A DNA stretch of 64,000 nucleotides from Roseimaritima multifibrata (lineage in GTDB: Bacteria > Planctomycetota > Planctomycetia > Pirellulales > Pirellulaceae): positions 3,906,001 through 3,970,000 of the forward strand of contig NZ_CP036262.1 of the NCBI RefSeq assembly GCF_007741495.1, read 5' to 3'. The position numbers and the translations under genes were made by a program. Numbering within the stretch: position 1 is the first letter of the stretch; every line of letters begins with the position of its first letter. This document shows positions 1-64,000 of the stretch, piece by piece. The notes under the pieces are model-generated. The model ran no database searches. It saw nothing but the letters and a program-made list of their open reading frames with translations, and was not told the origin of the DNA.

Positions 1-316
1 GGCCGAATAACTTCACCGTCGCTTGTTCGCCTCTCCGGTGAACATCGCGCGGCGTTCGTTTTCGCTGAGTGTTGCCTTTCGATCGGGACGTGCGATATAT
101 CAGTTAACGGCCTGGAAGCGACAATAGGCCCCATGCCAGCTTGCCTGGCACGATGCCGAGATTTCAAATTAGTTCGCATGCCCCCTAAAAATACGCCACC
201 GGATCGGATTGCCGCCGAAGGCGGCAATCCGATCCGGTGGCGACATACGGGGAGCAACCACCTCTAATTTCAAATCTCGCGTTCCTGTCGGGCGAGCCGA
301 CAAGGGGACGTGCTGA
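1..316. other. gene-free left edge with dispersed-repeat sequence
   Basis: No coding frame is convincing here. Bases 70-105 (GCCTTTCGATCGGGACGTG and neighbours) match the start of a dispersed repeat family seen again near 31408-31441. The strong nested palindrome at 157-278 is listed separately. The RHS reading frame that follows is closed upstream by TGA at 314-316, so the body of the RHS gene is not in this stretch. Confidence 0.6.
157..278. repeat. nested perfect palindrome, miniature-element-like
   Basis: The core is a perfect 23-bp inverted repeat, 194-216 against 220-242, with a three-base loop (GAA, 217-219). Around it lies a second inverted pair, CGAGATTTCAAATTAG (157-172) and CTAATTTCAAATCTCG (263-278), complementary at 15 of 16 positions. 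The pair of nested arms gives a 122-bp symmetrical unit directly upstream of a truncated RHS gene. It could be a miniature transposable element, a REP-like unit or a bidirectional terminator; no U-tract follows, so a plain terminator is less likely. Confidence 0.75.
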
Positions 317-358
317 TCGGACGGCTTCGCAGACGCTAGCTACATCGACGAACCGGTC

Positions 359-1216
359 ATGAGAGCGGGAACGCTAGCAACCGAGCGTCTGTACTACCAT
401 CGCAACCAACAGTACAGCGTCACAGCACTGACCGACACGACAGGAACGATCTCTGAACGCTATGCGTACGACGCGTACGGCAAACCGACCGTGCTGACTG
501 GCAGCGGGACGGTATTGTCCGGTTCGGCGTATGGGAACCGTTACACCTATACGGGACGGGAGTGGGACGGGGACCTTGGGCTGTATCACTATCGGGCGCG
601 GATGTATGATCCTGTGGCGGGGTGGTTCGTGTCTCGTGATCCAGTCGGTTACACTGATAGTGCGTCTCTGTATTGCGCATCAATGTTATTGATGCTGGTT
701 GACCCTGCTGGCAATGCGGGAATCTGGGAGCCTCGGGATCCGCGACATGGAGGCCCTCATCCTAGAGTGTTGTTGCCTCGTGATCCGCCTCCACCGCCGG
801 AGCCACTGACGCTTGATCAGTCCGCAGCCTATGCCGCATGCGCTGACACTTCTTATTCACGTTGTGGCGGGTGCACTCAGGAGTCGTGTGAAGCAGCGGT
901 AGCCGCATTCATTCAAGCGGTGGATGATAGCTGGCTAATTGGTGTCCCATTTATTGGGCCGGTTGGGCCTCACACTTGTGAACGACTAGCAAACGATATA
1001 ATAAGGCGAATCCCTGAGTTAGAGAACAATCCTTGCGTCGCCTACGCAAGTGTTACTATCGTGAGGGACTCCCGATCCACACATCCAACGAGGCCGCCGA
1101 CTCATGCCTGGGCAACTCTGAAGTTATGCAATGGCGCTACCATCAATGGAGACAATCACGCCAACGGTGGTGAAGATCAGATTTGGGTTGGATCTCCATC
1201 GAACAATTCAGACTGA
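359..1216 (+). CDS. RHS repeat-associated core C-terminal remnant with variable tip
   Basis: The first part carries the end of an RHS/YD-repeat shell: TGREWDGDLGLYHYRARMYDP followed by the core signature ending in VDPAG at about residues 113-117. Homology begins before the ATG: the preceding codons read SYIDEPV, a normal RHS sequence, but TGA at 314-316 closes the frame. RHS proteins usually exceed 1000 residues, so this is a detached 3' end, either decayed or an orphan tip module used for recombination. After VDPAG comes a variable domain of about 165 residues rich in Cys (pattern around CGGCTQESCE) and His/Trp, of unknown activity; such tips are often toxins in RHS systems, but no known toxin motif is recognised. 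A small membrane protein follows directly. Confidence 0.75.
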   Translation: MRAGTLATERLYYHRNQQYSVTALTDTTGTISERYAYDAYGKPTVLTGSGTVLSGSAYGNRYTYTGREWDGDLGLYHYRARMYDPVAGWFVSRDPVGYTDSASLYCASMLLMLVDPAGNAGIWEPRDPRHGGPHPRVLLPRDPPPPPEPLTLDQSAAYAACADTSYSRCGGCTQESCEAAVAAFIQAVDDSWLIGVPFIGPVGPHTCERLANDIIRRIPELENNPCVAYASVTIVRDSRSTHPTRPPTHAWATLKLCNGATINGDNHANGGEDQIWVGSPSNNSD

Positions 1217-1227
1217 AAGGGTTGGCC

Positions 1228-1503
1228 TTGGATGCGTATAAACCCCCTGTGGAACCTTGTTCTACGTATACCGAAAGAAAGAAAAGCGTAATTGCGGGCA
1301 AACTTCGGTGGCCGTTCATTGCGGTATGCGTCGTTGGACTTGGACTCGTATTTCAGCATAGCCTGTCGGATTTTTTTCGATGCGTTGGGGACCCTGAAGG
1401 AAAAGGGATTGCATTTGGGGCTGGCGGACTTTTGGGGCTGATTATCGCGATGTTGTTTATTGGAATTGTTCATTGGCGCTGCGAAGTTCACAAAAAAGAA
1501 TGA
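1228..1503 (+). CDS. small two-helix membrane protein behind the RHS tip
   Basis: About 91 residues with two hydrophobic segments (around WPFIAVCVVGLGLVF and GAGGLLGLIIAMLFIGIVHW) and a basic C-terminus. An ATG at 1183 would overlap the RHS tip gene by 34 bases; I prefer TTG at 1228 because GAAAGG lies seven bases ahead of it and 12 bases after the upstream stop. Position immediately downstream of an RHS tip is where cognate immunity genes sit, so an immunity role is possible, but this rests on position alone. No family recognised. Confidence 0.5.
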   Translation: MDAYKPPVEPCSTYTERKKSVIAGKLRWPFIAVCVVGLGLVFQHSLSDFFRCVGDPEGKGIAFGAGGLLGLIIAMLFIGIVHWRCEVHKKE

Positions 1504-2181
1504 CTGAGTCGGGAGATGGCGACGAATAGACCCCCTCTGTGTCATTCATTTTCTTTAGCTGGTGACTGCCGGGGTTAGCTGCGGTTTAGACCGCAGTGGC
1601 GTGTAAGAGGTAGCGAGCGGTTTTGATTCGCTCGCTTGTCACGCTGTGCTGGTGGACTGCCTGATTCGCCGCCCCAAGAGATGGATTTGAACGGCTTTGA
1701 AGGTTGATGCTTCATTGTTTGCGGCGAATTGCACCGGAGCAGCGACACGGCAAGAGGGCCACGTGGATAGCAGCTTTCCGAAAGTCGATTCATGGAGCGG
1801 ATCAATGGTTGCTCAATCATGGCGGGGAATGCTCCTCGATCGATGCGGTTTGGACTTCGATCGCCTGCTCTTGACGATGCTTTTGGGCTTTTTGCCCGTC
1901 GGCCACGAAGGCTCGCAGGTGATCGGGCGCTAAGAAGGGCACCTTCTCAGGCGGGCTCTCCGTCTTACCGCCCAGCCACGCGGTCACTCCGATCAGATAG
2001 GGCTAGATCCGTAGCGTCAGGCGGCCATCCATCTGCTCCAGCGGTTGCATCAACCTCGTGCACATGCGGCAACGGTCCGGACAGGCTTCTCTCACACCAC
2101 ACGCGTCTCAGCCTGGGCTACGGCTTCCCCTGCGTTACGGGGCTGTTCCGTTGTATACGTTCGGTGAATATGTTAGAAATT
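1504..2181. other. decayed intergenic region
   Basis: No intact gene. A hairpin TGCGGT-TTAG-ACCGCA lies at 1580-1595. On the minus strand, 1817-2078 reads as a continuous protein-like frame interrupted by one TAG near 2003, and it meets a second short minus-strand frame (1575-1820) through an ATGA overlap. This looks like the remnant of a small two-gene unit; see the separate pseudogene entry. Confidence 0.5.
1817..2078 (-). pseudogene. remnant of an unknown protein with internal stop
   Basis: Read on the minus strand from about 2078 the frame gives RMCTRLMQPLEQMDGRLTLRI, then an amber codon, then PYLIGVTAWLGGKTESPPEK and a charged helical stretch rich in Q, E and A, ending in TGA at 1819-1817. 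The composition on both sides of the stop is protein-like, which favours a disabled gene over chance. The stop overlaps, as ATGA, the start of a second minus frame down to 1575 that I do not trust as coding. No family recognised. Confidence 0.3.
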
Positions 2182-2233
2182 TTGTCGTCCCCACGACAAT
2201 TGTCTTGACGACAGTTGTTTCGACGTGTATTAA
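2182..2233 (+). promoter_or_regulatory. marR promoter with overlapping palindromic operators
   Basis: TTGACG (2205-2210), a 17-base spacer and TATTAA (2228-2233) make a good sigma70-type promoter. Six bases after the -10 element is the ATG of the MarR gene (2240), so the transcript would be leaderless. Overlapping the -35 side are TTGTCGT-CCCC-ACGACAA (2182-2199), ACAATTGT (2196-2203) and TGTC-N5-GACA (2201-2213), repeated inverted TTGTCGT words that fit autoregulation by the MarR protein. The promoter is read from the sequence; repression is inferred. Confidence 0.6.
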
Positions 2234-2239
2234 ATTGGA

Positions 2240-2734
2240 ATGAGCAAATCGTCTTCGGCTAAATCCAAACAACGTTTTGATTCCTTGCAACAGGAAGCTT
2301 ATCTGAATTTGTGGCAGACCTACGATCGTCTTAAATCGTTGGAAGATGATGCGTTCAAGCAGGCTGGCTTGTCGGCTCAGCAGTACAACACGTTGCGATT
2401 GTTGCGATCGGTTCATCCCGATTCGATGCCCACACTAGTGCTGGGCGGTCGGCTCATTTCTCGTGCCCCGGACATGACGCGTCTGCTTGATCGCTTAGAG
2501 AAACGAGGATTGCTTGCTCGGGAACGTCGGCCTGAAAATCGCCGTGTTGTCGAGGTTCGGATCACGGCGGAGGGGATAAAACTTCTCGATGACATCCATG
2601 ATTCGGTACAGGAATGTCACCAACTGCAACTTGGTCACATGAACAAGAAGGCGTTAAGTCAGTTGGTCGAGCTTCTGAAACAAGCTCGTCAACCGCACGA
2701 AAACGCTGTCAATCTTTCTTTTGTCGATGAATGA
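2240..2734 (+). CDS. MarR family transcriptional regulator
   Basis: A 164-residue protein with the MarR winged-helix plan: helical dimerisation ends and a central DNA-binding domain, recognition helix around RAPDMTRLLDRLEKRGL and wing around RPENRRVVEVRITAEG (roughly residues 75-115). MarR dimers bind palindromes and usually repress their own and adjacent genes. The ATG lies six bases after the -10 box, with no Shine-Dalgarno, so leaderless initiation is likely. The downstream halogenase-like gene starts just after or within the last codons, so both are probably one transcript. The effector is unknown; a phenolic or aromatic ligand would suit both the family and the neighbour. Confidence 0.9.
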   Translation: MSKSSSAKSKQRFDSLQQEAYLNLWQTYDRLKSLEDDAFKQAGLSAQQYNTLRLLRSVHPDSMPTLVLGGRLISRAPDMTRLLDRLEKRGLLARERRPENRRVVEVRITAEGIKLLDDIHDSVQECHQLQLGHMNKKALSQLVELLKQARQPHENAVNLSFVDE

Positions 2735-2780
2735 TTTCGCCGAACAGTTTCCACCCACAGATTGCCTAGGAAGTCGAGAA

Positions 2781-4016
2781 ATGCCAGATCAACAGTCTCC
2801 TGATGTTATCGTGATCGGTGGCGGCCCCGCCGGGGCCACCGTTTCGACGCTGATTGCCCAGCAAGGCTATCGAGTCACTCTATTAGAGCGAGAAAATTTC
2901 CCCCGCTATCACATCGGCGAATCGCTAATCCCCGAAACGTACTGGGTCCTGAAAAGGTTGGGGATGCTGGACAAGATGAAGTCGAGCCAATTCATCAAAA
3001 AGTTTAGCGTCCAGTTCGTAAGCCCCACGGGAAAACATTCGGCTCCCTTTTACTTCCACGATAACAACCCGCACGAATGCTCACAGACTTGGCAAATTCA
3101 ACGGAGCGAATTCGATGTGATGATGTTGAAGAACGCCGCGGACCAAGGGGTCGCTGTTCACGAGGGAGTACGCGTTCTTGATGTCCTTTTCGAGGGCGAT
3201 CGTGCGATCGGAGTGCAAATCAAAGACGAGAACGGTAATCCAAAAGAGATCCGCGCCAGTGTCGTCGTCGATGCGAGTGGGCAGAGTTCCATGCTGATCA
3301 ACAAATTCAAGCTAAAGGTTCCTGACCCGAGCTTAAACAAGGGAGCTCTTTGGACCTATTTCGAAGGAGCCTATCGGGACGAAGGAAAGGATGAAGGTGC
3401 GACCATCGTCCTTAGCTTGCGAGATAAGAAAGGATGGTTCTGGTACATACCGATGCAGAACAACCTCGTAAGCGTCGGCGTGGTAGCCGATTTCGAGTAT
3501 CTATTTAATGGACGGACGAGCCACGAAGCGACGTTTTACGAAGAGATGGAAAATTGTCCAGCCGTAAAAGAACGGGTTTCCATGGCCAAACAAAAGGCTC
3601 CGGTGAAGGCGACGAAGGATTACACCTATCGTGCGAGCCAAGCGGCTGGCGATGGCTGGGTGCTGGTTGGTGATGCATTCGGATTCCTTGACCCCCTTTA
3701 TTCATCAGGTGTGTTGCTGGCACTTAAGTCAGGAGAACTTGCCGCGGATGCGATTGTCGAGGGTTTGCAAATCGGCGACACCTCCCGAACCCAGCTAGGC
3801 AAATGGGAAGCAGGGTACGTGAAAGGAATGAACCGAATGCGGCGATTGGTATGCGAATATTACGATGGATTCAATTTTGGTCAGTTCATACGAAAGTTCC
3901 CAAATCATAGAGGGAACGTAACGGACCTTCTTATCGGAGATCTTTTCAAAGACGAACTCGATCAAGTCTTCGAAGATATCGATTCGATGAAAACGGGCCC
4001 GTCCGAAGCGGTGTAG
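2781..4016 (+). CDS. flavin-dependent halogenase-like FAD oxidoreductase
   Basis: About 411 residues. The N-terminus has the FAD-binding GGGPAG motif (about residues 13-18), followed by FPRYHIGESLIP, typical of flavin halogenases. WFWYIP at about 219-224 matches the WxWxIP signature that distinguishes these from monooxygenases, and a Lys in IKKF near 74 sits where the catalytic Lys is expected. GWVLVGDAFGFLDPLYSSGV closes the FAD site. The start at 2781 is chosen because AGGAAG lies seven bases upstream; an ATG at 2727 overlapping the marR end is the alternative. Co-transcription with MarR suggests a regulated small-molecule modification. Substrate unknown; a geranylgeranyl-reductase-like role cannot be excluded. 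Confidence 0.8.
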   Translation: MPDQQSPDVIVIGGGPAGATVSTLIAQQGYRVTLLERENFPRYHIGESLIPETYWVLKRLGMLDKMKSSQFIKKFSVQFVSPTGKHSAPFYFHDNNPHECSQTWQIQRSEFDVMMLKNAADQGVAVHEGVRVLDVLFEGDRAIGVQIKDENGNPKEIRASVVVDASGQSSMLINKFKLKVPDPSLNKGALWTYFEGAYRDEGKDEGATIVLSLRDKKGWFWYIPMQNNLVSVGVVADFEYLFNGRTSHEATFYEEMENCPAVKERVSMAKQKAPVKATKDYTYRASQAAGDGWVLVGDAFGFLDPLYSSGVLLALKSGELAADAIVEGLQIGDTSRTQLGKWEAGYVKGMNRMRRLVCEYYDGFNFGQFIRKFPNHRGNVTDLLIGDLFKDELDQVFEDIDSMKTGPSEAV

Positions 4017-4168
4017 GCACCGTTGTCGCAAAGTACCACTTAGCCCATCTAATGGGGCGAGTTGACTGGTAGTGCGGCCAGCCCAACGGTGAGACCGCTC
4101 GTCCGTGTATTGGCGAGCGTTTCTATCCGCCCCCACGGTGCGCTTTCATCGACTATCTTATTGGGCCT

Positions 4169-5149
4169 ATGAACTCACTTGCACCACCATTATCGACCGA
4201 CCACTCTGCCTCCCGCCGAATGCTAGAGTGTCTGCGTGTCATTGTTGTGATTGAGTGTTTTGGTTTGGGCGGTCGCTACCTGTTTTCATCATTCGAAACG
4301 GAAAGCGACATCTACGGTTGGCTTTATTTCGATTGCCACTGGCCCGAAACGATCGCCCAAGGAATCGATAACGCTGGATCCCTGGTGACGTTGATCGCCG
4401 GGGGACTTCTGTGCCTGACCGGGGTGCTGATGGCAAGTCGGCCAAGCGAATCGCCTCCGCCCAAAATCGTTCGTCGGATTGACCAGGCGGCCGCTTTGTG
4501 GATCGCCGTTTGGATGCTGTTGCTGGCTGCTGCGCATATGATGCGAGCCGCGGTGTTCGCTGAATTAGCGTTGTCCGAACATGCCGTCCGCTATATCGCC
4601 CCTTTGGCGTTGGCCGTTTGCGGTAGTGCTGGTCTGCCCGCCCGGTCGGCCGCCGCTCCACACCTAAATCGATCTCGATACATCGTACTGTTATTGACTG
4701 TGGCGGCCGCGTTCACATTTGCGGCACATGGTTACAAAGCCTATGAATGTTACGCTCCGTTTACCGATCTGATTCTGTTGTCGGACATGCAATGGACCGA
4801 GACCGGATGCACCCAAGCGACAGCCGAGCGAATACTGGTCGTGATCGGCGTTGTTGACATCCTGGCGGCGTTGATCTTGCTAATATTTCGCTCGCGTTTG
4901 GCCGCGTTTTATATGGTCGTTTGGGGGTTCGTCACTGCGGCAAGTAGAATAACGGCACTCGGCGCGGATGCATGGCCCGAAACATTGATCCGAATTGCAA
5001 ACGGCGGCGTTCCGCTGGCCATCTTGATCTACTGGATGACACTGCGAGAATTTTCTCGATCCCCCGACCCACCGCAACTGTCGCACCATGCGGCAAATCG
5101 CCCAACTCCCCTCCATCAACTGGACTCCATTTCAGATGACATCACATAA
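4169..5149 (+). CDS. hypothetical polytopic membrane protein
   Basis: A 326-residue protein with about seven or eight hydrophobic segments (for example LVTLIAGGLLCLTGVLMA, AALWIAVWMLLLAAAHMM, YIVLLLTVAAAFTFAAHGY, ILVVIGVVDILAALILLIF) and a polar C-terminal tail. The second half has several conserved-looking acidic and aromatic residues between helices. No family recognised. Its last codons overlap the start of the downstream phosphoesterase gene, so the two are probably translated from one message. Confidence 0.7.
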   Translation: MNSLAPPLSTDHSASRRMLECLRVIVVIECFGLGGRYLFSSFETESDIYGWLYFDCHWPETIAQGIDNAGSLVTLIAGGLLCLTGVLMASRPSESPPPKIVRRIDQAAALWIAVWMLLLAAAHMMRAAVFAELALSEHAVRYIAPLALAVCGSAGLPARSAAAPHLNRSRYIVLLLTVAAAFTFAAHGYKAYECYAPFTDLILLSDMQWTETGCTQATAERILVVIGVVDILAALILLIFRSRLAAFYMVVWGFVTAASRITALGADAWPETLIRIANGGVPLAILIYWMTLREFSRSPDPPQLSHHAANRPTPLHQLDSISDDIT

Positions 5150-6353
5150 ACCGACTTGCCCGCACATGTTGGGGATCCTCTGCTGTCTGATGCTGGGCGG
5201 CGGAACGACCGATGCCGCCGCGCCTCTGAAAGGGACGCAGCCTGCACAGTGGCGTGTGGTCTGGACCGATGATCCGGCTACCACGGCGACCGTTTCCTGG
5301 AGCACCGCAGCGGCCGGCAAATCGCACTCGGTTCGCTTTCGTGTCAAAGGGAGTGAAGCGAGCCCTTCCGCTCAACTAGCCGATTCGGGGCGATACACCG
5401 GTGGAGAATCCGAACTGTATTACCACCATGTTCACTTGACCGATTTGCAGCCAGCGACCGCGTACGAAGTTCAAATGGTCAGCGACTCGGACGAGTCCCC
5501 TGTGTTCTACTTTGTCACTGCCCCTGCGGTCGACCGAGAGTTCAGCATTTTGCACGGTGGTGATTCGCGTTCCGATCACAAAGCCCGCCAACGCATGAAT
5601 AAATTGATCGCCGACATTGTGGCAGATTCGTACGAGAACGATGACCTAGCCGATGACATCCTGGCCTTCGCACACGGTGGCGATTATGTCGTCACCGGCA
5701 CCAAAATGGATCTTTGGTCGTCTTGGTTGTCGGACCACGAACTGACGACTGGTCCAGATGGGCGACTGCTACCGATCATCCCCGCCCGTGGCAACCACGA
5801 CAAAGGGAAACCGTTCAACGAGATCTTTGGATTCCCCGAAGGCGACCTAAATTACTACGGCATCAGCATCGGGCCCCAAGTTCGTTTTACCACTTTGAAT
5901 TCCGAGACCAGTACGGCTGGCGACCAAGCAGAGTGGCTAAAGGCAGAACTTAAAAAATCGCGAGCGAGCCACCGTTGGCTGCTGACCCAGTACCATCGCC
6001 CGGTCTACCCGGCGGTCAAGTCACCGGGATCGGGCCTGAAGAGCTGGGTTCCGCTATTCGAAAAGTACAACGTCGACTTGGTCTGCGAAGCCGATGGACA
6101 CAACATCAAGCGGACCGTCCCGATCCGAGACGGCAAGCTAGACGAAACCGGAGTCGTCTATATCGGTGAAGGAGGCCTAGGCGTTCCGCAGCGGACTCCG
6201 AAGACCGATCGTTGGTTCCTGGAATCCCCCGGAATGGCTGACCAAGGGCACCATGTATTTGTCCTGAAATTCACAGAAGAAGCGTTGGAAGGAACCTGTC
6301 TGCTTGAAGGAAGAAAAATCCGCGATCAATTCACCCGAAAAGTTCGGCAGTAG
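5136..6353 (+). CDS. secreted metallophosphoesterase with purple acid phosphatase-like N-domain
   Basis: About 405 residues. A signal peptide is visible (LGILCCLMLGGGTTDA), then a fibronectin-type domain such as precedes purple acid phosphatases (QWRVVWTDDPATTATVSW), then a calcineurin-like metallophosphoesterase domain: HGGDSRSD, GDYV, ARGNHD, TQYHRPVY and EADGHN supply the metal ligands in order. The usual last motif GHxH is seen as GHN, so one ligand may differ. ATG at 5136 overlaps the end of the upstream membrane-protein gene by 14 bases; an upstream start at 5088 would spoil the signal peptide. Likely hydrolyses phosphate mono- or diesters outside the cytoplasm. Confidence 0.85.
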   Translation: MTSHKPTCPHMLGILCCLMLGGGTTDAAAPLKGTQPAQWRVVWTDDPATTATVSWSTAAAGKSHSVRFRVKGSEASPSAQLADSGRYTGGESELYYHHVHLTDLQPATAYEVQMVSDSDESPVFYFVTAPAVDREFSILHGGDSRSDHKARQRMNKLIADIVADSYENDDLADDILAFAHGGDYVVTGTKMDLWSSWLSDHELTTGPDGRLLPIIPARGNHDKGKPFNEIFGFPEGDLNYYGISIGPQVRFTTLNSETSTAGDQAEWLKAELKKSRASHRWLLTQYHRPVYPAVKSPGSGLKSWVPLFEKYNVDLVCEADGHNIKRTVPIRDGKLDETGVVYIGEGGLGVPQRTPKTDRWFLESPGMADQGHHVFVLKFTEEALEGTCLLEGRKIRDQFTRKVRQ

Positions 6354-6535
6354 GGGCGGAGCCGGGGTTATTAGCACAGCCCAAGCACCAGATCGTCAAA
6401 AACGGATTTGGACGATAAACTATCGCGAATGACATGGGGGTCGAGTCTAGGACAGACTAGGCTGGGTTCCTCTGTCCCCGATCGAGAAAATCGACCCATC
6501 AGGTCGGTCCAGCATTCGCGAAAAGCATTGAAGCC

Positions 6536-7363
6536 ATGATTCAACTCGGCAGGACGTATGACCTACTAGTGGTCAAGAAGACGGATTTCGGATTCTATTT
6601 AGACGCCGAAAATCTAGGCGAAGTCTTGATTCCCTTGAAGCATGCTCCGGTCAGCTTAAGTGTCGATGATACTGTCGAGGTTTTTCTTTACCTGGACTCG
6701 GAAGATCGCCCGATCGCGACCACTCAGGTTCCCAAAGCGCAGGTTGGCGACTTCGCTTATTTGCAAGTCAAAGACAATACCCAGGTCGGAGCGTTCTTGG
6801 ACTGGGGATTGGACAAAGATGTCTTGGTCCCGTTCGCCGAGCAGCATCGACCGATGATCGTGGGCCATTCCTACATCGTGTATCTGTATCTGGACAACCA
6901 AGATCGGATCACTGCGACCTCAAAGATCCACAAGATCGTGCTGGAAGATGATGAACACAATTTTCATCCGCAGCAGCCGGTCGATTTAATGATTGCGAAC
7001 ACCACCGAACTGGGCTTTAAAGCGATTGTGGATCAGAGCTACTGGGGGTTGCTATACAAGGATGAAGTCGATCAACGGCTTAGTTTTGGGCAGAGCATTC
7101 AAGGTTACGTCAAATACATCCGTGAGGACGGAAAGATCGACCTGAGTCTAAAAAGTGGTTCGCAAATCCGCGAGAACTACGGCCAGAGAATCCAGCAGTT
7201 CCTCCGCGATCATGACGGGTTTGCCCCCGTTCACGACAAATCCCCTCCCGCACAAATTTCCGAACTATTGGGAATGAGCAAAGGGCAGTTCAAAAATGCG
7301 ATCGGCACTCTGTACAAACAGAGATTGATTACGATTGAAAAAGACGGAATCCGATTGGTTTGA
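6536..7363 (+). CDS. CvfB/YitL-type S1 RNA-binding protein
   Basis: A 275-residue cytoplasmic protein with tandem S1-like beta-barrels (residues about 1-65, 70-135 and 145-210; note DLLVVKKTDFGFYLDA, FAYLQVKDNTQVGAFLDWGL, DLMIANTTELGFKAIVD) and a C-terminal winged-helix segment (ISELLGMSKGQFKNAIGTLYKQRLI). The order and length match CvfB/YitL proteins, which bind RNA and affect virulence-gene expression in Staphylococcus. Stand-alone gene with no close partner; its role here is inferred only from family. Confidence 0.88.
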   Translation: MIQLGRTYDLLVVKKTDFGFYLDAENLGEVLIPLKHAPVSLSVDDTVEVFLYLDSEDRPIATTQVPKAQVGDFAYLQVKDNTQVGAFLDWGLDKDVLVPFAEQHRPMIVGHSYIVYLYLDNQDRITATSKIHKIVLEDDEHNFHPQQPVDLMIANTTELGFKAIVDQSYWGLLYKDEVDQRLSFGQSIQGYVKYIREDGKIDLSLKSGSQIRENYGQRIQQFLRDHDGFAPVHDKSPPAQISELLGMSKGQFKNAIGTLYKQRLITIEKDGIRLV

Positions 7364-8218
7364 TCCCCTGCTTGATCGGTGGGTGCCCAGCAGGCCGATC
7401 GGTTCCATTCGCAATCCATCGACGCGAATCTCTTCTAAGACGCTACAAAGCCATCCACTGGAGCCATCGATCGTTCACGGAGTCTGGCCAACGGCAACCG
7501 AAAACACTGGCTGCCCCGCGGGGCGGCAATTTCATGCTTGGCAGTTGCTGTGCTGCGGCGAGGAATAAGAGGTTTCCGACCCGCAACGAATGGGCAGTCG
7601 ACGGATTCGAGGCGGAGAAAATTTGCAGCCTTCCGCTTAAGGAAAGCAGCTTCAAGGGAGCGTTCTATCACGGGGATGTGAAAAGCATTGATGAAGGGTT
7701 TGCAGCCGTTGACGAGTCCACCTGGGGCCGAGTGAACACGTAGCCCGGAGGGCGGCAGATACTTGCCGGCGGTGTAAACCGCCGGAGTGGAGATCGCCAA
7801 AAGGAAAGCCCAGCGGGCGACAGAACCATCCTTGTCTGTCGCCCGCTGGGCTTTCACGCGCACGCTCGCTAGGTTTCCGTTGGCTTACGCCAACGACAAG
7901 TATCTGTCGCCCGCTGGGCTAAAAGCACTGCACTCAGAATCGGATGCGGAGGGTTGAAATCGTCGCCTAAAAGTTCCACATCCCCTGGCGAATGATATCG
8001 GGCTGCACCTGAGTGCTATGCAACCTCGGTGCCAGCATTGCGAAAAATTTCTATTCAAATGTCGGTTCAATTTGTTTGAAATTTTTGACAAAATTTTGAT
8101 AATAGAAGTTGAGGGAACGACGCACTCAACGGCGCGTTTACGTTTTAAAAGATTGTCGGCATCTGCAAGCAATTCAGGGAAGTTCTCGGCTTGCTGCCAG
8201 CTGAGGGGAGACAAGACA
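7364..8218. other. long non-coding gap with palindromic repeats and grpE promoter
   Basis: No gene is supported; overlapping frames on both strands look like chance. The gap holds GCCGGCGGT-GTAA-ACCGCCGG-type palindromes near 7765-7785, a 19-bp inverted repeat at 7805-7854 and another copy of its arm at 7904-7920, and a hairpin CGTTGGC-TTAC-GCCAACG at 7878-7895. Near the right end TTGAAA (8076-8081), 16 bases, GATAAT (8098-8103) could drive the grpE-like gene, leaving an untranslated leader of about 110 bases. Confidence 0.6.
7805..7854. repeat. 19-bp inverted repeat, dispersed palindrome family
   Basis: Perfect arms AAAGCCCAGCGGGCGACAG (7805-7823) and CTGTCGCCCGCTGGGCTTT (7836-7854) with a 12-base loop. 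A third copy of the arm, CTGTCGCCCGCTGGGCT, occurs at 7904-7920. The direct and inverted repetition within 120 bases points to a mobile or amplified REP-like element and not to a single terminator. Confidence 0.7.
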
Positions 8219-8728
8219 ATGATTCAAAACGTTCCACACAACACAACGGACTGCTTTCAATCCAGACGTCCTGGGAAATCGGCCGCAAACAGGTTGTCCT
8301 TACTTCGTCCCGCTCCGAACCTTGGCGAACCGCGACAACAGAATCACGGTGCCCCCCAAGAACGAGATAGCCGTTCCACATTCGGGCTAATGCGCGACCT
8401 TTTGCCGGTCATGGACAATCTGGAACGTGCGATCCTAGCAGGTCGCTACAGCGGAGATTTTGACGAATTGATCTCAGCAGTCGAATTGGTTCGAGACCAA
8501 TTTTTCGCGACGCTCACGAACCACGGGTTGCGAAAATTATCTGGCTCGCCAAGCCTCTTTGACTCGAATCAGCACCGTGCATCCGGCGACGAGGAAAACC
8601 ATGAACAGCTTCACGGATCGGTCGTAGACGTGGTCGAACAGGGCTATCGCCTACGCGGTGACGTTCTCCGCCCATCCAAGGTAATTGTATCTCGTAACGA
8701 CTCCAATCAATCGGGAGAAGACCAATGA
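8219..8728 (+). CDS. grpE: GrpE-like nucleotide exchange factor, short form
   Basis: A 169-residue protein. The second half has the GrpE plan: LMRDLLPVMDNLERAI helix, then EQLHGSVVDVVEQGYRLRGDVLRPSKVIVSR, the C-terminal beta-wing with the GYxLxxxVLRPxxVxV signature. The long N-terminal coiled coil of full GrpE is largely missing, replaced by a polar Pro/Arg-rich stretch. GrpE releases ADP from DnaK; this copy lies apart from dnaK, beside two Hsp20 genes, and is probably a paralogue for a local heat-shock set. ATG at 8219 is preceded by GAGGGGA. It overlaps the next gene by ATGA. Confidence 0.8.
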   Translation: MIQNVPHNTTDCFQSRRPGKSAANRLSLLRPAPNLGEPRQQNHGAPQERDSRSTFGLMRDLLPVMDNLERAILAGRYSGDFDELISAVELVRDQFFATLTNHGLRKLSGSPSLFDSNQHRASGDEENHEQLHGSVVDVVEQGYRLRGDVLRPSKVIVSRNDSNQSGEDQ

Positions 8729-8919
8729 GCTATTACGTCATTATCGAAACGGACCAAGGATACACCATTGCGGGGGTCCGAGAAGGTTCGAACGCAGAGA
8801 CCGCTGCGCAAGAAGCGGGCGGCGTCCTGATCGACGACGCACGCTACCACACTTTAGAGCAAGCACTGAATGTCTTGTCTGCAATGCCCAGCCCGTTCCC
8901 CAGCAAAGCGATGGGATAA
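8725..8919 (+). CDS. 64-residue hypothetical protein of the heat-shock cluster
   Basis: Starts inside the grpE-like stop (ATGA overlap at 8725-8728), so translation is probably coupled. The protein begins MSYYVIIETDQGYTIAGVRE and has a compact beta-alpha composition without signal peptide or membrane segment. No family recognised. Its fixed position between a GrpE-like and two Hsp20 genes suggests a role in protein quality control, which is only an inference from context. Confidence 0.65.
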   Translation: MSYYVIIETDQGYTIAGVREGSNAETAAQEAGGVLIDDARYHTLEQALNVLSAMPSPFPSKAMG

Positions 8920-9058
8920 CGCCAACGCCAGAAGTATCGCCGAACAACGGATTGGCTATCCTTCGCACACGGGACGTCCGCTAAAGCATGCAGGCGATCA
9001 CGGCGAAGCAGCGAAAGCACGTCCTCGAGGCGTTCTTAAAACGGAGGCAAAATTTTTC

Positions 9059-9093
9059 AATGCAACGTTTGTGATTGGCACGGACGTTGCATT
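9059..9093 (+). promoter_or_regulatory. 10-bp inverted repeat upstream of hsp20
   Basis: AATGCAACGT (9059-9068) and ACGTTGCATT (9084-9093) are perfectly complementary with 15 bases between, lying about 90 bases before the hsp20 ATG. Length and spacing resemble a repressor operator, but the sequence differs from CIRCE (TTAGCACTC-N9-GAGTGCTAA). It might also form an RNA hairpin in the leader. No copy is seen before the second hsp20. Confidence 0.5.
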
Positions 9094-9181
9094 TTCCTTA
9101 CGTGACGACAGATCTGACTGTCAAAAAGGCAAAGGCAATTGGATTACTCTTCTTTTGAACCCATTTGAAAGGAGCGAAGAA

Positions 9182-9616
9182 ATGTTAGCAACACGATGGG
9201 AACCTTGGAACGAATTGACTCGACTGAACCGCGAAATGGACCGCATGTTTGGCCGAGGCGGCAATCGGCGAAGCAGCCTGGCTGGCGTCGGCAGTTTTCC
9301 TGCTTTGAACATGTGGGAAGATGAGGCCAACCTATATGCCGAAGCGGAGTTGCCTGGTTTCGCGATCGATGACCTTGAAATCTATGTCGTCGATAACCAA
9401 CTGACAATCAAAGGCGAACGTCGACCACCGGAACTTGAGGGAGGTGTGTGGCAGCGGCAAGAACGTGGTTATGGCAACTTCAGCCGAGTGATCGAACTGC
9501 CGATTGAGATCCGCGCAGAAGGCGTGTCCGCCGAATTGAAGAACGGCGTTCTACACGTCACTCTCCCCAAGACCGAAGCGGTTAAACCACGTCGCATCGA
9601 AGTGAAGGTCACGTGA
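9182..9616 (+). CDS. Hsp20/alpha-crystallin family small heat-shock protein
   Basis: A 144-residue ATP-independent holdase chaperone. The alpha-crystallin domain (about residues 38-140) shows ALNMWEDEANLYAEAELPGF, the LEIYVVDNQLTIKGER strand pair, GNFSRVIELP and the diagnostic AELKNGVLHVTLPKTE. C-terminal PRRIEVKV ends the domain. ATG at 9182 follows AAAGGAG with ideal spacing; longer upstream frames are not credible. Tandem with another Hsp20 115 bases downstream, behind a candidate operator at 9059-9093. Confidence 0.95.
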   Translation: MLATRWEPWNELTRLNREMDRMFGRGGNRRSSLAGVGSFPALNMWEDEANLYAEAELPGFAIDDLEIYVVDNQLTIKGERRPPELEGGVWQRQERGYGNFSRVIELPIEIRAEGVSAELKNGVLHVTLPKTEAVKPRRIEVKVT

Positions 9617-9731
9617 TCCGGTCCCTCACAGGCAGCCTTGTGTGGGAATCAACACTGGCTTGCGCCCACACGAGGCATGCTCACACTTTCCAAACGCGTA
9701 AAACCATTAGACAAACATTTGGAGAATAACG

Positions 9732-10148
9732 ATGAGCACTACAATGACCACGACCAAACGCAATGATTCCCAGTACAAGAACGATCTGCGGAGTCACGCG
9801 GGCAACGGAAAATCCTTTCACCCTACTTTCCAACCTCGATTCGATATCTGGGAAGGTGATGATGAATTAATCCTTTACGGAGACCTTCCTGGGGTGAAGA
9901 GCGAGGATCTGAATGTCCAATTCGAAAATCGACAACTAACCATTCATGGTAAAGTAGAACGCCACCAGGATGGCGGAGAGACTTGGTTCTGCGAGTATGG
10001 CGTAGGGGATTTCCAAAGATCTTTTACGATCGGTGAAGCGATCAACAGCGAAGCCATATCGGCCGAGTTGCATGATGGTGTCCTCACCCTCCATCTACCC
10101 CAAACGGATCGGGTGAAGCCTCGTCGCATCGAAGTGAAAGCGAAGTAG
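9732..10148 (+). CDS. second Hsp20/alpha-crystallin family protein
   Basis: A 138-residue small heat-shock protein related to the preceding one: RFDIWEGDDELILYGDLPGV, LNVQFENRQLTIHGK, GDFQRSFTI and AELHDGVLTLHLPQTDRVKPRR are the corresponding alpha-crystallin motifs. The N-terminus is Thr/Asn/Lys-rich and differs from its neighbour. TGGAGAA precedes the ATG. Two Hsp20 genes in tandem usually give hetero-oligomers or differently tuned holdases. Confidence 0.95.
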   Translation: MSTTMTTTKRNDSQYKNDLRSHAGNGKSFHPTFQPRFDIWEGDDELILYGDLPGVKSEDLNVQFENRQLTIHGKVERHQDGGETWFCEYGVGDFQRSFTIGEAINSEAISAELHDGVLTLHLPQTDRVKPRRIEVKAK

Positions 10149-10395
10149 TTAGCCAGTACGGCGATGCACCGAGTCACGCTAATGCCAGAGCAGTTGACTA
10201 TTTTGAGGATGCGGTTTCAGCAAATGCTTGGGGGAGATCACGCCCGAGACGTGATAGCCCGCAGATTCAGCTGAAACCGCAGGGAAAGGGGGCGCTGGCG
10301 GACTTAGGCTGTGAATTTATCCGGCCGACCGTTTGTTTGTGTGCGACAACGCGATAGCCGCTGGTTCAACCACGCATTACCCGGCGGATAACGCC
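10149..10395. other. gap after hsp20 with nested stem-loop
   Basis: No gene. A 12-bp stem TGCGGTTTCAGC (10210-10221) with GCTGAAACCGCA (10270-10281) encloses an inner hairpin ATCACG (10237-10242) with CGTGAT (10250-10255). The 72-base structure lies about 60 bases after the hsp20 stop and may end or stabilise the heat-shock message. It has no U-tract. Confidence 0.5.
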
Positions 10396-10540
10396 CAGTG
10401 CCATCTACTTTTTGCATCTGCGAGCAGATTTCCTAGCGGATCGGCGCAAGCCGATCCGGCAAATTCATTGTGTTTTCGATGCGATTGCCGGACGGTTCGC
10501 GCCGTTCCGCTAAGAAAGTAGATGGCATTGGGATAACGCC
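10386..10540. mobile_element. 135-bp palindromic miniature element with 10-bp direct flanks
   Basis: Terminal inverted repeats of 16 bp (CAGTGCCATCTACTTT from 10396 and its complement ending at 10530, one mismatch) bound a 135-bp unit. Both sides abut perfect 10-bp direct repeats GGATAACGCC (10386-10395 and 10531-10540), as a target-site duplication would. Inside, AGCGGATCGGCGCAAGCC and the segment near 10480-10512 are imperfect inverted copies of each other, so the unit can fold almost completely. It encodes nothing. The right half matches the core of the 110-bp tandem array at 41686-42213. Confidence 0.65.
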
Positions 10541-10830
10541 TGGCGCTCACTCGGATCGATTCACAGCCTCTTCGCGAAAGTCGCAGTCAAGGTCGCGGCG
10601 TTTCGCGGAAGACGCGATTCAAATAGGTGGCAAAAGAATCTTCTACGGTAAGTGCGTCCCCTCTTTTGTCCCCGTTATCAGAGAGAATGGAGGGCATCGG
10701 TCTGGCGTGTGAATGCACGGCGTTCCATAGGTAGTCCTTCCCAAAGTCGCAGGGAACCGATGCACTTTCTAAGAGATTGGTGCCGTTTACTTCAAGCACC
10801 TATACTGCTGCTTCCTGAACGGTCAATTCG

Positions 10831-11061
10831 TTAGCTTTCCCAGCAGTTTTCAATTGCACAAACACGATGGGTGACCGGCACGTATTGACCGACGATATCG
10901 GTACACCATCCTATAGAATCCCGCCAGCGTTCTTCACTTGGACGCGACGTTTCGGAATCGATCCTCACCAGCTGATTTTTCTTGATTAGAAATTCAATGA
11001 ACGACTGCTCGGTCCGATAGAAGAAAGCAAACTTTCTCAGCGACTTGAATCCTAAAACCAT
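10831..11061 (-). CDS. doubtful 76-residue hypothetical protein
   Basis: A minus-strand frame from ATG at 11061 gives a protein with plausible composition (FKSLRKFAFFYRTEQSFIEF, then a Trp/Cys-containing end). It is divergent from the oxidoreductase gene with only 12 bases between the two starts, and has no Shine-Dalgarno. No family recognised. The stretch 10541-11073 otherwise holds nothing I can name, so this is listed only as the best candidate in it. Confidence 0.25.
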   Translation of the reverse strand: MVLGFKSLRKFAFFYRTEQSFIEFLIKKNQLVRIDSETSRPSEERWRDSIGWCTDIVGQYVPVTHRVCAIENCWES

Positions 11062-11073
11062 AGTTTGAATTGA

Positions 11074-12240
11074 ATGACCACACTCACAGTCGCGATGCAC
11101 GGCGTTACCGGGCGGATGGGCACCAACCAACACTACATCCGCTCCATCCTTGCGATCATGCGTCAGGGAGGCGTGAAGACGTCCGACGGGCGAACCATCG
11201 ACGTCAAACCGATCCTACTAGGACGTGATGAAGCCAAGCTGAAACATTTGGCCGAAACCGTCGCGATGGAGGAAATCGGGCGGAAGGTTGATTGGTCGAC
11301 GGATGTCGACAACGCCATTTCGGCCCCGAACGTTGACATTGTATTTGATTCTTCCAGCACGCAGATGCGGGCGTCGATGGTGCGGAAAGCGGCAAAACTG
11401 GGGAAAGCCATCTACTGCGAGAAACCGATTGCGATCGATCCCGCCGAAGCGATGTCGCTGGCAGAAACATGTGAATCGGCTGGTATCTGCAATGGCGTCG
11501 TGCAGGACAAACTGTGGCTGCCTGGAGTTCGCAAATTGCGGGCGCTGCGCGATCAGGGATTCTTTGGAGACATCCTCAGCGTACGGGGCGAATTTGGATA
11601 CTGGGTATTCACCGGCCATGATCCAGATCAACCACCACAGCGTCCCTCATGGAACTACCGCAGTGAAGATGGCGGCGGAATGATGACCGACATGTTCTGT
11701 CACTGGGAGTACCTGATCGATGACCTGTTCGGTCCAATCGATCGAGTCCTTGCGCATGCGGCGATTGATCTGCCAGAGCGAATTGATGAATGCGGCAAAC
11801 CGTACGACTGCACGGCGGATGATTCCGCATATGCAATCTTTATCACAAAAAGCGGAATCACCTGCCAATTCAATAGTTCATGGACCACGCGGGTACGTCG
11901 CGATGATTTGCTGACCATCCAAGTGGATGGCACCAAGGGTTCCGCCGTCGCAGGGCTTCGTGAATGTTACGTGCAAGACATGGATTCGACCCCACGGCCG
12001 ACATGGAACCCCGATGTTCCTCAACCAATCGATTTCTATAGCGGATGGACGCAAATTCCCGACGAAACCGATTATGACAATGCGTTCAAAATCCAGTGGG
12101 AGCTATTTCTGCGGCATGTGGCAGGCGACGGTGAATTCCCATGGTCTCTTCGCAACGGCGCAGCTGGGGTCGCGCTGGCGAACGCCGGGGAGACATCGTC
12201 GTGCGAACAACGCTGGGTATCCTGCTCAAACACCTGCTGA
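11074..12240 (+). CDS. Gfo/Idh/MocA family NAD(P)-dependent oxidoreductase
   Basis: A 388-residue cytoplasmic protein. An N-terminal Rossmann fold ([17 protein letters not shown]) is followed by the family signature [13 protein letters not shown] (about residues 114-126) with the catalytic-region Lys of EKP, then a C-terminal alpha/beta substrate domain ([25 protein letters not shown] with the expected Asp/His positions). Members oxidise or reduce sugars, inositols or related polyols. The last 20 residues are Cys/Ser-rich and depart from the usual tail, perhaps after a small frameshift. No sugar-specific neighbour identifies the substrate. Confidence 0.9.
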
Positions 12241-12430
12241 CACCCCCATTTGGCGGTCGAAAAGGCATGATGCTCCGCGTTTAACGGCTAGGTCGCACGG
12301 TCGAAGTCCGCATTGCATCCCCAAAGGGTTACCGCGACCTATACTTGCTGCGCTCGCCGAGCCCGGAGCGTCGAGTGAATAGACCGAAACATCGCATTCA
12401 GGCAACCGCTCCGCTAAACAGGGAATCCAA

Positions 12431-13825
12431 ATGTCGTTGCCGAATGAGGATGCGACCGTCACTCATCGCAGCTTGACTGCATACTATGGCGTGGCCTTGG
12501 CAATCGTTGCCAGCATGTTGTTGCTCGCGTTTCTCACGCTCGCTTGGCAGCTTGGGAAAAACCAGGGGGACGCAAGCCTGATCAACATCAGTGGCAGGCA
12601 ACGAATGCTGTCGCAGCGAATACCGTTGCTGGCGTCCAGTCTGGTGAATGCTGGCCCGGACCAAAACACCGGAGAAATTCGAGATGACCTGCTAGATGCG
12701 GTTGACCTGATGCAGGAAAGCCAGGATTGGTTGACTGGCGCCGTCAATGGGCAGGCAAGTCCCGGCCGCCCCATGAGTTCTTCGCTGCAAAAGCTTTATT
12801 TTGGTGACGATGGCGTCGAATCCCTCGTTCGCGCTCACATCGCCGATGCCAGCCGTTTGGCCACCATCACGGAATTAAATCATACGACCCCGGAAGCGAA
12901 ATCACTCGCAAACACCATCCGTCAGCGGGCAATTTCACCTGGATTGCTCGAAAAACTCGATCGCATCGTTGAACAGTACGAATCGGAAGCCGAACTGAAA
13001 CTCCAACGATTTTGGTGGCTTGAATTTTCCTTTTTACTAATTGGGCTATGCGCTTTGGCAGCTGAAGTGAAATTCATTTTTCGCCCCATGGTCCAGTCTG
13101 TCATTAAAAACGTCTCCGAGTTGCAATCCGCGAACCGTGAGTTGTTGGAATTTGCCTACCGCATCTCGCATGATTTAAGAGCCCCCATTCTTTCATCGAT
13201 CGGCATTGTCGCGATCACTAAGGATGCGTTAAACGAAAATGATGTCGAAGAAGCCAAAGAGTCATTGAATCATATTGGGCGTGCACTCAATCGCGTTTCC
13301 AAAACATCCGAAGACATCGTCCAGTTAACCAAACTGCGCATGGCGGAGGTCAACGCAGAGACGTTTCGGTTGTCGCAAGTGATCGAAGAATCCTTGGCAG
13401 CAGTCTCTCACATGTCAGGGTATGCCAACGTCGCGATCCAAATCGATCGACTACATGGGGATCTCATTCACACGAAGCGGACGTTTGTCAATCATTCGAT
13501 CGAAAACCTACTTTCCAACGCAATCAAGTATCAGGACTCCAACAAGGACCGTCCCAGCATTAAAATCGAAGCCACCGTAGAGAATGAAACGTGCATTGTT
13601 TCCGTCACGGACAATGGTCTGGGAATAGCGGCGGAATATCAACCAAGAATATTTTCAATGTTCCAACGCTTTCACCCTAAGGTATCCTTTGGCAGTGGCC
13701 TGGGCCTTTATTTGGTCAAGCAAAATGCGTCTGCACTCGAGGGGGAAGTGATTTACAGTCCCTGTGAGAAAGGTTCGCGTTTTACGCTTTCGTTTCCGGT
13801 GCAAGAAGGGACCATCGCAAATTGA
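12431..13825 (+). CDS. membrane sensor histidine kinase with PilJ-type sensor domain
   Basis: A 464-residue protein: transmembrane helix near residues 18-38, periplasmic domain beginning LINISGRQRMLSQRIPLLAS, the PilJ/NarX-type four-helix motif, second transmembrane helix near 195-215, then HisKA with RISHDLRAPI (phosphoacceptor His) and HATPase with ENLLSNAIKY, DNGLGI, FSMFQRF and GSGLGLYLVK as N, G1, F and G2 boxes. It would phosphorylate the response regulator encoded by the next gene, whose TTG start overlaps its stop by four bases. The ligand is unknown; NarX relatives sense nitrate but no nitrate genes are near. Confidence 0.92.
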   Translation: MSLPNEDATVTHRSLTAYYGVALAIVASMLLLAFLTLAWQLGKNQGDASLINISGRQRMLSQRIPLLASSLVNAGPDQNTGEIRDDLLDAVDLMQESQDWLTGAVNGQASPGRPMSSSLQKLYFGDDGVESLVRAHIADASRLATITELNHTTPEAKSLANTIRQRAISPGLLEKLDRIVEQYESEAELKLQRFWWLEFSFLLIGLCALAAEVKFIFRPMVQSVIKNVSELQSANRELLEFAYRISHDLRAPILSSIGIVAITKDALNENDVEEAKESLNHIGRALNRVSKTSEDIVQLTKLRMAEVNAETFRLSQVIEESLAAVSHMSGYANVAIQIDRLHGDLIHTKRTFVNHSIENLLSNAIKYQDSNKDRPSIKIEATVENETCIVSVTDNGLGIAAEYQPRIFSMFQRFHPKVSFGSGLGLYLVKQNASALEGEVIYSPCEKGSRFTLSFPVQEGTIAN

Positions 13826-14232
13826 ATACGATATTGTTGATCGACGATGACGAACTCGATCAATACCTCTGCTCACGCGTGTTCAAACGGAGCGGGCTTT
13901 CGTTAAACCTGTTGACCGCCAGCGATGGCGTCGAAGCATTGGAGCTGCTAAGTGATACGGAACGGTGTCCGGATCTGATCCTTTTAGACATCAACATGCC
14001 GCGAATGAATGGTCTTGAATTCCTTACGGAATTCAGCAAATTTGAACATCGCGACCTCCCCGTGATCGTCATGCTGACCAGTTCCGATCAGAGGAGTGAC
14101 CGTGAGGCGGCGATGAAACATCCAGCCGTCAAGGACTACTTCTTGAAACCACTTTGCAAAGAGATGATTGAAAAGCTCGTTTCACTCGTCCAAGCGGCGA
14201 AGGCGGACGTTGAAGCGAAGGAACAGGAATAA
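13822..14232 (+). CDS. single-domain response regulator (Rcp1-like)
   Basis: A 136-residue receiver without output domain. LLIDDDELDQYLC holds the acidic pair, LILLDINMPRMNG the phosphoacceptor Asp, MLTSSDQRSD the Thr/Ser and YFLKPL the conserved Lys. It begins at TTG 13822, overlapping the kinase stop as TTGA, so the two are translationally coupled. Such stand-alone receivers act through protein contacts or as phosphate sinks and not by DNA binding. Confidence 0.9.
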   Translation: MNTILLIDDDELDQYLCSRVFKRSGLSLNLLTASDGVEALELLSDTERCPDLILLDINMPRMNGLEFLTEFSKFEHRDLPVIVMLTSSDQRSDREAAMKHPAVKDYFLKPLCKEMIEKLVSLVQAAKADVEAKEQE

Positions 14233-14672
14233 GCGGTCTGCTTGCTCGTAAGTGCTTACAGGCCCGCGATAACAAAAAAATCGCATCAACACGTCCATTC
14301 CACGAGCACGCCCATCCCACCAGTACGTCCACCTAACACCGCGTTCAACCAATACCGCGTTCAACCAATACCGCGTTCAACCAATACCGCTTTTGGGAGG
14401 ATCATCCACTCTTGATTCGAGTGGCCGAGGAATTCAGGCAAAGGAACGGTTACTTTCCTGAGCCCGTCTAGGGGAGAGTCCTAAGACTGCACGGCTTGCG
14501 AGTAACCATTTACGAGCGCACATACCAATAACATGATTGGAACCGTTCACATGATGGTTCTTTGCGAACAAGGGCAGGGGAGTGGTTTGCGGAAGTGAAT
14601 CCCGTGTTTGAGCATTACCAGCCATCGGTTGGCTGCCACCACAGTGGCAGGAAGCGAAAATTCATTCGCATC
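14233..14672. other. gene-free gap with a 16-bp tandem repeat
   Basis: The region between the response regulator and the convergent marR gene. It contains three exact copies of ACCGCGTTCAACCAAT at 14338-14385 plus the start of a fourth. No coding frame or terminator with a U-tract is convincing. Confidence 0.6.
14338..14390. repeat. 16-bp tandem repeat, three copies and a part
   Basis: The unit ACCGCGTTCAACCAAT occurs perfectly at 14338-14353, 14354-14369 and 14370-14385, followed by ACCGC. Perfect identity implies recent slippage. Copy number is likely to vary between strains. Confidence 0.85.
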
Positions 14673-15110
14673 TCATTCAGGGTTCTCGTCGGGAGTGACA
14701 ACGTCCACAATCGAATCGAGAGACGCAAAAAACTTCAATCGTTCGGCAGGTGTGATCGCGTTTTCAATCGACAACCTCAACTCTTCGGAACTGCGGCTAA
14801 GCGTCTTTGAGAGCCGTCTGCCTGCAGCGGTTAAATGGACCCGCCGCGCACGACCGTCGATCTTGCAACGCACGCGACGAATGTACTCACGCTGTTCCAA
14901 TAACTTGAGCATCGCCGTCACCGTGTTGCCGTCGGACGCCATACGGTCCGCAAGTTCCGACTGCGTGATTCCATCTTTCTCAGATAACAGCGACAGCAAT
15001 ACAAACTGATCAGCCGTTACGTCAAACGAAGCGAAATGGGCTTGAGCCACCCGATGCATCATCAAGTAAGCGCGTCGCAACCGCATCGGAATCGATTCTT
15101 CAATGGTCAT
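14673..15110 (-). CDS. MarR family transcriptional regulator, divergent from OsmC-like gene
   Basis: A 145-residue winged-helix regulator: SQSELADRM-type helix-turn-helix (here GITQSELADRMASDGNTV), wing around RRVRCKIDGRARRVHLTAAG, helical ends for dimerisation. It is transcribed away from an OsmC-family gene 316 bases off, the arrangement of OhrR/Ohr peroxide systems. The N-terminal redox-sensing Cys of OhrR is missing; the only cysteine lies in the wing. It may therefore sense something else, or use that Cys. An inverted repeat just upstream of its start could be its operator. Confidence 0.88.
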   Translation of the reverse strand: MTIEESIPMRLRRAYLMMHRVAQAHFASFDVTADQFVLLSLLSEKDGITQSELADRMASDGNTVTAMLKLLEQREYIRRVRCKIDGRARRVHLTAAGRRLSKTLSRSSEELRLSIENAITPAERLKFFASLDSIVDVVTPDENPE

Positions 15111-15115
15111 CTGTC

Positions 15116-15139
15116 ACGTTTTGCAAAAAAAGCGAACGT
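15116..15139 (-). promoter_or_regulatory. imperfect palindrome before divergent marR
   Basis: ACGTTTTGC (15116-15124), an A-tract of seven, and GCGAACGT (15132-15139) form an imperfect inverted repeat starting six bases upstream of the marR ATG. The position suits an operator or start-site element for the MarR protein. The rest of the divergent region (15140-15426) holds no gene that I can support. Confidence 0.35.
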
Positions 15140-15426
15140 CAAGTTTTTCTTTCCCGCTACCCAAGTTTCCGACTCGCAAATTCCAACAAGACAACCTCTT
15201 GCTTGCCATTGGCGATAAAGCGAATCCTTAGCAATCTTGTCCCACAGGCCTCGTTTCGCAGTAGAAGTCTGCAGAGACCATGCAGGATTTCCAGTGTAAC
15301 CACTCAACGCGTCATCGGCGCGACAAAGCGAGCATCCGTTTCCCCACTTGCAATAGTGCTACTTGCACGTACTAATAGCAAGATCGAGATTTAGCGGCCC
15401 CTTTTCTTAGAAATTGGAATCCACCG

Positions 15427-15999
15427 ATGACATCGAACCCGTCTACCCCGCCCATCGTTCGCAAATTGGAAGAATCCTCGGACCCAGCAGAGCATGGGGT
15501 AAGCCTGCAAGCGGTCCAGAAGCGGGAAGTGGTACTGCGTGTGGAGGCGGAATCGCTGGAGAACATGCGTAAGCGGGCGACCGTTCGGGTCGACCAACCG
15601 AAAGGGAGCACATTTGAGATCATCTGTGATGAAGGGCCCTACCTGGGCGGAGACGATTCCGCTCCGCCGCCACTCGCGTACTATAGTGCCAGCATCGCGT
15701 TCTGCCTGTTGACTCAGCTGTCACGTTACGCCACGGTGAAAAAGTTGAATATCACCAGCATGAAGCTAGCCCAGGAAACGCGATTCGCAATGGAAGGTTC
15801 GGTCCTCCAAGGAACGCTAGAGGGCCGTGGTATCGAGGTCGTGACACACCTAGACATTGAATCGGACGAACCAGAAGAAGTGCTTCGGCAGATGATCGAA
15901 GTCGGCAAGAACAGCTGCTTCGTCCACCAATCGATAATGAAACCGGTACCATCAACGATCGAAACCAAGATCAACGGACAGAAACTCAGTGCATCATAG
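15427..15999 (+). CDS. OsmC family protein
   Basis: A 190-residue protein with the OsmC/Ohr fold: GPYLGGDDSAPPPLAYY before the central helix, AFCLLTQL with the first conserved Cys (about residue 97), and GKNSCFVHQSI with the second Cys (about residue 157). These two cysteines form the peroxidatic pair in OsmC and Ohr, which reduce organic hydroperoxides. The extra N-terminal 40 residues make it longer than Ohr, nearer to the YhfA-like branch. Divergent MarR gene suggests stress-regulated expression. Confidence 0.85.
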   Translation: MTSNPSTPPIVRKLEESSDPAEHGVSLQAVQKREVVLRVEAESLENMRKRATVRVDQPKGSTFEIICDEGPYLGGDDSAPPPLAYYSASIAFCLLTQLSRYATVKKLNITSMKLAQETRFAMEGSVLQGTLEGRGIEVVTHLDIESDEPEEVLRQMIEVGKNSCFVHQSIMKPVPSTIETKINGQKLSAS

Positions 16000-16744
16000 G
16001 TCTGAGTGTGCAGCCAATAGCGTTGCAACCTGACAAGACGGGTGTGTTTGGATCTACATTTACGGGATCTCAATCCTTGGTCGCTGTCGTTTTTTTCGAA
16101 GATGCAGAAACTTTGCAGCCTTTCGCTCGTGATGTGAAATTTATAACTGGCGAAAGTCTTGCTCCCCTCGCCCCTAAGGAAGCTTTTTGTTGCGGAAAAA
16201 ATCTTAGCTAGCTCATTCCGTGGTCTCGGCCTTTTCGTTTGATTTGGCGGAGCTTGCTTGGAGGAGAGGGGGAATTTTCGCGAGGCGATTTTGCAGTGCA
16301 GGTCCAGATAACGCCCTGCATTTCACGCGATTATGTCATCCCTTGCCTACCTCTGTCGGCCCCCTCTCCCCCAGCCCCTCTCCCCCAAAACAAGCCTTTG
16401 AGCCGCATTCAATTGAACTCGATAGCGAACAGGTGATTCAATATCAAACCTGTTTTAAGCGAGCTTGTTTTGAGGGCGAGGGGAGCCAGATTTTCTTTGC
16501 TAATTCTTTTCATGTTCCGCGCAAAAGCAGCTTGAAACGAAACGTTCTTTCGCGGCGGGAAAGACGCCCCCCCCCTGCTTGATCCTCATCGATACTGGAT
16601 TCGAGAGAACTCGAACCAGACTATTTTCGATCGCTTTGCGTGCATTGATACCAATGGCTTGCGGAAGGGTTAAGATGTCGGCAGGCAAACAGGGAATGGG
16701 ACGGTTCCATTCGACAAAACACCAATGACTGCTGGAAACATTGA
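16000..16744. other. non-coding gap filled by a dispersed repeat
   Basis: Most of the gap (16121-16563) is one copy of a long structured repeat described separately. The rest, including an inverted pair TGGATTCGAG/CTCGAACCAG near 16593-16620, has no coding support. Short frames inside the repeat recur in the second copy only because the DNA is repeated. Confidence 0.7.
16121..16563. repeat. long structured dispersed repeat, copy 1
   Basis: About 440 bases closely matching 31420-31912 (roughly nine in ten positions by eye, same orientation). It is built of nested inverted arms: GCTCCCCTCGCCCC (from 16161) pairs with GGGCGAGGGGAGC (to 16486), and the inner GCTTGCTTGGAGGAGAGGGG pairs with CCCCTCTCCCCCAAAACAAGC. 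Compared with copy 2 it lacks a short GGCTGGGG insertion near 16270. No protein product; a non-autonomous element or structured RNA is possible. Confidence 0.8.
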
Positions 16745-18889
16745 ATGACCTATCGAACACAAGTTCTCAAGCGAGCCGTCTGGCGGATGGCTTTTATTGT
16801 ATTTTTCTTTTCGCTGGCGCTGTGTGACAACGACGAAACCGCCGCAAGCGAACCCCACTACTACGTACCGGCGGAACCTGCCCAAGCGATTCGCATGGAC
16901 TGTGATGTCGCCGTTTATGGTGGGACTCCAGCTGGTGTAACCGCTGCGATCCAAGCGGCTCGCGAAGGAAAGTCTGCGATCCTGATCTCGTTCAACCAGC
17001 ATGTTGGGGGGATGACCTCCGGCGGTTTGACTGCGACCGATTTGGGTAGGAAAGATTCGATCGGTGGAATCGCCCTTGAATTCTACAATCGAATTGGCAA
17101 AGCTCTCGACTATTCCCCCGGGAAGGCCGAGGCCCTCTATCGGGAGATGCTAGAGGAAGCTGGCGTAAAGGTTTACTTGGGACGGGCGCTACGTTCGGTG
17201 GAGATGCAGGACCGCCGACTGGTTTCTGCAACCTTCGAAACCAACGAAACCGTGAACGCTGCCGTATTTGTTGATAGTACCTACGAAGGGGACTTGATGG
17301 CGGCGGCCAATGTTTCTTATCGCGTCGGGAGAGAACCGGCTGCCGCGTATGACGAATCGTTGGGGGGACAGTGGCAAAACGTATCGTGGAAAGACGTCTA
17401 TCAATTTTGCCGACTACCGATCAGTCCCTATGTCATCGCGGATGATCCATCATCCGGTCTACTGCCGGAAATCGCAACGGAACCAGCTGGAAGGGCAGGG
17501 GAGGGTGACTTCAAGGTCCAAGCCTACAATTTTCGCCTTCAGCTTTCACGCGATCAAGATCGTGTTCCGTTTCCCAAACCAAGCGGCTATGACGCAGGGC
17601 GTTACGCATTATTAGCCCGTTTCCTAAATTTCGATGAACGCATCGATTGGAGACTGAACTACACAACAGCCGCGTTGACCGACGGACCGGTTCAGATGCG
17701 GCAGGGCGACAGCAACAACGCTGGTAGTTTTTCGTCCGACTATGTCGGCGGCAGTAACCACTGGCCCGATGGGACCTACAAGCCCGACTCGATCCGCGAG
17801 CTTCCTCCACCACGCCAAGGCCTACCGGTCCCACTGCACGAACTCTATCCGCTGCGTGAACGCATTTTCCAGGACCACGTGAATTACCAGCAGGGGCTGA
17901 TGTACTTCCTGGCAAACGATCCTCAGGTCCCCACAGCCCTGCGGGAAAGAGTAAATGCCTGGGGACTGGACTCCAAGGAGTTCGTCGCAACAGGATTCTG
18001 GCCTCATCAGTTGTACGTGCGAGAGGGTCGCCGAATGGTATCGGATTATGTTGTCACTCAGGCGGACTGTGAATCGCGACGAGTTGTTCCGGATTCCGTC
18101 GGCTTAGCTTCGTACCCGATGGATTCTCACTTCTGTCAGCGTGTGGTTGTAGAAGAAAAGGGTGTCATCACCGTTCGCAATGAGGGTGGATTTGGCCACG
18201 GGTTTCCCAAACCCTATCCCGTTTCCTACCGCTCCATCGTTCCCCAAAAAGGCGAATGCGAAAACCTGCTGGTCCCAGTCTGCCTTTCCTCTTCCCACGT
18301 CGCGTTTGGATCGATCCGCATGGAGCCGGTCTATATGATCCTGGGGCAAAGTGCCGGGACTGCCGCAGCCATGGCGATCTCCGAAAGCTCCGCCGTGCAG
18401 GATGTCGATTATTCCAAGCTAAAGCAGAAATTGGAACAGGATGGACAACGGCTGGTCTGGAACCTGCGAACGGTTGGCAAGCCTGCCAAACCGCTCCCCG
18501 GGTTGGTGACGGATGTAGATGTCGCGAAAACGACCGGTGCGTGGACGTCTGGGGCGCTCGTTCCCGTCTGTGGCCTCTCCTACCTGCACGATAACAACGA
18601 AGGCAAAGGAGATAAAACGGTGACCTTTACCGTCAAAGCCCCAGCCCCTGGGACCTATCAAGTCCGTTTGCTGTACGCCCCCTTGGGCAATCGATCCAGC
18701 AACACGCCGGTGGCGGTCGCCGTCGGAGATGTCGTAAGTGAAAAGACCGTCAACCAGCGTCAAGCAACCGACAACGGATCGTCACTGGGAAACTTTCGCA
18801 TCGACGATTCCGTAACGGTGACGGTATCCAATCGGAACACGGATGGCTTCGTGATCGTTGATGGCGTGCAACTATTGCCCAAGCAGTAG
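16745..18889 (+). CDS. secreted FAD-dependent oxidoreductase with golvesin-like C-terminal domain
   Basis: A 714-residue protein. After a hydrophobic export signal (MAFIVFFFSLALC) the FAD-binding motif reads CDVAVYGGTPAGVTAAIQAA, followed by the SFNQHVGGMTSGGL segment of the PF12831 FAD_oxidored family and FVDSTYEGDLMAAA. LGQSAGTAAAMAI closes the flavin domain at about residue 545. The last 120 residues form a beta-rich domain (GTYQVRLLYAPLGNRSSNTPV, ending DGFVIVDGVQLLP) like the golvesin/xanthan-lyase C-domain, probably for binding polysaccharide. Planctomycete genomes carry many such genes; substrate unknown. Confidence 0.88.
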   Translation: MTYRTQVLKRAVWRMAFIVFFFSLALCDNDETAASEPHYYVPAEPAQAIRMDCDVAVYGGTPAGVTAAIQAAREGKSAILISFNQHVGGMTSGGLTATDLGRKDSIGGIALEFYNRIGKALDYSPGKAEALYREMLEEAGVKVYLGRALRSVEMQDRRLVSATFETNETVNAAVFVDSTYEGDLMAAANVSYRVGREPAAAYDESLGGQWQNVSWKDVYQFCRLPISPYVIADDPSSGLLPEIATEPAGRAGEGDFKVQAYNFRLQLSRDQDRVPFPKPSGYDAGRYALLARFLNFDERIDWRLNYTTAALTDGPVQMRQGDSNNAGSFSSDYVGGSNHWPDGTYKPDSIRELPPPRQGLPVPLHELYPLRERIFQDHVNYQQGLMYFLANDPQVPTALRERVNAWGLDSKEFVATGFWPHQLYVREGRRMVSDYVVTQADCESRRVVPDSVGLASYPMDSHFCQRVVVEEKGVITVRNEGGFGHGFPKPYPVSYRSIVPQKGECENLLVPVCLSSSHVAFGSIRMEPVYMILGQSAGTAAAMAISESSAVQDVDYSKLKQKLEQDGQRLVWNLRTVGKPAKPLPGLVTDVDVAKTTGAWTSGALVPVCGLSYLHDNNEGKGDKTVTFTVKAPAPGTYQVRLLYAPLGNRSSNTPVAVAVGDVVSEKTVNQRQATDNGSSLGNFRIDDSVTVTVSNRNTDGFVIVDGVQLLPKQ

Positions 18890-18988
18890 CACGTGAATCA
18901 ATAAGTCAACGCTGGCGGAGAACCGCATTTCGATTGCATATTTGGGTAGCTGCCAGTGGTTCCACGGCTAAATGATCAGGAAATTGTT

Positions 18989-20212
18989 TTGAACACTCGC
19001 GACTCAATCGGTGCCTTGGTCTTTACAGCCGTCTTAATTGGGTGCTGGCCTGCCATTCTTTCCGCTCAAAAGGATGACGCACGACCGACGTTGACCGTTA
19101 GCGACGGTAGCTCATTCATTCCCAAGGACTATTATCCTGAGTTCCGTTGGGATACGACGCCCATGTATTACATGTTTGGCGATACCCGGCGGACCCTGAC
19201 GCCTGAGGAAGTCAAATTCATTGCAGAGCGGACCGATTTCATATGCATCGAAAAATCGCATGCCTCCCGCGAACTAGGGTTCGCTGAACGGGGCGCCAAA
19301 CACGAAGCGGGTGCGTTCAAAAAGATCAAGCCAGAGATGAAGGTACTGTTCTACTTCAATTCGGCTTATGCTTGGCCGTTCACCTCTTACAACCAAATGT
19401 TTAAACCGGACACTATCGACGATCATCCGGCATACAAGAAATTTCTTATCGTCGATCCCAAAACCGGCGAATTGGCACATCGTCGAAACGTTTTCTACTT
19501 TGATGTTCTCAATCCCGAGCTACGTGACTGGTGGGTGAACACCGTCGCCCAAGGAGTCCGCGAATCCGGCTGCGATGGCGTCTTCATCGATCAGATGCAT
19601 GGTTTTGCGTGGTTGCGCAAAGACCGCAGCCAAGAGGTCCAAAAGGCCATGGGTGACATGATGGGGGCTCTCAAGAAGAAGATGGGCCCGGACAAGATAT
19701 TGCTCGCCAATAACGCTCACCAGAGAATCGCCAAGGATGTTTTTCCGGTCATGGACGCGTCCATGTTCGAACATTACAACGCCCAATTGCTCAGCAAAGA
19801 AGCTTTACTGCGGGATTGGAACGATATGCTGCAGATTGCCAAAGCAGGCAAGATGTCGATCTTCCGGATCGGAGTCGAGGTCGAGCGCGTCCGCAGTCCA
19901 CAAGGCGAACAAACCACTCGAAAACGCAGCCGGACCGATCCGTTAGCAGCTCTCGCCAAGGAACGAATAGAGTACCACCTTGCCTGTTACCTAATCGGTG
20001 CTCAGCCCTACTCCTATTTCCAATATGGCTGGGGATGGACTCTGGCGTCCGGATCCTTGCACGATTATCCAGAACTGCGCAGACCGCTAGGCGCCCCCAA
20101 GGGAGCTTTCCAGCGCACGACCGCAGAGGGCTGGGAGTTCACTCGTGAATTCGAACACGCTTCGGTTTGGGTCGATACCGAAAAAGGGGAAGGCAAAATT
20201 TCTTGGCGGTAA
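18989..20212 (+). CDS. secreted putative glycoside hydrolase (GHL15-like)
   Basis: About 407 residues. TTG at 18989 is chosen because AGGA precedes it and it leaves a clean signal peptide (IGALVFTAVLIGCWPAILSA); a GTG at 18956 is possible. The mature part looks like a TIM-barrel hydrolase of the GHL15 type: DTTPMYYMFGDTRRTLTPEE, KVLFYFNSAYAWP, DVLNPELRDWW, GCDGVFIDQMHG with the probable catalytic Asp, and SMFEHYNAQ with a Glu. The neighbouring FAD oxidoreductase is also exported, so both may act on an external glycan. Activity unproven. Confidence 0.75.
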   Translation: MNTRDSIGALVFTAVLIGCWPAILSAQKDDARPTLTVSDGSSFIPKDYYPEFRWDTTPMYYMFGDTRRTLTPEEVKFIAERTDFICIEKSHASRELGFAERGAKHEAGAFKKIKPEMKVLFYFNSAYAWPFTSYNQMFKPDTIDDHPAYKKFLIVDPKTGELAHRRNVFYFDVLNPELRDWWVNTVAQGVRESGCDGVFIDQMHGFAWLRKDRSQEVQKAMGDMMGALKKKMGPDKILLANNAHQRIAKDVFPVMDASMFEHYNAQLLSKEALLRDWNDMLQIAKAGKMSIFRIGVEVERVRSPQGEQTTRKRSRTDPLAALAKERIEYHLACYLIGAQPYSYFQYGWGWTLASGSLHDYPELRRPLGAPKGAFQRTTAEGWEFTREFEHASVWVDTEKGEGKISWR

Positions 20213-20314
20213 CTTGGTTTGCTTAGCCGCAAATCGGCCACTGCGATAACGATCAACGTCTTCCTTCCGCCGCCGGTCATTCAAAGCGCTCGCTCGCTGC
20301 TGTAGAATTCCGCC

Positions 20315-21469
20315 ATGATCCTGCACATCGACATGGACGCATTTTACGCCTCCGTTGAACAGCGAGAGAACCCGTCGCTTAGGGGCAAGGCGCTTGTCGT
20401 CGGCGGTGCGGCCGCCGGACGAGGCGTCGTCGCTGCGGCAAGCTATGAGGCGCGGCGGTTTGGCGTCTACAGTGCGATGCCCATGAAAACGGCACTTGCT
20501 CGCTGTCCGGACCTGGTGGTGGTTCCGACGCAAATGGAGTTATACGCTGCGGTTTCTAAGCAGATCCGCGAAATATTCCATCGTTTTACGCCCCTTGTGG
20601 AACCGCTTTCATTGGATGAGGCCTTTCTCGATGTGACGGGCACCCAGGCGTTGTTCGGATCTTCCGCAGAAATTGGTGCTCAGATCCAGCGGACCATTGC
20701 GGATGAACTTCATCTGGACGCATCGGTCGGCGTGGCACCAAACAAATTTATCGCAAAAGTTGCTAGTGCATATGTCAAGCCACGAGGCTTCACCGTCGTC
20801 ACCCCAGAAGATCTGCATTCGTTTCTCGATCCGTTGCCGGTCGACAAAATCTGGGGCGTTGGAAGGCGAGCTGAAGCTCGACTGGGAGAACTTGGTATCT
20901 TCCGTGTCGCGGATCTTCGGCAAACCGATCTTGAGCGACTGAAACAAGCGATTGGCAACGCGTCAGCGGAGCACCTGCACGCGTTGGCCTGGGGACGTGA
21001 TGATCGAGCGGTCGTCCCCGATCGTGAAGCAAAATCAATTTCTCATGAAACAACGTTTCCAGCCGATCTCACGGACGAAGAGGTGTTACGAGCCATTCTG
21101 CTGCGTTTAACCGAACAGGTTGCTCGCCGCCTGCGAAGGCATGACCGCTACTGCAGTACGGTGACGTTAAAAGTTCGGTTTAGCGATTTCCAAACAACCG
21201 CGCGTTCGGTGACGCTTGCCACCGCCTCGAATTCGACGCAGGTCCTGTGGGATACGGCTCGCGACACGCTGCTGAAACGGATTCCGATCACCCAACCGGT
21301 TCGTTTAGTCGGAATAGGGGTCAGTTCGCTGGGAGATTCACCTGCGCGGCAACTGGGGCTGTTCGACGACACCAGCACTCGAGACACGCAAGTCGACCAG
21401 ACGACCGATTTGATCCTGGAGCGGTTTGGAAAAGGCGCCATTCGACGTGGCACCACCCATCATTCGTAA
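20315..21469 (+). CDS. dinB: DNA polymerase IV (Y-family)
   Basis: A 384-residue translesion polymerase. The N-terminus MILHIDMDAFYASVEQRENP and the LSLDEAFLDVTG motif carry the metal-binding acidic residues; SYEARRFGVYSAMPM is the palm/fingers signature. Helix-hairpin-helix GVGRRAEARLGELGI and a C-terminal little-finger domain follow; the tail RQLGLFDD resembles a beta-clamp-binding QLxLF motif. DinB bypasses damaged bases with low fidelity, often under SOS control, but I see no clear LexA box in the 100 bases upstream. Confidence 0.96.
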   Translation: MILHIDMDAFYASVEQRENPSLRGKALVVGGAAAGRGVVAAASYEARRFGVYSAMPMKTALARCPDLVVVPTQMELYAAVSKQIREIFHRFTPLVEPLSLDEAFLDVTGTQALFGSSAEIGAQIQRTIADELHLDASVGVAPNKFIAKVASAYVKPRGFTVVTPEDLHSFLDPLPVDKIWGVGRRAEARLGELGIFRVADLRQTDLERLKQAIGNASAEHLHALAWGRDDRAVVPDREAKSISHETTFPADLTDEEVLRAILLRLTEQVARRLRRHDRYCSTVTLKVRFSDFQTTARSVTLATASNSTQVLWDTARDTLLKRIPITQPVRLVGIGVSSLGDSPARQLGLFDDTSTRDTQVDQTTDLILERFGKGAIRRGTTHHS

Positions 21470-21803
21470 GCGGTTGTAACGATTTGAACCAACTGGACTT
21501 TTCACGTCCGAGACGTCTCCGTGCCCTCCTTCTGCGGGATACAATGGGCGCGTCAGAGTTATCGCTGCCAAGCAAACGCCATAGATTCCTCTCTGCACAA
21601 CTCCGCAAGCTCGCACGAAAAACGTCTGCAGGCGACGAGCGAACAGGCATATCCGCGTTGGTGTAATCGTCATCACTTACACGAAAGATGACGAAACCCT
21701 CCGTGGCCGGGGAGCCCGCATATAGATCCCCGGTTGTTTTTTTGCGTCCCTCGAACGATAGTCAATAGATACAAATTGACACCGATTCCAACCAGATATC
21801 ACG
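21470..21803. other. gap between dinB and DAHP synthase
   Basis: No gene supported. A terminator-like hairpin with a T-tract lies at 21707-21743, about 60 bases before the aroG-type start. A 25-codon frame starting ATG at 21688 runs through the hairpin, but has only one Tyr and one Phe codon and no good Shine-Dalgarno. Confidence 0.6.
21707..21743 (+). terminator. intrinsic terminator or attenuator before DAHP synthase
   Basis: CCGGGGA (21707-21713) pairs with TCCCCGG (21727-21733) across 13 bases and is followed by TTGTTTTTTT. This is a good rho-independent terminator in the + direction. It lies 240 bases after dinB and 60 before the DAHP synthase start, so it could end dinB transcription or act as a leader attenuator for aromatic amino-acid control. 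Confidence 0.6.
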
Positions 21804-22874
21804 ATGATTGAGAAAACCCCAACGCCCACGACCGATGATCTTCGAATTCGCGCGATCAAGTCGCTGATGCCGCCGAAAGATTTGATGTCGGAAATCCCCG
21901 CCGATTCAACCGTCGCCGCAACGGTTTCGGAAGCACGGAGCGGCATCCAACGCGTGCTGAATGAAGAAGATGACAGGCTGGTGGTCGTCATCGGTCCCTG
22001 CTCGATCCATGATCCCGAAGCAGCGATTGAATATGCCCAGCTGTTGCTTAACGAACAACAAAAGCATCAAGATCAATTGCTGATTGTGATGCGAGTCTAC
22101 TTCGAAAAGCCACGTACCACGGTCGGCTGGAAGGGCTTGATCAACGATCCGGGACTGGACAACAGCTTTGAAATCAATCGTGGCCTGCGGATCGCCCGCG
22201 GACTGCTCCGTGATATCAACGCGATGGGGTTACCGACCGGAACCGAATTTTTGGATTTGATTAGTCCACAATACGTCGCCGACCTGGTTGGCTGGGGTGC
22301 CATCGGTGCACGTACGACCGAAAGTCAAGGACACCGTGAACTCGCATCGGGACTCTCCTGTCCTGTTGGGTTCAAAAACGGAACGGGTGGCAATGTCCAA
22401 ATCGCCGTCGATGCGATCTGCTCGGCTCAACGCCCGCATCACTTTTTGTCGGTGACCAAAGACGGAACCTCGGCAATCTTTGCGACCACGGGCAATAAGG
22501 ATTGTCACTTGATCTTACGAGGCGGCGGAGCCCACACGAACTACGACGCCGCCAGCATCGACACCGCTTCGGAACTGCTTACCAAGGCAAATCTGAAGCC
22601 TCGGATCATGGTCGATACCAGCCATGCGAACAGCCGCAAGAAATTCACACGCCAGCGTTACGTCTGTCGCGACATCTGTGCTCAGGTTAGCGATGGCGAT
22701 CAGCGAATCATGGGCGTGATGGTTGAAAGCAATTTGGTCGAAGGGAATCAGAGCTTAAGCGAAGGAAACCTCGTTCGCGGAAAAAGCATCACGGACGCCT
22801 GCATCGGATGGGATGAAACCATCGCACTGTTGCAAGACCTAAACGACGCGGTTCTGGCTCGCCGCAACGCTTAG
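21804..22874 (+). CDS. aroG: 3-deoxy-7-phosphoheptulonate synthase (DAHP synthase, class I)
   Basis: A 356-residue enzyme condensing phosphoenolpyruvate and erythrose 4-phosphate, the first step of the shikimate pathway. VVVIGPCSIHDPEAAIEYA contains the metal-binding Cys; MRVYFEKPRTTVGWKGLI, PTGTEFLDLISPQY, GARTTESQGHRELASGLS and GFKNGTGG are class I (AroF/G/H) motifs; MVDTSHANSRK supplies another metal ligand. Length matches the family. The feedback-specific isoform cannot be told from sequence alone. A terminator-like leader hairpin lies upstream; the gene faces a convergent secreted-protein gene. Confidence 0.95.
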   Translation: MIEKTPTPTTDDLRIRAIKSLMPPKDLMSEIPADSTVAATVSEARSGIQRVLNEEDDRLVVVIGPCSIHDPEAAIEYAQLLLNEQQKHQDQLLIVMRVYFEKPRTTVGWKGLINDPGLDNSFEINRGLRIARGLLRDINAMGLPTGTEFLDLISPQYVADLVGWGAIGARTTESQGHRELASGLSCPVGFKNGTGGNVQIAVDAICSAQRPHHFLSVTKDGTSAIFATTGNKDCHLILRGGGAHTNYDAASIDTASELLTKANLKPRIMVDTSHANSRKKFTRQRYVCRDICAQVSDGDQRIMGVMVESNLVEGNQSLSEGNLVRGKSITDACIGWDETIALLQDLNDAVLARRNA

Positions 22875-22943
22875 GGCTGCAACACTTAGGGCTGCCGCAA
22901 CGCTTCGGGCCGCGGCAAACGCATCGCCCCTACCTCAAAACGA

Positions 22944-24320
22944 TCAATTGTCTTTGATCTGTTCGGCAAGCTGTGTCGCAACTTTGTGCCACAGCTTGGC
23001 GTCTGCCTGAAAAGGAATGTTCCGCACGCGATAGTGGAATTCCTTGTCCGCCGGTACCGAGCGATTCAAGAACGTCGTGAAGTAGTGTTTGCGGTAACGA
23101 TCAGGAAGGTCCCAGTAGCGGGTTCGCCAATCGTCCCCTTCCGGCACGTCGACCACGTACGTCACAACCCCTTTGTCCGTCGAGGCATCGTAGATCGCCG
23201 ACCAACGAACGGCTTGGTCGATCCGCTGGCCTCGGTTGCCCTCAAATGCCCCTTCCACGCGTGAACCGTCTGGCAGTTCGGCCAGAAAGTCGGTTGCGGT
23301 GACCGTCCAGGGATGCATGAAGTGGTAAATCAAATCGACCGGAGTTTCTTTTTCGGCGATCAACCGAACATCTTCGACGATTTGGTTGTCCTGAATTTCA
23401 ATTTCGGTGGTCAACAGAAAATCACGAATACGTGACTTTTTCAACAGTCTTACTTTTTCGGCTTTCAGCGCCGGAGGGGGATCCTGAACCGGATTGCCAT
23501 CGACCCACAGCGATAATTCCAGGATCTGCTCGTCTTCGTTTTCGGTATGTCCGCTACCGATAAACCCGACGCCCGGGAATTTGATGACCGATCCGTAATG
23601 GCTTCCCCAACGATCCAGCCCAAGACGCGTCTGTTTATAGTCAATGCGGTAGAGCGTCCAGAATGAACGACTTTCAAAACGGACTTGTAGGTCTCCAACA
23701 TCTGCGGTGATTTCTTTCGGCCAACCTTCTCGCCGAGGCGGGTCAAAACTCTTTAGGACGACATTGTCGACAGATACTTGTCCCTGGCAATTCGCATTGT
23801 CCTCGTAAAAAGAAAACCGGATACGAATGCTGTGCGTCCCCTCTGGCAGGAGGTTGGAGGTTCCAGGCCCGAAGGACCCTCGCACCTGTCGCCAGTCATG
23901 AGCGGACGACTTGGTATTCAGCGGATAAAAAGAAATCTGCTTCAGCGTTTTTCCTTCCGCGTCAAAGCAATACATGGAAAACGCAAAGATCCCGCGTTGC
24001 AGTCCCTCGGACTTCAGATCGGCCTGGACCTTGTACGCCTTGGCGGGATCAATCTGTTCGCCAAGAATCACATGCGAGGTTTCGACGCCCAACAGACGGC
24101 CGTCGGGGTTGAGTTCCAAGATTTGCCCACGGTCGCTACCACCGTCCACCAGAGCGACTTGAGAGGCATCGCCGGGACGAAACACCCAACCTTCCAGCCC
24201 CTTTTCAAATCCACCATTGCCGAGCAGGGATGCCGACGGAGACAATTCCTCGGCGCCCGAAGGCGGCATCCCAGCGGTGATCAGAAGGACCGCGTAAAGT
24301 GCTGAAAGGACTCTCTTCAT
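22944..24320 (-). CDS. secreted protein with N-terminal carbohydrate-binding-like domain
   Basis: A 458-residue protein with a signal peptide (VLSALYAVLLITAGMPPSGA) and a jelly-roll domain of CBM4/9 type at about residues 28-190 (LLGNGGFEKGLEGWVF, DWRQVRGSF, IRIRFSFYEDNANCQGQVSVDNVVL). The remaining 260 residues (GDLQVRFESRSFWTLYRIDY, WGSHYGSVIKFPG) resemble the non-catalytic barrel of polysaccharide-active proteins, but no family is firmly recognised. First of several minus-strand secreted genes; 131 bases separate it from the esterase-like gene upstream. Confidence 0.65.
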   Translation of the reverse strand: MKRVLSALYAVLLITAGMPPSGAEELSPSASLLGNGGFEKGLEGWVFRPGDASQVALVDGGSDRGQILELNPDGRLLGVETSHVILGEQIDPAKAYKVQADLKSEGLQRGIFAFSMYCFDAEGKTLKQISFYPLNTKSSAHDWRQVRGSFGPGTSNLLPEGTHSIRIRFSFYEDNANCQGQVSVDNVVLKSFDPPRREGWPKEITADVGDLQVRFESRSFWTLYRIDYKQTRLGLDRWGSHYGSVIKFPGVGFIGSGHTENEDEQILELSLWVDGNPVQDPPPALKAEKVRLLKKSRIRDFLLTTEIEIQDNQIVEDVRLIAEKETPVDLIYHFMHPWTVTATDFLAELPDGSRVEGAFEGNRGQRIDQAVRWSAIYDASTDKGVVTYVVDVPEGDDWRTRYWDLPDRYRKHYFTTFLNRSVPADKEFHYRVRNIPFQADAKLWHKVATQLAEQIKDN

Positions 24321-24451
24321 CGTCGTTCTCTCGTATCGATCATGGTGTGGCAGCTAGTGTTGAAACAAGCACTAGTCTACTCGCCGCGGCAAACCACGTC
24401 CCCAGCTTCTTCCATTTTCAATCGTCGAACCGGGGGCTCGTGAAATGCCTA

Positions 24452-26611
24452 CTACTGGACACACCACTGGACCAGCGACAGCAGGTCATTTCCCTCGGAT
24501 TCGACGCGCAATTTCTCCCCTGCGTGCCGCTGGACAAAACCAATCGACGATTTGATTTGCTCGCTTTCCGCAGCGGTGCCCAGGTGAGTCTTTGGCTGCA
24601 AAATCGCAACGCGTCTGGGGGCGATACTGGCCAACAAATCGGGCAGATCGTAAGCCGTCAACGCCCCGGCCACAAGCGAATTAGCGTTTACGTCATAATC
24701 CGCGTTCAAGACAATCGACTGATAATCCAACAGCGATTCACACAGAATCAACCACTGGATCTGTTGCTCGAATGCAGCCGCATGCAAGAGTGCGGGACCG
24801 ACATCCCCGCAGGCGATGGCTCCAACTTGATCCGCATTCACGTCGTCTCGATCTTGCAGGAATTTCAGCACCCGGACCGCATCTCCGGCATTGATACCGG
24901 CGACGCTCCGACCGGCCATCAGGGCATTAAAGAATGGTTGTACCGGAGCATGTCCCTGTGTGATCCGATAGGCGGTTTCGCCATATCCCAACAGGTCTGG
25001 TGCGGCAACAACGTAACCGCTAAGTACCAACGTTTCGATCGCTCCCCCCACCGCGGCATCGTTCGTTTTACCCTTTCCGTGAGCGTAGATAATCGCTGGC
25101 CAGTTGCCTTCCTGACCGGCTGCTGCATCGGGAACAAAAACCAGGGTGGGAATGATTGTCTGTCCCTCTCCCGCTAGTCCCCATTTTTCGACTCGGTAGC
25201 CATCCCGCTGGTACTGTCCACGAAAGACGGGAGCCTCTTTCGGTTGGGGTTTGCGGTAGCCCGATAAATGCTGGGCGTCACGGACCGCTTGCGGTAGATG
25301 CTGCGAAAGTTCTTGCCGTTTTTGCTCCAGCTTCTTCAGCAGCGGCAATGTCTCTTCACGGTTGATACTGAAAACAGTCTCGCTGTTTAGGGAGGTCGAA
25401 ACCTGCCCGGTTTCGGTGACGGTTAGCTCCTCTTCGGTCAAGAATGGATAAGTGGTTTCTTGGGCGTCGCCTGGCAGTCCCAAAGCCTTTTGAAAGAAAC
25501 CGTAGGTGGCCTCGTTATTCTTTTTAGTGAAGCCATGTTCAAAATCGTCTTCGACCTGATCAAAGGCATCGGGGTCGCCGAGGATTTTGAAAGCCTGACG
25601 CACCTCTGCGGCCGTTTCGCGTGCCCCCTGAATGCTAAAGAAATCTCGCGTGGTGGTCACTTGCAGCGTTGGCTTTGGGGCTCGTACCTCAAGCAAATCG
25701 GCATGGTCGATGCCCAGCAGCGGGCCACGGAAAAAGACCTGTTCGGCGTCCTGAGGCCCGATCGACCCTAACAGTCGGCTGATACTGGTGATGAATCCGG
25801 TCGGTGCTGCCGCGAGAACTCGTTCGTCCACTGCGCCGATATAGCTGGTCTGGGTTCCGCCTCCCGACAACCCCGTCACACCGATGCGATTCGGATCGAC
25901 CTCAGGCCGCGACAGCAAATAATCGATCGCACGAATTCCGTCCCACGTAAAGTACCGAGCGAGCGAAGTTCCCGTCAGGAAACACTGGACTCCGGCATGC
26001 GAGTGTTCCTTCGTCGAAGACCCGACGGTCGATTTTCCGTGATCGGGATCAAAGTACTGCAGCCGTTCCCCTTGTCCAAGCGGATCGATGGTGAACACCA
26101 CGAACCCCTTGTGAACCAAATTGAGGATCACGTTTTGATAGATGTCACGTCGAAATGCCTGAGTCGAATGCCCGATGACATCCAAGACCGCGGGTCCGCG
26201 ACCAGAGTGTCCTTCGGGAATAAACAACGCCCCCGTCACGTAAAAATTGGGCATCGATTCAAAGACAATTTTTTCCACACGATAGCCATCCTTCTGAAGG
26301 GTACCGGTGACTCGCGCGTTAAGCGGTGATCGATCAGGCCAGGGGGCAAGAATCTGTTCAAGGTTCTTCCGGACCTTGGCTTGTCGTTTCTCCCAAGCTT
26401 CGGGACTCTTCAAAGTACCAATCTCTTCTTCCCGCGTATCAAGGCAGGCACGGGTCTGTTCGTTCAAATGCCGCACAAGCATCAGGCCAGGATCGTTCCA
26501 ATCGATCCACAGTTCGCCGCTGGACTTTCCGCTATCAAGAACGGTCAGATTCTCTGCCGATAACGGCGAGGCAACGGTTAGCAATAAAAGAAAACAAATC
26601 GTCTTGTGCAT
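24452..26611 (-). CDS. secreted acetyl-xylan-esterase-like hydrolase with two alpha/beta domains
   Basis: A 719-residue exported protein (signal TICFLLLLTVASPLSA). The first half is an alpha/beta-hydrolase domain of the acetyl xylan esterase/dienelactone hydrolase clan: FVVFTIDPLGQGER, nucleophile Ser in GVTGLSGGGTQT, and FEHGFTKKN near the expected His. The second half repeats the fold (IIYAHGKGKTNDAAVGG, VVAAPDLLGYGET) but where GxSxG should be it reads ACGDVG, so the Ser is absent and this domain is probably inactive. Likely removes acyl groups from polysaccharides or similar esters. Confidence 0.8.
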   Translation of the reverse strand: MHKTICFLLLLTVASPLSAENLTVLDSGKSSGELWIDWNDPGLMLVRHLNEQTRACLDTREEEIGTLKSPEAWEKRQAKVRKNLEQILAPWPDRSPLNARVTGTLQKDGYRVEKIVFESMPNFYVTGALFIPEGHSGRGPAVLDVIGHSTQAFRRDIYQNVILNLVHKGFVVFTIDPLGQGERLQYFDPDHGKSTVGSSTKEHSHAGVQCFLTGTSLARYFTWDGIRAIDYLLSRPEVDPNRIGVTGLSGGGTQTSYIGAVDERVLAAAPTGFITSISRLLGSIGPQDAEQVFFRGPLLGIDHADLLEVRAPKPTLQVTTTRDFFSIQGARETAAEVRQAFKILGDPDAFDQVEDDFEHGFTKKNNEATYGFFQKALGLPGDAQETTYPFLTEEELTVTETGQVSTSLNSETVFSINREETLPLLKKLEQKRQELSQHLPQAVRDAQHLSGYRKPQPKEAPVFRGQYQRDGYRVEKWGLAGEGQTIIPTLVFVPDAAAGQEGNWPAIIYAHGKGKTNDAAVGGAIETLVLSGYVVAAPDLLGYGETAYRITQGHAPVQPFFNALMAGRSVAGINAGDAVRVLKFLQDRDDVNADQVGAIACGDVGPALLHAAAFEQQIQWLILCESLLDYQSIVLNADYDVNANSLVAGALTAYDLPDLLASIAPRRVAILQPKTHLGTAAESEQIKSSIGFVQRHAGEKLRVESEGNDLLSLVQWCVQ

Positions 26612-26897
26612 GGAGGCTTCTCAAAATTGGAAAATGAATCTCGGGACGGTGGACGCTGGTAGCCGTCAGCTGGGCAGGTGAAATCGATTAGTGATAAATT
26701 GTCTTTCCACGTACTGGCGAGCGTAGCTAAATGACTTCCGTCGCTACCGTCGCCAGACGGTGGTACCCACTCGGAAGCCGTCACTTATTAATTTCACGTC
26801 CTCTGCGAAGGTAGCTTTAAAGCGACGTTCTTTCGCGGAGCGGAGGCGACAATCACTAAATCGATAGCCCGCTTACGCAACGGCTGGGGATCGTCAC
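26612..26897. other. repeat-containing gap
   Basis: Holds a palindromic dispersed repeat (26714-26756) and, at 26795-26875, sequence of the GTTCTTTCGCGGAGCG...GGCGACAATCACTAAATC family also found near 31890-31920 and 45610-45630. No gene. Confidence 0.6.
26714..26756. repeat. palindromic dispersed repeat, copy at 26.7 kb
   Basis: CTGGCGAGCGTAGC (26714-26727) and GCTACCGTCGCCAG (26743-26756) are near-complementary (12 of 14). The same unit, with flanks, recurs at 31965-32007. Function unknown. Confidence 0.7.
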
Positions 26898-28955
26898 TCA
26901 GTCAGCGCTGAGGGACAGGGGGCTGCCATTGTTATAGACCTGTTCAATCTCGGTTGCGGAGAGGGGGCGATTCCAGATGGCGACTTCGTCGATCATGCCG
27001 TCGAAATTACGTCCTTCTCCTGCTCGATGGCCACCAATGACCAGGCCGCCATTCTCTGCGATCGGACCGGGGGTCGGTAACGCAAAGGTTTTTGCTAACG
27101 CCCCATTGATGAACAACTGCAGACGCTTTGAATCAAACGTGACTGCAACGTGCGTCCAATCTGAAAACAGCGAGCGGTCCAGCAAACAGTCGAACCCGCC
27201 TTGAGATTTGGTGACGGGTGCGTTCTGCGAACCAACAGGCTGTGGAACAAGCGTCTGAGTGTAAAGCTGCAGATTGATTTTGTCGGGATCGTCACACTCT
27301 CGAAATCCAACGGAGACGGCATATCCGGTACTCAAGGCGTTGGGCAATTTACAGTGATTGTTGACCTTGGTTTCCAGAATGAATGAGCGGTCCGCACTGC
27401 CATGATCGGGGAGCGAAGCGGCTTTCACCCAACTGGATGCCGTATAGGCATTGGCATTGTCATCAAGCATCGCACGTGGGACGGAAAGGTATTGGTTATC
27501 CGCACGGCTTAGACGTAACGCGCCCCCGCGAGCCCCTTGCGAGTTGACCAACGAAGCGCCTCCTTCCAATTTTCCGTCCAGACGTTTGCCTAGTTTCGAA
27601 TGGTTTGTTGCGTCCCCGTCAAAGCTCCAATAAGCTCGCAAATCTTTGGCAAGACCGCCGTCCGTGTTGGGACGCAGCTGATCATGGGAAAACGTCTTGG
27701 CTAGGTTCACCTGCCCGGAGCCATCCATAAACTTGACGGTCAGGACCGGAACGTCTTTGGTTGTATCAGCGGTCATCGTGAGGAATTGGTTCGGCTCCAC
27801 ACGCGACCATTCAAGGTCTTGATGATAGACGTCCAACGAAGGGATCACGCTGGTATGTCCAGGCGAGATAATGAAGTCCTGCAGGTCATACCCGACCCGC
27901 TGGGAGTGCGTTAAATAGCGGGACACATGGATGTCACCACCCACCAATACGACTCCGGGAATTCTTTCCTTCTTGATGAAATCAAACAATGCGTCTCGTT
28001 CGGCATAGTAGGTGTACATGTCGTCGGTTTCGCGATTCTTTTTGTCTTGCCAAATCTGTCCCTGCAGCAAAACTTTGAAAGGCGCCTTTGAAGCGCGAAG
28101 ACTTTCCAGCAGCCAATTCCACTGTTCGGTACCGAAACAGGTCGACTGATTCGGATCGACCGGAGAAGGACCGGTCTGAGAGAACCATCGGGCGTCAAGC
28201 AAGAAGACTTCGATCGCTCCCTTGTCTACTTTTTGATAGATCCCTTCGTCTCCGTTACCGAATTTTCCCTGTGCACGGTATTCGACGAACGAGCGACGCG
28301 TGTTCTCTTTTAGATCGGCAGCACTTTTCCCGTTGGCGTTATTTTTGCCAAAATCATGATCGTCCCAAGTCCCGGCAAGCGGCACGCTCTTGCACAAATC
28401 AGCCAGGGCAGGGCGTTGAAGAAGATGACGGTGTTTGTTTCGCAGGTCGGCAAGGTCGCCGGTATCTGCGTAGGGGGTGTCGCCACCGAAACACAACAGG
28501 TCAAGGTTCAGCTTCCCCATCTGTTCCCATACCGGATCGGTGGTGTCATTGACACAAGAGATGAACGCCACATTCGTTACCTGGCCGCTGCGTTGCTCAG
28601 GTACCGTCGTGAAGTGATAGTCCGCAGTCCCCCCGGCAACAAGTTTGGCACTGCCATCTTCAATCGTTTCGATTTTGTATTGGTAGGTGGAACCAGGATT
28701 AAGTCCAGCGACATGGAATTTTGCCACGAAGTCATGCTCAGCTTCGCTAGTACTATCAACAGCCCCCACTTTCCTACCTTTTTCGTCCTGAACGGTGAGC
28801 CGCAGTTTGGCAGCCTTATTTCCAGGGCGATAAAGCAAATGGGCATCGGTAGTTGTCAACGTACCGACAAAAGGACCGGCCGAATCCTCCGCGTGAAGGA
28901 TCACACCAGACCCCATCATAAAGAGGATCATTAGACCGATAAGCTGTTTCGTCAT
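26898..28955 (-). CDS. PhoD-like alkaline phosphatase with C-terminal LamG domain
   Basis: A 685-residue exported protein. A signal peptide (LIGLMILFMMGSGVILHA) and an N-terminal Fn3-like domain precede a PhoD-type metallophosphatase: AFISCVNDTT, LLCFGGDTPYADTG, LAGTWDDHDFGKNNA, EVFLLDARWFS, VLVGGDIHVSRY provide metal ligands. From about residue 445 a LamG/concanavalin-like domain follows (AYWSFDGDATNHSKLG, YTASSWVKAASLPDH, DEVAIWNRPLSATEIEQVYN), typical of planctomycete surface enzymes and likely to bind polysaccharide. Would release phosphate from phosphodiesters outside the cell. Confidence 0.88.
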   Translation of the reverse strand: MTKQLIGLMILFMMGSGVILHAEDSAGPFVGTLTTTDAHLLYRPGNKAAKLRLTVQDEKGRKVGAVDSTSEAEHDFVAKFHVAGLNPGSTYQYKIETIEDGSAKLVAGGTADYHFTTVPEQRSGQVTNVAFISCVNDTTDPVWEQMGKLNLDLLCFGGDTPYADTGDLADLRNKHRHLLQRPALADLCKSVPLAGTWDDHDFGKNNANGKSAADLKENTRRSFVEYRAQGKFGNGDEGIYQKVDKGAIEVFLLDARWFSQTGPSPVDPNQSTCFGTEQWNWLLESLRASKAPFKVLLQGQIWQDKKNRETDDMYTYYAERDALFDFIKKERIPGVVLVGGDIHVSRYLTHSQRVGYDLQDFIISPGHTSVIPSLDVYHQDLEWSRVEPNQFLTMTADTTKDVPVLTVKFMDGSGQVNLAKTFSHDQLRPNTDGGLAKDLRAYWSFDGDATNHSKLGKRLDGKLEGGASLVNSQGARGGALRLSRADNQYLSVPRAMLDDNANAYTASSWVKAASLPDHGSADRSFILETKVNNHCKLPNALSTGYAVSVGFRECDDPDKINLQLYTQTLVPQPVGSQNAPVTKSQGGFDCLLDRSLFSDWTHVAVTFDSKRLQLFINGALAKTFALPTPGPIAENGGLVIGGHRAGEGRNFDGMIDEVAIWNRPLSATEIEQVYNNGSPLSLSAD

Positions 28956-29406
28956 GGCTTCGAATTTCTAAAACGATGGCATTTGGTTGGATGGGAAGTC
29001 CGCTAGATATTAATGGATCCGATGACCAATGTCACATTCGTATCCGCAGGAATGGCGTCCACCAGTTTAGTCAACGCCCACAATGAAGTATTAAATTGCA
29101 GGTCCCCCATACGATGCGTGGCCGCAACGCCCTCACGCTTTCGTTGTCCACATGTTGTTGCGCCCGGCGGTAACAAAAGATGTCAAATTAGAAATTTTCG
29201 CCTTGAACGCTGCTTTCGCGAAGAGGTTCCAAATTTATTTCAGTGAGCGGCAAAAGGACACACTTTCTGCGGGTAGGGCGTGACCTTATGCCTTTTGATT
29301 ACTGGTGACGGCCCATTCATATCACGTGGATATAGCTCCAATGGTTCAGAGAGTTGCTAGGCGGTCTAGCAGTCGATAGCATGGTCTTCTACATGGACTT
29401 ACCTCC
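28956..29406. other. divergent gap between phosphatase and ceramidase-like genes
   Basis: 450 bases separating the two divergent starts; presumably carries both promoters. No ORF with credible composition. A stretch near 29330-29400 superficially resembles a tRNA 5' half but lacks a T arm. Confidence 0.6.
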
Positions 29407-29457
29407 ATGCCTACCATTCGCGGCCCCTCCCCGATCCATCTCACCGGCTCAGCACCC

Positions 29458-30921
29458 ATGCGACATCCGAATCCAAGAGTACCGCTCGGATTGCGAAACA
29501 CCATTGCAATCCTTTGCTTCGTCACCCTTTTCTCGGGTGGACTTTCCGCCGCGGATGCGCCGAACCGTTTGCTTCGCGCCGGAGCCCATGCGATTGACAT
29601 CACTCCCACGGAATTCCCTGTCAGTTCCGCAGGCAGTATGACTCACCGCTTGGCTGATAAGGCGCATGATCCTCTGCACGCCCGTTGCTTGGTGCTGGAC
29701 AACGGAGAAACTCAAATTGCGTTGGTTACTTGCGACAGCTGCATGATCCCACGCGAGGTCTACGATGCTGCCAAAGAACTAGCATCCAAGGCGACCGGTA
29801 TTCCCGTCGATCACATCTTGTGCTCAGCAACCCACACCCATACCGCGGTCACCGCGGCACCGACGTTTCAGAGTTTGGTTCAGGAAGATTACCTTGATTT
29901 TCTATCGCAGCGAATTGCTGAAGGGATCACCAAAGCCCAGTCGCAACTGGAACCAGCACGCGTCGGAACGGCGGTGGGAAACAATCCGCGACAAGTATTC
30001 AATCGCCGTTGGTTTTTGCGTCCCGGTTTTCCAATCCAAGACCCGTTCGACAACGGTACCGACAGGGTGCGAATGAACCCATCGGCTAACAGTAAAAGCC
30101 TGTTACAGCCCGCCGGTCCTGTCGACCCCGAAATCCCAATCCTTGCAGTCCAAGCGATCGACGGACGTCCGATTGCTTTGTGGGCAAATTACTCCTTGCA
30201 TTACGTAGGCGGCGTGCCAGCGAAGTCGCTATCGGCGGACTACTTCGGGGAATTCGCTCGGCAGTTTACAAGGTTGATTGACGGGCAGAAAACCGAACCA
30301 GCCTTTGTGGCGGCGATGACCAACGGGACAAGCGGCAACATCAACAACATCAACTTCTTTGAAGGAAGCGAAAGGCAGCAGCCCTTCGAACAGATTCGTC
30401 TGGTTGCGTCCGATGTCGCGGGATCGGCCCACGTGGCGTATGAACGTGTCGAGTATGAAGATTGGGTCCCGCTGAAAATTAAAGAAGCGGAGATCGAATT
30501 AGGCGTCCGCCGGCCGGACGCAAAAGAATTGGCTCGTGCCGAGAAACTGATCGAAGAAGCTGGCCCCGGCCCATATACCGACCGCCGCTTGATCTACGCC
30601 AACGAGACTTTGGACATGGCCAAATATCCCGCAACGGTCCAGGTTAAACTGCAAGCGATTCGCATCGGCGGTTTGGGAATCGTCAGCAGCCCCTGCGAAA
30701 CGTTTGTTGAAACGGGTCTAGCGATTAAGAAGAACAGCCCGCTTAAGCCCACCTTCACCATCGAACTGGCGAATGGCTACAACGGTTACCTACCAACCGC
30801 CGAACAGCACGCACTGGGCGGTTACGAAACGTGGCGAGCCAAGTCGAGTTACCTAGCGGTCGATTCGGCCGCAAAGGTCCAAGAAACCCTGCTCAGCTTG
30901 CTGGACGAGGTGGCTCGATGA
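29458..30921 (+). CDS. secreted neutral/alkaline ceramidase-like protein
   Basis: About 487 residues from ATG 29458 (an ATG at 29407 would add 17 residues before the signal peptide NTIAILCFVTLFSGGLSA). The N-terminal ceramidase-like domain shows AGAHAIDITPTEFPV, ALVTCDSCMIP, CSATHTHTAVTAAP (the metal-binding THTH) and FVAAMTNGTSGNINN. The short length is that of the planctomycete branch, not of the 700-residue bacterial ceramidases. It may cleave amide bonds in lipids or other compounds. Its stop overlaps the next start as ATGA, and a paralogous domain occurs in the gene at 32262. Confidence 0.82.
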   Translation: MRHPNPRVPLGLRNTIAILCFVTLFSGGLSAADAPNRLLRAGAHAIDITPTEFPVSSAGSMTHRLADKAHDPLHARCLVLDNGETQIALVTCDSCMIPREVYDAAKELASKATGIPVDHILCSATHTHTAVTAAPTFQSLVQEDYLDFLSQRIAEGITKAQSQLEPARVGTAVGNNPRQVFNRRWFLRPGFPIQDPFDNGTDRVRMNPSANSKSLLQPAGPVDPEIPILAVQAIDGRPIALWANYSLHYVGGVPAKSLSADYFGEFARQFTRLIDGQKTEPAFVAAMTNGTSGNINNINFFEGSERQQPFEQIRLVASDVAGSAHVAYERVEYEDWVPLKIKEAEIELGVRRPDAKELARAEKLIEEAGPGPYTDRRLIYANETLDMAKYPATVQVKLQAIRIGGLGIVSSPCETFVETGLAIKKNSPLKPTFTIELANGYNGYLPTAEQHALGGYETWRAKSSYLAVDSAAKVQETLLSLLDEVAR

Positions 30922-31226
30922 ACATGAAAAATTACGCGGTCGAACATACGGTGACGTTTCGTCTGGCTCATGCCGCAGGATCGCCTGCAGAGCAAGAATT
31001 TTTAAACGCTGCCGCCGAACTTGAAGCGATTCCGGGCGTGCAAGATTTCCAGATTCGAAAACAGACGAATCCAAAGAACACTCACTCGTATGGGATCTCC
31101 ATGCGGTTCGCCAGCCACGATGACTACACCGCGTACAGCGAACATCCGTCGCACGTCGATTTCGTCCAGCAACGATGGCTGAAAGAAGTGGCTGATTTTC
31201 AGGAAGCCGATTTCGAACCGCTATAA
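30918..31226 (+). CDS. Dabb (stress-responsive alpha/beta barrel) domain protein
   Basis: A 102-residue cytoplasmic protein with the Dabb pattern: YAVEHTVTFRLAHAAG, central helix, IPGVQDFQIRKQTN strand and the final AYSEHPSHVDFVQQRW helix. Dabb proteins are small ferredoxin-like dimers found in polymer-degrading loci of planctomycetes. ATG at 30918 lies inside the stop of the upstream ceramidase-like gene (ATGA), showing a two-gene operon. Confidence 0.85.
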   Translation: MNMKNYAVEHTVTFRLAHAAGSPAEQEFLNAAAELEAIPGVQDFQIRKQTNPKNTHSYGISMRFASHDDYTAYSEHPSHVDFVQQRWLKEVADFQEADFEPL

Positions 31227-31419
31227 ACCGATTCGCCCCTTCGCGAATCCCAACGCAGCACGCAAGTGTCGAACTTGCGTTCTTCGGATCCATACCCCTC
31301 GATCTTTGGTGCTCGGCGAGGGGGGGGCCTTTCGACTAAATCAAGAAGACGGCAAGCGAGGGATTGTAGTCCGTGTTCCCGGTCCCGCGCTTTCCGGCTT
31401 GTTGATTTAGGGATTGTCG

Positions 31420-31912
31420 CCTTTCGCTCGGGACGTGAAATTTACAACTGACGAAAGTCTGGCTCCCCTCGCCCCTAAGCAAGCTCTTTGGTGCAGCAGA
31501 AATCTTAGCTATCTCATTCCGTGGTCTCTGCCTTTTTGTTTGATTTCGCGGAGCTTGCTTGGGGGAGAGGGGCTGGGGGGGGGGGGGGAATTTCCGCGAG
31601 GCGATTTTGCAGTGCAGGCCCAGATAACGCCCTGCATTTCAAGCGATTATGTCATCCCTTGCCTACCTCGGTCGGCCCCCTCTCCCCCAGCCCCTCTCCC
31701 CCAAAACGAGCCTTTGAGTCGAATTCAATTGAACTCGAAAGCGAACAATTGATTCAATATCAAACCTGTTTTTACGAGCTTGTTTTGAGGGCGAGGGGAG
31801 CCAGATTGTCTTTGCTTATTCTTGCACGTCGCCCGCAAAAGAACGCCCGCCTAAAACCGCATTCGCTCTGCGAATGCAGCTCACAAAGGACCTTCTTTCG
31901 CGGAGCGAAAGG
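31420..31912. repeat. long structured dispersed repeat, copy 2
   Basis: Direct-orientation copy of 16121-16563. Outer arms GGCTCCCCTCGCCCC (from 31461) and GGGCGAGGGGAGCC (to 31802) pair, as do inner arms AGCTTGCTTGGGGGAGAGGGG (from 31552) and the CCCCTCTCCCCCAAAACGAGC region ending near 31712. It contains a run of 14 G (31575-31588) absent from copy 1. Confidence 0.8.
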
Positions 31913-31964
31913 CGACAATCTTTCTCCGCTTTCGACTAAATCAGATTGCTGTTCTGTCCACGCT

Positions 31965-32007
31965 CTGGCGAGCTTAGCTACGTGACTGTCGTCGCTACCG
32001 TCACCAG
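31965..32007. repeat. palindromic dispersed repeat, copy at 32.0 kb
   Basis: CTGGCGAGCTTAGC (31965-31978) and GCTACCGTCACCAG (31994-32007) repeat the 26714-26756 unit with compensating and non-compensating changes; flanking bases are similar as well. Confidence 0.65.
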
Positions 32008-32261
32008 ACGATGGTTCCCGCTCCGTTATTGTCACGACGGCACTCGCCGCGTCGCTGACTTGCACCCGCTGGTTGTCTCCCTCGGGTTCGCCACGACCGG
32101 TACATCAATAGGGGGCTACCTCCGCGCGTTCTCTCCCAATCATCCTTCTCCGAATAGGTTCGCAGTTGCCCCACGACGGTCCTGCTATCGATTAAGATCG
32201 GCTCTTTCAGAACGTTCCCAGCGTTCTAAAAATTCCCACCTGACTACGCGGATGCGTCCCC

Positions 32262-34748
32262 ATGACACTCTTGATCCATCTATCCAATCCAATTCCGTTG
32301 CGATCGTCTCTATTCGGTTCTCTCTGCTTGGTTTTCAGCCTCTTGATCGCCTCGCCTAATTTGTCTTTGGCGGATGAGGATCCGCCGTTAAGCATCGCTT
32401 TGTTTCAAGCGGACGTAACGCCGCCTCTTGGATCGCCGTTATGCAATGGAGGAGTGAAGCCGGCGATGGAGATCGTGACTCCTTTGACCGCTCGTGGAAT
32501 CATTCTTCTAGGCGCCGACCGACCGATCGTGCTGTGCGCGTTTGATTGGGTCGGGATTGCCAACGAAAGTCATGATCGGTTTCGAAACGCGCTGGCCGAA
32601 GCGGTCGGTACCACTCCTGAACGGGTGACGGTGCACACGTTGCATCAGCACGATACGCCTGGCAGCGATTTTGCCACCGAACGATTGCTTTCGGAGCACG
32701 GACTGGAACGACGTTTCTCGAACGCCAGTTTCGATGCAGATGTGATGGATCGCCTAGCCGCCGCCGCAAGGGATGCCGTCGCTACGGCCAAGCCAGTTAC
32801 CCATATCGGACTGGGCAGCAGTAAAGTCGAAAAAGTCGCCTCCAACCGACGTATCCTTGGCCCCGACGGCAAAGTGGTTCTGCAGCGTCAAAGCAGCGGT
32901 GGCCGAAACCCAGCGGCACGCGAAGCGCCCGAAGGGACGATTGATCCGCTGGTCCGGCTGATCACTTTCTGGAACGATGACCAACCGCATGCCGTGCTAA
33001 CCTACTACGCGACGCACCCGCAAAGCTATTACGGACAGGGTTCGGTCAACTGGGATTTCGTCGGAATAGCTCGCGAAATGCGTGAACAGGCTTTGCCCGG
33101 AGTTCCGCACATCCACTTCGATGGAGCTGGCGGCAACGTGGCGGCTGGCAAATACAACGATGGATCGAAGGAAAACCGCCCCGTGTTGGCTGAACGGTTA
33201 GCAGAAGGGATGAAACAGGCTTGGGAATCCCAAGTCAAACAACCTATCACGGCCCGCGACGTTGACTGGCAGGTCGAGCCCGTTTCGATGCCGGTTAGCG
33301 AGGCTCTGCAGGAAGAAGCGCTGTTGGCGAAGTTGAGCGATTCAAAAAGGAAAGAAACCGATCGACTGCGAGCCGCCAGAGATTTGACGTTTTTGCGCCG
33401 GACCGTCGGTGGACATCAAATCTTGATCAACTGTTTAAGTCTGGGGACAGCGAAGATCCTACACATGCCGGGCGAGCTGTTTGTGGAATACCAACTGGCC
33501 GCTCAACAAATGCGTCCTGATGATTTTGTTGCGATGGCAGCTTATGGCGATTACGGGCCAGGTTATATCGGCACCAAAATTGCCTACACGCAGGGTGGAT
33601 ACGAAACCGGAATCGTCTCCCGTGTGTCACCGGAAGTGGAACAGGTGTTAATGGATGCAATGCAAAAACTGTTGCAGCCCGAACCGGCGGAAAACCACAC
33701 GTCTCTGTTTGAAGTTCCCGAAATTCGCTCCTCTTGGGACGATCTGACAGACGGGATTAAAACTAAATCCGACTGGCATCAGCGCCGCGCCGAATTGAAA
33801 ACCAAATACCTCGAACTGCTGCGGGACCAACATAAACCGGCCAAGCCTGCACTTGATCTGAAGGTTCATGAGGAAGTGATCGTTGATGGAATTTATCGTC
33901 GTCAATTAATCAGCTATGCCGTGGAAGAAGACGAGCGTGCACATGCCTATTTGGGCATTCCGCTGGACGTGACCGACAAAGCACCAGCGGTGGTGGCGTT
34001 ACACGGAACCTACGAATTCGGCAGCAAGCGAGCCGCCGGGATGATTCAAAATCCGGACAAGGCTTACCTCGATCACCTTTGCCGTCGTGGTTACGTCGTC
34101 ATCGCACCAGAACATTTTGTGTCCGGGCATCGCGTCCCACCGGAAGGGGCCTACGACACGGGGCGGTTCTACAAAAAACATCCGGAATGGACGGCTGTTG
34201 GCAAATTCACGTACGAGCATTCGATAGCGATCGACGTGCTGGAAACCATGGACCAAGTCGATAGCGAACGGATCGGAGCATTAGGGCATTCGCTGGGCGG
34301 CCACGGAACCTTTTTTCTTGCGGCCTATGACGACCGCATCAAAGCGTCGGCCTGCAACTGCGGGGCTTCCTTCTTTCGGCACAACCCAAATGTGACGGGA
34401 TGGTCGCGAGATCGCTGGTACGTCTATTTCAAACCGATCCGAGAGGATTTGCTGAATCAAAAAATGCCGCCAATCGACTTCCACGAAATCATCGCGTTGA
34501 TTGCGCCCCGAGCCTTTATGGATCTGTCCGGTCTGAACGACGGCAACGGTCCGACTCAGCGCCAACGTCTGCTGATGTTGATGAAAATTATGGAGGTCTA
34601 TGAACTGGAAGAAGCTCCTCAAAATTTCGCCTTCTACGTTCACGGACGAGGCCACTCGGTCGCTCACGAATCGCGGCAACTGATGTATGGCTGGATGGAC
34701 ACTCACCTCAAACCGCCCGCAGCAACCCAAACAAGTCTGGTCGAGTAG
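32262..34748 (+). CDS. ceramidase-like domain fused to alpha/beta hydrolase, secreted
   Basis: An 828-residue protein. After a signal peptide (LFGSLCLVFSLLIASPNLSLA) a ceramidase-like domain occupies about residues 40-480: ALFQADVTPPLGSPLCNGG, VTVHTLHQHDTPG, YYATHPQSYYG, IHFDGAGGNVAAG. From about 530 a dienelactone-hydrolase/S9-like alpha/beta hydrolase follows: APAVVALHGTYEFG, GALGHSLGGHGTF with nucleophile Ser, ALIAPRAFMDLSG, and a terminal HGRGHSV with His. The stand-alone homologue of the first half is encoded 1.3 kb upstream. The fusion would couple amide and ester cleavage on one external substrate, which is an inference. Confidence 0.83.
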   Translation: MTLLIHLSNPIPLRSSLFGSLCLVFSLLIASPNLSLADEDPPLSIALFQADVTPPLGSPLCNGGVKPAMEIVTPLTARGIILLGADRPIVLCAFDWVGIANESHDRFRNALAEAVGTTPERVTVHTLHQHDTPGSDFATERLLSEHGLERRFSNASFDADVMDRLAAAARDAVATAKPVTHIGLGSSKVEKVASNRRILGPDGKVVLQRQSSGGRNPAAREAPEGTIDPLVRLITFWNDDQPHAVLTYYATHPQSYYGQGSVNWDFVGIAREMREQALPGVPHIHFDGAGGNVAAGKYNDGSKENRPVLAERLAEGMKQAWESQVKQPITARDVDWQVEPVSMPVSEALQEEALLAKLSDSKRKETDRLRAARDLTFLRRTVGGHQILINCLSLGTAKILHMPGELFVEYQLAAQQMRPDDFVAMAAYGDYGPGYIGTKIAYTQGGYETGIVSRVSPEVEQVLMDAMQKLLQPEPAENHTSLFEVPEIRSSWDDLTDGIKTKSDWHQRRAELKTKYLELLRDQHKPAKPALDLKVHEEVIVDGIYRRQLISYAVEEDERAHAYLGIPLDVTDKAPAVVALHGTYEFGSKRAAGMIQNPDKAYLDHLCRRGYVVIAPEHFVSGHRVPPEGAYDTGRFYKKHPEWTAVGKFTYEHSIAIDVLETMDQVDSERIGALGHSLGGHGTFFLAAYDDRIKASACNCGASFFRHNPNVTGWSRDRWYVYFKPIREDLLNQKMPPIDFHEIIALIAPRAFMDLSGLNDGNGPTQRQRLLMLMKIMEVYELEEAPQNFAFYVHGRGHSVAHESRQLMYGWMDTHLKPPAATQTSLVE

Positions 34749-34978
34749 CGAACGGCGCGGCATGTCCGGCCAATGCATTTGTTTGCGTTGGTTCAGCATG
34801 CCTGCGCACACCTATCCACAGGGCGGCGTCAGAGAGAAAGTGCGCTGCATGCCACAATTGGATAAACGTGTATCGCTTCTAATTTCTTCCGGCTGTAGGA
34901 CTAGCGAACCCAAACGAGTACAATCAACCCCTCATTTAGGTGACATCTCAAACAAAAGACTTATGAGGATTTAGAGGC

Positions 34979-36076
34979 ATGGAACTTTTTGATAGCCTGA
35001 CGCGGCTCGCAGTACGAATGGAATCGCAACATGAGCTACTAGGAACCGAAGAGGCGACGAAGAACGCCGTAATCATGCCGATCATCAATGCTCTCGGATA
35101 CAACGTCTTCGATCCAACCGAAGTGATTCCGGAATTTACTGCCGATGTGGGAATGAAGAAAGGAGAAAAAGTCGACTACGCAATTGTCATCGATGGCGAC
35201 CCAACGATTCTCATTGAGTGCAAAGGGATAAATACGAAACTGGATTTCAAACACGCCTCCCAGCTGTATAGATATTTTGGCGTTACCACTGCACGGTTCG
35301 CAGTCCTTACCAATGGGAAACATTTTTGGTTTTACACCGATCTTGATTCGCCCAATAAAATGGACACCAAAGCCTTTTTCCAGTTTGACCTTAATGACTT
35401 CGATGCCCGCGACGTTGCGGAACTGAATAAATTCGGCAAATCCGTTTTCAACTTAGACAACATCCTTGCGAACGCAACCGAACTAAAATTCACTCAACAG
35501 TTAGCCGCTGTCTTAGAATCTGAAGTCGATTCTCCGAGTGATGAACTGGTAAAACACTTAACGTCCAAAATCTACGATGGGCGATTTACATCCTCAGTTT
35601 GCGATCAATTCCGACCATTGGTCAAATCGGCGTTTCGAGATTTTATCAATGTTAGACTGAGCAATCGACTGAAGTCCGCCCTGCAAGGTGTCGATTCTTC
35701 GCTGACGATTTCAGACGAAAACAACGAAAACGACGAGTCAGATAGCGGGATCCTAACGACCGCAGAAGAAGTCGAGGGGTTTCATATCATCCGAGCGATG
35801 CTCGCCAAGCACGTCCCGATCAAACGTGTTGTAATGCGAGATACCAAAAGTTACTGCGGAGTTCTTCTGGACGATAACAATCGGAAGCCAATTTGCCGAC
35901 TGCACTTTAATGCGTCACAAAAATATATTGGCACATTCGATGCGGATAAAAATGAAACTCGAAATCCGATCGATAACTTAGAAGCCATCTACGATTTTGA
36001 GAAACAAATCATTTCCACCGTCCATAGCTACGACGGCATCGGAAATTCCTCTCCGGAATCGTCATCGAACGTTTAG
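34979..36076 (+). CDS. orphan type I restriction HsdR N-terminal-domain protein
   Basis: A 365-residue protein. Residues about 20-150 match the HSDR_N nuclease domain: NAVIMPIINALGYNVFDPTEVIPEF, then DYAIVIDGDPTILIECKG, the D...ExK catalytic core of PD-(D/E)xK nucleases, and YRYFGVTTARFAVLTNGKHFWFY. The C-terminal half (ILTTAEEVEGFHIIRAMLAK, RDTKSYCGVLLDD, LHFNASQKYIGTFD) is a second conserved-looking domain. There is no helicase, hsdM or hsdS nearby, so it is not part of a type I system. GAGG precedes the ATG. Similar stand-alone proteins are widespread; function unknown, defence or nucleic-acid processing possible. Confidence 0.82.
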   Translation: MELFDSLTRLAVRMESQHELLGTEEATKNAVIMPIINALGYNVFDPTEVIPEFTADVGMKKGEKVDYAIVIDGDPTILIECKGINTKLDFKHASQLYRYFGVTTARFAVLTNGKHFWFYTDLDSPNKMDTKAFFQFDLNDFDARDVAELNKFGKSVFNLDNILANATELKFTQQLAAVLESEVDSPSDELVKHLTSKIYDGRFTSSVCDQFRPLVKSAFRDFINVRLSNRLKSALQGVDSSLTISDENNENDESDSGILTTAEEVEGFHIIRAMLAKHVPIKRVVMRDTKSYCGVLLDDNNRKPICRLHFNASQKYIGTFDADKNETRNPIDNLEAIYDFEKQIISTVHSYDGIGNSSPESSSNV

Positions 36077-36290
36077 TGCGCCCGGTATCAGCTTGCACAC
36101 ACAACCTCTGCGTCCGATCGGTTGTAATCAATCGAACCTTTGGACGCTTCGTCTGTTTGTCGCTGTCCGACTGCGCCCCCTCTCACTTCCTCCGCAAACA
36201 CAACGCGGCCCAGGAACAATTGCCGACGGACGACCGCCACGCTAGATCCCCCTCGACAGGTTCTCCTCTTGCCCTCCCCACGAATGGTCC

Positions 36291-36321
36291 TACAATAAAT
36301 GCAGGTGCAAATCTTGCACCT
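36291..36321 (+). promoter_or_regulatory. -10 box with palindromic operator-like site
   Basis: TACAAT at 36291-36296 (with a weak TTGCCC 16 bases upstream at 36269-36274) is followed by the palindrome AGGTGCAAATCTTGCACCT (36303-36321; arms of eight, three-base centre), 38 bases before the ATG of the next gene. At or just after the expected +1, it could be a repressor site or an RNA hairpin at the 5' end. Confidence 0.45.
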
Positions 36322-36359
36322 CTAGAAGCATTAGCGAAGTTAGCAATACCGGAAATACA

Positions 36360-36854
36360 ATGGCTGCGATTTCGCGAAACGATTTTCTGTTAGACCCACA
36401 AGGCAAAACGTTCTCCGATGTGGTGAACGACGAGAAACAGCCTTTTGAATCGGTCCTTGCGTTCTTTAGCGACGAGAATCGTCAACGAAGAATGGAAGAA
36501 GCCGAACTGCATCACGATCGGGCGCCGCTAGCGGGCGTTGTTCGCGATTTGGAATCACAGCCCGAGATCGATCGATTCCTGGGGCATGCGGAGACTCGCC
36601 GCAATAATCGGTTTCGCCAGGCAATCGGTGTTCTGGTTCGTATCGTCATGGAAAAGCGTGGCTGGCAAAAGACCGGCCGCAAGGGTTCGCTTGGCGTGCG
36701 TGCATCACGGACATCGAATGTGGCTGCCCACAACCAAGGTGGGCTATCACTCTGGTTTGTACGAGCCGAGAGATACGAACCAGAAGAGGGATCCCCCTAT
36801 CAATCGGTTCGATCGCGATGCGAGAGCCTTGAATCGGGTAAAATCGAAAACTAG
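36360..36854 (+). CDS. hypothetical 164-residue protein
   Basis: A charged protein without signal peptide or membrane segment, predicted largely helical (FSDENRQRRMEEAELHHDRA, then RRNNRFRQAIGVLVRIVMEK) with a basic, Gly-rich C-terminal third. The first two thirds look like normal coding sequence. The end (residues about 120-164) has a looser composition and may be extended past the true stop by a frameshift. No family recognised. A palindromic site precedes the gene. Confidence 0.55.
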   Translation: MAAISRNDFLLDPQGKTFSDVVNDEKQPFESVLAFFSDENRQRRMEEAELHHDRAPLAGVVRDLESQPEIDRFLGHAETRRNNRFRQAIGVLVRIVMEKRGWQKTGRKGSLGVRASRTSNVAAHNQGGLSLWFVRAERYEPEEGSPYQSVRSRCESLESGKIEN

Positions 36855-36902
36855 CAGTGAATGGCTGAAATCTATTTTCGGCTGTCGGATGATTTGCAGA
36901 GG

Positions 36903-36932
36903 CTTCGCGTTCCCTGTGTGAGACGCGAAGCG
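36903..36932. terminator. hairpin between hypothetical gene and floA
   Basis: GCTTCGCGT (36903-36911) pairs with ACGCGAAGC (36924-36932) across 12 bases, 49 bases after the upstream stop. No T-tract follows, so termination is uncertain; it may only stabilise the message end. Confidence 0.35.
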
Positions 36933-37068
36933 AGATCTAGATTTGATCAGGCCCACGCGGACCTGACTACGTTGGTCATTCTTTTGGCCGCGTGAAGGAA
37001 GGCTGCATCGAGTGCAATCGTTCTCTCGATGAACCGACGACGTCTGCCCCTTAAAGGAGGCAGGATCC

Positions 37069-38109
37069 ATGGAAGTATTGGCCAACGCATGGCTGCCTAA
37101 CGGCAATCAAGTGATGTGGGGCGCTGCGGCGATCGGATTTCTGATCGCTCTTGTTGTCGTCGGTCTGTTCAGCAAATGGGGATCGTACTGGATCCAGGCG
37201 TATATGTCGGGCGCGGAAGTGTCCATGACAAGCCTGATTGGCATGACCTTTCTGAAACTCGATCATCGCATGATCGTGACGGCCAAAATCATGGCCACCC
37301 AGGCGGGCTTGCCGATCGATCGCCAGAGTGGAATGAGCACCGCACGACTACAGGCTCATACACTGGCCGGCGGTGATGTCATGAACGTCGTGAAGGGGCT
37401 GATCGCCGCTCGACGGGCAGACATCGACCTAGATTTTGAACGGGCCTCGGCGATCGACCTTGCAGGCCGCGACGTCCTGCAAGCGGTCCAAACCAGTGTT
37501 TCGCCTCGTGTCATTCATTGTCCCGCGAAAGACAGCCAAGGCAAGAAACGGCTAAGCGCGGTCGCGAAGAATGGAGTCGAACTTCTTGTGTCAGTTCGAG
37601 TCACCGTTCGCACCAATCTAGAACAGTTGATTGGAGGGGCGACCGAGGAAACGATCATCGCTCGAGTTGGTCAAGGGATCATTACGGCGATCGGTTCGGC
37701 GAAATCGCACATGGACGTCCTTGAAATGCCTTCTCAAATCTCAGTAGGCGCGTTGGCTCATGGATTGGACGTCAACACCGCCTTCACCATCGTCTCGATC
37801 GATATCGCGGACATTGACGTCGGAGAGAACATCGGGGCTCGTCTGCAATCGGACCAAGCCGACGCGGACATCCGAATCGCTCGTGCAGCGGCTGAAGTTC
37901 GCCGCGCCGAAGCAAACGCACAGATCCAAAAGATGTCTGCACTCGTGGTTGAAAACCAAGCGTTTTTCGTGCTAGCCGAAGCGAAAGTGCCGATCGCACT
38001 TGCCGAGGCATTCCGCGCCGGACGCATGCGGGTCGCTCGCCTTAGTGCGGACCAAAACAAACAACCGAATCTCAATTTAAGGATACATGATGAACGATCT
38101 TCTCATTGA
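37069..38109 (+). CDS. floA: flotillin-like protein FloA
   Basis: A 346-residue membrane scaffold protein. An N-terminal transmembrane segment (AAIGFLIALVVVGLFSKWG) is followed by the FloA/YqfA-type sequence SGAEVSMTSLIGMTFLKLD, an SPFH-like middle (ELLVSVRVTVRTNLEQLIGGATEET), and a C-terminal Ala/Glu-rich coiled coil ending in VPIALAEAFRAGRM. FloA organises membrane microdomains in Bacillus. AGGAGG stands before the ATG. The usual partner NfeD is not adjacent; instead an unknown gene overlaps its 3' end by 23 bases. Confidence 0.92.
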   Translation: MEVLANAWLPNGNQVMWGAAAIGFLIALVVVGLFSKWGSYWIQAYMSGAEVSMTSLIGMTFLKLDHRMIVTAKIMATQAGLPIDRQSGMSTARLQAHTLAGGDVMNVVKGLIAARRADIDLDFERASAIDLAGRDVLQAVQTSVSPRVIHCPAKDSQGKKRLSAVAKNGVELLVSVRVTVRTNLEQLIGGATEETIIARVGQGIITAIGSAKSHMDVLEMPSQISVGALAHGLDVNTAFTIVSIDIADIDVGENIGARLQSDQADADIRIARAAAEVRRAEANAQIQKMSALVVENQAFFVLAEAKVPIALAEAFRAGRMRVARLSADQNKQPNLNLRIHDERSSH

Positions 38110-38515
38110 AACTCCCAAATTTGTACTGCTTCAACAGAGCGAACGAATCGGACCAGCCCTCAACGCTTTGGAGACCGGAAAGGATTGCCTCGCGATCTAC
38201 GGTTTTTCGGAGAAAAAACACTTCGACACGTTTACCAAAAACAGTGACCTGTCGGTGACCCCCTATCCGCTGGTGATCGGTTACTTGCAAAACCGGCTGG
38301 ACGCTGATGAAGCCGCGATTTTGATGGTTGCCCTGAATGCTACAGGACCAAACGATCCGGTCGTCAACGCAACATCCATGCAGTCGGTCATCGAAGCGCT
38401 AAAGAAAAAATCGCCCCAAGTTGCGGTGACGTATCGGCTAAGCAAAGACGAATCGTCCGCTGGATACAACGTCGAAGACCTAGGCTCCGTCCCCGTCCTA
38501 CGAATTCACCGCTAA
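38087..38515 (+). CDS. hypothetical protein translationally coupled to floA
   Basis: A 142-residue soluble protein (ATG at 38087 or 38090, preceded by TAAGGA inside floA). The pattern is alternating strands and helices: LNALETGKDCLAIYGFSEKK, VTPYPLVIGYLQNRLDADEA, ILMVALNATGPNDPVV, then VTYRLSKDESSAGYNVEDLG. No family recognised. The 23-base overlap with floA implies linked translation and therefore a role together with FloA, as inference. No signal peptide or membrane segment is visible. Confidence 0.7.
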   Translation: MMNDLLIETPKFVLLQQSERIGPALNALETGKDCLAIYGFSEKKHFDTFTKNSDLSVTPYPLVIGYLQNRLDADEAAILMVALNATGPNDPVVNATSMQSVIEALKKKSPQVAVTYRLSKDESSAGYNVEDLGSVPVLRIHR

Positions 38516-38587
38516 CACCGAGAGCACTTTTTTACGATTCACCAAGCGACTGTTGGAAAAACATTCTCGATTCCAGGGACTGTCACG

Positions 38588-39028
38588 TTGGTCCAGCGGC
38601 GGAAACGGTATCGTGGATTGCAGCGCGGATACCCGTTTGCAGCAAAATTTCCCCGCTTCGTCGGAACCTCGGTAAGCGATCAAACTCTACCGAGTGCTCA
38701 GCAAGGTTTGCCTTTCCTCCCGATATCACCGATCGAAACCGAAGCCGGTTGGCTGGTATTGACTCATCGAGTCGACCCGATGCGGCAGGATACTATCGGC
38801 GCGATCTTGCTTGACCTTGATGATCCATCGCGTGTTATCGGCCGCCTGAAGAAGCCGCTACTCTCGCCAAACGAAAACGAACGAGAAGGCTACGTCCCCA
38901 ACGTCGTCTACAGCTGTGGAGCCGCAATTCACAACGGGCACCTGATTCTCCCCTACGCGATGTCCGACGACGCATCTTCATTCGCAATCGCTCCACTAAA
39001 CGACCTCCTCTCGGAATTGACGTCCTAG
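38588..39028 (+). pseudogene. GH130-like mannoside phosphorylase C-terminal remnant
   Basis: From about residue 38 the frame matches the C-terminal third of GH130 glycosidases/phosphorylases: ETEAGWLVLTHRVDP, IGAILLDLDDPSRVIGRLKK, EREGYVPNVVYSCGAAIHNG, LPYAMSDDASSFAIAP. GH130 enzymes have 300-500 residues; here the whole N-terminal part with the catalytic Asp is missing and the upstream codons are unrelated. No ATG begins the frame (TTG at 38588). Probably the remains of a truncated gene. Confidence 0.75.
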
Positions 39029-39139
39029 TAACGAGGCAAAACCGATTGGTGGGCGCAAATATCGACTCAGTAACCGCCAAAATTATTAACTTTACCGCAG
39101 CGTGAACAATTTCGTTCGCTATTAACCGAGGAGAGACCG

Positions 39140-39253
39140 ATGGGTGACAAGGGAAGTAAAGACAAGGGCAAGAAAGAACAACAGAAGAAGGCGTTGCTCA
39201 CCCCGAAGGAGAAACGAAAAGCGAAGAACGACAAAAAGGCTAAGGGCGCCTAG
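39140..39253 (+). CDS. 37-residue lysine-rich protein
   Basis: MGDKGSKDKGKKEQQKKAL and a similar second half; about 40 per cent Lys, no hydrophobic core. It is preceded by an excellent GAGGAGAG Shine-Dalgarno six bases before the ATG and ends in TAG. Short proteins of this type with a TPKEKRKAK centre recur in bacterial genomes and are mostly unstudied; nucleic-acid or ribosome binding is conceivable from charge alone. Confidence 0.65.
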   Translation: MGDKGSKDKGKKEQQKKALLTPKEKRKAKNDKKAKGA

Positions 39254-39445
39254 CGGTCAGCCCTGCGGCACCTACAAACTTTCGGTTGGAGGATGCCGCA
39301 GCCGCCACCATTCGGAGGAAACCTCTTGCAGACCCTAGTGCCATCGGCCTGGGGTTGGATGATCCAACGGAAACCGTTGTCGAAAACGAAAGGGCGGAAC
39401 ATTGGTTTGCAACGATCAATTCGACTGAAACGAAGAAGTTCCAAT

Positions 39446-39637
39446 CTACACTCGGACGATATTGCACGTCTCGGTTTCTGGATCGAAATTGATTTCGACG
39501 TCGCCGCTGACAAGTTGCCGCATCACCGCGGCGACGCGTTGCTCCACCGAACTATGATCCGTCCCGTCCCGAGTCACAAACTCTTGAACGACCGCGGCAA
39601 GGGTATCGGGCTGAAGCGCGTCATGTGGAATTCTCAT
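39446..39637 (-). CDS. YheU (UPF0270) family protein
   Basis: A 63-residue protein. MRIPHDALQPDTLAAVVQEF, then FVTRDGTDHSSVEQRV, and the end EINFDPETETCNIV follow the E. coli YheU pattern (IPxxxLxPETLxxLIEEFVTREGTDYG...NIV) closely in length and order. Function unknown in the family. It stands alone on the minus strand among non-coding DNA, beyond the region usually associated with proteobacterial YheU. Confidence 0.8.
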   Translation of the reverse strand: MRIPHDALQPDTLAAVVQEFVTRDGTDHSSVEQRVAAVMRQLVSGDVEINFDPETETCNIVRV

Positions 39638-39962
39638 CCGGATCGATTCCCATATACGAAGAGTAGGTGGCTCGATTGCATCGACCAGATTGGCCTATCC
39701 TTCAATCGCTAAACCATTGACAGCGTACCGTTCGCAACAAGCGAACATTCTGTTCCAAGTTCCTCCCGCGAGTCGTCCTGGCGTTTCATCCCGGCGGGGT
39801 GGGACGCTAAGCAAGCGACTGAAAGCTACCACGATCCGAAACGCGACGTGGTCCTCTCGTGGTTGGCGTTTCGTTAGTTGCCCGCAGTTGCTCCGATCGC
39901 GGGCAAACCCGGCGGAGGCCACGCTTAGCCGCTTTAAGATATCGAACGATCGATGTCTTCAT
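39638..39962. other. gap without recognised features
   Basis: Between yheU and the TPR gene. Apart from a small hairpin TTCGC-AACAA-GCGAA near 39731-39745 I see nothing. Frames on either strand have no protein-like composition. Confidence 0.5.
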
Positions 39963-41444
39963 CTATTCGCCAACCCTTTCCAGCTTTGCCGCTTTCATGA
40001 TCGCGAGCCACTTCTTTTGAGTTTCCTCGGATGGCTGGTCGACCTTCACAGAATAGGCCAAGCGGTGGACATCGTTGTCTGCCCGAAACAATCGCACCAA
40101 TTGATGACGCTTGGCAAACTGAGGACTGCCCGGTAGTTCAAGGGCAACGATCACAGAGTCGTCCTGGACGTCCAAAATCTGATGCTCCATTTTCGGTTGA
40201 GCCGCTTTCACTTGAGCCACAAATTTTGCGGCGATCTCTTTGCTTGTCCCGATGTTTGCGGCTCCAAGGATCCTTTGGACTTCGACCTGCTCCGTCCAAT
40301 TGGAAATCATTTCTCCCGGCAAATAATAGCGAGCGGTGACTTGACCGTCCGCTTTGTTGCGAATCCCGCATCGCCATCCACGGCCATCCAAATCAACAGA
40401 AACAATTTCTGTCGGTCGAAACATAGCCTCGGTTGCGTTTCGCAAATCGATGGTTTCATGGATTCGTCCTGCTTGGAAATCAACAGCATAGAACGCATAA
40501 ACATACCGTTTGCGGTCGTCCCCCAAATCGACGATCTGATCGGGTTCGCCCAGCAAACCGGTCACGGTTTCTGGAGGAACTCCCACCGTAAAGACGCCCA
40601 TCGATTCAAATTTATGAAACAGTGCAGCCAGCCCCATCGCGGCGCCTGCATGTTTCGGATCCACCTTTACCGCAACGCGCAACTGGGTCCAGGCGCGCGG
40701 ATAATTTCCGATTTGATATAGCGCCATAGCAAAGTTTGCTCGAGCACCAGCATCCAGAGGGTTCGCGGTGGTGGCGGCCTCCAAATCAGGCAGCCGCTGA
40801 GCGATAGCTGCCAGATCGACGGCAGGTACCGGAGCGGGATCCTTTTCGGTCAGATTGGAAGCCATCTTTGGCAATGCTTTTAACTCGCCCTTTGCCGATG
40901 CAGCCGCCGGGGCGCTGGTCGCCGATAGTTTCCCGACGTCATCTAACCGCATAATCTTAAATCTGGAACCGTCCCAAAGGGCCATCACCTCCGCGGTCGC
41001 TTCATCAGTGGTGTGATAAAAACCATAACACTGCGTAATATCAACGTTGGCGCGATCCGCGTGATTCGCAGCTCGTTCAGCTCCGAAAGACTGCGTGGCG
41101 TTACCAAACGCAGCGTCCTTCGTTAACACATCGATTCCGGTCTGCGAAATTTCACTTCGTTTGATAAACCCGTCGAGCATTTCCGGGCGGAAATTCGGAG
41201 GTAGCACGAAGTATTCGGACGCGGAAACATAATCCTCCTGTTCCAATAGTCCAAAGACCTTGTTCAAGGTGTCGATAAGAACTTCCTTGGTCGGCCCCGC
41301 CGGCTGTGCTTCGGCATCCGTTGCGAGCTGCTTCAATCCATCTTGACCGCTGCAGTTGAGCAGCGAGTTCGCGGGCAGCCCAAAACCGCACGCGATCAAA
41401 GATACCAGGCCGAGAACCCGGCAATGGTGCAGACGGTTGATCAT
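39963..41444 (-). CDS. exported TPR-repeat protein
   Basis: About 493 residues from ATG 41444 (a start at 41606 would put 54 unlikely residues before the signal peptide VLGLVSLIACGFGLPANS). The sequence ALPDLEAATTANPLDAGARANFAMALYQIGNYPRAW followed by RVAVKVDPKHAGAAMGLAA shows tetratricopeptide repeats near residues 215-280. The C-terminal half has no recognised domain (ITEP..VTGLLGEPDQIVDLGDDRKRYVYAF). Likely a periplasmic scaffold, function unknown. The 5' flank lies next to a 110-bp tandem array. Confidence 0.7.
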   Translation of the reverse strand: MINRLHHCRVLGLVSLIACGFGLPANSLLNCSGQDGLKQLATDAEAQPAGPTKEVLIDTLNKVFGLLEQEDYVSASEYFVLPPNFRPEMLDGFIKRSEISQTGIDVLTKDAAFGNATQSFGAERAANHADRANVDITQCYGFYHTTDEATAEVMALWDGSRFKIMRLDDVGKLSATSAPAAASAKGELKALPKMASNLTEKDPAPVPAVDLAAIAQRLPDLEAATTANPLDAGARANFAMALYQIGNYPRAWTQLRVAVKVDPKHAGAAMGLAALFHKFESMGVFTVGVPPETVTGLLGEPDQIVDLGDDRKRYVYAFYAVDFQAGRIHETIDLRNATEAMFRPTEIVSVDLDGRGWRCGIRNKADGQVTARYYLPGEMISNWTEQVEVQRILGAANIGTSKEIAAKFVAQVKAAQPKMEHQILDVQDDSVIVALELPGSPQFAKRHQLVRLFRADNDVHRLAYSVKVDQPSEETQKKWLAIMKAAKLERVGE

Positions 41445-42318
41445 GATCTTATCTTTCGCGGAGCGAGGTGTGAAATTTGGTTGACCGAAATGGATAGTAT
41501 CGTCTTCCACGACGCGAAAGTAGTGTTTGCGGGCTTTGCTTTCGCGGGGAACGTGAATGATAAAAGTGACCGTTCCTGAGCGGGTTGCTATTGTACGGCA
41601 ATACATCAGAAAATCCCAATCCGCAGCGTCAGCGAGCGACCGAAAACCCGGTCCGCAATCCCTCGTTTACCAGACTGCGGCATTAGGCGCGAGCCCTCCG
41701 GCCCATACGCCGTGCTTCAGAAGCGATTGCCGGACGGCTTGCGCCGTTCCGCTAAGAAGACGGCCGCAACAAGTCAGCAACCTTCTTAGCGGCAGGGCGC
41801 GAGCCCTCCGGCCCATACGCAACGTTTCAGAAGCGATTGCCGGACGGCTTGCGCCGTTCCGCTAAGAAGACGGCCGCAACAAGTCAGCAACCTTCTTAGC
41901 GGCAGGGCGCGAGCCCTCCGGCCCATACGCAGTGCTTCAAAAGCGATTGCCGGACGGCTTGCGCCGTTCCGCTAAGAAGACGGCCGCAACAAGTCAGCAA
42001 CCTTCTTAGCGGCAGGGCGCGAGCCCTCCGGCCCATACGCAACGTTTCAGAAGCGATTGCCGGACGGCTTGCGCCGTTCCGCTAAGAAGACGGCCGCAAC
42101 GAGTCAGCAACCTTCTTAGCGGCAGGGCGCGAGCCCTCCGGCCCATACGCCGTGCTTCAGAAGCGATTGCCGGACGGCTTGCGCCGTTCCGCTAAGAAAA
42201 TTGATGGCATTGGTCGCAAGCACGGAAACGGAACCCTTTCGGCAACCAGCAGGCGCGACGCACCTACCACCAGGCCCTCAAGACCGCCGCCAACCCGCTG
42301 ACAAGGCAAGGCAGCGAA
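41445..42318. other. gap between TPR and CNNM-like genes with tandem array
   Basis: Both flanking genes are on the minus strand, so the gap holds the promoter of the TPR gene and the 3' region of the CNNM-like gene. Most of it is the 110-bp tandem array 41686-42213. No coding frame is supported; repeated frames inside the array reflect the repeat. Confidence 0.7.
41686..42213. repeat. 110-bp tandem repeat, 4.7 copies
   Basis: Copies start at 41686, 41796, 41906, 42016 and 42126 (each GGCGCGAGCCCTCCGG), giving a period of exactly 110. Each unit holds ACGGC-TTGC-GCCGT and an inverted pair GCTAAGAAG/CTTCTTAGC. The last copy ends in GCTAAGAAAATTGATGGCATTGG, like the right end of the 135-bp element at 10396-10530 (TAAGAAAGTAGATGGCATTG). 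Copies differ at a few positions only (GTGCTTCAG, ACGTTTCAG, GTGCTTCAA). Confidence 0.9.
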
Positions 42319-43398
42319 TCAATCGCTCTTCGGAGCGTCTGGGATTGAATCTGTTTTGATTCCTTGCTTTTCCAAACGGGACTTCCATCGCTCTCGGGCA
42401 AGCATCTGCATGTCGACCGTCACATCCTCCTCATCGACAATCTCCAAACCTAGCAGGGTTTCCAGAACGTCTTCCAGCGTGACGATTCCTTCGACGCCTC
42501 CAAAACGATCCATCACTATCGCGATATGAGCGCGAGCGTTTAGCAGCGTATCAAAAACGGCTGTGATACTATCATCTTCGTGGACCGCAAGAATTTCGCG
42601 AGAAAACGACTCAAGCGGTTGGTCCATTTTCCCCGCAGCGATTGCGGTCAACAATTCATTTTTCAACACAAAACCAGAAATTGCGTCGCGACGCTGATCG
42701 TACAAAGGGATTCGGGAAACAGGGACTGAAGCGATTTCCGAACTGATATCCGCAAGCGTCTTTGATTTCTCCAGCGAAATCACCACGGAGGCTGGCGTCA
42801 TCACGTCCTCCACGGTGATCGATTCAAGCGTCAGAAGGTTCCTTAAGATGCGTGACTCATTCTTCTTTAGCAGCCCCTCACTGGTGCCAAGTTCTGCAAC
42901 CGCAGCGATTTCAGCCCGAGTCACCAATTTCTGCGATTGGTCTCCGGCCAACCACTTCGTCAGAATCTCCGACATCCAGACCAGGGGAAACATCAGCACA
43001 ATAAGCCAGCGGACAAAGATCGAGACCACGCCAGCCAATCGCCGCCAGTGCAGTGCCCCAATCGTTTTCGGGATGATCTCACTTAACACCAGAATCAGCA
43101 ACGTCAGTACCGCACTGATCAAGCCTACATAGTTATCCCCCCACATCGAGGCAGCTTGGGCGCCGACGCCAGCAGCACCAACGGTATGGGCGATGGTATT
43201 CAGACTGAGGATAGCCGACAGAGGGCGATCAATATTCGCTTTCAGAGCGACGATTCGCTGAGCGGATGCTGTCGTTTCCTTCCGCAGATGCGCGATGTAG
43301 CTGGGAGTTATCGAAAGCAAAACCGCTTCGGCAATCGAACAAAGAAACGAAAACCCTATCGCGACAGCTAGATAGGTGAATAGCAGCACATAATCCAT
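42319..43398 (-). CDS. CNNM/HlyC-CorC type membrane protein with CBS domains
   Basis: About 359 residues from ATG 43398 (GTG at 43431 is the other choice). The N-terminal half is a DUF21/CNNM membrane domain with four segments (LLFTYLAVAIGFSFLCSIAEA, LSAILSLNTIAHTVGAAGVG, ISAVLTLLILVLSEIIPKTI, WLIVLMFPLVWMSEILTKW), the SEIIPKTI signature of magnesium-efflux CNNM/CorC proteins. A CBS pair follows (VEDVMTPASVVISLEK, HIAIVMDRFGGVEGIVTLED). The C-terminal CorC_HlyC domain seems absent, since the protein ends soon after the CBS region. Probable ion (Mg2+) transport or sensing. Confidence 0.88.
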   Translation of the reverse strand: MDYVLLFTYLAVAIGFSFLCSIAEAVLLSITPSYIAHLRKETTASAQRIVALKANIDRPLSAILSLNTIAHTVGAAGVGAQAASMWGDNYVGLISAVLTLLILVLSEIIPKTIGALHWRRLAGVVSIFVRWLIVLMFPLVWMSEILTKWLAGDQSQKLVTRAEIAAVAELGTSEGLLKKNESRILRNLLTLESITVEDVMTPASVVISLEKSKTLADISSEIASVPVSRIPLYDQRRDAISGFVLKNELLTAIAAGKMDQPLESFSREILAVHEDDSITAVFDTLLNARAHIAIVMDRFGGVEGIVTLEDVLETLLGLEIVDEEDVTVDMQMLARERWKSRLEKQGIKTDSIPDAPKSD

Positions 43399-43582
43399 AA
43401 GGAAAATCCATTGGGGAATCGCAGAATTCACGCAGTTTAGAGAATTCTCACCGTCCCCACCACGCTAGTCACCCGCTTCCAAAGTTCCCATGCGATTGGA
43501 GGCGAATCAACGGCGATGAAAAGTTGAATCCACGGCGTCAAATGATGGTCGATTGCCGGGCCCGCAAGGGAGCTTGGAATGG

Positions 43583-44425
43583 TCAAGCTGAACTGACGGC
43601 GGTACTGACATTACCAGGATCTAGCAGTTGGTCGTTTGATTCTTGCTCATTCGCCCAGACCTCCAACTGCGTACCCTCTGCGTCCCCACGGATCGTGCTA
43701 AACGCGACGTCCGCCGCATCTCGTCCGGTCCCAATTCGCACGAACCCGCCGACCGGGGCCAACCGAGTTGCATCGAACAAAAACCAGCGTCCATCCAAAT
43801 AGGCTTCAAAGAAACCGTGAAAGTCGGGTGGGTTCAGATTGACCGCGTATCCGGCAACGTACCTAGCGGGAATCCCCATGGCGCGACAGAGGCTGATCGC
43901 CACGTGCGCGAAATCGCGGCAGACGCCTGATTTTTGCTCCAGCACATCGCATGCTGTCGTCGTGGGCCCCGTGCTGCCAGGCAGATAGGCCAGTTCATTG
44001 AAAGTCCAATTGCAGATCGCCGTCACGCGGGAATAGCCGGGAAGCAACGTTCCGAACTGATCCATCGCAAACCGTAATAACTTGTCCGATTCGGCGTACC
44101 GGCTCGGATTCAGATAAGTCAGAACGTCTGCCGGGAGTTGTTCATACGGAGTTTCACCAACCTCCGTTGCATCGGCCTGCTGGGCATTCATGTTGACGGT
44201 CGCGCGATAGTTGACCGTCAGCGGCCCTGGTGGAACGGAGAGCCTTACTAAACGGTTGCCAAGCGGACTGACCGCGCATTCTTCGAACTGATGAAACGGT
44301 TCGACTTCGAGCGATTCAGAAACCGTCTGCTGATGCTCATTCTGCGTGACGGATATATTAAAAAGAAACGTGGTCGGCGAATTGACTTGGTAGCCGATAC
44401 GGCAACCAACTTGGATCTGGTTCAT
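43583..44425 (-). CDS. transglutaminase-like family protein
   Basis: A 280-residue protein with an N-terminal beta domain and the transglutaminase-like core: KSGVCRDFAHVAISLCRAMGI (catalytic Cys), PDFHGFFEAYLDGRWFLFDATRL (His and Asp). The N-terminal domain begins CRIGYQVNSPTTFLF, the usual companion of these bacterial cysteine-protease-like enzymes. No signal peptide is seen, so it may act in the cytoplasm. It is divergent from the hypothetical gene at 44629. Confidence 0.9.
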   Translation of the reverse strand: MNQIQVGCRIGYQVNSPTTFLFNISVTQNEHQQTVSESLEVEPFHQFEECAVSPLGNRLVRLSVPPGPLTVNYRATVNMNAQQADATEVGETPYEQLPADVLTYLNPSRYAESDKLLRFAMDQFGTLLPGYSRVTAICNWTFNELAYLPGSTGPTTTACDVLEQKSGVCRDFAHVAISLCRAMGIPARYVAGYAVNLNPPDFHGFFEAYLDGRWFLFDATRLAPVGGFVRIGTGRDAADVAFSTIRGDAEGTQLEVWANEQESNDQLLDPGNVSTAVSSA

Positions 44426-44628
44426 GGATAGCCCTTAACGTCCTGGAAAAATTTGAAATGGGCCGTTCGGCGAATAACGGCGTACTGAATGGATTTAGGT
44501 TCCCACCTTCGGCACACATCTTGCTCTGTTCATTCTGCTAGACGACTGGAACGACGCACATCCTGTGCCAATCCCACGTTTTCAGTTTCCCACAGCCTGC
44601 TTCCTTCAGTGTATCGAAACTTTCAGAC

Positions 44629-45363
44629 ATGAATGACGAATCCGCCAGCTCTTCTTCTTGGCTTGTCCATCAATGGGTCATCGCCGGGATCATCTCCGCC
44701 GGGGCTCGGTTCGTCCCAATACCGTTCGTCGATGAACAGGTACAGAAGCGATGCCGCCGATTTGTGGTCCAGCAAACGCTTGTCGCTCATCGATCCTCCT
44801 TGACGTCCGAGGACCTAGCATCGTTCTACTCGACCGACAGCGGGTGCCTAGGCGGCTGCTTGGGAATGGTGGTTCGCGCACCGTTAAAGCTGTTGCTATT
44901 TCCAATTCGCAAGATTGTGACGATCTTTACCTCCGTTCGCGGCGTTCCACTGGAGATCATGCGTACGGTGCTTATCGGACGCACTTTAGACCGCTACTTG
45001 GAAACAGGTTGGCTGAGCAAAACAACGCTGAAAGAGGACGGGCTACCGTCGCGTGCCATGCAGATGCGGACGGCATTTGAAATCGCGTACGCTCAAATGG
45101 ACTGGCGAACACTAAGGGCCGCGATGTCCGACGCGCTCGGAACCGTCGACCAATGGAAAGCTGCGGCGGTTTCCGGAGCCCAAAAGGTCTTCGCTCACAA
45201 CGAAGAGGCAGTTGAGCAGACGGAATCGATCCCGGCAATCGAGGCGAGTGCAAATAAAGTCCAATCGGTTCTCAAACGATCAGAAACTCTTGCTCTTTTC
45301 GCTGAATTCGATCACCGTTTTGACGAAGCAATTCAGGACTTAAGGAAGAACGTTCATCCATAA
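44629..45363 (+). CDS. hypothetical protein with FVPIPFVDE motif
   Basis: A 244-residue protein. The stretch VIAGIISAGARFVPIPFVDEQVQKR is membrane-associated in appearance and resembles the IPIPxVD motif of EcsC/DUF697-like proteins; another hydrophobic part is LKLLLFPIRKIVTIFTSVRG. The rest is mainly helical and ends with a charged helix (EFDHRFDEAIQDLRKN). No family is assigned with confidence. Confidence 0.65.
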   Translation: MNDESASSSSWLVHQWVIAGIISAGARFVPIPFVDEQVQKRCRRFVVQQTLVAHRSSLTSEDLASFYSTDSGCLGGCLGMVVRAPLKLLLFPIRKIVTIFTSVRGVPLEIMRTVLIGRTLDRYLETGWLSKTTLKEDGLPSRAMQMRTAFEIAYAQMDWRTLRAAMSDALGTVDQWKAAAVSGAQKVFAHNEEAVEQTESIPAIEASANKVQSVLKRSETLALFAEFDHRFDEAIQDLRKNVHP

Positions 45364-45884
45364 CCCAACGTCACTCAACGATTGGACTTCGGCGCAGACG
45401 CCCGCTCGGTTTGATCCTGAAAAGCAATGTTTGTGGCTTCAAAGCGAGCAGTGTGCGCGGTCATCGGACAATGGGAAACGCGTCGAGGGACTTACGATAA
45501 ATATCGTTGCGAGTCGCCTCGCAGACCGCCAGAACCCCAATCGGCTGCGAAACGGCCTGTCGACTTAATCGAAAACGGTGAAAGGTGAGCAGCCCTTTGC
45601 TCGGGACGATAAGGCGACAATCACTAAATCAACGAAGCCGGTAAGCGAGGGATAGCCGACCGTATTCCCGGTCCCTGGCTTACGCAGCGGGTTGGAATTT
45701 TGGTCTCTTGCCACACCAATGCAGTCCGCTGGGCAACCGCCCACTCGTTAATCGCACGTCCCTTGACGACGGACCTGGGGAATGGGTTTCCCTGAAGGAT
45801 GGCACAGCGTTCGCACTACCTTCCAGTACGAATTTGTAATTAACTGAAACCCAAATCAATTGACCAAACCCTTAGGAGCAAGAA
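45364..45884. other. gap with dispersed-repeat fragments
   Basis: Bases 45600-45770 belong to the family seen at 26795-26875 and 31330-31440 (GGCGACAATCACTAAATCAA, GGTAAGCGAGGGATAGCCGA). The sequence before the next gene contains its Shine-Dalgarno TTAGGAG. No gene. Confidence 0.6.
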
Positions 45885-46370
45885 ATGGAATCGCACGAGA
45901 AACTTGTCAGTCTTATGGAACATTTCGACACGGCGATGTTGGTCACGAACACCGTTGACGGGAAACTAGAAGGACGCCCGATGGCCGTCGCCGACCTGAC
46001 CGATTCAGGGGAACTCTGGTTCGTCACCGATCGTCATTCAGGAAAAGTTGCCGAAATGGTGCTGGACAGCGAGGTTGCCATCACGATGCAAGGATCCAGC
46101 AGGTTCGTGTCGATCACCGGTAAAGCATCGTTGGTCGATGATCCTGCGAAGATCAATGAACTGTGGAGTGAAGCATGGAAGGTTTGGTTCCCCAAAGGAA
46201 AAAACGATCCATCGATCACGCTGATAAAGGTTACCCCAGAACGTGGCGAATACTGGGACAATAGTGGGTTCAGCGGCATCCAGTACATGATCAAAGCGGG
46301 TAAAGCTTACATCCAGGGAAAGCCACCTGAAAAAGACGAAGCGATGAACGCATCCGTTACGATGCAGTAA
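45885..46370 (+). CDS. pyridoxamine 5'-phosphate oxidase family protein (general stress protein 26-like)
   Basis: A 161-residue flavin-binding split-barrel protein. FDTAMLVTNTVDGKLEGRPMAVA and ELWFVTDRHSGKVAEM, then ITGKASLVDDPAKINELW and AWFPKG-type segments (here KVWFPKGKNDPSITLIKV) match the short GSP26 branch of PNPOx-like proteins. Such proteins bind FMN and act in stress responses, not vitamin B6 synthesis. It is preceded by TTAGGAG and converges with the beta-helix gene. Confidence 0.88.
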   Translation: MESHEKLVSLMEHFDTAMLVTNTVDGKLEGRPMAVADLTDSGELWFVTDRHSGKVAEMVLDSEVAITMQGSSRFVSITGKASLVDDPAKINELWSEAWKVWFPKGKNDPSITLIKVTPERGEYWDNSGFSGIQYMIKAGKAYIQGKPPEKDEAMNASVTMQ

Positions 46371-46395
46371 CGCCAGAGGCCAACAGACTTCATTT

Positions 46396-47691
46396 TTAGA
46401 AGTGGTTGTTGGTGATGATGATTTCCTTGGGCCCGTTGGTTCCCTGCTCCATTAGAATGGGCATTTTGTAGCGGGGTGGAACGGGCGAGGCCGAATTGCC
46501 GCGGGTTTCGGAAATGATGTTTCCGGTGATGATGACGTTTTTCAACGGAGGGTCATCCGGTTCCTGCCCGCGATCCAGACGGATCGGGAAACAGGCGTGC
46601 TCATCGTGGGGCCAGATCCATGCCGCGTCCCCGTAACCGAATTCGGAAATAATGTTGTTTGCGATGATACTGTCGCCATCTTCATTCCCCCGCTCCGACG
46701 CGGCACCTGGCATCAAACCTATCGCCCAGAGTACCGATTTGGAAAACTGGTTCCCGGTGATCAGGGTATAACGAGATCCATGCATTGCCTTCATACCGAT
46801 GAAGGCATTCACCACGATATTTCCTTGAACCGTGACATGGTCGGCGTGAATATCGATTCCCTGAGCCGCGTTTTCGATGTGGTTGTTTAGCAATCGCACA
46901 TGCTGCGTCTCGGTCGGAGAAGAAACAATGATTGCGGACCCTTGGTGCCAATTATTGACGTACTTCGACTCCCATGTCTGTTTGGAAACCAGCGTGCCGG
47001 CAAGTTCATTCTGTTTGACAAACGTTCCCAGTTGATACTGCTGCTTCATCTCTGGCGTGGCTCTTAAAAACTGCTCAATGACGCGATTCCCTTCGATCAA
47101 CACATCGCTGCATTTGGAGACCGAAATACCTGTCCCATCGATGCAGTTAAAGGCGTATCCGTATTTCTTCCCATCGTTCGCCTGAGTTCGATCGTCGACG
47201 GTAATTCGACTGTAGTTCTGAACCAAACAATCACGAATCGTTACGTGGGAGCTGTCGGTAACGGTGATGGCGCCATCTTTCGCGCGGTTGTTGATGACTT
47301 GCACTTCGTCGATTCGAACGAACGACGCGTTATTAAAACGCAACGCTTCACTTGTGGCCTCTTCCTTCCCCTCGGACCGCGTCAAAGTCACTCCGCGAAT
47401 CGTCACGTGATCTGCATCCAAAAACCGTACAACCGCGGCGTTCGGGTTTTGCTGGATCAAACGACCGTGGCCAAACAATTCGGTTCCGTCCGTTGAAATC
47501 GTCACGGATTCGGAAAGCAGATGATCGCCGGCGGGAATGTAAATCGGCCGGCCCGGATTATCGTCGACGGCGGCTTGAATCGAAGGATAATCGGCGACCG
47601 AACAAGGTTTCCCCGGTTCTTGGGCGAAAAGACCCGACGGAGTCACCAAAACAATCGATAGCCAGGAAAGAACAAACAAAATCGATTTCAT
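46396..47691 (-). CDS. secreted right-handed beta-helix protein
   Basis: A 431-residue exported protein (signal SILFVLSWLSIVLVTPSGLFA). SIQAAVDDNPGRPIYIPAGDHLLSESVTIS is a pectate-lyase_3-like opening, and repeated coils follow (VTIRGVTLTRSEG, VVINNRAKDGAITVTDSSHVT, VLIEGNRVIEQFL, HVTVQGNIVVNAF, PLKNVIITGNIISETRG). The repeats of 20-25 residues indicate a solenoid acting on or binding polysaccharides. Its catalytic site cannot be read from sequence. Confidence 0.85.
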   Translation of the reverse strand: MKSILFVLSWLSIVLVTPSGLFAQEPGKPCSVADYPSIQAAVDDNPGRPIYIPAGDHLLSESVTISTDGTELFGHGRLIQQNPNAAVVRFLDADHVTIRGVTLTRSEGKEEATSEALRFNNASFVRIDEVQVINNRAKDGAITVTDSSHVTIRDCLVQNYSRITVDDRTQANDGKKYGYAFNCIDGTGISVSKCSDVLIEGNRVIEQFLRATPEMKQQYQLGTFVKQNELAGTLVSKQTWESKYVNNWHQGSAIIVSSPTETQHVRLLNNHIENAAQGIDIHADHVTVQGNIVVNAFIGMKAMHGSRYTLITGNQFSKSVLWAIGLMPGAASERGNEDGDSIIANNIISEFGYGDAAWIWPHDEHACFPIRLDRGQEPDDPPLKNVIITGNIISETRGNSASPVPPRYKMPILMEQGTNGPKEIIITNNHF

Positions 47692-47762
47692 GGTTTGGTT
47701 TCAGTCGGCAGAAAAGCAACACGAAGAATGACAGGCCTATCCTGCATCCGAACGGGCAGGTC

Positions 47763-49907
47763 TTAGTTCCTTAGCAGTCGCAGACCGTTTGCAATGACCA
47801 GAAAGGATGTGCCCATATCCGCAGCGATCGCGGCCCAGAGGCTTGAAAACCCGAAAAACGTCAAAATCACAAACAGCAGTTTGATGCCAAGCGAAAAACC
47901 AATGTTCTGGCGGATGATTCGGAGCGTCCGGCGTGAGTGCTGTACCAACCAGGGAAGTTTGGAAAGGTCATCCGACATCAGGGCGACATCGGCGATCTCG
48001 ATCGCCGCATCCGTACCCGCTGCCCCCATGGCGATGCCAAGGGAAGACCGGGCGAGCGCTGGCGCATCGTTGACACCGTCCCCGATCATCGCGACCTGAC
48101 CGTACTGGGCTACCAATTGTTCCACTGCGGCAACTTTATCCTCGGGCAGCAGTTCCGCGTGCACTTCGTCAATACCTGCCTCCGCAGCGATAGCGTTGGC
48201 GGTCCCCAAATTGTCTCCGGTCAACATCACAACATGTTCAATCCCTACGGCGTGTAGGCTTCGGATGGCCTCAATCGTTTCGTCGCGAACCGTATCGGCC
48301 AGCGAGAGGATTCCACAAACGTGCTCACCGGTGCCGACCAACACAACCGAGCGTCCTTTCATTTGCATCGTTTCCAAGTGCGACCGGACGTCCGTGTTAT
48401 CCAGATCATGGCTTTCCAGAAACCGAGGCGAACCAAGCCAGTATTCTTCGCCTTCGATCGTCCCCGCTACTCCTTTACCGGGAATCGTTGCCAAATCGTC
48501 GGCAGCATCAAACTTCAAGCCGCGGCTTTCGGCTTCGGCGACGATGGCACGTGCCAACGGGTGATTGCTGTTCGCCTCCAAAGCTCCGGCCAGAGACAAC
48601 AACTTCGCCGAATCATGGCCGCCCATCGGGATCACGTCCATGACTTTCGGCTGCCCGTGGGTCAGCGTCCCTGTTTTATCCATCGCAACAGCCCGCAGGG
48701 ATGCGGGAACTTCGACGAAACCGCCCCCTTTAATCAGCACCCCATGCCTAGCCGCCGAAGCCAGAGCTGCAACCACACTGACGGGCGTCGAAATAACCAG
48801 CGCACAAGGGCAAGCAATGACCAGCAAAACGAGAGCCCGATAGAGCCACTCCGACCATTCGCCAGCAAACAGCAACGGCGGAATGACAAGAATGGCAAAC
48901 GCCGTAGCCATGACGACGGGGGTATAGATCGAGGCAAACTTTTCGACCCAACGCTCCGAAGGGGCTCGGTTCGAACTGGCGGAGTCGACCATTTTGATGA
49001 TGCGAGCCAGCGTTGTATCCTCGGCCGCTTTCTCCGTTTCGATGGTCAACAACCCATCGCCGTTGATCGTTCCAGCAAAAACCTTATCGTCGACCGTTTT
49101 CTCGACAGGCATGCTCTCCCCGGTAATGGGTGACTGATCGATTGCACTGGCGCCTTGAATCACATGACCATCGAGGGGAATTTTTTCGCCAGACCGTACC
49201 ATGAGCACCGACCCGACAGCGACGGTCGCTGGGTCGACGTCTTTCACGGTCCCATCCTCTGAGCGAAGATGAGCGATCAATGGCGTCAAATCCATCAGTG
49301 CAGAAATAGCACGTCGGGCCCGTCCGATGCTCCAAGATTCAAGCAGCAAGGAGAGCGAAAACAAGAACGCCACCGTCGCTGCTTCAAACCATTCTCCGAT
49401 CAGCATCGCCCCGACCACGGCAACCGACATCAGAAGATTCATATCCGGGCGGAGTGCACTGAGCGATCGCCAGGCTTTGGGAAGAACAAGAACCAAACCA
49501 CTGAGGACGGCAAATAGATAGAAACCGATCGCAAGGAGCGGAGTCTGTTCGGCGTCTGCCCAAACAACCAATTCCAGTACCAATCCCACCAAGATCATCA
49601 GACCACTCAGCGTGGTAAGGATGGATCGTTGGTGGCGTTGCCATAGCGACGCATTTTGCTGTGCCGATTTTTCGTCTTTCCAGAATTCCGCTTTCATCCC
49701 CGTCCGTTTGACGGCGGCGATCATGTCCGCCGGCGATGCATCGGTCGAAGTCATGTCGACACTCAGTTTGCCCGCAAGCAGATCAAACCGGAGTTGTTCT
49801 TCACTCTCCAACATCGGGACAAGTTCACGTTTCAGCATCGAAACTTCTTCGACGCAGCACATTCCGGTAACACGTAGTTCCAGCAAACTGTTTTTCGTGT
49901 CGTTCAT
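47763..49907 (-). CDS. zinc/cadmium-type heavy-metal-exporting P1B ATPase
   Basis: About 714 residues from ATG 49907 (earlier starts lengthen an implausible N-terminus). An HMA domain opens with GMCCVEEVSML, a CCxxE metal site as in Zn/Cd/Pb pumps. Membrane helices lead to CPCALVISTPVSVV, the transport site, then DKTGTLTHGQPKV (phosphorylated Asp), SNHPLARAIVAEA and MIGDGVNDAPALA. A Lys in GIKLLF and an Asp in AADMGTS in the last helices are the P1B-2 signature. It exports zinc, cadmium or lead ions. A metal-responsive regulator is not seen nearby. Confidence 0.95.
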   Translation of the reverse strand: MNDTKNSLLELRVTGMCCVEEVSMLKRELVPMLESEEQLRFDLLAGKLSVDMTSTDASPADMIAAVKRTGMKAEFWKDEKSAQQNASLWQRHQRSILTTLSGLMILVGLVLELVVWADAEQTPLLAIGFYLFAVLSGLVLVLPKAWRSLSALRPDMNLLMSVAVVGAMLIGEWFEAATVAFLFSLSLLLESWSIGRARRAISALMDLTPLIAHLRSEDGTVKDVDPATVAVGSVLMVRSGEKIPLDGHVIQGASAIDQSPITGESMPVEKTVDDKVFAGTINGDGLLTIETEKAAEDTTLARIIKMVDSASSNRAPSERWVEKFASIYTPVVMATAFAILVIPPLLFAGEWSEWLYRALVLLVIACPCALVISTPVSVVAALASAARHGVLIKGGGFVEVPASLRAVAMDKTGTLTHGQPKVMDVIPMGGHDSAKLLSLAGALEANSNHPLARAIVAEAESRGLKFDAADDLATIPGKGVAGTIEGEEYWLGSPRFLESHDLDNTDVRSHLETMQMKGRSVVLVGTGEHVCGILSLADTVRDETIEAIRSLHAVGIEHVVMLTGDNLGTANAIAAEAGIDEVHAELLPEDKVAAVEQLVAQYGQVAMIGDGVNDAPALARSSLGIAMGAAGTDAAIEIADVALMSDDLSKLPWLVQHSRRTLRIIRQNIGFSLGIKLLFVILTFFGFSSLWAAIAADMGTSFLVIANGLRLLRN

Positions 49908-50361
49908 TAGCTGCGAACCTCCATGCTGAATTCCGTCTGAATAACGCGAACTATCGAATGAAATTTTATAGACAAATGAATTCGGGCTCTCACTTGATCG
50001 AGGGTTTTGAACTGGCAATTTTCCCGCCGCAAGGCATATTCACCATTATCCGTAGAAACGATCCGGTCCGCACCTAGGCATCAACAGTCTAGCTTAACAT
50101 TCCGGTCCACAGCGCGATCCCCGAGAGCGGTCGTGCGTTTAGACCGAGCCTTCCAAACGTCCCAGAAGAGGGGGCCGTCAAACAGAGGCATGGCGGCAAA
50201 TAGCTTAGTCATTTCGCTAAGCGTGACGGTGTTTTAATTGCAGGGCCCCAACCTTTGATCGCCGGAAATTGGCCGAATTTACAAACCTCACCAGGCATTC
50301 CTGTCCACACGAATCATGCAAACAAAAATCCCTCTACGTCCGACAAAGTCCCAACAACTTT
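49908..50361. other. gap between ATPase and DUF1501 gene
   Basis: The promoter region of the ATPase and the 3' flank of the DUF1501 gene (both minus strand). No gene, and no clear metal-regulator palindrome was found by eye. Confidence 0.5.
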
Positions 50362-51822
50362 TTAGGCTCGGAAGATCGGGTGAACCACTTTGCCTGCGAC
50401 ATCGGTCAAGCGGAAATCGCGTCCTTGAAAGCGGTAGGTCAGGCGTTGATGGTCGATCCCAAACATGTAAAGCAGCGTGGCATGCAGATCATTGACATGG
50501 ACGGGATTTTCGACCGCAGCGTATCCCAGTTCATCCGTTGCCCCGTAGACCTTGCCACCCTGAATCCCACCACCGGCCATCCAAGTAGAGAAACCACGAA
50601 TGTGATGATCCCGTCCCGATCCTTGTGCCATCGGAGTTCGGCCGAATTCGCCGCCCCAGATCACCAACGTATCTTCCAGCATTCCTCTCCGCCGTAGGTC
50701 CTGCATCAAAGCAGCCGTCCCTTGGTCAACCAATTTTGCGGTCACAGCGAGCCCCGATTTGATCCCGCCATGGTGATCCCAACCACGATGATACAACTGG
50801 ATAAAGCGGACGCCTCGTTCGGCAAGTCGCCGGGCCAATAAGCAGTTCGAGGCAAAGCTACCATCGCCTCCCTCGGTGCCGTACATGTCCAAAACATGTT
50901 GCGGCTCGTTCGATACGTCCATCAATTCAGGAACCGATGTTTGCATCTTAAATGCAAGTTCATACTGAGCGATCCGGGTGGCGATTTCGGGATCGTGAAA
51001 CGTTTGATCGCCGATCCGGTTTAATTGCTGGACCGCGTCGATCACATCACGTTGCCTTTTCTTATCGATCCCCTTGGGGTTTCCGACATACAGAACGGGG
51101 TCGCCCTTTGAACGAAATTCCACCCCTTGGAAGCGACTGGGCAAGAATCCGCTATGCCACTGACGTGAGGCGATCGGCTGCGACTGTCCACCTCCAACCG
51201 AGGTCATGACGACATACCCGGGCAAATTGTCGGCTTCGCTACCCAAACCGTACTGAAGCCACGATCCCATCGAAGGTCGACCTGGGATGCTGGTCCCGGT
51301 ATTCATCAAAGTATGTGCAGGATCATGATTGATTTGATCGGTGTGCATCGAATTAATCACACAGATGTCGTCAACGATCTTGCTCATGTGGGGCAGGGCA
51401 CTGCTTACTTCGATCCCCGATTTTCCCTGTTTCGAGAATGCGAACTGCGGTCCCATTACCTTCAGTTTATCGCGTTGCCCTTGCAACTGAGCAATTTGTT
51501 CACCATCGGTAAACGATTTAGGCATCGGCTGGCCATCCAGTTCCGCCAACTTCGGTTTGTGATCAAAGGTTTCCAGATGCGAAGCCCCACCAGCCATCGA
51601 CAAATGAATCACTCTTTTCACACGAGGCGGAAAGTGGAGTGGTTTGACAACGCCAGTCCATGCCGCTGCGTCGCCCGGCGCTGACGCGTTCGATTTCGAA
51701 TCGCCCGCCAACAGAGCAGGATTCATCAGCGCGTTCAGAGCAACCGCTCCGATCCCGGATGCGGTACGGCCAAGAAAGGAACGCCGCAGTTCGCTTCGCT
51801 GTCGTTCTTCAATGGGATTCAT
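50362..51822 (-). CDS. DUF1501 family protein, Tat-exported
   Basis: A 486-residue planctomycete-type DUF1501 protein. ELRRSFLGRTASGIGAVAL is a twin-arginine export signal. VKRVIHLSMAGGASHLETFDHKP, MGPQFAFSKQGKSGIEVS, HDPAHTLMNTGTSIPGRP, VIWGGEFGRTP and HIRGFSTWMAGGGIQGG are family motifs with sulfatase-like metal sites. Its gene lies 64 bases downstream of the PSCyt1/DUF1549/DUF1553 gene; such pairs are among the most amplified units in these bacteria. Substrate unknown, probably a polymer-linked function. Confidence 0.93.
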   Translation of the reverse strand: MNPIEERQRSELRRSFLGRTASGIGAVALNALMNPALLAGDSKSNASAPGDAAAWTGVVKPLHFPPRVKRVIHLSMAGGASHLETFDHKPKLAELDGQPMPKSFTDGEQIAQLQGQRDKLKVMGPQFAFSKQGKSGIEVSSALPHMSKIVDDICVINSMHTDQINHDPAHTLMNTGTSIPGRPSMGSWLQYGLGSEADNLPGYVVMTSVGGGQSQPIASRQWHSGFLPSRFQGVEFRSKGDPVLYVGNPKGIDKKRQRDVIDAVQQLNRIGDQTFHDPEIATRIAQYELAFKMQTSVPELMDVSNEPQHVLDMYGTEGGDGSFASNCLLARRLAERGVRFIQLYHRGWDHHGGIKSGLAVTAKLVDQGTAALMQDLRRRGMLEDTLVIWGGEFGRTPMAQGSGRDHHIRGFSTWMAGGGIQGGKVYGATDELGYAAVENPVHVNDLHATLLYMFGIDHQRLTYRFQGRDFRLTDVAGKVVHPIFRA

Positions 51823-51886
51823 GATTCGTTTTCAATCGTCGGCGAAGGGAGTCCGTTCTTCACAATGTTGCGAAGGTGAAGAAGTA

Positions 51887-54800
51887 CTAATTGCGAGTTA
51901 TCGTTTCATGCATGTTCAAAAGGACGCGTGCCAGCGACGTCCAGGCCGCAAGTTCGGCCTTAGGAATAGCCGAATCGGATCCGGACATTCCAATGGTCAG
52001 AACTTGCTCGGCATCCTGAGGAGCTTCGGTGTACGCCTTCAGGTGCTTTTCTAACAGCTCGTGAAAGACTTTTCGCTCCGCAGCATTGAAGCTACGGCTG
52101 ATCGTCTGCTGCGAGAGCCATTCCAAACGTTCGTCAACGCTATCCCCGCCAAATTCGATCGCGTGTTCCGCCAGCTTTCTGGCCGATTCGACATACGAGG
52201 GGTCGTTCAAAAGGACCAATGCCGCCAACGGCGTATTGGACCGAGGCCGCTGAGCGGTGCACTCTTCACGCGCCGGAGCATCCATGGCCTGCAGGGCAGG
52301 ATGCAGGAACTGGCGCTGCCAATGCGTGTAGACTCCGCGCCGATACTGATTCTGATCTGTATCCGGTTGATATTCTCGCGCCGGAAAATTCAGATGCTGG
52401 TAAAGACCGGCAGGCTGATACGGTTTAGCACTCCGGCCACCGATTTGAGGAACCAGCAGTCCGCTGACTTTCAACGCGTTATCGCGAACCATTTCCGCAT
52501 CCAAGCGGAAGCGTGACTGGCGAGCGACCAAGCGATTAAACGGATCGATTTCACGCAAGTCCTCACGTCCATGCGAAGATTGTCGGTAGGTGTTCGACAT
52601 TACCATCCGCTTCAAAATATGTTTCACATCCCAGCCCGAATCCATGAATTCGATCGCCAACGCATCCAACAATTCAGGGTGCACAGGCGGTTCCCCCTGC
52701 GAACCGACATCGTCGAGGACTTTGGAAAGTCCCACGCCAAACATCAGGGTCCACAATCGATTGACAAAGACGCGAGCGGTTAGCGGGTTCTGGCGATCGG
52801 TCAGCCAATTGGCTAAATCCAGGCGACTCGCTCGCGAACCGTCGGCTGTGGGAATCTGTTCCAGAAAATGAGGGACACCGGGCTGGACCACTTCGCCCTT
52901 TCGATCCATCCAATCACCGCGTTCCAGAATCCGAATCTCTCTGGGGGTCGTCGCGACCGTGATCAACGTCGTTCGCGTATGCGACGCGATCAACGATTCT
53001 CGTTCAGTCTTCAGGGCCGCAAGCTGCTGACGGATCGTTTCCAGGCGAGGCGAAATCGTCTGGTAATAGGCCGATAGCGTTTGACGATCCTCCGGAGTGC
53101 GAGCCTCCGGATCCTTACCAAGCACGGTCTGGATTGGTTCAGGAACGGTTCCCGGGAAATCGAGCTGCGTCGCGTTCTCACGCGGCGTGTGATGCAGGCG
53201 AAAACAGCCAAGTGTGTGAGTCGGATTGGTATGGTTCTGATCGATTTCGACGACCAATCGGTCGGTCGCCGCCGCTTGAACGGCTTCGGTAAAACCCACC
53301 GTTAAGAAACTTGTCTTGCCAGCTTGCGGAAGGATCGCCCAGCCCCAAGTGGCCCCTTTTACGTCGCCATCGATGGCGGCTTCCGCAGCCCATTTTGCGT
53401 AAGGGTTTTTAGCACTGTCAGCCTGTTCAATGGAAGCTCTCGCCTTGTTCAGGGGGATCGGCTTTCGGTCGCCGTCGGCGTTTTCCAGAAAGGCTCGAAC
53501 TTCGGTGATCACAAAGTTTCCGTTACCCGCTCTGCCCGGCCCACTCTTAGGCAGCGAAGCATCCGGGAGCACCTCAACACAAAGGCCGGTCAACGTCGTT
53601 TGCGGAAGCGAGCAAACAACTCGGTATTGATTCTGCCCTGGGTTGGCACCCGAAGCCAACAAAGACGAATTGTCACGCACGGTCAGAACGGTGTCGTGGT
53701 CCGCAGTTGCCGATTCCGGCAGTAGCGGTTTCCATGCCGACAACCGTTTCTGAATTTCAGGCTCCCAAGCGATTAGTGCGTCAGCGAGTTCGCGTCGGAC
53801 GTCGTCGGAAGGAGATTGCAGTTGCTGTGTGAGATCAAGAATCTGCTGATCGATTCCCTCCAATAGAACCGGCAACTGAACATCCGGGACATCGATCGTC
53901 GGCCCCCATTTCCCGTCGCGGTTTGCGCCACTGTACAAACCGCGTTCCTTGATATCAGAAAAGAAAGCGGCAAAGCGATAAAAATCCTTTGCGGTCATCG
54001 GGTCGAACTTATGGTCGTGGCATTCCGCACAGCCGAGGGTCATCCCCAACCAAACGGTCGAAGCCGTCCGCACACGGTCCGAAGCGTATTTCACCAAGTA
54101 CTCTTCCGGCTGAACACCTCCCTCGGCGGACATCATGCCAAGCTTGTTGTATCCCGAAGCAATCATTTGATCGGTTGTCGGATTTTCCAGCAGATCGCCG
54201 GCCAATTGTTCACGCGTAAAACGATCAAAAGGAAGGTTCTTATTAAACGCGTCAATCACATAATCACGAAATGGGGAGACCGAAACATCTTGGTCGCCGT
54301 GGTAGCCAACCGTGTCGGCGTAGCGCACAAGGTCCAACCAATACATTGCCATACGCTCGCCATAATGAGGCGATTGGAGCAGTCGATCGACCACCCGTTC
54401 GTACGCTTCCCCCGACGAATCCTCCAAAAAATCAGCGACTTCTTTTTGGCTGGGGGGCAACCCCGTCAGATCGAAACTTAACCTGCGAATCAATGTCCGT
54501 TTCGCTGCTGGACTAGAAGGCTGAATTCCACGTTTCTCCAGATTTGCGAGCACAAAATTGTCGATCCAATTCTGTGGCCAATCGACCGCTTCGACCTCCG
54601 GCACTCTCTGCACTTCCGGCACGACATACGACCAATGTTCGCTCCAGTTCGCCCCCTGCTGGACCCAAGCAACCAATGCTTGTTTTTCGGCCTCGGTTAA
54701 GCTTTTAAGATGATCGGCGGGAGGCATGACGATATCATCATCGTCGGAAAGGATCCGCTGCACCAAGTCACTTGAATCCAGATCGCCGGGGGCGACCGCC

Positions 54801-55042
54801 ACGTATCCACCTAGATCAGCGAACGCGCCTTCCTGCGTATCGAGTCGCAATTCGGTTTGCCTTTGGCCCGCATCTGGACCATGGCAGGCATAACATTTGT
54901 CCGAAAGAATCGGCCGAATTTGGGTGCGGAAATCGATTTGCGGATTCTCGACCGCCAACACCTGTCCCATCACGCAAAGGGAACAAACAGCGGCAAGCCG
55001 GACTGTTGACCAGAAAGGCAATAAGCGAAGCAGGGCAAGCAT
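51887..55042 (-). CDS. PSCyt1/DUF1549/DUF1553 domain protein with cytochrome c site
   Basis: About 1051 residues from ATG 55042 (TTG at 55078 is the alternative) with an N-terminal hydrophobic signal. RPILSDKCYACHGPDAGQRQ is the PSCyt1 haem c motif CxxCH. DUF1549 follows (WIDNFVLANLEKRGIQPSSPA, LTGLPPSQKEVADFLED, YGERMAMYWLDLVRYADT, AECHDHKFDPMT), then DUF1553 (NWLTDRQNPLTARVFVNRLWTLMFG, GLLVPQIGGRSAKPYQP, LVLLNDPSYVESARKLAE). Paired with the DUF1501 gene just downstream. Expected in the periplasm or paryphoplasm, role unresolved. Confidence 0.93.
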   Translation of the reverse strand: MLALLRLLPFWSTVRLAAVCSLCVMGQVLAVENPQIDFRTQIRPILSDKCYACHGPDAGQRQTELRLDTQEGAFADLGGYVAVAPGDLDSSDLVQRILSDDDDIVMPPADHLKSLTEAEKQALVAWVQQGANWSEHWSYVVPEVQRVPEVEAVDWPQNWIDNFVLANLEKRGIQPSSPAAKRTLIRRLSFDLTGLPPSQKEVADFLEDSSGEAYERVVDRLLQSPHYGERMAMYWLDLVRYADTVGYHGDQDVSVSPFRDYVIDAFNKNLPFDRFTREQLAGDLLENPTTDQMIASGYNKLGMMSAEGGVQPEEYLVKYASDRVRTASTVWLGMTLGCAECHDHKFDPMTAKDFYRFAAFFSDIKERGLYSGANRDGKWGPTIDVPDVQLPVLLEGIDQQILDLTQQLQSPSDDVRRELADALIAWEPEIQKRLSAWKPLLPESATADHDTVLTVRDNSSLLASGANPGQNQYRVVCSLPQTTLTGLCVEVLPDASLPKSGPGRAGNGNFVITEVRAFLENADGDRKPIPLNKARASIEQADSAKNPYAKWAAEAAIDGDVKGATWGWAILPQAGKTSFLTVGFTEAVQAAATDRLVVEIDQNHTNPTHTLGCFRLHHTPRENATQLDFPGTVPEPIQTVLGKDPEARTPEDRQTLSAYYQTISPRLETIRQQLAALKTERESLIASHTRTTLITVATTPREIRILERGDWMDRKGEVVQPGVPHFLEQIPTADGSRASRLDLANWLTDRQNPLTARVFVNRLWTLMFGVGLSKVLDDVGSQGEPPVHPELLDALAIEFMDSGWDVKHILKRMVMSNTYRQSSHGREDLREIDPFNRLVARQSRFRLDAEMVRDNALKVSGLLVPQIGGRSAKPYQPAGLYQHLNFPAREYQPDTDQNQYRRGVYTHWQRQFLHPALQAMDAPAREECTAQRPRSNTPLAALVLLNDPSYVESARKLAEHAIEFGGDSVDERLEWLSQQTISRSFNAAERKVFHELLEKHLKAYTEAPQDAEQVLTIGMSGSDSAIPKAELAAWTSLARVLLNMHETITRN

Positions 55043-55262
55043 AAGAAACCAGGCGGGAAGGTTGGACGCGTCAAGCAAGCCCTTCTATTCTAATACAATC
55101 GCCACCGGCAGGGTGGTCGGTAACCGCGATGAGTACGCCGAAACGATTCGTGCCCTCCAAAGTAATCGCTGACCACAATCGCGCCGTCGATTGCGTTTTG
55201 ATCCACAATGAGTGAAGCGTTAGTTTTTTATGCGGCCCTTTCCTTAAACGGACTCAAAATCG

Positions 55263-55829
55263 ATGTTACGACTGGCGTTTATCGCCTTCCTGCTGACGGT
55301 GATCCAAATCCCCACGGTTTCCACGGCCGACGACAGGGGGAATCTTCTATTGGACGTTTCCACGAACGATGAACCAACACCGATCAGGGTGGTTGCAACT
55401 GCTGCGAAGGGTGAATTATCGATCCAAAGTGTCTCTGGCATCGGGAGAGCGGTCATTCGTCGCAAAAGCCAATCGTGGCCCACCACCGTTCTACTGCGAC
55501 TGCATTTGAACGGCCTGGAAAACTTTCGCGTCTCCAACGGGCAGGTCACGATCGGAGCTGCCGTGTCCAACGCATCGCCCACAAAATATCGCGTTTGGAA
55601 CGAAGCGGATGAAGCAACATCGGTAACGGACAAAGACCCTCTATGGATCAAAATCAAGCAACCGATCGAGCGTCCGGAAGCCAATCTTGCCCCGAGGGAT
55701 GCGGAACCACTCGAAGGGCCCGGCGCTAACAACGTAAAACCATTTTTCCAGATCGAGCTACCACCAGCGTTGTTCAAAAACAATCCAAGCTCTCTACAGA
55801 TCGAGTGGATTGACTTTTACCGCAACTAA
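55263..55829 (+). CDS. secreted hypothetical protein
   Basis: A 188-residue exported protein (signal LAFIAFLLTVIQIPTVSTA). Mature part is beta-rich and polar (ENFRVSNGQVTIGAAVSNAS, IQLPPALFKNNPSS-like end FQIELPPALFKNN). No family recognised, but the ending SLQIEWIDFYRN is typical of small planctomycete surface-associated proteins. It converges with the cupin gene, their ends overlapping by four bases. Confidence 0.7.
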   Translation: MLRLAFIAFLLTVIQIPTVSTADDRGNLLLDVSTNDEPTPIRVVATAAKGELSIQSVSGIGRAVIRRKSQSWPTTVLLRLHLNGLENFRVSNGQVTIGAAVSNASPTKYRVWNEADEATSVTDKDPLWIKIKQPIERPEANLAPRDAEPLEGPGANNVKPFFQIELPPALFKNNPSSLQIEWIDFYRN

Positions 55830-56158
55830 GCGGAACGGATCGGCGCCCCGTAGAAGACCGCCAGCCAGACCGTCGGCTGATCGGGAACCGTCCACTCAAC
55901 ACGATGCTTTTGGTGCGCCGGGATATCGATAAAGTCGCCCGGTTTCATGCGGACCGAGGGTTGATCCTCAAACTGCAACAAAGCCTCGCCCTGTAGCACG
56001 ACCACCCACTCCGCTTCAGCTTGGTCGTACCAGAATCCTTCGGGACTGTTCTGTCCATTTGAAACGATGCGTTCGATTCGTACGCCCCCGTTTTCAACCA
56101 GAACCGAAACAAGTTCCTCGGGCAATGCGTTTGGTAAATCGGCAAACAGATTGGACAT
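55826..56158 (-). CDS. cupin domain protein
   Basis: About 110 residues from ATG 56158, chosen because GGGAG precedes it (56173 is the other ATG). One cupin barrel is evident: EAEWVVVLQGEALLQFED, then MKPGDFIDIPAHQKHRVEWT with the metal-binding His set partly replaced (HQKH only). Single cupins may bind metals or small ligands; no reaction can be assigned. Its 3' end overlaps that of the convergent secreted-protein gene. Confidence 0.87.
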   Translation of the reverse strand: MSNLFADLPNALPEELVSVLVENGGVRIERIVSNGQNSPEGFWYDQAEAEWVVVLQGEALLQFEDQPSVRMKPGDFIDIPAHQKHRVEWTVPDQPTVWLAVFYGAPIRSA

Positions 56159-56320
56159 CGATTCTCCCACCAAAGTTTGGCCCGAACCGCCGCGTTACAT
56201 TCAGCGCGGTGCGACCGGAAGGCAAGACTTGTTTCACCACCAGCATTATTTTTATCCGCGAAGCAGGCGTTGATACGAATGCCTCGCAGAGCTAAATGCA
56301 GGCTACAAAATCGACGCGGA

Positions 56321-58471
56321 TCAACTTCCGATGTTGGCCAGCCAAATCAGCAACAAGATGATAAGCGCACAGACGACACAGGACGCCAAAAACCCAAAGA
56401 CATCAAACTTCGTCGGACGAGTAAATTCCCAGTCGGATCCTGGATACAATTTTCGTTTGCATGCGGATACCGGAGCCAGGTAGGCTCGTTCAAGGGCTTG
56501 CCGGTCGGCTTCATGGTCGGCCAATACGGGCGTATTCATTTTCGTAAAGTAACGATTCAATACGTCGGACCGACCTCGCGGCGTTACGTAACTGAGCAAG
56601 AACAGGACCAGAAAAGGAGCAAACAGCCGAGTCGGCAAGCGGAGCGTTTCCAACATCGTCGACGAGACTCCTGACAGATCGACGCCGAGCGCCGAATAGA
56701 GCAGGAAGTCAATATTAAGCGATCCGGCCCCGACCTTCTTTCCATCGATTCGGTAAGTCTGGACGCGGGTTTCTCCATCGTCTTGCTCTTCCACCAAGAA
56801 GGACTCTTGACGTCCGACAGGCTTGACGCCTCCACGCCAAAAAATCGACTTGCCTCCGGTTGTCTTCTTTAGCGTGATTGGCTGACCCAGGATCGCTTCC
56901 GGCGGCTCGGGGCCTAACAGATCCTTGGCTTTTACACCCGCCGCCTGATCGTCGATCCCCTGGCTTGCTTCCAACCACGCTTCACGACGTGCAACATCGG
57001 ATTCGGTAGCGGGCCGTACGATCGTCGTTGTCACGGTTTTGGTCGTGGCAGCCAATCCAGGGGAATTATGTAACCCCGGAGCGACTAGCGGCACCGCAAC
57101 GGGTAGCACAAAGAAGAACAAGAACGAAAACGCGATCGTCCCCCAGACGGCGGTTCGATTCACCCGTCGCCAGTACATCCCCAGCCAAAACGGAGCCGCA
57201 AAGAGGATCGGTAATTCCAGCGTCATCTTAAACTGCCCAAACACGTCGCCATACAGCAGGGCAAAGAAAGCCGCCCCGATGATGATGATCAGGCCGGTCA
57301 GGCGCCCCACCAGGACGTACTTCTTTTCGTCTGCATTTGCATTGATATAGGCCGCATAAACATTGCGTACGACAAGCCCCGACGTGACGATCATGTACGT
57401 ATCTGCGGAACTCATCATCGCCGCCAACAGGCAGGCCAACATTAAACCGACCAAACCGAGGTTCAACGGCCCCAGAATCTCTCGAGCGGCGACGCCCCAC
57501 ACGCGATCGGGGTTGGCGGCAATTTCAGGGCTTCCCGCCAACAACGCCAGCGCGATCAGCGCGGTCAAAGCCCAACCTGCCGTGCAAAGTCGTTTCAGAA
57601 AGTTACCGACCACCAAACCGATTCTGGCCTCTTCTTCGGTTTTCGCGGAACCACCACCGGTGGCGATAAAGTGCGGCTGGACCACAATCCCGATCATGCC
57701 CAGAAGCGAAAGCGACAGGATGTAATGAATCGGGAATTCGCCACTGCTTGGACCATTAAACAGGCTGAAGTAATCGCCGGAGACGCGTTCATGCATGATT
57801 CGGAATCCGTCCATCATGCTGGTTTGACCGTCCGTGCCGAACTGCTCGGCTAGGGCCCACAACCCAAACGGAATCAACAAGGTCGAAAGCAAAATGATGA
57901 ACAACCCTTGGATCAAATCCGTCCAATACGCGGCACTCAATCCGCCTAAGACTCCGTACAGAATGACGACCACCGCGATCGCGGGGATCAGCGTGTACTT
58001 CAGTTCCAAACCGAACAGCCCGGTTTCGACGCCCATCAACGGAACCGCAAACGCGGCAACCGCCGAGAACATTGTCGACAGATAGAACATATAGAAGACG
58101 ATGGCGAAAAGCGTATAGGCCGCTCCCATCGATCGCGATTCGTAGCGTTCAACAAACCAGTCGCCCAACGTCAAATGCCGCATCCGCCGATACCAGACCG
58201 CAGCAATCCAGTAGACCGGAGTCACAAACAGCCACATCAGCGCGGACCAGACTCCGCTTAGCCCACTCGTCCACGTGGTACTGCCTACCTGGACCGGTTC
58301 GTGAGCCCCCGTCCCGGCACCAAAGGCGGCAAAGGTTTGCAGGATTTTCCCGAAACCACGGCCCCCCATGAAATAGTCTTCTTGGTCACTCACGCGTCGC
58401 ATCGCGTAAATACCGATGGCAATCATCACCAGGAAATAGGCCGCAAGAACAATGTAGTCGATCGTGGTCAT
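56321..58471 (-). CDS. sodium:solute symporter (SSS) family protein with large inserted loop
   Basis: A 716-residue membrane protein with 12-14 helices. YIVLAAYFLVMIAIGIYAMRR, VSDQEDYFMGGRGFGK, FAAFGAGTGAHEPVQVG, GVLGGLSAAYWTDLIQGLF and MLACLLAAMMSSADTYMIV are SSS motifs. Between about residues 465 and 610 lies a soluble charged segment (ESDVARREAWLEASQGIDD, ILGQPITLKKTTGG, YRIDGKKV) absent from ordinary SSS proteins, before the last helices. It would import a sugar, amino acid or acid with sodium; substrate unassigned. Confidence 0.9.
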   Translation of the reverse strand: MTTIDYIVLAAYFLVMIAIGIYAMRRVSDQEDYFMGGRGFGKILQTFAAFGAGTGAHEPVQVGSTTWTSGLSGVWSALMWLFVTPVYWIAAVWYRRMRHLTLGDWFVERYESRSMGAAYTLFAIVFYMFYLSTMFSAVAAFAVPLMGVETGLFGLELKYTLIPAIAVVVILYGVLGGLSAAYWTDLIQGLFIILLSTLLIPFGLWALAEQFGTDGQTSMMDGFRIMHERVSGDYFSLFNGPSSGEFPIHYILSLSLLGMIGIVVQPHFIATGGGSAKTEEEARIGLVVGNFLKRLCTAGWALTALIALALLAGSPEIAANPDRVWGVAAREILGPLNLGLVGLMLACLLAAMMSSADTYMIVTSGLVVRNVYAAYINANADEKKYVLVGRLTGLIIIIGAAFFALLYGDVFGQFKMTLELPILFAAPFWLGMYWRRVNRTAVWGTIAFSFLFFFVLPVAVPLVAPGLHNSPGLAATTKTVTTTIVRPATESDVARREAWLEASQGIDDQAAGVKAKDLLGPEPPEAILGQPITLKKTTGGKSIFWRGGVKPVGRQESFLVEEQDDGETRVQTYRIDGKKVGAGSLNIDFLLYSALGVDLSGVSSTMLETLRLPTRLFAPFLVLFLLSYVTPRGRSDVLNRYFTKMNTPVLADHEADRQALERAYLAPVSACKRKLYPGSDWEFTRPTKFDVFGFLASCVVCALIILLLIWLANIGS

Positions 58472-58687
58472 TAAATTATCAAACAGTTGGATGCCGAGCC
58501 AAACAAGCTGGGCCGTCTAGGCGGGGAGAAGAGTGAAGCATGATAGCACAGTCCAGACCACGGTTGCGGTCCAGGATCGATATCCGCTTGCACAGAGGGT
58601 ACGATGAAGGGAGCCTGGCAAATTGCCCCTTCCCGGTAAGCCATTTCCACGTCTCCGTCGACCATTTTTCGCCAAACCAACGAAACC

Positions 58688-58837
58688 ATGTCCCAGGACA
58701 AGAACTCTGAAGAGAGCGCCAAATGCCAGCCGGCCTGTCCGGTATGCGGCGGCACACTGATAGAAATCCGAGCAAAACTACAGTGTTCGCGATGCCACAC
58801 GATCTGCGAAACATGCTGTGAAGGGGGGCGCGGCTAG
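58688..58837 (+). CDS. 49-residue zinc-ribbon protein
   Basis: Begins MSQDKNSEESAKCQPACPVC and continues with GGTLIEIRAKLQCSRCHTIC and ETCCEGGRG. CPVCGG and CSRCH supply the two CxxC knuckles of a zinc ribbon, followed by a third CETCC group. Size, order and a distinct start between non-coding flanks indicate a real small gene, of the type common in planctomycetes. Function unknown; nucleic-acid or protein binding is plausible. Confidence 0.7.
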   Translation: MSQDKNSEESAKCQPACPVCGGTLIEIRAKLQCSRCHTICETCCEGGRG

Positions 58838-58862
58838 GGTTCCTAGCGTCCCCCACCTAGGC

Positions 58863-58884
58863 CGACACGCGAATCCGCGTGTCG
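58863..58884. terminator. 9-bp hairpin between convergent genes
   Basis: CGACACGCG (58863-58871), loop AATC, CGCGTGTCG (58876-58884). Perfect stem, placed between the ends of the zinc-ribbon and S4 genes, consistent with a bidirectional terminator. No U-tract is seen. Confidence 0.5.
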
Positions 58885-58892
58885 AGGAATGA

Positions 58893-59129
58893 CTAAGGGT
58901 GTCCTTCCACTTCGATCTGTTCGCCCAACAAGTCAACGACATCCCCGGGGAACAATTGCTTCCGGCGACGCGTTTCGACCTCGCCGTTCACTCGCACATC
59001 GCCAGCTTGAATCAGAATTTTCGCTTGCCCGCCGGTCCCAACGACTCCGCAAAACTTAAGAAAGTCGTCCAACCGAATCGAAAGCGGCTCGGGCGGTTCA
59101 ACTGCGGGGACTTCATCGTCGGTAGACAT
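58893..59129 (-). CDS. S4-domain RNA-binding protein (YbcJ-like)
   Basis: A 78-residue protein from ATG 59129; longer starts are unlikely. SIRLDDFLKFCGVVGTGGQAKILIQAGDVRVNG is an S4 domain of the YbcJ/RqcP-like type, with ETRRRKQLFPGDVVDLLG completing the strand. S4 proteins of this size bind structured RNA, often ribosome-linked. Function here is unknown. Confidence 0.88.
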   Translation of the reverse strand: MSTDDEVPAVEPPEPLSIRLDDFLKFCGVVGTGGQAKILIQAGDVRVNGEVETRRRKQLFPGDVVDLLGEQIEVEGHP

Positions 59130-59269
59130 ACGTATGAAACACGATCTTGCGGTAGGAGCGAATGGATTCGGCACCAAACCGAATTGTTCGCTTTCCATTT
59201 TGGACGCTGCTCCGATACGAAGCAAGCCGTCCCAGACGGTGGGCGTTGTTTGCCCCTACGCGGTTGCCG

Positions 59270-61480
59270 CTACGCGACCGGTTGCAAACCGGGATCGGCA
59301 GGGCAGGGGCCCACGATACCGCTCATCGCTGCCTGTTCATCATCCGATGACTGCAGCGTGTAGAAATAGGTTAGGCAAGCAAACGCTAAACCTGCGGCCA
59401 TCAGCGTCCAGATCGGCTGATACATTGCCGAACCGTCGACGTTTGTGGTCAAAAACAGCTCGGTCCCCTGAAGTCCAAAATCGGGAATCCGCGACATGCT
59501 GACCGAAAGCGCGTTGTTCGTAAAGTGAATGATCAAGCAGGGGAGAACGCTGCCGGTACGCAGCGCAATCCAGCCCAACATCAATCCCATCACGGTCGCC
59601 GCGATCGACTGCTGCAACAGCCCGTGGGAAATCCCGAACATGATTGCCGAAACCACGACGGCTCGTGACCGACCGCCGCCTCGTACCAATCCACTAAAGA
59701 TGAATCCTCGGAACGCCAACTCTTCACACAGTGCAGGGATGAAGGCCAAGATAAAGATGATATGCCAAAGCGGGGCGGTTGCGATCAACTTGGTCATCGG
59801 CTCCAAGGCTAATTGCGTTTGCTCGCTGATTGGATAGATGTCGGTGATCAGGTGCCCCAAAGTCACGTAGACCGGGTGCATGGTGATTCCCAGCAGCAAG
59901 GCAATCGGTAACGCCGGCCAATGAGGCATTCGGAATCGAAAGGTTTCTCGCAAGGAAGTGGTCATGACAATCGCCATCAATAGCGGCGGAGCCAAAATCA
60001 AACCGATCTGGGGTGTCAAAAGGAGTTTGGTTAGACCGGCTAGATTCCCCGGCATTTCCGTGACCATCAATTTGCCAAAGAACAATCCAACCAGAATGAT
60101 CACGCCACAGGCGAGTGCCTGAGCAGGGGAGGGGACTGCTTGACGATCCCGCCAAAAATGCCGGACCCAAGACCGCAATTCCCATTGTTCGCCACCACCA
60201 AACAAGACGGCTTCGTCTTCGAATTGCCGCTGTGCCCAGCGGGTCGCCAACCACAGGCAACCAAAGGTGACTCCAGCAACCATTGGCAAATGCATCAGTG
60301 CCAACAAATACTGGCTTTCGACCAGTGCCCGCACCAGAAGAAACATTCCAGTTACAGGAATCAAAGAAGTCCCTGTGTTCAGGTTCATCCCCGGCATCAT
60401 CGGTAGCAAGACCAATGGCAGCGAGACCATCATCAGGGGCATCAGGTAGTACTGACCTTCCTTACTACTGCGAGCCATCGCAGCGACCGCAAGTGCCAAA
60501 GCACTAAACAGTGCGGCCAGCGGCAACAGCGCCAAGAGCAGCCACATCATCGATCCCAAGGGTGGAGGCCCGAAACTGCCGCCGGTTGGATCCAATCCCA
60601 TCTGACGAAAAATCAGGGTACTGGTCAACGTCATGCTAAAGACATTCAGCAGTGCCGTCAGAGTGCTAAACGTGGTCACCGCCGCCAACTTACCCCATAC
60701 AATTTCACTGCGTAGTGCGGGGCTGCATAGCAACGTTTCCAAAGTCCCTCGTTCTTTTTCACCCGCGACCAAATCGATCGCCGGATAAAATGCGCCGGTC
60801 ATCGCCCAGATCAGCATCACAAATGGCAGCAGTTTGCTCCACAGCATCGCGGTCCCGGCTTCTGCGTTGACAGCCTTCTTTTGTACGGTAAACGGTGAGA
60901 GAATGTTGCTTGCAAGCCCTTGATCAAGCAGTTCTTTCGAAACGATATCGTCTCGCCATTTTCCCAGCACGGAGTAAACCCGCTCCGTAGCGATCGCGGC
61001 TCCATCGGAACTGGGGCTGGTCACGACGTGCAATGAATTGACGAGGTCTTCGGTCTCGGCGTCGGAGTGCCTGAGTTCGAAATGGGGGGGAACAAGAAGC
61101 ACCGCATCGTAAGCTTCGCGATCGACGAAACGTTGGGCGATTTCTGCGACGGAGGCTTTTTGCGCCAAGTGCCGCCACTCATAGAATTCAAAACTGGCGT
61201 TCCCTTGCACTTCGTGATACGCGTCAGCCAATCCCTCACCATCTATCAGTGGAGTCGACTGCGGAAGGTTCTCGGTCCCGATAATGCAAATTTTTGGAGC
61301 ATGTTGCTGGGTGAACTGAGCGATCTGCAGCAGCAACGTCCCGACCAGGGGATACAACAGCATCGGTAGAACCACGATGGTCATGATCGTCCGGCGGTCG
61401 CGCAACTGATCGCGCATTTCGCGGGCATAGATCATCCCGATCGTACGAAGTCGAGGCGAATGTTTTTTGTTTCGGCTCAT
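59270..61480 (-). CDS. ABC-2 type permease fused to CPBP intramembrane protease
   Basis: A 736-residue membrane protein. The first part resembles NatB-like ABC-2 permeases ([60 protein letters not shown]). The second part is a CPBP/Abi metalloprotease-like domain: [15 protein letters not shown] (EExxxR), [11 protein letters not shown] (FxxxH) and [13 protein letters not shown] (HxxxN/B). Both halves have many helices. The ATPase gene overlaps its start by four bases, giving a two-gene exporter. The fusion links transport with possible membrane proteolysis; substrate unknown. Confidence 0.87.
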
Positions 61481-62247
61481 TCCTGCACTCCTAATATTTC
61501 GCCTGATTCCTCTTCATGCTTCGACAGCAGACCAAAAAAGAGGTCTTCGAAGTCATGTTCGTCGTGACGTTCGCGGAGTGCTTCCAGGGTCCCCGTATCG
61601 AGGATGCGGCCACGATGCATGATCGCAATTCGGTCACACAGGCGTTCGACTTCACGCATGATGTGCGTCGAAAAGATCAGACATTTTCCCGCTTCGCGAA
61701 GGTTTCGGATCACCTGCAACAAGTTCCGAGCAACCATCACATCCAGGCCGAGCGTCGCTTCATCAAAGATCAGGATCGGTGGATCATGGACCAGGGCTCT
61801 GGCGATTGAAACCTTTTGTTTCATTCCGGTAGACATTTTCCCTGCGGGGACATCGCGAAAATCATTCATTCGCAATTGGTCGAACAACGATTCCAAGCGA
61901 TCTTTCAGTTCATCGCTCCGCATCCCATGCAGTCGACCGAAATACTGCACTGTTTCCCAAGCCGTCATCCGGTCGTAAAGCGCGGTGTTGTTGCTGACAA
62001 ACCCGATTCGGCTGCGCACATCCGCTGCATCGGCTGCAACATCGTAGCCGTGGATTCGAGCCGTTCCTGAAGTCGGTTTAAGAACCGTGCTTAAAATCCG
62101 TAGAACCGTTGTCTTCCCAGCACCGTTCGGCCCGAGAAGGCCGAAGATTTCTCCGGGAGCAACGTGAAATGAAACGCGATCGACGGCTACGAACCGCCCG
62201 CGCTGCAGGTCTTCGTACGTTTTGGTCAGGTCTTGAACGTATATCAT
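61477..62247 (-). CDS. NatA-like ABC transporter ATP-binding protein
   Basis: About 256 residues from ATG 62247 (ATG 62277 possible). [18 protein letters not shown] is Walker [19 protein letters not shown] the signature of NatA-type ABC proteins (LSTGMxQR variant), [11 protein letters not shown] Walker B with the D-loop, and [15 protein letters not shown] the switch His region. It powers the ABC-2/CPBP permease encoded directly downstream (four-base overlap). NatAB relatives export sodium or other cations; here the cargo is unassigned. Confidence 0.93.
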
Positions 62248-62405
62248 GGTCGGGGCAGACTCCTGTTGGTAGAGCATAGATTACGTCATGCTTTCAGGCG
62301 GTCGTTCCATGAAGATTTCAGCTTTGTTGCAAAAATCGTTTCCTTGTAACCCGTCTGACCACCCTGACCCCCGTTTCCACCGTAAAGGTTTAAGTTTTAG
62401 GAACC

Positions 62406-63074
62406 ATGCTACGATTGCACCTGATTCGTCACGCTGAGAGCGAGAACAACGCGAAACCGGAAAACGAACGCGTAGAAGACCCCGGCATCACCCCACTGGG
62501 TGAACAGCAAGCCATCCAACTTGGCAGGTGGCTGGAATCCATGCCGATCGATTGCCTTATCACCAGCCCCTTCCGCCGGGCGTTGCAAACCACCAGTTTC
62601 GTAGCCCAGACCAGCAAGGCGGCGATTGAAATCGACCCCGAAACCTACGAAGAGGGTGGCTGCTACCGTGGTCACGGCACGAACGTCAGCGGAGCCCCCG
62701 GCTACAATCGTGCAGAGATTCTGAAATGGATCCCCAACGCGCAGGTCCACGAATCGATCCAAGAGAACGGATGGTGGAATGGGCGAATTCCGGAGACGCG
62801 CGAGCAAGCCATCCAGCGGGCGGACCGGATCGTACAGAATTTAACCGAACGTTTTATCGGTCAAGACGTTACGGTCGTCATGATCATTCATGCCGACATC
62901 ATCCGCCACATGATGACCACGATGCTGGCGGACTGCGTCAATACAAAGCGACTGGGGCCACTCTGTAATACCGGAATCACCCGATTGGACTTGGTCAACG
63001 ATTCGTGGAACCTGCAGTGGTTGAATTCGATTGGCCATCTATCCCCAGGAATCGTTACCGATTCAAACGGCTAA
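62406..63074 (+). CDS. histidine phosphatase family protein
   Basis: A 222-residue phosphoglycerate-mutase-like phosphatase. LHLIRHAESENNAKPENER has the catalytic RHAE, ITSPFRRALQTTSFVAQ and the second His in VVMIIHADIIRHMM (IHAD) complete the site. Length and lack of an insertion fit phosphatases such as CobC/GpmB rather than a mutase. Substrate unknown. Converges with the sigma-54-type activator gene, 17 bases apart. Confidence 0.9.
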   Translation: MLRLHLIRHAESENNAKPENERVEDPGITPLGEQQAIQLGRWLESMPIDCLITSPFRRALQTTSFVAQTSKAAIEIDPETYEEGGCYRGHGTNVSGAPGYNRAEILKWIPNAQVHESIQENGWWNGRIPETREQAIQRADRIVQNLTERFIGQDVTVVMIIHADIIRHMMTTMLADCVNTKRLGPLCNTGITRLDLVNDSWNLQWLNSIGHLSPGIVTDSNG

Positions 63075-63091
63075 ACGAATCGGCTGCCCCA

Positions 63092-64000
63092 TTATTCTTC
63101 GCTGCCTTCGGCGTCGTCGCCCTGTTCCAGTTTTTTATATTCGTCCAGGCGACGATATAAAGTACGCGGCCCAATGCCAAGCGTCCTAGCGGCCTCTTCT
63201 CGATTGCCCCCCGACAACCGCAGGGTCTCTTCAATGGCCCAGCGTTCGATGGTGGCCAACGGTTTCCCGATCAGATTCACCGGTCCCGAAACCATGTTGG
63301 GGGAAGGGGCATCCTCGGGAACTTGTTCGCTTAACTCGGGCGGCAGATCGTCTTCCCCTAAACTTCCGTCGTTATCCAAAACGACCATCGTTTCGACAAA
63401 GTTCCGCAACTGGCGAATGTTGCCCGGCCACTGGTAAGCGAAAAACCGTTTGGTCACATCGGGAGTGAAATGGGCGGTAGGTTTTGCGTGACGTTTGAGA
63501 AACGATTTCCGGAAATGATCCATCAGCGGAATAATGTCGTCGCGGCGATCCCGCAGGGGAGGCAAAGTGACCGTGACCACCTTGATACGGAAATACAAAT
63601 CGTTGCGGAAAGATCCGTCCTCGACCATTTCTTCCAGGGGCCGATTGGTGGCACTGATTAACCGGACGTTCACTTTGATCGGTTTGTTGTCACCAACCCG
63701 CGTTATCTCGTGCTCTTCTAGAACTCGCAGCAACTTGATCTGGGTGCTCATGGGCATGTCCCCCACTTCATCCAGAAACAAGCTCCCTCCGTTTGCATAT
63801 TCAAACGCACCAACGCGATCGCTGACGGCGTCGGTATAGGCACCTTTGACATGCCCGAACAATTCACTCTCGACCAGATGCTCCGATACCGCACGGGTAT
63901 TCAGTTCGACGATCCGTTTATTGCGGCGTGGGCTGTTTTGGTGGATTGCCTGAGCAATCATCTCTTTGCCCGTCCCACTCTCACCGGTGATCAAGACGGT
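63092..64000 (-). CDS. sigma-54-dependent-type regulator, C-terminal part
   Basis: Incomplete: the window ends inside the AAA+ domain. LITGESGTGKEMIAQAIH is Walker A, GGSLFLDEVGDMP Walker B, SATNRPLEEMVEDGSFRNDLYFRI sensor/arginine finger, YQWPGNIRQLRNFVE next, then a Fis-type helix-turn-helix (GGNREEAARTLGIGPRTLYRRLDEYK) for DNA binding. The loop that touches sigma-54 reads GAYTDA (63827-63844) where GAFTGA is normal. The protein may therefore not activate sigma-54 in the usual way; a receiver or other N-terminal domain lies outside the window. Confidence 0.92.
   Translation of the reverse strand, partial: TVLITGESGTGKEMIAQAIHQNSPRRNKRIVELNTRAVSEHLVESELFGHVKGAYTDAVSDRVGAFEYANGGSLFLDEVGDMPMSTQIKLLRVLEEHEITRVGDNKPIKVNVRLISATNRPLEEMVEDGSFRNDLYFRIKVVTVTLPPLRDRRDDIIPLMDHFRKSFLKRHAKPTAHFTPDVTKRFFAYQWPGNIRQLRNFVETMVVLDNDGSLGEDDLPPELSEQVPEDAPSPNMVSGPVNLIGKPLATIERWAIEETLRLSGGNREEAARTLGIGPRTLYRRLDEYKKLEQGDDAEGSEE

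Follow-up and report, generated by a model that had tools for sequence, protein, structure and literature searches.

Tagged REPs are found as heterodimers, as HH dimers and as dimer clusters reiterated in tandem together with flanking DNA, and several REP families count Rhodopirellula baltica among their hosts (Di Nocera et al., 2013, PMC3733652; this and the other systems compared here are cited from the accessible portions of the papers). In Escherichia coli, BIME-2 elements consist of facing REP units in tandem, with two kinds of palindromic unit (Y and Z2), and the RAYT gene is flanked by BIME-2 (PMC2817692). For the IS4-family element ISRm22, nine copies lie in palindromic repeats (Tobes and Pareja, 2006, PMC1525189). 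BrickBuilt, a minisatellite in a Porphyromonas gingivalis MITE, has internal tandem repeats of 23-bp units, IS5-like ends and 19 copies (PMC4596501). REP dimers in tandem, REPs of R. baltica and insertions of IS4 elements into REPs have been published before; no planctomycete REP/MITE/IS4 composite was found among the titles and abstract openings searched, a scope outside which subscription journals mostly fall.

The locus described here is a tandem array of palindromes in Roseimaritima multifibrata. It is probably a REP/BIME-like tandem cluster that grew in place and whose palindromic arms serve an IS4/MITE system both as cargo and as target. The array shares with BIME-2 the facing units in tandem and the two palindromic kinds, and differs from it in sequence and in that no such link to a RAYT gene was seen. 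Like ISRm22, the IS4-family element of this genome lies in palindromic repeats, here with two of its three copies; unlike what is given for ISRm22, its relatives also use GGC-N4-GCC sites outside arms. Internal tandem repeats and IS-like ends recall BrickBuilt, for which the accessible portion of the paper describes no facing arm pair. The REP families of R. baltica were set beside the arm by description (PMC3733652).

The window array, its edges and its neighboring genes

The window, a stretch of 64,000 nucleotides (genome positions 3906001-3970000), contained a tandem array at 41686-42198 on the forward strand. Tandem Repeats Finder assigned to it 4.7 copies of a 110-bp unit, composed of a facing arm pair plus spacer with alternating arm orientation (period 110, 95% matches, no indels). 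The five near-identical starts 110 bases apart noticed in the preliminary description were thereby borne out, at 41686, 41796, 41906, 42016, and 42126. Any two units differed at 0-5 positions, units 1 and 5 were identical across the 73 compared bases, and a single base separated units 2 and 4. The unit variants alternated as A-B-A'-B-A, an order that suggests exchange of two-unit blocks.

The arms followed one another as RFRFRFRFR, with centre distances of 60 and 50. A representative forward arm of the AGGGC type, TTAGCGGCAGGGCGCGAGCCCTCCGGC, was located at 41786-41812 (plus strand), with other forward arms starting at 41896, 42006, and 42116. The reverse arms were of the ACGGC type, represented by TTAGCGGAACGGCGCAAGCCGTCCGG at 41730-41755 (minus strand), and the others started at 41840, 41950, 42060, and 42170. 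A first forward arm, degenerate or cut, was present at about 41676-41702 (plus strand). Two hairpins had been predicted for every unit. Folding of two of the four full units gave two hairpins each (-31.0 and -31.2 kcal/mol; none of 200 shuffles reached this stability), while the cut fifth unit made only one (-20.2 kcal/mol; 9 of 200 shuffles as good). The array had six Rfam matches, every one to a microRNA model from animals or plants and far under the gathering score; a microRNA identity was rejected, these being chance hits on hairpins.

Directly after the last arm, at 42197-42212, the terminal inverted repeat CAATGCCATCAATTTT (minus-strand reading) formed the right end of the MITE family, with 0 mismatches at genome positions 3948189-3948210. 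At the left edge (41677-41695, read from the sequence with no strand assigned), GCGGCATTA abutted GGCGCGAGCC exactly at the target position. This ambiguous edge may be a forward arm carrying two additional bases, or else the fossilised right end of an IS4-type element that was cut precisely at its target. With a right end only, an ambiguous left edge and no target duplication seen, the array was not classed as an IS4-family MITE.

The array was located 80 bp upstream of a 547-aa ORF in its longest reading (39963-41606, minus strand). It had been placed in the 5' flank of a gene for an exported TPR protein, of which the position stood. The TPR-like stretch was weak, its matches all falling under the cut-offs (best E 0.005), and the product is putatively exported, on the strength of a stretch resembling a signal peptide that was recognised by eye behind an inner ATG; with that ATG the start would lie near 41444. 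Opposite this ORF, the array was faced by the 3' end of a CNNM/CBS-domain membrane protein gene (42319-43431, minus strand). No arm with fewer than five mismatches was found in the neighborhood of the CNNM orthologue in the nine relatives examined, of 19 with a match, and conservation of the array with the gene was rejected. These nine stretches are not clean empty sites, because the 547-aa gene is absent there too.

Two further repeats were observed in the window. A 16-bp unit, ACCGCGTTCAACCAAT, was present at 14338-14390 in 3.3 copies with 100% matches, and a 14-bp doublet, CCCCTCTCCCCCAG, occurred twice, at 16361-16387 and 31677-31703, 15 kb apart.

Arms and arrays in the genome and in Pirellulaceae

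The arm is a palindrome of about 26 bp, TTAGCGG-NN-NGGC-GCRA-GCC-N-TCCGG, and each unit contains two facing copies about 50 bp apart, followed by a spacer. Unique arms were collected from this genome (250) and from relatives (112) with ≤5 mismatches allowed, so that both sets include some chance hits, and compensation was read at the free positions of the pattern. Stem pair 9-20 was CG in 103 and GC in 49 of the 250 own arms, and CG in 43, GC in 32, and TA in 8 of the 112 arms of relatives. These compensated changes agree with the earlier view of the palindromes as capable of forming hairpins. The GCRA loop was found in 138 of the 250 and in 74 of the 112 arms. Under a pattern that admitted G, T or C as the first base, the foot tag was TTAG in 83, CTAG in 44, and GTAG in 8 of the 250 own arms, and TTAG in 34 and GTAG in 18 of the 112 others. 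The mostly TTAG or CTAG tag of this genome is one difference from the GTAG-tagged REPs of PMC3733652; that no RAYT was found beside the arms is another.

G-T pairs in GTAG REPs are taken as a hint of RNA function in PMC3733652. In stem pairs 8-12 of the present arms, G-U pairs were no commoner than A-C mismatches (78 vs 77 own, 18 vs 17 in relatives; added by hand from the same sets with ≤5 mismatches and some chance hits). The preliminary description had considered processed 110-nt RNA products; given this tally and the low Rfam scores, nothing in the sequence points to them.

The genome (G000; 7,216,590 bases) contained 683 arms at ≤2 mismatches, and the control contained none. An exact tandem arm-end pattern had 38 + 43 matches in the genome, and its reversal had 0 + 0. 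A search with the array, in which 40 of 246 candidates were scored, gave at least 140 matches. Fifty places, drawn from the search hits and not a census, were fetched, and 48 of these held 56 arm-bearing arrays with periods of 75-127, two of which overlap in one locus (L101). The arrays were of two kinds, alternating (F R F R) and same-orientation (F F F R or F R R R). The 34 alternating arrays had periods of 92-114.5 (median 101), and the two arm types, ACGGC and AGGGC, faced each other in 27 of them. Clustering of their spacers at 0.75 gave 18 spacer groups, 12 of which had a period of 96-104; single linkage at 0.62 merged 33 of the 34 arrays.

Within one array, loops were on average 0.90 and spacers 0.93 identical; a CRISPR reading was rejected, since its spacers should be unlike. 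Between arrays, the arms were 0.92 and 0.85 identical, and loops and spacers 0.57 each (shuffled 0.50 and 0.47). Of 561 array pairs, 108 by loop and 96 by spacer were more alike than 99% of shuffled pairs. Among the spacer groups were ones of 11, 4, 3, and 2 arrays, and the window array was ungrouped. This likeness above the shuffled level and the shared spacer groups indicate that not every array arose independently.

The origin of the spacers was sought in the DNA around each array. In 28 of 46 alternating arrays (21 of 36 in this genome, 7 of 10 in relatives) the spacer matched the start of the array's own right flank plus the end of its left flank better than all 45 control flanks. In many arrays, then, an arm pair and adjoining local DNA were duplicated in place as one unit. 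A worn arm that went undetected in the flank makes some of the 28 positives trivial, and one array (L210) scored just 2/16. The window array was negative in this test (score -4), and 31 of the 45 controls did as well. A period of about 100 bp over unlike spacers is not accounted for by simple slippage. In one relative (G028; L208 and L228) arms stood 32 bp apart, and some neighboring units were spaced 97-99 bp, despite the shorter arm pair, and others 136-159 bp.

The setting of 54 arrays was scored with genes taken as longest ORFs, not from annotation: 23 lay between tandem genes, 21 between convergent and 7 between divergent genes, and three had no assigned setting. The excess of convergent over divergent settings gave about 0.013 in a sign test calculated by hand. 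None of the 54 arrays was inside an ORF of ≥250 aa. As in REP and BIME sequences, the arm is an imperfect palindrome of 20-40 bp in high copy number and mainly intergenic, and facing pairs are reiterated in tandem, often with flank, the last of which fails for the window array.

Arms at ≤2 mismatches were found in 50 of 199 Pirellulaceae genomes, representing 22 of 68 genera; the other 149 genomes contained none, and the backward control gave 0 in all 199. The largest counts per genome were 720, 683, 501, 455, 246, 78, and 52. Tandem arm patterns were present in 10 of 16 arm-bearing relatives tested.

The solitary MITE and the IS4-family element

A solitary 135-bp MITE with the ends CAGTGCCATCTACTTT and AAGTAGATGGCATTG and one facing arm pair inside was located at 10396-10530 (plus strand). 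It was bounded by perfect copies of the 10-bp target-site duplication GGATAACGCC at 10386-10395 and 10531-10540 (plus strand; 10/10 match; L021). When the array units were compared with this element, both the arms and the terminal repeat at 42197-42212 matched, as the preliminary description had it. Its view that one family exists both singly and as an array was also upheld, in that the solitary copy is a MITE with a duplication and its terminal sequence recurs at the end of the array. A 10-bp duplication (≤2 mismatches) was found at 9 of 30 solitary loci, compared with 0 of 13 end pairs without arms. The end plus arm pattern RTGCCATCNAYTTTCTTAGCGG (≤3 mismatches) had 52 + 62 matches in the genome and 1 + 0 in the control.

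The MITE end CAATGCCATCTACTTT was identical at 14 of 16 positions to CAATGCCACTTACTTT, the end of an IS4-family element. With shared ends, no transposase and a duplication typical of the family, the solitary copy is an IS4-family MITE. Two other arm pairs (L166 and L158) were enclosed by different, longer inverted repeats, CACGAAATAACTTCCCCATTT and TCACTTTTGAA, as if the arm pair also rode in MITEs of other families.

PF01609 matched the genome 15 times, and the matches included a 1525-bp element in three copies with the ends CAATGCCACTTACTTT and ...GCGGCATTG. All three copies were flanked by perfect 10-bp duplications, GGCGATAGCC, GGCGCGAGCC, and GGCTCGCGCC, and the copies with the latter two were inside arrays, cut into an arm. 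The 466-aa transposase scored 146 bits against the NCBI IS4 family model (cut-off 115) and reads the motif Y-2-R-3-E-6-K. The motif is shared with the IS4 family (PMC2266710). In Table 1 of that paper, subgroup IS4 has a length of 1400-1650 bp, duplications of 10-13 bp and ends of the form -AATR--------WTW, with which the ends here, CAATG with TTT at 14-16, agree. By ends, size and duplication only, membership of subgroup IS4 is suggested.

Relatives of the element in Blastopirellula marina DSM 3645 (77% identity) had the duplications GGCTAACGCC or GGCGTTAGCC. Two of three B. marina loci of the element coincided in coordinates with loci of one genome in the family set (G107), and B. marina belongs to Pirellulaceae according to NCBI, by which the set was identified as that family. 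Among 30 loci of the element, a target duplication was detected in 19 and none was detected in 11; 13 of the 19, the own three included, were GGC-N4-GCC. The arm core GGC-GCRA-GCC fits this mostly duplicated site. An end joined to a cut arm was matched 57 times, against once with scrambled ends, which came to about 15-18 places after strand duplicates and false matches were removed by eye. The genome contained 4181 GGCN4GCC sites (control 4114), of which the 683 arms make up at most about a sixth, and two of three IS copies in arms are therefore a mild enrichment.

Another PF01609 element, about 1.8 kb long, was observed at three loci (L059, L060, and L061) with repeated flanks of 80-110 bp, and the L061 copy had an arm on both sides. 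This element has perhaps also inserted in arrays.

Proposed growth of the array and competing explanations

The arm pair, the arrays, the ends, the duplications, the nested insertions and the spread over the family were all observed directly. To these the favored explanation adds a process. Slippage or unequal exchange between direct repeats that can form hairpins would have copied facing ACGGC-type and AGGGC-type palindromes, about 50 bp apart, in place; in many arrays a stretch of local flank, mostly 16-30 bp, would have been copied along with them. In addition, the arm pair rides inside MITEs with IS4-type ends. Because the arm core fits the GGC-N4-GCC target, IS and MITE copies land in arms and make nested units, and such nested insertion would be a second, minor route to arrays. 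The window array, with its worn edges, presumably grew as the other arrays did. It is most likely a selfish repeat tolerated between genes, without a gene-specific job. By analogy with BIMEs, binding of gyrase or nucleoid proteins by the arms is possible.

A classical REPIN driven by a RAYT, the tyrosine transposase being elsewhere in the genome or lost, is the strongest of the alternatives, though still an unlikely one. The arms resemble GTAG-tagged REPs in their TTAG or GTAG foot, their short imperfect palindrome and their facing pairs, and the genome contained eight matches to Y1 transposases. Against this, none of 38 Y1 loci (the eight own loci and 30 of 79 matches in ten relatives) had an adjoining arm at ≤3 mismatches, within mostly 1.5 kb on each side and less in a few cut loci. 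One relative (G038) contained 52 arms and no Y1 match. A RAYT flanked by the repeat, as expected of RAYT-associated REPs and REPINs, was thus absent from these loci, and by linkage in them the RAYT, the usual REP engine, was rejected as the driver. Y1 genes at two loci (L111 and L112) were near repeated palindromes of their own, at least five positions off the arm.

It is somewhat less probable, and in our judgment improbable, that the MITE carries the preferred target of its transposase and that most arrays are the product of nested transposition followed by exchange. In its broadest form, equally doubtful, GGC-GCRA-GCC would be both the arm centre and the IS4 landing site, and a MITE with its own transposase's target as cargo would let the family multiply into itself, seed arrays with a period of about 100 bp and keep insertions off genes. 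The use of GGC-N4-GCC by most IS copies with a detected duplication and the two own copies in arms speak for such nesting, as does an end adjoining a cut arm in the units of four same-orientation arrays (L069, L074, L076, and L092) and singly in a fifth (L103). However, the spacers of the commoner alternating arrays, the type of the window array, mostly lacked such an end, as did other same-orientation arrays (L065, L078, L082, L093, and L109 among them), and the presence of IS copies in arms is only the mild enrichment given above. Nesting accounts for several same-orientation arrays, but not for those without ends nor for most alternating ones. The element was detected at 1e-80 in 16 of the 199 genomes, and G184, G190, G178, and G149, which lead the arm counts apart from this genome, were not among them. 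Its distribution does not track the arm counts, so the IS4-family element is not a general engine, and it was rejected as the driver of arm expansion.

A string of functional hairpins selected at a period of about 100 bp, whether as DNA sites for gyrase or a nucleoid protein or as RNA (terminator, stabiliser or processed product), is the least probable reading, for although compensated stems, the common GCRA loop, the period of 96-104 in most spacer groups and the excess of convergent settings would suit it, compensated stems are shown by any REP without a gene-level job, G-U pairs were not in excess over A-C, the nine CNNM neighborhoods examined had no arm and three quarters of the family genomes had none either.

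On the explanation preferred here, that of a REP/BIME-like cluster grown in place, REP dimers, MITEs and site-selective IS4 elements, which are usually described apart, are joined in one genome in hundreds of copies. From the local flanks of dozens of arrays it can be read how tandem palindromes grow. With a period of about 100 bp over mostly unlike spacers, and no RAYT by the arms examined, the question of what moves and what multiplies these repeats becomes testable in close Pirellulaceae.
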